Source: Clostridia bacterium (GTDB taxonomy: Bacteria; Bacillota; Clostridia; Tissierellales; Dethiosulfatibacteraceae). From it: a stretch of DNA of 37,183 nucleotides. Positions 1 to 37,183 of this stretch are shown here, in pieces. The stretch lies in assembly GCA_011390775.1 (NCBI GenBank), contig JAABRS010000004.1, forward strand, positions 1 through 37,183, given 5' to 3'. The translations under genes were made by a program, and so were the position numbers. Under the pieces are notes generated by a model that was not told the origin of the DNA, did no database searches, and worked only from the letters and a program-made list of their open reading frames with translations. Positions within the stretch are counted from its first letter, which is position 1; the number at the start of each line of letters is the position of its first letter.

Positions 1-194
1 TTAACGGTATTAGAGCAGCAGTAGTTGCATTAATTCTTACAGCAGGATTAAGGTTATTATCTGTTACAGTATTTAATGTTTTAATTATTATATTAACTTT
101 TATTGGTATAGCTATCTTCGAGATAAATCCAATTTTTATAATAATTGGAGCAGTTGCTCTAGGTATTTTAAAAAACAGAAATGAGGACAAATAG
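1..194 (+). CDS. Chromate transporter subunit, 3' end only (partial at window edge)
   Basis: Open frame from base 3 to TAG 192-194: ...GIRAAVVALILTAGLRLLSVTVFNVLIIILTFIGIAIFEINPIFIIIGAVALGILKNRNEDK*; hydrophobic and directly upstream of a second CHR half-transporter. Confidence 0.75.
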   Translation, partial: NGIRAAVVALILTAGLRLLSVTVFNVLIIILTFIGIAIFEINPIFIIIGAVALGILKNRNEDK

Positions 195-196
195 AT

Positions 197-715
197 ATGG
201 TTTTAGCAGAACTTTTTTATTCATTCTTAAAGATTGGTATATTTAGCTTTGGTGGGGGTTATTGCATGCTTCCTCTTATCCAAAATGAAATAATAACGAA
301 GCACAATTGGATAAATTTAGATACTTTTATAGATATTATAGCTACTTCACAAATGACTCCAGGACCTATAGCAATAAATAGTGCTACATTCATAGGTTTT
401 CAATTAGGAGGAGTTATGGGTTCGGCTATAAATACATTTGGTGTTATTTTATTTCCTGCTATTATAGTAATGATTTTATCCAACTACGTTGAAAAATTTA
501 AAGATTCAAAATTGATAAACGACATATTTTCAGGACTAAGACCTGCTTTGGTCGGTTTGATTTTAGCATCAGCTTTTACAGTGGGTAGAACAGCTATATT
601 TAACATACAAACTTTATTAATAGCAGTGTCAATATTTGTAGTAATAAACAAAACAAAAACTCATCCTATTCTAGCAATAGTATTATCAGGCGTATTAGGA
701 GCGGCAATATTATAA
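197..715 (+). CDS. Chromate transporter (half-size CHR domain)
   Basis: ORF 172 aa; FSFGGGYCMLPLIQNEI...SQMTPGPIAINSATFIGFQLGG motif typical of the ChrA family. Confidence 0.9.
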   Translation: MVLAELFYSFLKIGIFSFGGGYCMLPLIQNEIITKHNWINLDTFIDIIATSQMTPGPIAINSATFIGFQLGGVMGSAINTFGVILFPAIIVMILSNYVEKFKDSKLINDIFSGLRPALVGLILASAFTVGRTAIFNIQTLLIAVSIFVVINKTKTHPILAIVLSGVLGAAIL

Positions 716-729
716 TTATAATTTACAAT

Positions 730-757
730 AGTGCATAATAAAGATTTATTGTGCACT
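730..757. terminator. Strong hairpin after chromate transporter genes, possible terminator
   Basis: AGTGCATAATAAAGATTTATTGTGCACT, about 12-13 bp stem; T-tract weak (ttatct). Confidence 0.5.
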
Positions 758-889
758 TTATCTGTATAGTATATATTTAAATGATAAATACTAATAAAAT
801 TATAGTGAGATATTCTGTTGGATTAATTACTATTAGGATGATACAATGAAATATAAAATTAGTATAAAGAAAAAAGAGGAGGAACATTA

Positions 890-1981
890 ATGAAAAATAA
901 AAAATTAGTAATGATACCGGGACCAACTCCGGTGGTAAGAAGCATTCAAGATCAAATGGGTAGGGAAACAGTATCTTTTAAAGATCCAGAATTCATGAAA
1001 GATTATAAGGATTTAATTGTTGACTTAAAAGATATATTCAGAGTAAAAGGTGAAGCATTTGTTGTCGCTGGAACTGGTACAATGGCTATGGAAATGGCCA
1101 TTGCAAACGTTACAAAAGACGGAGATAATGTACTTATAGTTTCCAATGGATATTTTGGCGATAGATATATAGAAATTTGCGAAAGAAAAGGATTAAGTGT
1201 AGATGTACTTTCTGCTGAATGGGGAGATACTGTAACCCCTGAAGAAATAGAAGAAAAACTAAAAGAAAAAGACTATAAAGCAATAACTGTAACTCACGTA
1301 GATACTTCAACAGGAACAGTTGCAAAGGTTAAAGAAATAGGTGAAGTTGTTAAAAAATTTGAAGATACAATTTATATAGTTGATGGAGTTTGTGCAACGG
1401 CAGGTGAAAAAGAATATGTTGATGATTATAATATAGACATATTGTTCACAGGAAGTCAAAAAGCATTCGGAGTTGCTCCAGGGCTAGCTATATTATTCGC
1501 AGGAGAAAGAGCTTTAAAAAGAAGAGAAGAATTAGGTACAATAAGAGAATATTATGTAGATTTTCATAAATGGATACCTATTATGAATGATCCATCAAAA
1601 TACTTTGGAACACCTCCAATTAATCTTATATGGGCATTAAAAGAATCAGTAAGATTAATTAAAGAAGAAGGGATAGAAGAAAGATACCAAAGACACATTG
1701 AAGATGCTAGTTATATACAGAAAAAATTATTAGATATGGGTTTTGATATTTTAGCTAAAAAAGAATGTAGAGCAGTAACACTATCTAATGTTTTATACCC
1801 TGAAGGTGTTGATGATGGGGAATTTAGAAAAGTTTTATCAGAAGAAGGAGTAGTAGTAGCAGGTGGATTAGGAGAATATGCTGGAAAATTATTCAGACTA
1901 GGACACATGGGTAATATAGATAAGCATGTAATAGCTTCTACTTTAGCAGCTATTGAAAGAACATTAGAAAGGATAAAGTAA
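890..1981 (+). CDS. Class V PLP-dependent aminotransferase (alanine-glyoxylate / serine-pyruvate type)
   Basis: ORF 363 aa; MIPGPTPV start, GTGTMAMEMAIAN, VDGVCATAGE and TGSQKAFGVAPGL (PLP lysine) motifs; RBS GAGGAGG. Confidence 0.9.
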   Translation: MKNKKLVMIPGPTPVVRSIQDQMGRETVSFKDPEFMKDYKDLIVDLKDIFRVKGEAFVVAGTGTMAMEMAIANVTKDGDNVLIVSNGYFGDRYIEICERKGLSVDVLSAEWGDTVTPEEIEEKLKEKDYKAITVTHVDTSTGTVAKVKEIGEVVKKFEDTIYIVDGVCATAGEKEYVDDYNIDILFTGSQKAFGVAPGLAILFAGERALKRREELGTIREYYVDFHKWIPIMNDPSKYFGTPPINLIWALKESVRLIKEEGIEERYQRHIEDASYIQKKLLDMGFDILAKKECRAVTLSNVLYPEGVDDGEFRKVLSEEGVVVAGGLGEYAGKLFRLGHMGNIDKHVIASTLAAIERTLERIK

Positions 1982-1982
1982 T

Positions 1983-2879
1983 ATGTCGTATTTCGAGATA
2001 AAAGGAGTAATACCTCCAGTTATAACACCTTTCAAAGGAAATGATGAAGTTGATTACGAAAAGTTTTCGAGCAATATAAGAAAATGGAATAAAAAAGAAT
2101 TAGCTGGAGTTTTAGTTCTTGGTTCTAATGGAGAAACTGCATATCTTAGAGAAGAAGAAAAACTTGAATTAATAAAATTAGCAGTTGAAAACACGGATGA
2201 TGACAAAATTGTAATGGTAGGTACTGGATTGGAATCTACAAAGATGACTATTGAATTAACAAACAAAGCAGCTGATTTAGGAGCTGATTGTGCACTTCTT
2301 TTAACACCTAATTACTACGAAGGGAAAATGGGAGATGAGGCACAGATAGATTATTTCAATGAAGTTGCAGATAACACTAAAATTCCAATACTTATATACA
2401 ATGTAACTAAATTCACACATATAAATATATCACCAAAAGTTATTAGTGAATTAAGCAAACATAAAAACATCATAGGCATGAAAGATAGTTCTGGAGACGT
2501 TAAGCAGTTGATACAATTTATGAATGCCGGGCTAGATAAAGACTTTAACTTACTTGTAGGAACGGCATCAGCATGGTATCCAGCACTTGCTGTTGGAGTA
2601 AAGGCGTCTGTAATGGCTCTTGCTAACTGTTGTCCCGATGAGTGTATAGAAATTCAGAATCTTTATGAAGAAGGCAACTTAGAAAAATCTTTAGAATTAT
2701 ATAAAAGAATGTATCCTGTAAATTCAGCAGTAACGGGTGGATACGGAATAGCCGGACTTAAATATGTTTGTGATATGTTGGGCTTTGAAGGTGGATTCAC
2801 TAGAAAACCACTACTTCCTTTAAAGAATAAAGAAAAAGATGAGCTTAATCAAATAATTAAAAAAGCAGAATTGATCTAA
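1983..2879 (+). CDS. Dihydrodipicolinate synthase / N-acetylneuraminate lyase family protein (DapA-like)
   Basis: ORF 298 aa; GVIPPVITPF, GSNGETAYL, YNVTKFTHINI, GMKDSSGD motifs. Confidence 0.9.
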   Translation: MSYFEIKGVIPPVITPFKGNDEVDYEKFSSNIRKWNKKELAGVLVLGSNGETAYLREEEKLELIKLAVENTDDDKIVMVGTGLESTKMTIELTNKAADLGADCALLLTPNYYEGKMGDEAQIDYFNEVADNTKIPILIYNVTKFTHINISPKVISELSKHKNIIGMKDSSGDVKQLIQFMNAGLDKDFNLLVGTASAWYPALAVGVKASVMALANCCPDECIEIQNLYEEGNLEKSLELYKRMYPVNSAVTGGYGIAGLKYVCDMLGFEGGFTRKPLLPLKNKEKDELNQIIKKAELI

Positions 2880-2888
2880 AAAAAATTC

Positions 2889-2936
2889 AAATATTAAAAA
2901 CCCGCACTTTTTAAAAAGTGCGGGTTTTTAATATTT
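2889..2936. terminator. Bidirectional intrinsic terminator between convergent genes
   Basis: Perfect 24-bp-arm inverted repeat AAATATTAAAAACCCGCACTTTTT/AAAAAGTGCGGGTTTTTAATATTT. Confidence 0.93.
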
Positions 2937-2964
2937 AAGTCTCATTACTTATTAATTTGTATAA

Positions 2965-4599
2965 TTATCCTAAGAATAATTTTAAATCGTCTTCTACTTC
3001 ACCTATTCCAGCAATTCCGAATTTATCAACTAATACATTTGCAACATTTTCCGATAAGAAGGCTGGAAGTGTTGGGCCTAAGTGAATATCCTTAACGCCC
3101 AGTGATAGTAATGCTAGCAGTACTATCACAGCTTTTTGCTCATACCATGCAATATTATAAGATATTGGAAGGTCATTTATATCATTTAATTCGAAAATTT
3201 CTTTAAGTTTAAGGGCTATTACTGCTAAAGAGTAAGAGTCATTACATTGGCCGGCATCTAATACTCTTGGAATTCCACCTATGTCACCTAAATTAAGTTT
3301 GTTATATCTATACTTTGCACATCCAGCAGTTAATATAACAGTATCTTCTGGTAGTTTTTCAGCAAATTCAGTATAGTACTCTCTAGACTTCATTCTACCG
3401 TCGCAACCAGCCATTACAAAGAATTGCTTAATAGCTCCGGATTTAACAGCTTCAACAACTTTATCAGCAAGTTCTACTACCTGGTTATGTGCAAATCCAC
3501 CAACAATTTTTCCTGTTTCTATTTCTTCTGGTGATTTCAAACTTTTGGCTTGTTCTATTATTATTGAAAAATCTTTTTTTCCATTTTCATCAGGTACTAT
3601 GTGTTCGCATCCAGGAAAACCTGCTGCACCAGTAGTATATATTCTACTTTTAACCTCATCAGATTTAGGTGGAACTATACAGTTAGTAGTAAATAATATT
3701 GGTCCGTTAAAAGTTTCGAATTCTGTAATTTGTTTCCACCAAGAACCACCGTAGTTTCCTACGAAATTATCATATTTTTTAAATGCTGGATAGTAATGAC
3801 CTGGTAGCATTTCACCGTGAGTATAAACATCTACTCCTGTTCCTTTAGTTTGTTCTAGAAGCATTTCTAAATCAACTAAATCGTGTCCTGATATTAATAT
3901 TGCAGGATTATCTTTAACTCCTATATTTACTTCTGTGATTTCAGGATTTCCGTATTTAGAAGTATTTGCTTCATCCAATAATGCCATAGCTTTAACACCG
4001 TATTCTCCTGTTTTAAGAGTAAGAGCTGTGAGATCATCAGCTGATAGACTATCATCTAATGTAGCAGCTAAAGCTTCGTATACAAAATCGTAAATTTCAC
4101 CTTCTTCTTTTCCAATATTAACTGCGTGCTCAGCATAAGCAGCTAAACCTTTGAGTCCGTAGGTAATAAGCTCTCTTAAAGAACGTACATCAACATTTTC
4201 AGTTGCTAAAACTCCTACTTCATCACTATTTGCTTTTTCTTCCATTTCATCACTTGTAGATACCTGGAAGGTTGCAGAATCATGTAATTCATCTAAGTCT
4301 AAATCCTTAACCAATTCATCTCTAAGGGAAAGCATTTTTTTGATTTGATTTTCAACAGCCTTTCTATCAAAGTTAGCATTAGTTATGGTCATGAATAAAC
4401 TAGTAAGCATTTCATGGTTTAATTCATTAAGGGTCTTAACATCTAAATCACCCTTTTTTACTATTTGTGAGATTCCTTTAGTAGTGTAGATTAATAAATC
4501 TTGAATATTTGCAACATCATCCTTCTTACCGCAAACACCAACTACTGTACAGCCTTCGTTTTTAGCTGTTTCTTGACACTGGTAACAAAACATACTCAT
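2965..4599 (-). CDS. hcp: Hydroxylamine reductase / hybrid cluster protein
   Basis: ORF 544 aa; [24 protein letters not shown]-terminus and [10 protein letters not shown]...[15 protein letters not shown] motifs. Confidence 0.96.
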
Positions 4600-4621
4600 T
4601 AAATTTTACCTCCTAAAATTT

Positions 4622-4954
4622 TTATTCTTTATAATTAAACGGACTTGGAGCTTTTATAACGAAAATTTCTAATACTTCATCATCTTTGTTTCCAACATCC
4701 ATTTTTGTACCATAAGGAATGTTAATTATTTTACCGCTATTATATTTATGTGGTTCTTGTTCACCTAGCTGTAATGTCAGTTGACCTTTAATTACTATCA
4801 TATACACGTTTGAGTTTGCGTTGTGTACAGGTAGTCCTTCATCTTTAGGAAAAATCATGTGATTTAAGTCTACATTTCCATCGCTAATAATTTTTTCAAT
4901 TAATTTGCTATCTCCATTGCTGAAATTAAAATCTTTTTCTATCAATTTGTTCAC
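4622..4954 (-). CDS. Cupin-domain protein
   Basis: ORF 110 aa; LPVHNANSNVYMIVIKGQLTLQLGEQEPHKYNSGKIINIPYGTKMDV beta-barrel cupin pattern; upstream of hcp on the same strand. Confidence 0.8.
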   Translation of the reverse strand: MNKLIEKDFNFSNGDSKLIEKIISDGNVDLNHMIFPKDEGLPVHNANSNVYMIVIKGQLTLQLGEQEPHKYNSGKIINIPYGTKMDVGNKDDEVLEIFVIKAPSPFNYKE

Positions 4955-4969
4955 CTCTCTAAATTATTA

Positions 4970-5027
4970 TTGTTTATTTATTTATAGTATAGTATAATAC
5001 AGATAGTTAATCGGTAACAAATGTTAC
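4970..5027. promoter_or_regulatory. Promoter region with palindrome shared by divergent cupin-hcp and Crp/Fnr genes
   Basis: Plus strand TTGTTT(4970-4975)-N17-TATAAT(4993-4998); palindrome GTAAC-AAAT-GTTAC at 5014-5027; on the minus strand a TTGTTA -35 candidate lies inside the palindrome. Confidence 0.65.
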
Positions 5028-5048
5028 GAAAAGGAGTGGAACTTAAAT

Positions 5049-5738
5049 ATGTATCAAAATTATTCTAATATACTTGAAAAAGTTGATTTATTTAATGATA
5101 TAACTTTTTCAGAACTTGAAAATATGTTTTTTTGCCTAAGACCTTTAATAAAAGAATATAAAAAAGATGAAATTATAGCTCTTGAAGGTGATGATATTAA
5201 AAACTTTGGAGTTCTTCTTCAAGGTAAGCTTATGCTTTACAAAGAAAAATTTGATGGAACTAGAGTACTTTTAAAGGCCGTCTATCCAGGACAACTTTTT
5301 GGTGAAATAGCTTCATTTTCAGAAAAAAGAAAATGGCCTGCTCAAGTTCAAGTAGCTAAAAATTCAACGGTGATGTTTATGCCGCCTGAAAAAATTACCA
5401 ACACCTGTACGAATCTATGTAGAGGACACAGAATCCTAACACTAAATATGATAAAGATAATATCTAAAAAAGCTATAAATTTAAATAAAACTATAGAATA
5501 TCTATCTGTAAAAAGCATTCGTCAAAAAATAACCTATTACCTCCTTGACCAATATAAGAAAAATAATTCGAAAAATTTTATGTTAGACATGAATAGAAAT
5601 GAACTTTCCGATTTTCTAAACGTTACAAGACCATCACTATCCCGAGAAATGGCAAATATGAAAAAAGAAGGACTGATAGATTATCACAGATCTTCTATAA
5701 AATTATTGGACATTGATAGCTTAAGTTCCATAGTATAG
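5049..5738 (+). CDS. Crp/Fnr family transcriptional regulator (HcpR-like by context)
   Basis: ORF 229 aa; cyclic-nucleotide-binding fold (LEGDDIKNFGVLLQGKLMLYKE...PGQLFGEIASFS) and HTH (NRNELSDFLNVTRPSLSREMANMKKEGLI). Confidence 0.88.
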   Translation: MYQNYSNILEKVDLFNDITFSELENMFFCLRPLIKEYKKDEIIALEGDDIKNFGVLLQGKLMLYKEKFDGTRVLLKAVYPGQLFGEIASFSEKRKWPAQVQVAKNSTVMFMPPEKITNTCTNLCRGHRILTLNMIKIISKKAINLNKTIEYLSVKSIRQKITYYLLDQYKKNNSKNFMLDMNRNELSDFLNVTRPSLSREMANMKKEGLIDYHRSSIKLLDIDSLSSIV

Positions 5739-5784
5739 TTCATTATATATTTATCCATATTTATAAAAAATATACAAGAAACCC

Positions 5785-5813
5785 TTGCTATATACCCTGA
5801 CGGGGTATATAAT
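5785..5813 (+). promoter_or_regulatory. SigA-like promoter with CsoR/CstR-like palindrome in the spacer
   Basis: TTGCTA-N17-TATAAT; ATATACCC(5790-5797)-TGACG-GGGTATAT(5803-5810) inverted repeat. Confidence 0.65.
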
Positions 5814-5838
5814 GTTAAAAAGACTATGGAGGTTTTAA

Positions 5839-6051
5839 ATGGCAAAGAAAAAAGTAGCTTATATTAAACAAAACACATGTGACAGGTCACCATTTTGTCC
5901 TGTCAAAAGAATTTGTCCCCAAAAAGCACTAAAAAGAAAAGGATTTTTCGGGCCTCTCGAAATAGATGAAGAAAAATGTACCGGTTGCGGAACCTGTATA
6001 CAGTACTGCCCTCACGGAGCTGTAAAAATGAAAAAAGCAAAAGCAAGTTAG
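5839..6051 (+). CDS. Small 4Fe-4S ferredoxin-type protein
   Basis: ORF 70 aa; CTGCGTCIQYCP plus an atypical N-terminal CDRSPFCPVKRICP; RBS ggaggt. Confidence 0.88.
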   Translation: MAKKKVAYIKQNTCDRSPFCPVKRICPQKALKRKGFFGPLEIDEEKCTGCGTCIQYCPHGAVKMKKAKAS

Positions 6052-6059
6052 GGACAAAT

Positions 6060-6087
6060 AACCTTTTTATTTTTTAATAAAAGGGTT
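6060..6087. terminator. Hairpin between ferredoxin and small membrane protein genes
   Basis: AACCTTTTTATT-TTTT-AATAAAAGGGTT, 12-bp stem with one wobble; no clear T-tract. Confidence 0.4.
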
Positions 6088-6111
6088 ATACTTATGTTGA
6101 GGTGAAATAAA

Positions 6112-6321
6112 ATGAAGAAATTTGAAGATATACTTTTTTACATAGCAATTGTTTTTTCAGGATACACTCTTTACAAGGTTTACATGGCAAATAAAGCTGT
6201 ACCAGATGGTATGTGTCCTATAAACAACTATATTGGATATATATATATATCTATTGGATTGGCAGCAATTTACTTTGTTGTTTCATTTATAAATAAAAGA
6301 AAAATTGCAGAAGACAAATAA
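6112..6321 (+). CDS. Small two-TM membrane protein of unknown function
   Basis: ORF 69 aa with two hydrophobic stretches; RBS gaggtg. Confidence 0.7.
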   Translation: MKKFEDILFYIAIVFSGYTLYKVYMANKAVPDGMCPINNYIGYIYISIGLAAIYFVVSFINKRKIAEDK

Positions 6322-6414
6322 AAATTAAATAAAGATTTATAATTGAAAATTTGCTACCTTAAAAATATTATGTTAGAATTTTAAATTGCAGATTATATAA
6401 TAAGGATATAAATA

Positions 6415-7776
6415 ATGAATAAAAACAGTAAAGCATTAGGGGAAGAAAATATAGGAAAGTTACTTAAAAAATTATCTGTACCTGCAACTATGGGCATGAT
6501 GGTTAATGCTCTATACAATCTTGTAGATACAATTTTTTTGGGTAGATTTGTAGGAGTGGATGCAATTGGAGCCTTAGCTATTGCTTTCCCATTACAGATG
6601 ATAGTATTAGCTTTTGGTATTATGGTTGGAATTGGTACTGCAAGCGCAGCCTCTAGAGCATTGGGAGCAGGAGAAGTAGAGAAAGCCGACCATATTGTAG
6701 GAAATGCATTTTTATCAATCATTATTATAGGAATTCTATTAGTAACTTTAGGGAGATATTTTTTGAGCCCTATACTACTATTATTTGGAGCAACAGAAAA
6801 TTTATTGCCACTAGCCTATGATTATATGAATATTATTTTATTAGGAAGTGTTTTTCTTACAATTCAAATAGTTTCAAACAATGTAATTCGTTCCGAAGGA
6901 AATGCAAAAGTAGCAATGATATCTATGATGATTGGAACTGGTTTTAATATTTTTATGGATCCAATATTTATAGAAGTACTAGGATTTGGCATTAAAGGGG
7001 CTGCAATTGCAACTATAATAGGACAAACTCTAGGGTTTATGTATGTTATGAATTACTTTTACAGAGGAAATAGTAATTTTAAAATTATGCCTCATCATTT
7101 AAAGCCTAACTTTGAGTATATAAAAGAAATATTCTCAGTAGGATTTCCTACATTTATGAGAAATGTTGCTGGAAGTGTTTTAGCAATTGTTGCAAATAAT
7201 TCTCTTGGATATTACGGAGGAGATATTGCTTTAAGTGTATATGGTGTGATTCAGAGAGTATTAAGATTTGCTCTTATGCCTATGTTTGGTATAGTTCAGG
7301 GTTTCCAACCTATAGCAAGCTATAACTATGGAGCTAAAAATTACAAGAGAGTAAAAGAGGTTATAAAGGTAGCATTAAAGGCTTTAGTAATATATGCAAC
7401 GATAAGTATTATATTGGTCCAGTTATTTCCAGAGTTAATAATAAGCTTGTTCAATAAAGATCCAGAACTAATAAGTTTAGGTAAAAAAGCATTAAGGGTA
7501 GTTACGATGATGATGCCTTTAATTGGAGTGCAGGTTCTTGCAGGATCAATGTATCAGGCACTAGGCAAACCTAAACCGGCTTTAATAGTTTCTATGTCTA
7601 GACAGACATTGTTTCTAATACCACTCATATTAATACTGCCAAGTTTTTTTAACATGGGTCTAATGGGGGTTTACTGGGCATTTCCAATGGCCGATTTTCT
7701 ATCAATAATTTTAAGTGGTTATATGCTGAGAAGACAGATGAAAATATTAGACGGAAAAATTTCTCTCCAAGAATAA
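6415..7776 (+). CDS. MATE family efflux transporter
   Basis: ORF 453 aa; LSVPATMGMMVNALYNLVDTIFLGRFVG and repeated MATE halves. Confidence 0.95.
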   Translation: MNKNSKALGEENIGKLLKKLSVPATMGMMVNALYNLVDTIFLGRFVGVDAIGALAIAFPLQMIVLAFGIMVGIGTASAASRALGAGEVEKADHIVGNAFLSIIIIGILLVTLGRYFLSPILLLFGATENLLPLAYDYMNIILLGSVFLTIQIVSNNVIRSEGNAKVAMISMMIGTGFNIFMDPIFIEVLGFGIKGAAIATIIGQTLGFMYVMNYFYRGNSNFKIMPHHLKPNFEYIKEIFSVGFPTFMRNVAGSVLAIVANNSLGYYGGDIALSVYGVIQRVLRFALMPMFGIVQGFQPIASYNYGAKNYKRVKEVIKVALKALVIYATISIILVQLFPELIISLFNKDPELISLGKKALRVVTMMMPLIGVQVLAGSMYQALGKPKPALIVSMSRQTLFLIPLILILPSFFNMGLMGVYWAFPMADFLSIILSGYMLRRQMKILDGKISLQE

Positions 7777-7778
7777 AA

Positions 7779-7799
7779 ACTGCTGAATAATTCAGCAGT
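7779..7799. terminator. Intrinsic terminator between convergent genes
   Basis: ACTGCTGAA-TAA-TTCAGCAGT with A/T tracts on both sides. Confidence 0.85.
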
Positions 7800-7807
7800 C
7801 AAAATTT

Positions 7808-8956
7808 TTATTTAAAAATAAGCTTAGCTAAAAATGGTTTTTTAATAGTAATAGCTTTCACTGGACATAATTCTTGACAGCAAAAGCAGCTTATGCATTT
7901 GTCGTAATCTACTTCAGGTTTTTTGTCTATCATCTGAATAGCTACTGGTGGACAGTTTGCAGCACAGTCACCACAACCTACGCAGATGTCGTGATGAAAA
8001 ATTGGCTTGGATTTCAATCTATCTACTAAAAGATTCATAATAGGTTTTGGAATGTTTCTAAGGTTTCCGCTGTTAGCGGGAGCTTTTTTGAAATCTGTAA
8101 CTATTAAATTTTTAATATTCTCTCCTAATATGTCTTTAGTAAAATCAAAATTTTCAATTAAATCTCTGTTTGCAGCTATTCTTAAAGTAGGAACCTCTTC
8201 AATATCTAGATCTATAATTTTGCAAGCTGCTAGATCAAGATAATGAGGGTTTTCTGAAGCTAGTAATAAACCTAAATGTCTTTTGCTACCACCTGAAGGT
8301 CCAGCACCCTCCATAGCATCTATTCCATCCATTATATGAAGAGATGGTTTTACACACTCACATATATCAATAAGAGAATTTGCAAAATCATTAATGTCCG
8401 GCATTTTGACGTGGTATTCTGCTTTATTAGTTCCTGGAACAAGACCGAATAAGTTTTTAACAGCTCCAGTGAAAACAGCAAAACCATGAGTTTTTAATTT
8501 GGAAACATTTATAATTTTATCTACATCATTAATCATATCAGTTAATAGAATATTATTTAAAATAACACCTTCTTTAAATTCTTTAGTGAAGGAGCCAAAA
8601 TTGGAGTTTAGTTCAGTGTTTTTTATACTAGATGCTTCCGTCATACCGGTACTATTATAAATAGTACTTAACATAAGATTGTTAAAAGGGCCACCAGGAC
8701 TATCCCCTATTAAAACAGTGCCACCCTGGTCAACTATAATTTCTGCTAGGGCTTTTATTATATTAGGATGAGTTGTTGTAGCTTCTTCCGGCTTTTTTTT
8801 CATTAATAGATTGGGTTTCAGAAGGATTTTTTCACCGGGGTTTATGAATTTTTCAACTCCACCTAAATTATCTAAGGTTTTCAATAATGTTTCTTTTGTT
8901 TTATTATAGTCATAATTATCTTGTTTTATTATAGATACTTTCATAAGCACCTCCAT
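7808..8956 (-). CDS. DUF362 domain-containing protein with C-terminal 4Fe-4S motifs
   Basis: ORF 382 aa; KPNLLMKKKPEEATTTHP, NVSKLKTHGFAVFTGAVKNLFG, CVGCGDCAANCP and CISCFCCQELCP. Start likely at MKVSIIK a few codons inside the ORF. Confidence 0.9.
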   Translation of the reverse strand: MEVLMKVSIIKQDNYDYNKTKETLLKTLDNLGGVEKFINPGEKILLKPNLLMKKKPEEATTTHPNIIKALAEIIVDQGGTVLIGDSPGGPFNNLMLSTIYNSTGMTEASSIKNTELNSNFGSFTKEFKEGVILNNILLTDMINDVDKIINVSKLKTHGFAVFTGAVKNLFGLVPGTNKAEYHVKMPDINDFANSLIDICECVKPSLHIMDGIDAMEGAGPSGGSKRHLGLLLASENPHYLDLAACKIIDLDIEEVPTLRIAANRDLIENFDFTKDILGENIKNLIVTDFKKAPANSGNLRNIPKPIMNLLVDRLKSKPIFHHDICVGCGDCAANCPPVAIQMIDKKPEVDYDKCISCFCCQELCPVKAITIKKPFLAKLIFK

Positions 8957-9146
8957 ATTTTATAATACTCATTATATATTTTTTAATTAAAGAAGTAAAA
9001 TATAAAAAAATGAAAGAAATTAAGATTATTATAAGACAGAGGTAGTATCATAAACAAATAGGTATAATTTATAGAATTTATTAAGTGTTTATAATAATTT
9101 CCTCATATACTTGACGAAAATATATATAAAATATAAAATATGATTA

Positions 9147-9160
9147 CGAACGAATGTTCA
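9147..9160 (+). promoter_or_regulatory. LexA/DinR SOS box candidate upstream of uvrB
   Basis: CGAACGAATGTTCA versus Bacillus-type CGAACRNRYGTTYC (one mismatch), just downstream of TTGACG(9111-9116)-N17-TAAAAT(9134-9139). Confidence 0.8.
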
Positions 9161-9173
9161 GAGGTGAAATAAT

Positions 9174-11156
9174 TTGAATAAATTTAAAGTAAACGCAGAC
9201 TTTAAGCCTACGGGAGATCAACCTAAGGCAATAAAAAAATTAACAGAAGGTATAAATAAAAATAAAAAATTCCAAACACTGCTGGGAGTTACTGGTTCCG
9301 GTAAAACATTTACTATGGCAAATATAATAGAAAATGTACAAAAACCAACTTTAGTAATGGCTCACAACAAAACTTTAGCGGGACAGCTTTACAATGAATT
9401 CAAAGATTTTTTTCCTGATAATGCAGTTGAGTATTTTGTTAGTTATTATGATTATTATCAACCGGAAGCCTATGTACCTTCATCAGATACATACATAGAG
9501 AAGGATGCTTCAGTAAATGATGAAATAGATAAATTAAGACACTCGGCTACTGCATCTCTATTTGAAAGAAGAGACGTTATTATAGTGGCCTCTGTATCAT
9601 GTATATATGGACTTGGTAGTCCTATTGATTATGAGAATTTAGTTATATCATTAAGACCTGGTATGATTAAAGAAAGAGATGAAATAATAGAAAAATTAAT
9701 AGAGATACAGTACAGTAGGAATGATATAAATTTTACAAGAGGTACATTTAGAGTACGAGGAGATGTTCTGGAAGTATTTCCAGCTTCATCATCAGAACAA
9801 GCAGTTAGAATAGAATTTTTTGGTGATGAGATAGATAGAATAACAGAGGTAAATTCTCTTACGGGAGAAGTAATAGGAAGAAGAAAGCATATATCTGTTT
9901 TTCCAGCCTCTCACTATGCTACTACAGAGGAAAATATAAAAAGAGCAGTTAAAGATATTGAAATAGAATTGCAAGAAAGATTGGAAGTACTTAGAAAAGA
10001 AGATAAATTAGTTGAAGCTCAAAGACTTGAGCAAAGAACAAGATATGATATAGAAATGCTTAGAGAAATGGGCTTTTGCACAGGTATCGAAAACTATTCT
10101 AGACATATAAACAATTTAAAACCGGGACAAAGACCTTATACTCTTATAGATTACTTTCCTGATGATTATCTAACAATAATAGACGAATCCCATATGACGG
10201 TACCACAAGTTAGAGGGATGTATAATGGAGATAGGTCGAGGAAGCAAACTCTAGTTGACTTTGGATTTAGACTTCCATCTGCTTTGGATAATAGACCTTT
10301 AAAATTTGAAGAATTCGAAGATAAGATTAATACAGCAACCTTTGTAAGTGCTACTCCAGGACCATATGAAGAAGAACACTCTGAAAATATAGTAGAGCAA
10401 ATAATTAGGCCGACAGGTCTTATAGATCCGGAAATCCAAGTAAGACCTGTAAAAGGACAGATTGATGATTTATCAGAGGAGATAAGGAAAGTAACAGAGA
10501 AAAATCAAAGGGTACTAATTACTACCTTAACTAAAAAAATGTCCGAAGATTTAACATCTTACTATAAAGAAATGGGAATTAAGGTCAGATATCTACATTC
10601 TGATATAGACACTTTAGAAAGAATGGAAATAATAAGAGATCTAAGACAGGGAAAATTCGATGTTCTCGTTGGAATTAACCTACTAAGAGAGGGCCTAGAT
10701 TTACCTGAAGTATCTCTTATAGCAATATTGGATGCAGATAAAGAAGGGTTTTTAAGATCTGAAACTGCTTTAATACAAACGATAGGTAGAGCAGCAAGGA
10801 ATTTAGATGGTAGAGTAATCATGTATGCTGATAATATGACTGGCTCGATGACAAGAGCAATTTATGAAACAAATAGAAGAAGAAAAATTCAGGAAGAATA
10901 CAATAAGAAAAACAATATTCAGCCTAAATCAATAATTAAAAACGTAAAGGAAGTAATGAAGGCAACTATAGCGGCTGAAGAGGAAGAAGAATACAAAACA
11001 GAGAAAATACAACTATCATCAAAAGCAGATATTGATAAAAGAATAAAACAACTTGATGAAAAGATGATGGTATCAGCTTCTAAACTAGAATTTGAGAAGG
11101 CAGCAAGATATAGAGACGAAATAAATGAACTTAAAAAATTAAAGAAAAGATTTTAA
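9174..11156 (+). CDS. uvrB: Excinuclease ABC subunit B (TTG start)
   Basis: ORF 660 aa; [38 protein letters not shown]-terminal UVR motif; RBS gaggtg. Confidence 0.98.
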
Positions 11157-11173
11157 AGGAATAGGAAGGATTT

Positions 11174-13990
11174 ATGAGAAAAAATATATATATTAAGGGT
11201 GCTAAAGAGCATAATTTAAAAGATGTAAATGTAGAATTACCAAGAGATAAAATGATAGTCTTTACTGGTATTAGTGGATCAGGAAAATCTTCACTAGCTT
11301 TCGATACTATATATGCTGAAGGACAAAGAAGATATGTTGAAAGCTTATCTTCTTATGCGAGACAGTTTTTAGGGCAGATGGAAAAACCAAATGTCGAATA
11401 CATAGAAGGTTTATCTCCGGCTATTTCTATAGATCAAAAAACTACAAACAACAATCCAAGATCTACTGTAGGTACAGTAACGGAGATTTATGATTATATG
11501 AGGTTGTTATATGCGAGAGTTGGAACACCCCACTGTCCCAATTGTGGTAAGGAAATTACCTCACAATCTTTAGATCAAATAGTAGATAAGGTTATGGAAT
11601 TAGAAGAAAGAACAAAAATACGACTGTTAGCACCAGTAGTTAGAGAACAAAAAGGAACCCATAAAAAACTTTTAGAAAGAATTAAAAAAGAAGGGTTTGT
11701 TAGAGTAAGAGTAGACGGTGTAGAATATGAAATTGAAGATAAAATTGTTCTAGATAAGAATGTTAACCATTCAATAGAGGTTATTGTAGATAGAATTATA
11801 GTTAAGGAAGGCATAACAAGAAGGCTTACAGATTCAGTAGAAACCTGTCTGGAATTAGCTGAAGGACTGGTCATAATAGATGTAATAGATGGGGAAGAAA
11901 TACTTATGAGCACCCATTTTGCTTGTATTGATTGTGGAATAAGTATTGGAGAGATTTCAACAAGAATGTTTTCTTTCAACAATCCTTTTGGCATGTGTGA
12001 AAGCTGTCACGGATTAGGAGTAGAAAAAAATATAGATGTAAATCTAGTTATACCCAATAAAGACCTTACTATAGGAGAAAGAGCTATAGATCCATATGGA
12101 ACTACTAGAGATGGATACTACTATCAAATATTTAGCACCTTAGCTGATTATCACAATTTTGATATCAATAAACCCATTAAAAAAGCTCCTGAAAAATTCA
12201 TGGAAGAACTTCTCTACGGTACAAAAGGTAGAGAACTTGAAATTAAATTTAATAGTAAGTTCAAAGGTGAAACAGTTATAGCTAAGCCCTTTGAAGGTGT
12301 AGTAAATAACTTAGAAAGAAGATATAAAGAGACTGGATCAAAAAGCATTAAAGATTGGATAGAAGGATATATTAACGAGACGCCATGTAAGTCCTGCCAT
12401 GGTCAAAGATTAAACCCTATAAGTTTGGCTGTAACAATAGAAGGCAAAAATATTATAGAATTAACAGATTTATCAATAAGTGAACTTTACGAATTTATTT
12501 CAAATCTTGAGCTTGACGAAAGAAAGAAATTTATAGCAGAACAAATTGTAAATGAAATAAAAGTTAGAGTTAAATTTTTATTAGACGTAGGTCTGGATTA
12601 TCTTACCTTAAGCAGAAATGCCGGAACTTTATCAGGAGGAGAATCTCAGAGAATAAGATTAGCCACCCAAATAGGAGCTAGTTTGGTAGGGGTTCTTTAT
12701 GTTCTAGACGAACCAAGTATAGGTTTACACCAGAGGGATAATAAAAGACTTATAAAAACATTGAGAAATTTAACGGATATTGGGAACACCCTTATAGTAG
12801 TAGAACATGATGAAGAAACTATTGAAAGTGCAGATTGTATATTAGATATAGGTCCTGGAGCAGGGATACACGGAGGAGAGATAGTAGCACAAGGTTCAGT
12901 AGATGACATAGTAAATTGTGAAAGATCTATAACAGGTCAATACTTAAGCGGGAAGAAAAAAATTCCTATTCCTAAAAAAAGAAGATTAAAAAACGGGAAA
13001 TATATTACAGTAAAAGGAGCAGAAGAAAATAATTTAAAAAATATTGATGTAAAATTTCCACTAGGTATATTTACGTGTGTTACAGGAGTATCAGGTTCTG
13101 GCAAAAGTTCTTTAGTAAATGAAATATTATATAAAGGACTAAGAAGTAAAGGACCAAGATCTCGAATAATTCCAGGAAAACATAAAGAAATTAAAGGTTA
13201 CGAGAATATAGATAAGATAATAAATATAGATCAATCTCCTATAGGAAGAACCCCTAGATCAAATCCAGCTACATACACGAAGGTTTTTGATGATATAAGA
13301 GATGTTTTTGCCATGACTCAGGAAGCGAAAGTTAGAGGATACAATAAAGGAAGATTTTCTTTCAACGTTAAAGGGGGAAGATGTGAAGCTTGTAAAGGTG
13401 ATGGAATAAATAAAATAGAGATGCATTTCTTGCCGGACGTATATGTTCAGTGCGAGGTTTGTAAAGGTAAGAGATACAATAGAGAGACTTTAGAAGTAAA
13501 GTACAAAGGCAAAACTATAAGCGATGTTTTAGATATGACTATTGAGGAAGGTTTGGATTTTTTCAGCAACATACCTAAAATCAAAAGAAAATTAAAAACT
13601 ATGTTTGATGTTGGATTAGGTTATATTAAATTAGGACAGCCATCACCTCAGTTATCTGGTGGTGAAGCTCAGAGAATCAAACTAGCTTCCGAATTAGGTA
13701 AAAGAAGTACTGGAAAAACCTTTTATATACTTGATGAACCTACAACGGGCTTACATATGGCTGATATACACAAACTGGTAGAGGTTTTAAGTAAGTTAGT
13801 AGATGCAGGAAATACGGTTGTAGTAATAGAGCATAATTTAGATGTTATTAAGACTGCCGATTATTTAATAGATTTAGGACCAGAAGGTGGAGATGGTGGA
13901 GGACAGATAGTATTTCAAGGCACTCCAGAGAAAATAATTGAAGATAAAAATTCATTCACCGGCGAATACTTAAAAAAAATATTAGAGTAA
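11174..13990 (+). CDS. uvrA: Excinuclease ABC subunit A
   Basis: ORF 938 aa; two ABC domains, zinc fingers CPNC/Cxx[28 protein letters not shown]. Confidence 0.98.
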
Positions 13991-13991
13991 T

Positions 13992-14025
13992 ATGAAACCA
14001 TGAAAATAAATTTATATGGTTTCAT
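13992..14025. terminator. Hairpin downstream of uvrA
   Basis: ATGAAACCAT / ATGGTTTCAT perfect 10-bp arms; weak T-tract. Confidence 0.45.
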
Positions 14026-14044
14026 TAAATCTGAGTTCTCAATG

Positions 14045-14073
14045 TTGAAAAGAAAAAAGATAAGGGGTATAAT
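14045..14073 (+). promoter_or_regulatory. Promoter for GGDEF gene
   Basis: TTGAAA(14045-14050)-N17-TATAAT(14068-14073), about 20 bp before ATG. Confidence 0.65.
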
Positions 14074-14095
14074 TTAGATATAAGGGGGATAAAAA

Positions 14096-15004
14096 ATGGA
14101 AAAACTTTTCAAAGAAAAAAGAGAATTATTAGATAAACTCCCAATAGGAATTGCAAAATGCAAGTCGATAATAGAAGATAATGTAAACGACTTCATAATA
14201 GAGGATAGCAATGATACCCTATGTAAAATGGCTGAAAAAAAGAGTTATGAATTTTTGAATGAAAAATTCACAAAGGCGTTTCCTAAAGCCAAGGATTCTT
14301 TATTTGACTGGGTAAAAATATTTAATGAAGTAGCTATTACTCAAAAAGATAAGACTATTGAACAGTATTTCGAGGTATTCGAAAAATATTTAAGGATTGA
14401 GATTACTAGTATTGAAAAAGGATACTTTTATTTAATAATTGAGGACATATCTTTGAAGAAGGGATTTAATGATCTTCTTCTAGAAAAACAACTTGAAGTA
14501 GAATATTTAGAAGAAGAATTGAGAAATAAATCCAAAAAAGACTCTCTTATAGATGTATATAATCAACAAGTTATGATAAAAAAATTAAAATTCAAAATGG
14601 AAAATTTTAAAAAGGATGGAGAATCACTTTTTTGTGCAATTCTCAACATTGATAAATTTGATGATTTGAATTATAAATATACTATTGAATTTAGCGACAC
14701 AGTACTTAAAGAAGTTGGAGAAGTATTAAAAAAATCGATAAGAAAAATAGATGTCCTAGGAAGAATTGGGAATGACGAATTTTTAATTATAATGCCTAAC
14801 ATTACAATAGATATTGCTAAGATAGTAGTAAACAAAATAAAAAGTCAGATAAGGACGGATATAAAATCTCTACCCAAAGGAGAATTGACTATAAGTGGTG
14901 CGATTGAAGAGTATGAGGGGGAATCTTTAGAAGAATACTATCAAAGGTTAAAAAACAGTGTAAAGAAAGCTAAAAAAAGAGGAAGAGATACAGTGTTATT
15001 ATAA
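14096..15004 (+). CDS. GGDEF domain protein (putative diguanylate cyclase, PAS-like N-terminus)
   Basis: ORF 302 aa; DSLIDVYNQQ...NIDKFDDLNYKYT...VLGRIGNDEFLIIMPN; signature is GNDEF rather than GGDEF. Confidence 0.88.
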   Translation: MEKLFKEKRELLDKLPIGIAKCKSIIEDNVNDFIIEDSNDTLCKMAEKKSYEFLNEKFTKAFPKAKDSLFDWVKIFNEVAITQKDKTIEQYFEVFEKYLRIEITSIEKGYFYLIIEDISLKKGFNDLLLEKQLEVEYLEEELRNKSKKDSLIDVYNQQVMIKKLKFKMENFKKDGESLFCAILNIDKFDDLNYKYTIEFSDTVLKEVGEVLKKSIRKIDVLGRIGNDEFLIIMPNITIDIAKIVVNKIKSQIRTDIKSLPKGELTISGAIEEYEGESLEEYYQRLKNSVKKAKKRGRDTVLL

Positions 15005-15031
15005 AAAACTCCATGAAATTATGGAGTTTTT
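15004..15031 (+). terminator. Intrinsic terminator after GGDEF gene
   Basis: AAAAACTCCAT-GAAATT-ATGGAGTTTTT. Confidence 0.82.
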
Positions 15032-15045
15032 ATAAAGGTGGTAAT

Positions 15046-16884
15046 ATGTTTAATAAAAAAGAAGAACTTAATAAACTTCCAGATAGTCCTGGAGTTTATA
15101 TGATGAAAGATGACATGGATAATATAATCTATGTTGGAAAGGCTAAAAATTTAAAAAAAAGAGTCCGACAGTACTTTCAATCTTCAGGACATTCATTAAA
15201 AATAGGAAAAATGATAAGCAAGATAGAGAGCTTTGAATACATTATCACTGATAATGAAATCGAAGCTCTAATTTTAGAGTCGAACTTAATAAAAAAGAAT
15301 AGACCTAAATATAACACCTTACTAATGGATGACAAACACTACCCCTATATAAAAGTGACTGTAAGGGAAGATTTTCCTCGCATAATAAAGGTTAGAAAAA
15401 TACAAAAAGATAAAAACAAATATTTTGGTCCTTATGTAAATACCTATTCAGTAAACAAGACTATAGAAGCATTAAGGGATATTTTCAAAATTAGAACCTG
15501 CAGAATAAATATAAAGACCGGTAATGAAAGAAAAAGACCCTGCTTAAACTACTATATAAAAAGGTGTTATGGACCCTGTGTCGGAAATATTAATAAAGAA
15601 GATTACAGAAAAATGATTGATGAAGCTTTAGATATTTTAGATGGAAAAGAAAATAAAATTATTAGTATTTTAGAAGGAAAAATGATGAAAGCTTCTGATG
15701 ATTTAAAATTTGAGTTAGCAGCTGAGTTTAGAGATAAAATAGAATCAATAAAAAACATTAATGAAAAACAAAAGATAACTTCTACAAAACTTGTTGATCT
15801 TGATGTTATAGGAATGGCATTAGGTGATGATAAAGCTGTAGTAGAAATATTTTTTGTTAGAAATGGAAAAGTACAGGGAAAAGAAGATTATATACTGCAG
15901 TATAATGGAGAGGAAAAGAAAGATGTAATAGAAGCTTTCTTAAAACAGTTTTATTCCGGTTCTGTGTATGTACCTAGAGAAATATATATACAGGAAGAAA
16001 TTGAGGATAAAAAACTTATCGAAAGATGGCTTGGAGATAAAAGGGGTGGAAAAATAGAAATAAAAGTACCAATTAAAGGAGATAAAAATATGCTCCTTAA
16101 AATGGTTAGAAAAAATGCCTTTGAAAAACTTCATAAAAACTTCGATAAAATAAAAAAAAGAAAAGAAGATTCAAAAGAATCTGTAGAAGAGCTGGAAAAA
16201 CTAATGAATTTGGAAAAAACAGTAGATAGAATTGAAGCTTTTGATATATCTAATATCCAAGGAGTAGAAAATGTTGGATCAATGGTGGTTTTTGTAGATG
16301 GTATACCTAAAAAAAGTGACTATAGAAGATTTAGAATAAAAACAGTCTACGGTCCTAATGATTATAAAAGCATGGAAGAGATGCTTGATAGGAGAATAAG
16401 TAGAGGATTAAAAGAAAAAGCTAATGTAATAAAAGGTAAAAGCTTTGATAAACTTCCAGATCTAATTTTAATAGATGGTGGGAAAGGACAGATTAATATT
16501 GCTGAAGAAGTTCTATACAATTATGGTGTAGATATACCGGTGTGCGGAATGGTTAAAGACGATAAACATACTACGAGAGGATTAATTTATAATAATAAAG
16601 AGTTTAAAATAAGTAAAAATTCAAGTATATATAGATTAATAGCTTCAATACAAAATGAAGCTCATAGATTTGCCATAACTTATCATAAAAATTTAAGAAG
16701 CAAGAATGCATTTAAATCTGAACTTGATGATATTCCGGGTGTAGGAGAAAAAAGAAAACTTAATTTGCTTAAAAAATTTAAATCAGTTGAAAAAATTAAA
16801 GAAGCAACTTATGAAGAACTTTTAGATACTGAAGGAATGAATAGGAAAGTCGCTAAGGAAGTTATAAAGTTTTTTGAGAATTAG
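15046..16884 (+). CDS. uvrC: Excinuclease ABC subunit C (start at 15046 preferred over 15013)
   Basis: MFNKKEELNKLPDSPGVYMMKDDMDNIIYVGKAKNLKKRV GIY-YIG domain; RBS aaaggtgg before ATG 15046; ATG 15013 lies inside a terminator hairpin. Confidence 0.95.
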   Translation: MFNKKEELNKLPDSPGVYMMKDDMDNIIYVGKAKNLKKRVRQYFQSSGHSLKIGKMISKIESFEYIITDNEIEALILESNLIKKNRPKYNTLLMDDKHYPYIKVTVREDFPRIIKVRKIQKDKNKYFGPYVNTYSVNKTIEALRDIFKIRTCRINIKTGNERKRPCLNYYIKRCYGPCVGNINKEDYRKMIDEALDILDGKENKIISILEGKMMKASDDLKFELAAEFRDKIESIKNINEKQKITSTKLVDLDVIGMALGDDKAVVEIFFVRNGKVQGKEDYILQYNGEEKKDVIEAFLKQFYSGSVYVPREIYIQEEIEDKKLIERWLGDKRGGKIEIKVPIKGDKNMLLKMVRKNAFEKLHKNFDKIKKRKEDSKESVEELEKLMNLEKTVDRIEAFDISNIQGVENVGSMVVFVDGIPKKSDYRRFRIKTVYGPNDYKSMEEMLDRRISRGLKEKANVIKGKSFDKLPDLILIDGGKGQINIAEEVLYNYGVDIPVCGMVKDDKHTTRGLIYNNKEFKISKNSSIYRLIASIQNEAHRFAITYHKNLRSKNAFKSELDDIPGVGEKRKLNLLKKFKSVEKIKEATYEELLDTEGMNRKVAKEVIKFFEN

Positions 16885-16986
16885 ATTATTTACTTTTAAG
16901 TATAAATAATGAGTTAAATCTTCTCTCTTAAAATAGTTTATATTTTCTTGACTTACACCGTCTAATATAATTAGTATAGTATTCAT
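16822..16986 (-). pseudogene. Truncated N-terminus of a PGM/alkaline-phosphatase-superfamily-like protein (third gene of the degraded cob operon)
   Basis: Minus-strand frame from ATG 16986: MNTILIILDGVSQENINYFKREDLTHYLYLKVNN..., then reads antisense into the 3' end of uvrC. Confidence 0.45.
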
Positions 16987-16987
16987 T

Positions 16988-17914
16988 TTATTTAGCTACT
17001 TCCTTTAATTTATTAATCAAAACAATGTTATCTTCTTTGCTTTTTACAGCTATTCTATAAAAGTTTTCATTTAGTCCTTTGTAGTTGGAACAACTTCTTA
17101 TTAGTATATAATTTTTTTCTAAAAGCTCTTTTAAGTTAATATTTTTATTAACTCTAAATAGTATGTAATTTACCTCTGAGTTGTAAACCTTAAAACCTAA
17201 ATTTGTTAATTCATGAGTAAGATATTTTCTTTGGGTTTCAATATAAGAAGTAGTTTCACTAACATACTTTTCTTCTTTAAGAGCAGATATACCACAAGCT
17301 TCAGCTGCAGCAGATATATTCCAGGGTGGTTCGTTTTTTTTCGGAAGAAAATCCATAAAGGATTAATCAATTACAACATAGGTATTAGTTTTGAGAGCCT
17401 TTTTTAATATAGATTCCATTAATTCTTTTTGAGCAATTCTTCCTGTAGGATTATTTGGATTACATATAAACAACATATCTAAGTCGGCAGTAATAAGATT
17501 GATGAAATCCTCATCTAAATCGAAATCTTTTTCTTCCTTTAGGTAGTAATAGGAGATATCTGTTTCTATAACATTTAAAGCCTCTTAATATTCTCCAAAG
17601 GTAGGAGAAGTTAAAAGAGCTTTTTGAGGTTTCAAAGAAATCACTATTCTGTAAATTGCTTCGGAAGCTCCATTGGAAATAAAAATCCAATCCTCAGAAA
17701 TATTTTCGTAATTACCAATTTCTCTTGAAAGTTTTCTTAATCTTGGGTCTGGGTACCTATCACAAGCTTCTAAAGATTTTAAGTAAGCCTGTTTAACATT
17801 CTTTCGAATTCCTAAAGAGTTAATATTTGATGAAAAATCTAGAATTTTATCTTCATCTACATTAATTTTTTTTGCAGTAGAATATATGTCCGCACCGTGT
17901 TCGTATTTAATCAT
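16988..17914 (-). pseudogene. cobD: Degraded L-threonine-O-3-phosphate decarboxylase (CobD-type)
   Basis: Single continuous minus frame of 309 codons joining track ORFs 17585..17914 and 16988..17356, interrupted by TAA at 17585-17587 and 17363-17365; HGADIYS, DFSSNINSLG, ICNPNNPTG, SFMDFLP, PPWN, RSCSNYKGL motifs; PLP-lysine segment missing. Confidence 0.88.
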
Positions 17915-17927
17915 ATAAATTCCTTTT

Positions 17928-18056
17928 TTAGTTTATAAAACTAATAATTAATAAAGATAATACCAGAGATAAAAATGAGGTTATATACATTAGCTTAAAG
18001 ATTTTTAGAATGTCTTTAGGGTCGGAATTATTTTTGTTATCACCAATATAATGATA
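17928..18056 (-). pseudogene. cbiB: C-terminal remnant of adenosylcobinamide-phosphate synthase (CbiB)
   Basis: Minus frame YHYIGDNKNNSDPKDILKIFKLMYITSFLSLVLSLLIISFIN*; resembles CbiB C-terminus; no start codon and an in-frame stop just upstream. Confidence 0.65.
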
Positions 18057-18077
18057 CCTCTAATAATCTCCTTTGAA

Positions 18078-18105
18078 ATAAAAAATCTCCCATTAAATGG
18101 AAGAT
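18078..18105 (-). terminator. Riboswitch expression-platform terminator
   Basis: Minus strand ATCTTCC-ATTTAAT-GGGAGAT followed by TTTTTT. Confidence 0.75.
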
Positions 18106-18187
18106 AAATGAGTTAAAAGCATTTAATAATTAAATTAAATAGAATTACTGCTTTTAAAAAGACTATCCTCCCGAAAATCTTTTCGAC

Positions 18188-18334
18188 AAAATTTGGCAGG
18201 TCTCCTGACTATCGGATCATTTAAATTCTCGCCTTCCCATTTAAGCAGTGGCTTTGAGATTTATCACCTTTACAGTAGCGGGGGCTGTAACAGATTTTAC
18301 TGTTTTCCCTATTAAAACATAGTTACCAAATTTT
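18188..18334 (-). ncRNA. Cobalamin (B12) riboswitch
   Basis: Minus strand carries AGTCAGGAGACCTGCC (B12 box), GCCACTG...GGGAAGGC, CCCCCGCTACTGT; closing P1 AAAATTTGG/CCAAATTTT. Confidence 0.96.
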
Positions 18335-18470
18335 AATTTTCAATTAAAACAATTATACAAAGGTTAAAATAAATTGTCAATTAAGTTTACATACATAATT
18401 AGCTATAAATATTTAAAAAAAGCTGAAAATAAGATATAATTAAAAGTATACAAAAGAAAAGAGGTGGAAA

Positions 18471-19391
18471 ATGAATTCAGTTACGATAAGAGAAATAATT
18501 AGGGGACTAGATCTTGAAGTTTTACACTTACCTGAAAAAGAAATAAGAATACATAATGATGAATTAATAAGACCGGGATTGCAATTATCAGGATACTTCG
18601 ATATGTTTGCATATGAGAGAATTCAAATATTTGGAAAAACAGAATCAAACTATGTTGAAACCCTTGATCAAAACAACAAAATAAATCGAATAGACAAAAT
18701 CTTTTCCTACCCTATACCTGCTGCTATAGTATGTTCAAATATGAATATTGATAGTGTAATGATATACTGTGCTAAAAAACATGATAGACCTCTACTTAGA
18801 ACAAAAGATAGTACTACAAAATTAATAAGCAGATTGGATAATTTCTTAGAGGCAAAATTAGCACCGGAGATAACTGTTCATGGCGTAATGGTTGAAGTCT
18901 ACGGCATAGGAATATTATTAACTGGTAAAAGTGGTATAGGAAAAAGCGAAACAGCTCTGGAACTTGTTAAAAGAGGTCATAGATTGGTTTCAGATGATGC
19001 TGTTATAATAAAATTAAAAGGAAATACTTTAGAATGCACTTCGCCGGAAATAACAAGACACCTTTTAGAAATAAGAGGAGTTGGTATACTGGATATTAAT
19101 CATCTTTATGGAGTAGGCTCTATTAGATTAAGACAAAAGTTAAATGTAGTAATTAATTTAGAAGAATGGGATCAAAATAAAGATTACGACAGATTAGGAT
19201 TTGATGAAAAACATATACAAATTTTAGGAAAAAATATTAGAAAAATGGATGTGCCTGTTAGAACAGGTCGAAATATAGCTATGATAGTTGAAGTAGCTGC
19301 TATGAGTATTAGACAAAAAATTCTTGGTTACAATATAGAAGAAGAATACAATAAAAGATTTGAAAACTTTAATAAAAACAAAAAATCGTGA
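18471..19391 (+). CDS. hprK: HPr kinase/phosphorylase
   Basis: ORF 306 aa; GVMVEVYGIGILLTGKSGIGKSETALELVKRGHRLVSDDAV and EIRGVGILDI. Confidence 0.97.
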   Translation: MNSVTIREIIRGLDLEVLHLPEKEIRIHNDELIRPGLQLSGYFDMFAYERIQIFGKTESNYVETLDQNNKINRIDKIFSYPIPAAIVCSNMNIDSVMIYCAKKHDRPLLRTKDSTTKLISRLDNFLEAKLAPEITVHGVMVEVYGIGILLTGKSGIGKSETALELVKRGHRLVSDDAVIIKLKGNTLECTSPEITRHLLEIRGVGILDINHLYGVGSIRLRQKLNVVINLEEWDQNKDYDRLGFDEKHIQILGKNIRKMDVPVRTGRNIAMIVEVAAMSIRQKILGYNIEEEYNKRFENFNKNKKS

Positions 19392-19511
19392 ATTGTATTT
19401 TTATTAATCATATAATTAATATTTAAATTCTAAATGAGAAATAAAATATTAAAACAAAAAAAATGAATTATATAAAGTATTACTTGCAAAAAAAATATTA
19501 TTAAAATTAAA

Positions 19512-19537
19512 CAATTGTATTCAATCTAATACAATTG
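19512..19537. repeat. Inverted repeat upstream of pyruvate:ferredoxin oxidoreductase
   Basis: CAATTGTAT-N8-ATACAATTG, perfect 9-bp arms. Confidence 0.6.
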
Positions 19538-19710
19538 GAGAGACTTATACTGCTTAATATTGTTAATAAGAAAAAGTATATAAAAAAAAGAAATAAAAAG
19601 ATTTAAAATATAAAAAATGAAGGAAATAAAGTTTTTAGCTTCTTATTTCACATAAAAACAAGTCGAATATTAAACAAATTATTAAATAATAAAAAGGTTT
19701 TCTTTTACTA

Positions 19711-19772
19711 TTGACTAAATTTAAAATGCAAGTTATACTTTAAATATAACAGTTTTGCACATTGTATACAAT
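19711..19772 (+). promoter_or_regulatory. nifJ promoter and downstream palindromic operator candidate
   Basis: TTGACT(19711-19716)-N17-TATACT(19734-19739); ATTGTATACAAT palindrome at 19761-19772. Confidence 0.65.
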
Positions 19773-19795
19773 AATAGCCAAGGGGGTTACTAAAA

Positions 19796-22700
19796 ATGGC
19801 AAAGAAAACGAAAACAATGGATGGTAATACGGCTGCAGCTTATGTTGCATACGCATTTACCGATGTAGCGGCGATTTATCCTATTACACCGTCATCACCG
19901 ATGGCTGAACATATAGATGAATGGGCTGCCCACGGCCAAAAAAATATTTTTGGTCAAGAAGTAAAAGTGTCAGAATTACAATCCGAAGGTGGAGCATCTG
20001 GAGCGGTACACGGATCATTAGCAGCTGGAGCTTTAACTTCAACTTTTACAGCATCTCAAGGATTGCTATTGATGCTACCTAATATGTATAAAATTGCTGG
20101 TGAATTACTACCGGGAGTTTTCCATGTTAGTGCTAGAGCAGTAGCTGGACATGCATTATCAATATTTGGAGATCACTCAGATGTTATGGCAACTAGACAA
20201 ACTGGATTTGCTCAATTAGCAGCAGGAAGTGTACAGGAAGTTATGGATTTAGCTGGAGTTGCACATCTTACTGCAATAAAAACTAGAATTCCTTTTGTTC
20301 ATTTCTTTGATGGATTCAGAACATCTCATGAAGTTCAAAAAATAGAAACAATCGACTACGAGGATTTTGCAAAATTAGTGGATTATGATGCTGTTAAAGC
20401 CTTTAGGAAAAGAGCATTAAATCCTGAGCATCCAGTTACAAGAGGAACAGCTCAAAATCCTGATATATATTTCCAAGCTAAAGAATCAGCAAATAGTTTT
20501 TATACTGATATACCTGATGTAGTAGCAGACTACATGGAAGAAATCAATAAAATTACAGGTAGAGATTACAAACCTTTTAATTATTACGGAGCAGAAGATG
20601 CTGAATATGTTATAATTGCAATGGGTTCTGTAACTGAAACAGTAGAAGAAACAGTAGATTATTTAAACTCTAAGGGAGAAAAAGTTGGAATCGTTAAAGT
20701 ACACTTATACAGACCATTCTCTGAAAAATACTTTTTCAACGTACTACCAAAAACAGTAAAAAGAATAGCTGTATTAGATAGAACTAAGGAAATTGGTTCT
20801 TTAGGGGAACCTCTTTACTTAGATATAAAAGCAATGTTCTACGATAAAGAAGAAAGACCTTTAATCGTTGGCGGAAGATATGGATTAGGTTCTAAAGATA
20901 CAACACCAACACAAATTAAGGCTGTTTACGATAATCTAAAGGCTAATGAACCTAAAAACGGATTTACAGTAGGAATAATAGACGATGTAACTTTCACTTC
21001 TTTACTAGAAGGAGACACTATTGTTACATCACCAGAAAGCACTATTAAATGTAAATTCTGGGGATTAGGTTCCGATGGAACTGTTGGAGCTAACAAAAAT
21101 GCGATTAAGATTATTGGTGATAATACTGATATGTATGCTCAAGGATACTTCTCATACGACAGTAAAAAATCTGGAGGAATTACAGTTTCTCACTTAAGAT
21201 TTGGTAAAGAACCAATTAGATCAACATATTTAGTTAACCAAGCAGATTTTGTATCATGTTCACAACAATCATATGTTGATAAATATGACTTATTAAAAGG
21301 TCTTAAAAAAGGTGGAACTTTCTTACTCAATACAATATGGAACGAAAAAGAAGTAGAAGAAAATTTACCAGCAGATCTTAAAAAGTATATCGCTGAAAAA
21401 GACATAAATTTCTATACAATTAATGCTACTAAAATAGCAGAAGAAATAGGATTAGGCCATAGAACAAATATGGTAATGCAATCAGCATTTTTTGACTTAG
21501 CAAAGGTAATACCAAAAGAAGAAGCTATTGAGTATTTAAATAAAGCAGTCGAAGATACTTACGGTAAAAAAGGTGATAAAATAGTAACTATGAATAAAAA
21601 AGCTGTAGATAAAGGAATTTCAGAATTGGTTAAGGTTAATGTTCCAGAATCATGGAAAGGTTCTGAAGACGATTGTAAAGATGTTGAAACAGGTAAAGAA
21701 AAGCCAGAATTTATCAAAAATGTACTTGAGCCAGTAAATAGACAAGAAGGTGACAATTTACCTGTAAGTACTTTTGTAGGTAGAGAAGACGGTACCTTCC
21801 CACAGGGAACAGCAGCATATGAAAAAAGAGGTATAGCAGTAAATGTACCTGAATGGCAAATAGATAACTGTATTCAATGTAATCAGTGTTCATTTGTTTG
21901 CCCACACGCAGTTATAAGACCGTTCTTAGTAGATGAAGATGAAAAGAAAAATGCTCCGGAAGCTTTTGAAACTAAAAAAGCTATGGGCAAAGGATTAGAA
22001 GGATTGGAGTATAGAATCCAGATAAGTCCATTAGATTGTACAGGATGTGGGAACTGTGCAGATGTTTGTCCAGCTAAAGAAAAAGCATTAATAATGAAGC
22101 CTATTGAAACTCAGGTTGAAGTTCAATCACCAAACTGGGAATATGCTATGGACAATGTAAAAATTAAAGATACTCTAATGAACAAAGGAACAGTAAAAGG
22201 TAGCCAATTTGCACAGCCACTATTAGAATTCTCAGGAGCATGTGCTGGTTGTGGTGAGACACCTTATGCTAAAGCTGTAACTCAACTATACGGAGATAGA
22301 ATGATTATAGCAAATGCAACAGGATGTTCTTCAATTTGGGGAGGATCAGCTCCTTCAACGCCTTATTGTCAAAATGCACAAGGAAAAGGACCTGCATGGG
22401 CTAACTCATTATTTGAAGATAATGCTGAATATGGATACGGTATGGCATTAGCTGTAAATGTAATTAGAGGCAGCATAGAAGATTCTATGAAGTCTATGAT
22501 AGATAAAGATGTAGATACAGATATTAAAGAAGCATTAGAAGCATGGATAGAAGGAAAAGAAGATGCTGATGCATCAGAAAAAGCTACTGAAAAAGTATTA
22601 GCAGCTCTTGAAGGATTTGAACCATGTGAAGAATGTAAGAAAGACTACGAAAACATAATAGACAATAAAGATTACCTAATCAAAAAATCTGTTTGGATCT

Positions 22701-23338
22701 TCGGTGGAGACGGTTGGGCTTACGATATAGGATACGGTGGATTAGACCACGTATTAGCATCTGGAGACGATATAAATGTTATGGTATTTGATACGGAAGT
22801 TTATTCAAATACAGGTGGTCAGTCATCAAAAGCAACACCAACTGCAGCAGTAGCAAAATTTGCTGCATCAGGTAAAAAGGTTAAGAAAAAAGATTTAGGT
22901 ATGATTTCAACAACATACGGATATATATATGTAGCACAAGTAGCTATAGGAGCAAATCAAAATCAATTTATGAAAGCTCTTAAAGAAGCAGAAAGCTACA
23001 AAGGACCTTCAATTATTATTGCATATGCTCCATGTATAAACCATGGAATTAAAGCAGGAATGGGTAAATCAATAGAGCAGGAAAAGAAAGCTGTAGAAGC
23101 TGGATACTGGCATCTATACAGATACAACCCACTATTAAAAGAAGAAGGTAAAAATCCATTTATTTTAGATTCAAAAGAACCAAAAGCTTCATTTAGAGAA
23201 TTCCTTGAAAGTGAAGTTAGATATACATCACTTCAAAGAACATTCCCAGAAGTGGCTGAAGAATTATTCCAAGCAGCCGAAGTAGCAGCTAAGGAAAGAT
23301 ACGAAGGCTATAAAAGAATGGCAGAAATGAAGTATTAA
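19796..23338 (+). CDS. nifJ: Pyruvate:ferredoxin (flavodoxin) oxidoreductase
   Basis: ORF 1180 aa; YPITPSSPMAEHIDEW, 2x4Fe4S CIQCNQCSFVCPH / CTGCGNCADVCPA, GDGWAYDIGYGGLDHVLASG...NTGGQSSK TPP-binding. Confidence 0.98.
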   Translation: MAKKTKTMDGNTAAAYVAYAFTDVAAIYPITPSSPMAEHIDEWAAHGQKNIFGQEVKVSELQSEGGASGAVHGSLAAGALTSTFTASQGLLLMLPNMYKIAGELLPGVFHVSARAVAGHALSIFGDHSDVMATRQTGFAQLAAGSVQEVMDLAGVAHLTAIKTRIPFVHFFDGFRTSHEVQKIETIDYEDFAKLVDYDAVKAFRKRALNPEHPVTRGTAQNPDIYFQAKESANSFYTDIPDVVADYMEEINKITGRDYKPFNYYGAEDAEYVIIAMGSVTETVEETVDYLNSKGEKVGIVKVHLYRPFSEKYFFNVLPKTVKRIAVLDRTKEIGSLGEPLYLDIKAMFYDKEERPLIVGGRYGLGSKDTTPTQIKAVYDNLKANEPKNGFTVGIIDDVTFTSLLEGDTIVTSPESTIKCKFWGLGSDGTVGANKNAIKIIGDNTDMYAQGYFSYDSKKSGGITVSHLRFGKEPIRSTYLVNQADFVSCSQQSYVDKYDLLKGLKKGGTFLLNTIWNEKEVEENLPADLKKYIAEKDINFYTINATKIAEEIGLGHRTNMVMQSAFFDLAKVIPKEEAIEYLNKAVEDTYGKKGDKIVTMNKKAVDKGISELVKVNVPESWKGSEDDCKDVETGKEKPEFIKNVLEPVNRQEGDNLPVSTFVGREDGTFPQGTAAYEKRGIAVNVPEWQIDNCIQCNQCSFVCPHAVIRPFLVDEDEKKNAPEAFETKKAMGKGLEGLEYRIQISPLDCTGCGNCADVCPAKEKALIMKPIETQVEVQSPNWEYAMDNVKIKDTLMNKGTVKGSQFAQPLLEFSGACAGCGETPYAKAVTQLYGDRMIIANATGCSSIWGGSAPSTPYCQNAQGKGPAWANSLFEDNAEYGYGMALAVNVIRGSIEDSMKSMIDKDVDTDIKEALEAWIEGKEDADASEKATEKVLAALEGFEPCEECKKDYENIIDNKDYLIKKSVWIFGGDGWAYDIGYGGLDHVLASGDDINVMVFDTEVYSNTGGQSSKATPTAAVAKFAASGKKVKKKDLGMISTTYGYIYVAQVAIGANQNQFMKALKEAESYKGPSIIIAYAPCINHGIKAGMGKSIEQEKKAVEAGYWHLYRYNPLLKEEGKNPFILDSKEPKASFREFLESEVRYTSLQRTFPEVAEELFQAAEVAAKERYEGYKRMAEMKY

Positions 23339-23351
23339 TTAATAAAAAAAC

Positions 23352-23384
23352 AAAAAAAGTCCAGATTCAAACTGGACTTTTTTT
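23352..23384. terminator. Bidirectional terminator between convergent nifJ and glpK
   Basis: AAAAAAAGTCCAG-ATTCAAA-CTGGACTTTTTTT (small loop). Confidence 0.92.
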
Positions 23385-23394
23385 ACATCATAAA

Positions 23395-24894
23395 CTAGGA
23401 TTCTACCCATGTTTTAGATTTGTCTAAAGCTCTTTTCCAATTATAATAATAATTATCCGCTTTCTCTTTATCCATTTTTGGATTATATTCAGAGTTTATT
23501 GAGTTAATATTTTTAATTTCCTCCATTGATTTCCAAAAACCTACGGATAGACCTGCCAAATAGGCAGCACCTAATGCTGTAGTTTCGTAAACTTTAGGTC
23601 TAATGACTTTTTTGTTTAAAATATCAGATTGAAATTGCATTAAAAATTTATTGTTTGTAGCTCCACCATCAACTTTCAATAATTTTAATTCTATTCCTGA
23701 TTCTTCAGTCATAGTATTAACAACATCTTTTGTTTGATAAGCTATAGATTCCAATGCTGCTCTTATAATATGGTTTTTACTAGTACTTCTAGTAAGTCCC
23801 ACTATAGTTCCTCTTGCATACATGTCCCAGTGAGGAGCACCTAAGCCTGAAAAAGCAGGAACAAAATATACGCCTTCGTTATCATCTATTTTTTGAGCAA
23901 AATATTCACTATCTTCAGATTTATCTATTAGTCTCATTTCATCTCTTAGCCACTGCACAGCTGCACCAGCTATAAAAATAGAACCTTCTAAAGCATAAGT
24001 TATTTCACCATTTAATCCCCAGGCAATAGTACTAAGAAGTCCTTTATCAGAGTGTATAAGTTCATTTCCTGTATTCATAAGCATAAAGCATCCGGTGCCG
24101 TAGGTATTTTTAACAGTACCCTTCGTATAACAGCACTGTCCAAATAAAGCTGCCTGCTGATCTCCTGCTATTCCTGATATAGGTATTGATATATCTTTAA
24201 ACAATTTGTCTGAAGTTTCACCGTAAATTTCCGAAGAATTTCTTACCTCAGGCAATAAATTTTGAGGAATATTTAACTCATCAAGGAGTTTTTTATCCCA
24301 GTCTAGATTTTTGATATTATATATCATTGTTCGAGAAGCATTGGAATAGTCAGTAATATGTACCTTTCTATTTGTAAGATTCCATATAAGCCAAGTGTCT
24401 ATAGTTCCAAAAAGAAGATCTCCCTTAACAGCTTTTTCTCTTGCATCTGACACATTGTCAAGTATCCATTTGATTTTTGTACCTGAAAAATAAGCATCAA
24501 TTACTAATCCTGTATTTTCTTTTACATACTTTTCTAAATCTTTTTCTTTTAAAGAATCACATATGGCAGCGGTTCTTCTACACTGCCATACTATAGCATT
24601 GTAGACTGGTTCACCAGTTTTTTTATCCCAGATAACAGTAGTTTCTCTTTGATTAGTTATTCCAATAGAAGCAATTTCTTCTGGGGAAATCCCTGCCTTT
24701 TTAACTACATCCTTAGCTGTGTCAAGTTGTGTTGTAAGTATTTCTATAGGGTCATGTTCTACCCAGCCGGACTTAGGGTATATTTGAGAAAATTCCTTTT
24801 GAGAAACTTCCACTATTTCTCCATTTTTATTAAATAAAATAGACCTTGAACTTGTAGTACCTTGATCTAAAGCTAATATATATTTCTTGTTCAT
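23395..24894 (-). CDS. glpK: Glycerol kinase
   Basis: ORF 499 aa; [51 protein letters not shown]. Confidence 0.98.
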
Positions 24895-25045
24895 AGAACA
24901 CCTCTCCTAATTTTTGTAAAGAATTATTTGCTTTATTTTATCACAAATATCAATCTTTAAAAACAATATTTAAAAATAGGGTAAATGACCTTGAAAAAAT
25001 CATTAAAAAGTTTATAATATTAATGTTGTATAAAAGGAGTAGACT

Positions 25046-25720
25046 ATGAACACAATAATTCAGATAATAACTTTTTTATCAGATATCGTACTGCCTTTAT
25101 TTTTAGGATATATTTTAGCTCACAAAAGTAAGGTAAAAAGATATCAAATGGAAAAGTTGTTAAAATTAAATATATATTTCTTATACCCTTTGTTGATAAG
25201 TTTAAGCACATGGATAGTTACGATAAATAAAGAACTTTTATGGTTGCCTGTTGTTGGATTACTTACGCCTATAATAGGAGGAGGTATAGGGTTTATAACA
25301 GGAAGAAAAAAATTTAATGATTCACTGGAAAGAGGAAGCTATACTATATCATATATGTTGTCAAATAGAGGAACTATTGGTGGATTGGTAGCATTTATAA
25401 TTTTAGGAGAAATAGGTTATGGATACAATCAATTTTCGCTGATATTCAATACATTTACTCTATACATGATTGCATATCCTATAGCATCCTATTTCAGTCA
25501 AAAATCTAAAGGAACTATTGTAAAAATTAGAATTAGAGATATATTGTTTACTAGGAACCAAATACCTGTTTTAGGAATAATACTAGGAGTATCATTAAAT
25601 TTACTAAAAATTCCTAGACCAATAATATTAGGAGGATTTTTCAATATTTTAATCCACATCGTTGCCTGGTGTGCATTACTACCTATAGGGATGAATATTG
25701 TTTTTAATTTTATAAAATAA
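25046..25720 (+). CDS. Short AEC-type (auxin efflux carrier-like) membrane transporter
   Basis: ORF 224 aa; multiple TM; VLPLFLGYILAHKSKVKRYQMEKLLKLNIYFLYPLL; RBS aaaggag. Confidence 0.6.
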   Translation: MNTIIQIITFLSDIVLPLFLGYILAHKSKVKRYQMEKLLKLNIYFLYPLLISLSTWIVTINKELLWLPVVGLLTPIIGGGIGFITGRKKFNDSLERGSYTISYMLSNRGTIGGLVAFIILGEIGYGYNQFSLIFNTFTLYMIAYPIASYFSQKSKGTIVKIRIRDILFTRNQIPVLGIILGVSLNLLKIPRPIILGGFFNILIHIVAWCALLPIGMNIVFNFIK

Positions 25721-25750
25721 TAGTATGTATAAACATTATATGTTAAAATA

Positions 25751-26692
25751 ATGAATAAAGAACTAACAGAGGAGATAACATTGAAATATAAGTTAAAAGA
25801 AGAACTTGAAAAAGAAATAAATGGATCAGTAAAAATAGATGAAAAAATGAATAATCATACATATTTTAAAACTGGAGGAAAGGCTGATTTATTTGTAGAG
25901 CCTGAATCCGTAGAAGAACTTAAAAAGGTTTTAAAAATAATTAAAGGTATGAATTATCCATATTATATTATAGGTAACGGAACAAACCTGCTTGTTTCTG
26001 ACGATGGATATAGAGGAGCAATTGTAAAAATAGGAAATAAACTGAATTCAATAAAAATAAAAGATAATCTAGTGGAAACTGGAGCAGGTACATTACTATC
26101 CTTATTATCTAAGGCCTCATGTAAAGAAGGTCTTACAGGATTAGAATTTGCAAGTGGTATACCTGGATTTGTAGGAGGAGCTGTTGCTATGAATGCCGGA
26201 GCATATCATGGAGAAATGAAAGATATAATAGATTATGTTGTATGTTTAGATCAGAAGAATAATGTTAAAACTTACAATAATGAGGAAATGAATTTTAGAT
26301 ATAGAAACAGTAGAGTTAAAGATGAAGATTTAATCGTGCTAAAAATTGGGCTGAAGCTGGAAAAGGGAGTTACAAAAGAAATACAAGATAGAATAGACTT
26401 GTTAACCAGATTAAGAAAGGAAAAACAACCTATTGAAATGCCAAGTGCTGGAAGTACATTTAAAAGACCTGGAGAAGGGTTTGCAGCTAAATTAATAGAA
26501 GATGCAGGACTAAAGGGCTTAAGACATGGTGATGCCATGGTTTCAGATAAACACAGCGGATTCATTGTGAATTGCGGGAAGGCAACTACTTCAGAAATTT
26601 TAAGTTTAATGAGAATTGTTAGAGAAAGAGTACAGGAAAAGTACTCTATAGAACTAGAACCTGAAGTTAAAATAATAGGTGAAGAATTTTGA
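25751..26692 (+). CDS. murB: UDP-N-acetylenolpyruvoylglucosamine reductase
   Basis: ORF 313 aa; NHTYFKTGGKADLFVEP, GNGTNLLVSDDG, GFVGGAVAMNAGAYHGE, PSAGSTFKRP. Confidence 0.97.
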   Translation: MNKELTEEITLKYKLKEELEKEINGSVKIDEKMNNHTYFKTGGKADLFVEPESVEELKKVLKIIKGMNYPYYIIGNGTNLLVSDDGYRGAIVKIGNKLNSIKIKDNLVETGAGTLLSLLSKASCKEGLTGLEFASGIPGFVGGAVAMNAGAYHGEMKDIIDYVVCLDQKNNVKTYNNEEMNFRYRNSRVKDEDLIVLKIGLKLEKGVTKEIQDRIDLLTRLRKEKQPIEMPSAGSTFKRPGEGFAAKLIEDAGLKGLRHGDAMVSDKHSGFIVNCGKATTSEILSLMRIVRERVQEKYSIELEPEVKIIGEEF

Positions 26693-26699
26693 GGTGATT

Positions 26700-27440
26700 A
26701 TGAAAATTATTAAGGATTATCACATTCATTCAATTTACTCGAAAAACGGTCATGGAAAATCTACTCCAGAAGAAGATGTTATAAAAGGATCTGAAATAGG
26801 ATTAGTAGAAATGGCAATATCCGACCATGGTCATCGTCATTATCTATACGGAATAAAAAAAGACAACATAAAAAAACTACATGAAGAGATTAAAGAATTA
26901 AACAAAAAATACAAAAACATAAATGTTTTACAAGGAATAGAAGCTAATATGTTAAGTTACGATGGTGATTCTGATATAGATGATTTAGTTAAGAACAACT
27001 GCGATATCATTATGGGTGGGTTTCATTACGGAGTTAGGTTTAAAGATTTAAAAACCTTTTATAGAATATATATTTTAAATTTTTTAGGAAAATTCTCTAT
27101 AAAGATTAATAAATATATTACTAAACTCAACACTGAGGCTGTAATCAATTTTATGAAGAAGAACAAAATAAAAATATTGACACATCCTGGAGAAAAAATC
27201 CCTGTAAACATTAGAGATGTAGCTAAAGCTGCAGTAGAAGAAGATGTGATTTTAGAAATAAATGCATCTCATAAACATTTATCAGAAGATGATTTAAAAT
27301 GCATTAAAGATATAGATGTGAAGTTAATAATAGGAAGCGATGCTCATCACAAAGATAATATAGGGAAATACGAAGTTGCTATTAATAGAATTGAAAAATC
27401 TGGTTTTCCAATTGATAATGTAATAAACGTGGAGGTTTAA
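26700..27440 (+). CDS. PHP domain phosphoesterase
   Basis: [25 protein letters not shown]...SDHGH...GSDAHH; RBS gaggtg supports start at 26700 rather than 26679. Confidence 0.9.
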
Positions 27441-27441
27441 A

Positions 27442-28296
27442 ATGGAATTTTTAATTATTACTGGTATGTCTGGAGCAGGAAAAAGTCAAGCTGTTAAAGC
27501 ATTAGAGGATATTAATTATTACTGTATGGATAATGTTCCTCCTTCTCTTCTCCCAGAATTTGCAAACTTATGCAGAGAATCAAAGAAGACTATTGATAAA
27601 GTAGCAATAGTTGTTGATATTAGGGGAGGAATATTTTTTAATGATCTATTTAAGAGTTTAGATCTGTTAAAATCAGAAGGATTTAAATATGAGATACTTT
27701 TTTTAGATGCAACAGACGATGTATTGACCAAAAGATTTAAAGAATTAAGAAGACCTCATCCTCTTACACCAGATGGAAGAGTTTTAGATGGAATAGAAAC
27801 TGAAAGATTGAAATTAAATGAAGTTAAGGAAAGAGCTAATCATATTATTGATACATCAAATTTAACAACTGCAATGCTAAAAGAAGAAATCCACAGAATA
27901 TTTCTAGAAGGTAAAGAACAGAAAAAGATTACAATTTCTATTATTTCATTTGGCTTTAAGTTGGGAATACCTATAGATAGTGATTTAGTCTTTGATGTAA
28001 GATTTTTACCTAATCCTCATTATATTACAGAATTAAGAGATAAAACTGGAAATGATGAAGATGTACAAAAATATGTAATGAAATTTCCACAAAGCAATGA
28101 GTTTTTTGATAAATTAAAAGATATGATAGATTTTTTGATACCCCATTATATAAAAGAAGGAAAAACTCAACTTGTAATAGGCATTGGATGTACTGGAGGC
28201 AAACATAGATCTGTAACAATAGCTAATTTACTTGGAGATTATATAGAAAGAGATAACTATAGAGTCATAATTACTCATAGAGATATTATGAAATAG
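27442..28296 (+). CDS. rapZ: RNase adapter protein RapZ / YvcJ-type NTPase
   Basis: ORF 284 aa; [46 protein letters not shown]. Confidence 0.97.
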
Positions 28297-28311
28297 TTAA
28301 AGAGGTTTCAT

Positions 28312-29715
28312 ATGAAAAACAGAAATGATTTAACTACAGGAAATATTACAGAAAAATTAATTAAACTAGCTGTACCCGTAATGGGTACTTCTTTTATTCA
28401 AATGGCTTATAACTTAGCTGATATGGCTTGGATAGGGAGATTAGGTGGTTTAGAAGTAGCAGCGGTAGGAACTGCAGGGTTTTATGCATGGCTTTCTTTT
28501 GGATTTATGATTCTAGCAAAGATAGGTACTCAGGTTAATGTAGCTCAAAATGTTGGAAGAGATGATTATAAGAAAGCCGGCAGATATTCAACAGCAGGAT
28601 TACAGGCAGTTATTATCATTGGCATTATATTTGCTGTAACTGCTCTTATTTTCAGAGAAAGTTTAATTGGATTTTTTAATATAAATGACGATTATGTAAA
28701 TAGGCTTGCTGTTGAATATTTAAGTATAATTGTTTTTGGATTGATATTTAATTTTATAAATGAAGTTTTTTCAGGAATAATAATCGGCGCTGGAGAAAGT
28801 AAAGTTCCCTTTAAAATAAATGCTGTTGGATTATTTGTAAATATTATTGTTGATCCAGTATTGATATTTGGATTATTCGGAGTTCCTCAACTAGGAGTAA
28901 GAGGTGCTGCTATTGCAACTGCAGCTTCACAATTATTAGTAACAGTAATCTTTGTAATACACATATATAAAGCTGAATACCCATTTTTTGAATTCAATAT
29001 TTTTAGAGGGTTATATGTTAAAGAAATAATAGAAAATGCAAAAATAGGACTACCTGTAAGTATACAAAGTCTGTTATTCACATTATTTTCAATGGGTATT
29101 GCAAGAATTATAGCTGTATGGGGGCCAATACCAGTAGGTGTTCAAAGAGTAGGAGGACAGATAGAATCTATAACTTGGAGAACTTCTGAAGGGTTTTCAG
29201 CTGCACTAAGTTCTTTTACCGGTCAAAACTACGGTGCAGGAAAAAAAGAAAGAGTAAAAAAGGGTTATTTTTCTTCTTTAAAAATAATGGCAGCCTTTGG
29301 TACATTCACTTCTTTATTACTTATAGTATTTGCCAAACCGATTTTTAGTTTATTTATACCGGAAAAGCAATCTTTAACAATAGGAATAGAATATCTTAGA
29401 ATCTTAGGTCTTTCTCAAATTTTAATGAGTTTAGAAATAATGACTCAAGGAGCTTTTGCAGGCTTTGGCAAAACAATACCTCCTTCAATAGTCAGTGTAG
29501 TATTTAATGGTTTAAGAATACCTTTAGCCTTAATGTTATCAATGGAAACATCCCTAGGACTTAATGGAGTTTGGTGGAGTATCAGTATAACTTCCGTGAT
29601 TAAGGGTATAATTATTGTAAGTTGGTTTTTGTTAGTATTAAGAAAATATTTGAAACAAGGAGTTGTAGTAGATGATAAGAGAAATAAAATTAAGGAAATC
29701 TGTAAGAAAGTATAA
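28312..29715 (+). CDS. MATE family efflux transporter
   Basis: ORF 467 aa; LAVPVMGTSFIQMAYNLADMAWIGRLGG. Confidence 0.95.
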   Translation: MKNRNDLTTGNITEKLIKLAVPVMGTSFIQMAYNLADMAWIGRLGGLEVAAVGTAGFYAWLSFGFMILAKIGTQVNVAQNVGRDDYKKAGRYSTAGLQAVIIIGIIFAVTALIFRESLIGFFNINDDYVNRLAVEYLSIIVFGLIFNFINEVFSGIIIGAGESKVPFKINAVGLFVNIIVDPVLIFGLFGVPQLGVRGAAIATAASQLLVTVIFVIHIYKAEYPFFEFNIFRGLYVKEIIENAKIGLPVSIQSLLFTLFSMGIARIIAVWGPIPVGVQRVGGQIESITWRTSEGFSAALSSFTGQNYGAGKKERVKKGYFSSLKIMAAFGTFTSLLLIVFAKPIFSLFIPEKQSLTIGIEYLRILGLSQILMSLEIMTQGAFAGFGKTIPPSIVSVVFNGLRIPLALMLSMETSLGLNGVWWSISITSVIKGIIIVSWFLLVLRKYLKQGVVVDDKRNKIKEICKKV

Positions 29716-30445
29716 AAATGAACCTTTGAAGGAAAAAAGCGAAAAGATTGTAAATGAGTCCATAAATGAAGCTAAGTCACTTCATGGAAATATTAAGACA
29801 AAGATAATATTTGAAAAAAATGGAGAAAGATTTTATAAAACTGCAAGCACTCTTACAAAAAGTTTATTTTTTGTGAAATCTCCGCATTATATTATTTTGA
29901 TGTCTGAAGAAAAAGAAGGATATCTTGAAAATATTGGATTCATAGGTGAACAAATAGTTTTAAAACTTGCAGGAGCAGGGATAGGAACCTGTTGGATAGG
30001 TGGAAATGTTAACGATAAGAAGTTTTCTAAGGAGTACAGTACAGAGTATAACTTAGAATACATAGCATGCATATCAGTAGGATATCCAGAAGAAGATCTA
30101 GTTGAAATAACAGATAGAAAAAGAAAAGATTTAGATGAAATATTTAAAGATAATATATATAAAAATCATTTTGAAGCAGCTAAAGCTTTGCAGGCAGCTC
30201 CGTCAGCAACAAATAGACAACCATGGAATATCTATCCAGAAGATACAAATTGGGATTATTATATTGAGGAATTTTCAGGTATTATGAGTGATAAAAGAAA
30301 TGATCTAGCAGCAATTGATGCTGGAATAGGATTATCCCACATATTAATGGAAAGTAATCGAAAGGGAGAAATGATAAATTTTTCTAAAGAACCTAAAAAA
30401 GATAAAGAAGGATTAAGATATATAACCACTATTAAATTTAAATAA
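29672..30445 (+). CDS. Nitroreductase family protein (TM1586-like)
   Basis: ORF 257 aa; IKLRKSVRKYKNEPL, GAGIGTCWIGG, AAPSATNRQPWNIY; RBS aaggag inside the upstream MATE gene. Confidence 0.88.
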   Translation: MIREIKLRKSVRKYKNEPLKEKSEKIVNESINEAKSLHGNIKTKIIFEKNGERFYKTASTLTKSLFFVKSPHYIILMSEEKEGYLENIGFIGEQIVLKLAGAGIGTCWIGGNVNDKKFSKEYSTEYNLEYIACISVGYPEEDLVEITDRKRKDLDEIFKDNIYKNHFEAAKALQAAPSATNRQPWNIYPEDTNWDYYIEEFSGIMSDKRNDLAAIDAGIGLSHILMESNRKGEMINFSKEPKKDKEGLRYITTIKFK

Positions 30446-30455
30446 AAAAAATATA

Positions 30456-30489
30456 AAAAAATGCTGGATAATCATAATCCAGCATTTTT
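30456..30489. terminator. Bidirectional terminator
   Basis: AAAAATGCTGGAT-AATCATA-ATCCAGCATTTTT. Confidence 0.92.
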
Positions 30490-30517
30490 GTTTTTAAATT
30501 TTCAACATGTATCTTAA

Positions 30518-32008
30518 TTACTTAATGGCTTTTGAAATTGCATCATCAAATTCATCCATTATTTCTTGATTTGGTTCTTCAGTAGCTAATGAAACTACAT
30601 AAATTAAAATTGATGATATTATGAATGCTGGTATTATTTCATAAAGTCCAAAAATAGTAGCAGTTGAAACTTTTCCTATCTGAACCCATGCAATTACTGT
30701 AACTGCACCGGATATCATACCAGCGATTGCTCCCCACTTATTTGTCCTTCTCCAGAACAATGAAGCTATAATTAGAGGTCCAAATGCAGCTCCTAATCCA
30801 GCCCAAGCATATGAAACTAATCCAAATACGGAACTATTAGGATCGAAAGCTATAACTAAAGCTACAACAGCTATACCTATAACTGAAAAACGACTAACAT
30901 TAAGCATTTGATCGTCGGTAGCATCTTTTTTGATATACTTCTTAAAGATGTCTTCTGAAATTGAAGATGCTGTAACCAACAACTGTGAATCGGCAGTACT
31001 CATACTAGCTGCAAGAATAGCTGCTAATAATACTCCTGCTAATATTGGAAAGAATAAAGTATCAACTGACATCATAAATATTTTTTCAGGATCGTCTATA
31101 CCAGTAATATATAATCTACCAAATACACCAACGAATACTGCTGCAGTTAATGATATAGAAACCCATACCATTGCTATTAATCTAGCTTTTTTAACCTGTT
31201 GAGTGCTTCCTATAGCCATAAATCTTGCTAATATATGAGGTTGACCAAAGTATCCAAGTCCCCATGCTAAGTTGGAAGATATTGCTATAACAGAAATTAC
31301 TCCTCCACCTGTAGATTTCGTAAGATGTAGAAAGTTTGGATCAACCTGTCTTAAACCTTCAAATGCAGTTCCAAAACCGCCTAATTCAGCAACCATTACA
31401 AATGGTACTGCAATAAGTGCAAAGAACATTAACATACCTTGTATAAAGTCTGTAAATGAAACCGCCATGAATCCACCTAAGAAAGTATAGGAAATAATAA
31501 TAGCTCCACCTAATAATAATGCAACTGTATAATCAACTCCCATTAATGTTTCAAATAATTTAGCTCCTGCTGAGAATTGAGCTGAGGTATAAACTGCAAA
31601 GAATACTATAATAACAATTGACGATACTAATCTTAAAATATTAGTATTATCTCTAAATCTATTTTCAAAATAATCTGATAAGGTTAAAGAATCTCCAGCT
31701 ACCTCAGTGTAACTTCTTAACCTCAAAGCTACTACCTTCCAGTTGATATAAGTACCGATACCTAATCCAATAGCTATCCAAGCTGCTTCGATACCTGCAA
31801 CATAAGCTGCTCCTGGAAGTCCAATCAATAACCATCCACTCATATCTGAAGCCTGTGCAGAAAGTGCAGCAGTCCAACTTCCTAGTTTTCTACCACCAAG
31901 TACATAATCTGCAAAATCTGATGTTTTCTTATAATATACATAACCTATTGCTACCATACCAATAAGGTAAATAGCTAAAACTACAATTTTAATAACGTTT
32001 CCATCCAT
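30518..32008 (-). CDS. putP: Sodium/proline symporter
   Basis: ORF 496 aa SSS family; DFADYVLGGRKLGSWTAALSAQASDMSGWLLIGLPGAAY. Confidence 0.93.
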   Translation of the reverse strand: MDGNVIKIVVLAIYLIGMVAIGYVYYKKTSDFADYVLGGRKLGSWTAALSAQASDMSGWLLIGLPGAAYVAGIEAAWIAIGLGIGTYINWKVVALRLRSYTEVAGDSLTLSDYFENRFRDNTNILRLVSSIVIIVFFAVYTSAQFSAGAKLFETLMGVDYTVALLLGGAIIISYTFLGGFMAVSFTDFIQGMLMFFALIAVPFVMVAELGGFGTAFEGLRQVDPNFLHLTKSTGGGVISVIAISSNLAWGLGYFGQPHILARFMAIGSTQQVKKARLIAMVWVSISLTAAVFVGVFGRLYITGIDDPEKIFMMSVDTLFFPILAGVLLAAILAASMSTADSQLLVTASSISEDIFKKYIKKDATDDQMLNVSRFSVIGIAVVALVIAFDPNSSVFGLVSYAWAGLGAAFGPLIIASLFWRRTNKWGAIAGMISGAVTVIAWVQIGKVSTATIFGLYEIIPAFIISSILIYVVSLATEEPNQEIMDEFDDAISKAIK

Positions 32009-32149
32009 TTAATAATTCCACCCTTCTATATTTTTTGTATATACTGTTCTAATGCTTTATTTACTAAAAATACACCTCCTTTAATTTTATTCATTAAAAC
32101 ATTAGATACAATTTACTAACTATATATAAAGCAATAACTATGCCAACTT

Positions 32150-32196
32150 AAAATAAAAGGGTTAAGCATTGAAAATTCAACACTTAGCCCTTGAAA
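32150..32196 (-). terminator. Putative terminator downstream of the ClpE-like gene
   Basis: AGGGTTAAG...CTTAGCCCT 9-bp stem (one wobble) plus inner TTGAA/TTCAA; T-rich on the minus-strand 3' side (ttttattt). Confidence 0.65.
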
Positions 32197-32323
32197 CTTG
32201 TTATATAATTAACATGCGTTTATTTTCAGACCAGCTTATGTCGAAAAATAGACTAGGCATAAATATACTTTCTCTTTGTTCCACTGATTATAACAACTAA
32301 AGAGAGTCGAAAATTAGACTTGA

Positions 32324-34678
32324 CTAATTTATTTCTAAATTTATTTTATTTTCTTTAAGTGTAAATACTGCTGTCATATTTTCTCTGATTTCTCCTTTGA
32401 GATAAGCATCAGATATTTCATCCTCTATATATTTTTGTATTGTTCTTCTTAAAGGTCTAGCTCCATACTTTGTGCTGTATCCTTTTTCTAATAAAAATTC
32501 TCTAGCTTCCTCGGAGACTTCTATGTCTATTGATTTTTCGGTAGCATCCTTTATTACTTCTTTAAGCATAAGATCTACTATCTGTCTTAATTCATCTCTC
32601 TTTAATTCTTCGAAAACTACAATTTCATCCACTCTATTTAAAAATTCAGGTCTAAAAGATTCTTTTAATGCATCCTTAACTTTGCTTTCTAGAGCTTCAT
32701 ACTCATTATTTCCGAAACCAATTTTATTACCTTTATTGTTAGTTCCTGCATTTGATGTCATAATTACAACTGTGTTTTCAAAGTTTACTGTTTTACCCTT
32801 ATTGTCTGTTAATATTCCATCTTCAAGTATTTGAAGAAGTAAATTAAAGACATCCGGGTGAGCTTTTTCTATTTCATCTAATAGTATAACTGAATAGGGT
32901 TTTCTTTTGATTTTTTCTGTTAAGAAACCTGCCTGATCAAACCCAACATATCCAGGAGGTGCTCCGATTAATTTTGATACTGTATGTTTTTCCATATATT
33001 CTGACATATCAAGTCTAATTAGAGCTTCTTCATTCTCGAAAAGTTCGAATGCTAAGGTTCTAGCCAGTTCAGTTTTACCTACCCCGGTAGGACCTACAAA
33101 GATAAACGATGAAGGTTTTCTTTTCTTTTTAAAACCGGATCTATTTCTTCTAATGGCTTTAGCTAAACTTGAAACAGCTTTATTTTGACCAATTACTCTT
33201 CTGTGAAGTCTAGATTCTAAACTAAGTAGTTTTTCAGCTTCAATCTCTGTAATTTTATGTACAGGAATTTTAGTCCATGCTTCAATTACATAAGCTATAT
33301 CTTCAACTGTTAAATAAACATTTTCGCATTGTTTTTCTATTTCGGCAATTTTGTTTTCTATTTTTAGTTCTTTCATTCTTAAGTCTGCAGCTCTTTCATA
33401 ATTATCTTCCTGAGCAGCTTCTTCTTTTTCATCTCTTATTTTCTTCAGTTCATTAATAAGGTGTTCTAATTCTACTAACCCTTTATTTTTAAGATTTGCT
33501 CTAGAACCAGCTTCATCAATTATATCAATTGCTTTATCCGGTAAAAATCTGTCAGTTATATATCTTTCAGACATTTTAGCGGCAACCTCTATAATCTTGT
33601 TAGTTATTTTAACCTTATGATAATCTTCATAATAGTCTTTTATGCCTTTAAGTATTTCAATTGTTTCGTTTATCGAAGGTTCTTCGACTATTATAGGTTG
33701 AAATCTTCTTTCAAGGGCAGCATCTTTTTCTATATGTTTTCTATATTCTTCTAGAGTCGTTGCTCCAATAATTTGAACTTCCCCTCTCGCTAAAGCAGGT
33801 TTCAGAATATTTGCAGCATTCATTGAGCCACCTTCTGCTTCTCCAGCTCCTGCTATACTATGAACTTCATCAATTACAAGTATTACATTACCAGCTTCAC
33901 TAGCTTCATTAATGATAGCTTTCATTCTTGATTCAAATTGACCCCTAAATTGTGTTCCTGCAACTACACTTGTTAAATCCAACAAATATAGTTCTGTATT
34001 AAATAGTTTTACAGGGACCTGTTTACTTACAATTCTTACGGCTAATCCTTCAGCTATAGCGGTTTTCCCAACGCCCGGTTCACCAAGGAGTGCAGGGTTG
34101 TTTTTAGCCCTTCTATTTAATATTTGTACAACTCTATCAATTTCTCTATCTCTACCTATAATTCTATCGATTTCATTGTTTTTAGCTTTTTCAGTTAGAT
34201 TTATGCCGTAAACGTCCAAGTATTTTTTCTTCTTTTTGTTTTTCTTTAATCTCATTTTTATGCCGTTTTTGCCTTTAGTACTTCGAGTTTTTTCATCCTT
34301 TTCGTTATCGTTATCTTCGCCGTCATCATCTTCTGTATTGTACTTGTTGTTTTTGTTGTTTGACAAGTTTGAAAGTCCAGAATTCAATAAACTTGAAAAT
34401 GGATTTTTCCCATTATCATCAGAATTTTGAAAATTTTGAGTTAACTCATCCATATCTATATCTCCAAGTACTTCTTGAAGCTGTTCATTTATATTTTCAA
34501 AATCATCAGGATTCATTCCAGTCTGCTGTATAATTTGATCCATTGGTGCTATTCCCTTTTTCTTAGCACAAGGGATACAAAGACCTTCAGTTTTCATTTT
34601 TCCTTCTTCCATTTTATTAACAAATATAACGGCTACGTTTTTATTACAATTTGAACATAACATTTTTATCATCTCCAT
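32324..34678 (-). CDS. ATP-dependent Clp protease ATP-binding subunit, ClpE-like (N-terminal zinc finger, UVR motif)
   Basis: ORF 784 aa; MLCSNCNKNVAVIFVNK...LCIPCAKKKG, two AAA+ modules (GEPGVGKTAIAEGLA; GPTGVGKTELARTLA). Start may be at the internal Met of MLCSNC. Confidence 0.92.
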   Translation of the reverse strand: MEMIKMLCSNCNKNVAVIFVNKMEEGKMKTEGLCIPCAKKKGIAPMDQIIQQTGMNPDDFENINEQLQEVLGDIDMDELTQNFQNSDDNGKNPFSSLLNSGLSNLSNNKNNKYNTEDDDGEDNDNEKDEKTRSTKGKNGIKMRLKKNKKKKKYLDVYGINLTEKAKNNEIDRIIGRDREIDRVVQILNRRAKNNPALLGEPGVGKTAIAEGLAVRIVSKQVPVKLFNTELYLLDLTSVVAGTQFRGQFESRMKAIINEASEAGNVILVIDEVHSIAGAGEAEGGSMNAANILKPALARGEVQIIGATTLEEYRKHIEKDAALERRFQPIIVEEPSINETIEILKGIKDYYEDYHKVKITNKIIEVAAKMSERYITDRFLPDKAIDIIDEAGSRANLKNKGLVELEHLINELKKIRDEKEEAAQEDNYERAADLRMKELKIENKIAEIEKQCENVYLTVEDIAYVIEAWTKIPVHKITEIEAEKLLSLESRLHRRVIGQNKAVSSLAKAIRRNRSGFKKKRKPSSFIFVGPTGVGKTELARTLAFELFENEEALIRLDMSEYMEKHTVSKLIGAPPGYVGFDQAGFLTEKIKRKPYSVILLDEIEKAHPDVFNLLLQILEDGILTDNKGKTVNFENTVVIMTSNAGTNNKGNKIGFGNNEYEALESKVKDALKESFRPEFLNRVDEIVVFEELKRDELRQIVDLMLKEVIKDATEKSIDIEVSEEAREFLLEKGYSTKYGARPLRRTIQKYIEDEISDAYLKGEIRENMTAVFTLKENKINLEIN

Positions 34679-34931
34679 TTATTTTTCATATTAATATATT
34701 TTTCATATTCCTTGGGAATACCTATTACTCTAATTATGATTAATACACTATAACAGGTTTTTGTTTAGATTTCAACATTATAGATTATTTAACAAGTCTA
34801 TCTATTACTATATTATACCAGTTTATAGAGGGATTATACAAATGTTGCAAAGAATTAGTAATTGATATCAATTATCAAAGATTTTTGAATAATGAATACA
34901 TTAAAAAAATATTTTTTTATTGTCGACACTC

Positions 34932-34960
34932 TTGTCATATACCCATAAATATTATATAAT
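34932..34960 (+). promoter_or_regulatory. SigA-like promoter for riboswitch/surface-protein transcript
   Basis: TTGTCA(34932-34937)-N17-TATAAT(34955-34960). Confidence 0.75.
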
Positions 34961-34972
34961 AAAAATAAGTAA

Positions 34973-34986
34973 TGAGCATATGCTCA
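34973..34986. promoter_or_regulatory. 14-bp perfect palindrome, operator candidate
   Basis: TGAGCATATGCTCA, about 12 bp after the -10 element. Confidence 0.55.
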
Positions 34987-35020
34987 AAATATTATAAATT
35001 AAATAATACTTATAATATTT

Positions 35021-35098
35021 CGCAAATGAATAGGAGACTGTGATGTGTAGATGTAATTAGGACACTTATTCTACACGGAGTCAATAGTGTAACCGGCC
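35021..35098 (+). ncRNA. Cyclic-di-GMP-II riboswitch, copy 1
   Basis: GGAGACTGTGATGTGTAGATGTAATTAGGACACTT...GGAGTCAATAGTGTAACCGGCC; ACACT/AGTGT helix. Confidence 0.8.
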
Positions 35099-35120
35099 TT
35101 AGTTTTAGGTTGGTTTTTTT
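35091..35120 (+). terminator. Terminator overlapping 3' end of riboswitch copy 1
   Basis: AACCGGCCT-TAGTTTT-AGGTTGGTT followed by Ts. Confidence 0.85.
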
Positions 35121-35194
35121 GTCCAATAAATTTAATAAAAGGGGTGATTATTAGGCGATTATGGTTTAGTTTAATGAGATACAAGATGGTATTA

Positions 35195-35269
35195 GCAGAT
35201 TTTGGAGACTAAGAACTTTGGGAATCAAGAGGGCACTTTTCCTTTAGGGAGTCAATAGTGCAACCGACC
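35195..35269 (+). ncRNA. Cyclic-di-GMP-II riboswitch, copy 2
   Basis: GGAGACTAAGAACTTTGGGAATCAAGAGGGCACTT...GGAGTCAATAGTGCAACCGACC; GCACT/AGTGC helix; close to the known clostridial GGGCACUU...AGUGCAACCGACC core. Confidence 0.88.
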
Positions 35270-35289
35270 AGCGATAGCTGGATTTTTTT
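35267..35289 (+). terminator. Terminator overlapping 3' end of riboswitch copy 2
   Basis: CCAGC-GATA-GCTGG-ATTTTTTT. Confidence 0.82.
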
Positions 35290-35315
35290 ATTTTTGTATG
35301 ATTGGAGGAAATCAA

Positions 35316-37183
35316 ATGATACTGAAAAAGAAGAAATTTATATTATTTTTAGCAACATTAGTTATTTTATTACCTATAATTCAGATTCCATCATACTCTT
35401 ACGACAATTTAGCAGAATTTGATTACGTAGGACCTGGATTATATGAAACAGATTTAGTAGTAATAGAAGGTGGAGAAAGATTAGAAAACTATACCACCGT
35501 TGGAAACGTTTCCATATGGAATACGAGAAATGAATTATTTATTGAAATAACAACAGGTGAAAACTGGACATTAAAGGAAACTATGATATTTGTAGGAAAT
35601 GATGAAATACCTGTTTCAATAGGTGGTAATCCTAAAATGAGTAATTTTCCCTACATAAAAAGATTTAAAGAAGATGAATATTCCTATACTTTAGTACTTA
35701 AACTTGTTGATGATTTGGATATGTCTTGGGGGAGAAGAGACGAAGAAAAAAGAATACCTAAGATTGCAGTGTGTACTAAGGTGAGAAATATTGGAGAGGA
35801 AGATATTCAAGAAAATCAATTATTTGCTTGGGCAGAGGGTAACCATCAGTTTGAGGTTAATTCAGGCTGGTATGTAAATTATGCTGTAGTTCATCCAAAG
35901 ACAGGACATTTTATAGATAGTCCTGTAGAAGGTGTAAACTATAAAACACCTACAGCAAAAGGTAAAACCGACGAAGGAGGAGCCTTCGACTACATAGAAG
36001 GTGAAGATGTAGAGTTTTATATAGGGGAGGTATATATAGGTAAAGCTAAAGCTGCCCATAAAATTACTCCTTATGAAGTATTTAATACAACAAATAGGGA
36101 TGACGAGAGAGCAGTGAATATGGCAATGCTTCTTCAAAGCTTTGACAGTGATGGAGATACTAAGTCGGGAATAAAAATAACCGAAAATGTAAGTGATGCT
36201 TTTAATGAAGTTGTAGAAGAATTAGCAGTACAAGAAGTTGATTTTTCAGATACAGAATTAATAGAGATGCTAATTACAGAAACAGATAATAAAACTGGAA
36301 ACAGCTTAAATATTGTATCCCAAGAAGAAGCTAAACAAAATCTCAAGGACAATACAGACAGTGATATCTTTAGAAAAAATGTATCAAAAACAGAAGGTAC
36401 TGTTAATACTAAGGCAAAATTAGAACTTATGCGAGGATACGTTCCGGCACAAAAAGCCAACGGCGATCCAGTAGATTTAAATTATTATGAAAGAATATAT
36501 AATGAAGACGGAAGTTTTATAGATAACATGATAGAAACAAGAAATGAAGCTAAACCTCTAATAACGGCTTATACAGATGAAATTCCAGGAACTGGTGCAT
36601 CAGATGTATTTGCAGCTGTATCAAGAGATGATGGAGCTTCTTGGAAGATAACCAATATCTCAAAATCAGCAGATAAATCATCATTTGAGCTTGCAAATGG
36701 ACAGGATTATCCTGGTGATGTTAGAAAACCTCAAGTAAGAATAAAAGGCAACTATATATTAGTAGCATGGACATCAACCTTTGCAAGAACAGGAAAGCCT
36801 ACTTATGCTATTAAAACAGAAGATGAAGAATCTGAAGATTATTATCCATATGATGATCCATATTATGAAGAAGATATATGGGGTGTATCCGGACCTCAAA
36901 GATCATTAGATTATACTGATCTTGGATATCCAGAAGTTGGAGAGATACCTTTCAGTGTTGTATGGACATGTAGAGGAGTGATAAATCAAGAAACTGGAGA
37001 AATCACCTGGTATAAACCGGAAAGACTTACCTCCGGAAGAAGAGATGCCTGTCAGATAATGATGGAAGGTGCAGAAGATGTAGGGTTTGCTGTAGTATGG
37101 CAGGAAGATCCTGAAGGACTAAGACCTGGTGAACAAGCCGGTCCTGGTGAAGGATGGAGCGGTGCTACAACAAATCACAAAAC
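35316..37183 (+). CDS. Large secreted/surface protein, 5' part only (runs off window); BNR/sialidase-like repeat region
   Basis: RBS ggagg then ATG 35316; signal peptide MILKKKKFILFLATLVILLPIIQIPSYS; open frame of 622 codons to window end; VFAAVSRDDGASWKITNISK resembles a BNR-type repeat. Absent from ORF track because no stop in window. Confidence 0.85.
   Translation, partial: MILKKKKFILFLATLVILLPIIQIPSYSYDNLAEFDYVGPGLYETDLVVIEGGERLENYTTVGNVSIWNTRNELFIEITTGENWTLKETMIFVGNDEIPVSIGGNPKMSNFPYIKRFKEDEYSYTLVLKLVDDLDMSWGRRDEEKRIPKIAVCTKVRNIGEEDIQENQLFAWAEGNHQFEVNSGWYVNYAVVHPKTGHFIDSPVEGVNYKTPTAKGKTDEGGAFDYIEGEDVEFYIGEVYIGKAKAAHKITPYEVFNTTNRDDERAVNMAMLLQSFDSDGDTKSGIKITENVSDAFNEVVEELAVQEVDFSDTELIEMLITETDNKTGNSLNIVSQEEAKQNLKDNTDSDIFRKNVSKTEGTVNTKAKLELMRGYVPAQKANGDPVDLNYYERIYNEDGSFIDNMIETRNEAKPLITAYTDEIPGTGASDVFAAVSRDDGASWKITNISKSADKSSFELANGQDYPGDVRKPQVRIKGNYILVAWTSTFARTGKPTYAIKTEDEESEDYYPYDDPYYEEDIWGVSGPQRSLDYTDLGYPEVGEIPFSVVWTCRGVINQETGEITWYKPERLTSGRRDACQIMMEGAEDVGFAVVWQEDPEGLRPGEQAGPGEGWSGATTNHK

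Follow-up and report, generated by a model that had tools for sequence, protein, structure and literature searches.

Two c-di-GMP-II riboswitch aptamers sharing a rare base at a ligand-contact position lie in series upstream of a surface-protein gene in a Tissierellales bacterium

We analyzed a 37,183-nt stretch of DNA from a Clostridia bacterium of the order Tissierellales (the window), which comprises an entire contig. The last gene in the window runs off the contig end and codes for a secreted protein of the choice-of-anchor O family; the NF040591 match covers the second half of this protein. We took as the start codon the ATG that stands behind a GGAGG ribosome-binding site. The first ATG of the frame, at 35298, precedes GGAGG. 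An initial annotation of the upstream leader had placed two complete tandem c-di-GMP-II riboswitches at 35021-35289, about 170 nt apart, and the covariance model for this class (RF01786) bore out both the identification and the coordinates (Table 1). Both copies are full-length matches that exceed the RF01786 gathering score of 53.5 bits, and they start 171 nt apart on the same strand. Chance resemblance was ruled out by E-values, computed for the window, of less than 1e-9 for either copy. No RF01786 match other than these two was found in the genome assembly, whose completeness is 82%.

Table 1. Positions of the leader features and the downstream gene in the window.
Feature	Position	Strand	Basis
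Promoter-like site, TTGTCA-N17-TATAAT	34932..34960	+	Consensus scan, 11/12; sole strong site upstream of the leader
Perfect 14-nt palindrome, TGAGCATATGCTCA	34973..34986		Directly 3' of the -10
c-di-GMP-II aptamer 1, RF01786 positions 1-84	35024..35107	+	Rfam covariance model, 61.7 bits, E 1.4e-11
A at model position 36 (crystal U37), aptamer 1	35059	+	Alignment with relatives
Intrinsic terminator 1, 9-bp stem 35091-35115 from pocket AACCGGCC, T run 35114-35120	35091..35120	+	-11.1 kcal/mol
c-di-GMP-II aptamer 2, RF01786 positions 1-84	35195..35278	+	Rfam covariance model, 57.3 bits, E 2.6e-10
A at model position 36 (crystal U37), aptamer 2	35230	+	Alignment with relatives
Intrinsic terminator 2, CCAGC GATA GCTGG 35268-35281, T run 35283-35289	35268..35289	+	-8.7 kcal/mol
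Ribosome-binding site, GGAGG	35304..35308	+	Read from sequence
Choice-of-anchor O family surface protein, signal peptide, truncated by contig end	35316..37183	+	NF040591, 232 bits (cut-off 125)

Because a consensus scan of the + strand between the aptamers found no qualifying promoter-like site, both aptamers are probably carried on one transcript. The palindrome that follows the -10 is a possible operator. It occurs once in the genome assembly, and the idea of a regulon for it was dropped on that account.

The two copies are 59.5% identical to each other, and a search for direct repeats of at least 14 nt in the window gave none, which argues against a recent duplication. The pseudoknot between model positions 37-43 and 63-71 (pairs 37-71 to 43-63) is formed by seven of seven standard pairs in both copies. 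The compensatory change noted in the initial annotation falls at pair 39-67, where copy 1 has A-U and copy 2 has G-C. This pair alternates in the same way across the 135 aptamers that we gathered from surveys of the order and the class (G-C in 81, A-U in 48, mispaired in 6), and each pair of the pseudoknot is formed in at least 129 of them. Outside the pseudoknot the copies have blemishes of their own: P1 of copy 1 is weak, and P3 of copy 2 contains two adjacent U.U mismatches.

The initial annotation had assumed intact ligand pockets, and this holds for all near-invariant positions (over 85% conserved) but one. Among the contact residues, model position 12 is A in both copies, as in most relatives, and positions 38, 60 and 68-72 match the consensus. 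Position 36 is A in both. A comparison of the RF01786 model with the contact list for structure 3Q3Z (PMC7288161) gave a numbering offset of one, so model position 36 corresponds to crystal U37, which is among the ligand contacts in that list. Among the 133 relatives aligned, 128 carry U at this position. The five exceptions are the two copies from a genome of another genus in the same family (G004, described below), a probable insertion (L126), a C (L136) and a weak match (L152). MAFFT had aligned a G at position 36 in the G004 copies. We dropped this variant, since Infernal keeps U36 there and puts an A insertion between 39 and 40. We also scanned an order in which RF01786 has 305 matches with an A36 pattern that recovers about two thirds of aptamers, and a single site fitted it. 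In these alignments A36 is thus rare, common to both copies of the window and their sole deviation at a near-invariant position.

With A at a nearly invariant contact position in both copies, c-di-GMP binding is not assured. The substitution could lower affinity, alter ligand preference or be neutral. One alternative, which we consider unlikely, is that A at crystal position 37 marks a ligand-shifted or affinity- or threshold-tuned subtype of the class, in which the change from U weakens c-di-GMP binding or makes another dinucleotide the favored ligand, and pairing two weak sensors brings back tight control. Such a doublet might set a high threshold or detect a different cyclic dinucleotide. 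The rarity of the base and the role of U37 as a listed contact favor such a subtype, as does the retention of every other near-invariant position at 59.5% identity, which does not look like simple decay. Against it, the remaining conserved contact residues are all intact and the related doublet in G004 keeps U36. The presence of A36 in both copies may also reflect a single event inherited by duplication, and mutational data for U37 were not found in the literature searched. The organism itself is a further argument against a shifted ligand. We counted 26 GGDEF-domain matches in its genome, including one within the window, as well as two canonical c-di-GMP-I riboswitches, which makes c-di-GMP the natural first candidate ligand.

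The GGDEF-domain protein of the window is encoded at 14096-15004 (+) between uvrA-like and uvrC-like genes. Elsewhere in the window, a cobalamin riboswitch (18178-18345 (-), 99.1 bits) is followed on its 3' side by short ORFs at 17585-17914 (-) and 16988-17356 (-). The second of these corresponds to the C-terminal part of an aminotransferase only, and the pair may be what is left of a broken gene for cobalamin synthesis. Two c-di-GMP-I riboswitches that are highly similar to each other, both with a terminator-like stem after them, were seen at L021 and L022 (genome G000, C171 and C109); the one at L021 lies upstream of a small secreted acidic protein.

Each c-di-GMP-II aptamer of the window has a terminator of its own, as initially proposed, and both terminator-like hairpins begin within the 3' end of the aptamer that they follow. 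In our survey of the class, 120 of 135 sites have the same overlap, whereas it appears in 24% of downstream sequences after mononucleotide shuffling. The stem of terminator 2 has only 5 bp and is built with the 3' strand of P1. Unconstrained folds of the two full copies contain the terminator (-24.1 and -22.5 kcal/mol). Forcing the nested aptamer gave -11.8 and -12.8 kcal/mol, a penalty of about 10 to 12 kcal/mol before pseudoknot formation, ligand binding and the kinetics of co-transcriptional folding are taken into account. We infer that this layout is that expected of an ON switch with termination by default, the direction that had been put forward for these elements.

Two ON-type transcriptional riboswitches in series that gate the surface-protein gene by c-di-GMP are, in our judgment, quite probably what this leader encodes. 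One transcript would begin near 34967 and carry both switches. When ligand is scarce, each terminator would form with the 3' strand of its aptamer, so that polymerase would halt near 35120 and those that escape would halt near 35289. Binding of c-di-GMP would let the pseudoknot and P1 retain the 3' strand, and the terminator would give way to read-through. The choice-of-anchor O gene would be reached only after both checks, and its expression would then require high c-di-GMP, with very low leak.

It is also conceivable, but in our view quite unlikely, that just one of the two copies switches and that the other, be it the first or the second, is a decayed duplicate with a terminator that attenuates transcription constitutively. 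The mismatched P3 and short terminator stem of copy 2, or the weak P1 of copy 1, could be signs of such degradation, and both copies score below most relatives among the matches listed. Yet both lie above the curated cut-off, and each has a terminator and a full pseudoknot in which the one changed pair is compensated.

We calculated how two working switches in series would behave. For two equal, independent switches with no leak, the EC90/EC10 ratio falls from 81 to 40 and the apparent Hill coefficient is 1.19. Unequal affinities reduce this gain in steepness. A leak of 10% per switch lowers basal expression from 10% to 1% in the doublet and hardly alters the slope, and a tenfold difference in affinity combined with a 10% leak makes the gain in slope vanish. 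The sharper c-di-GMP response that the initial annotation expected is therefore real in these calculations but weak. Because calculated leak falls while slope gains little, the doublet would probably serve to keep the OFF state tight and to raise the threshold more than to make the switch sharp.

The same annotation raised the possibility of an AND gate, which is the wrong term for two inputs of one ligand. Tandem riboswitches for the same ligand have been termed pseudo-cooperative (PMC9481103), and this is the best reading of the window doublet, since both aptamers would sense one ligand. A true two-input AND gate would require that the aptamers bind different ligands. Their stems and flanks do differ, which is compatible with that idea without being positive evidence for it, but the cores and pocket residues are identical, including A36, and nothing indicates different ligands. 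The likeness of the cores led us to reject this as the main interpretation, and we give it almost no credence.

The gene downstream of the doublet was followed in other genomes. A pattern-based scan of the genome collection found five homologs only, and an N-terminal profile search of 392 genomes of the class found no homolog besides the window's own. In G004, the ortholog (62% identity over 626 aligned positions) is preceded by a c-di-GMP-II doublet with two terminators. That doublet is a 138-nt direct repeat with 96% identity, so it is recent or homogenised, whereas the window doublet is old. The four copies from the window and G004 group together in an aptamer tree (support 0.72), and 84 nt cannot separate two independent doublings from one doubling followed by gene conversion. 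More distant orthologs in two Clostridiales MAGs, L048 (54% identical) and L049 (52%), have c-di-GMP-I riboswitches upstream. The first (82-179, 54.2 bits, cut-off 35) has a terminator-like stem immediately 3' of it, and the second (1-65, 41.8 bits, same cut-off) is cut by the contig end. No c-di-GMP riboswitch was found within 3 kb upstream of the L050 homolog, and the sequence preceding the L051 homolog is limited to 159 nt. Since L048 and L049 carry c-di-GMP-I elements in the same place, c-di-GMP control of this gene appears to recur with unrelated RNA classes, and these predicted elements link a rare gene family to c-di-GMP through both. A link between choice-of-anchor proteins and c-di-GMP riboswitches was not found in the literature searched.

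Tandem c-di-GMP-II architecture is already known and is not new here. The published survey lists 59 doublets and 9 triplets, most of which come from Paraclostridium and its close relatives and precede surface anchor genes of COG4932 (PMC9481103). We also surveyed tandem arrangements of these RNAs. In the window's order, 51 aptamers from 250 genomes fall into 49 leaders, two of which are tandem (the window and G004). Another order of the class has at least nine tandem groups (matches within 500 nt on one strand), including two triplets, among about 150 matches listed of 305. Tandems are thus common in that order, in agreement with the published survey.

Two other arrangements were seen during these surveys. 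L083 (3751-3960 (-), genome G311) has a c-di-GMP-II doublet with copies 127 nt apart and a terminator-like stem after each; both copies are under the RF01786 gathering cut-off. L082 (G555, C1 1600700-1606000) has a c-di-GMP-I-GGC aptamer (336-417) followed by two c-di-GMP-II aptamers (559-641 and 644-728) that are separated by 2 nt, and the gene downstream ends in an LPKTG-type anchor. No terminator was found between or after this c-di-GMP-II pair. The 3' strand of P1 in its first c-di-GMP-II aptamer pairs with the 5' strand of P1 in the second (-11.4 kcal/mol), and the 3' strand of P1 in the second pairs with the Shine-Dalgarno region (-12.4 kcal/mol). These pairings suggest relayed control, with ligand binding to one aptamer freeing the next and then translation. 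L082 may represent a truly cooperative dual c-di-GMP-II switch; dual c-di-GMP-II switches have been listed only with separate platforms (PMC9481103).

Our analysis adds to the initial annotation the doublet on the G004 ortholog, class I riboswitches on more distant orthologs and the A36 shared by both copies, along with the U.U mismatches in copy 2. The window doublet extends tandem c-di-GMP-II riboswitches beyond the lineage of most reported cases. One surface-protein gene lies under class II doublets in two genera, and other Clostridia have class I riboswitches in front of it. This recurrence suggests that its c-di-GMP-gated expression is under strong selection. The rare contact base shared by the copies offers a test of pocket tolerance and ligand shift in class II. 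We consider the pocket substitution and the exchange of class I and class II on orthologous genes to be of most specialist interest.

We compared the window doublet to known c-di-GMP riboswitches. Its two copies have the secondary structure, pseudoknot, kink-turn G.A motif and near-invariant residues but one of the c-di-GMP-II class (RF01786, 3Q3Z). They differ from the class by A for U at model position 36, and copy 2 differs also by the tandem U.U in P3. Like the published c-di-GMP-II tandems (PMC9481103), the leader contains two full RF01786 aptamers with their own intrinsic terminators and a surface-protein gene downstream. It differs from them in the choice-of-anchor O gene, the Tissierellales lineage and the A at U37 in both copies. 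Tandem c-di-GMP-I riboswitches, of which 347 doublets and 12 triplets have been surveyed (PMC9481103), follow the same logic of multiple one-ligand switches in series with a different RNA class. Among the orthologs of the window gene, class I elements occur as single copies and only upstream of the more distant L048 and L049.
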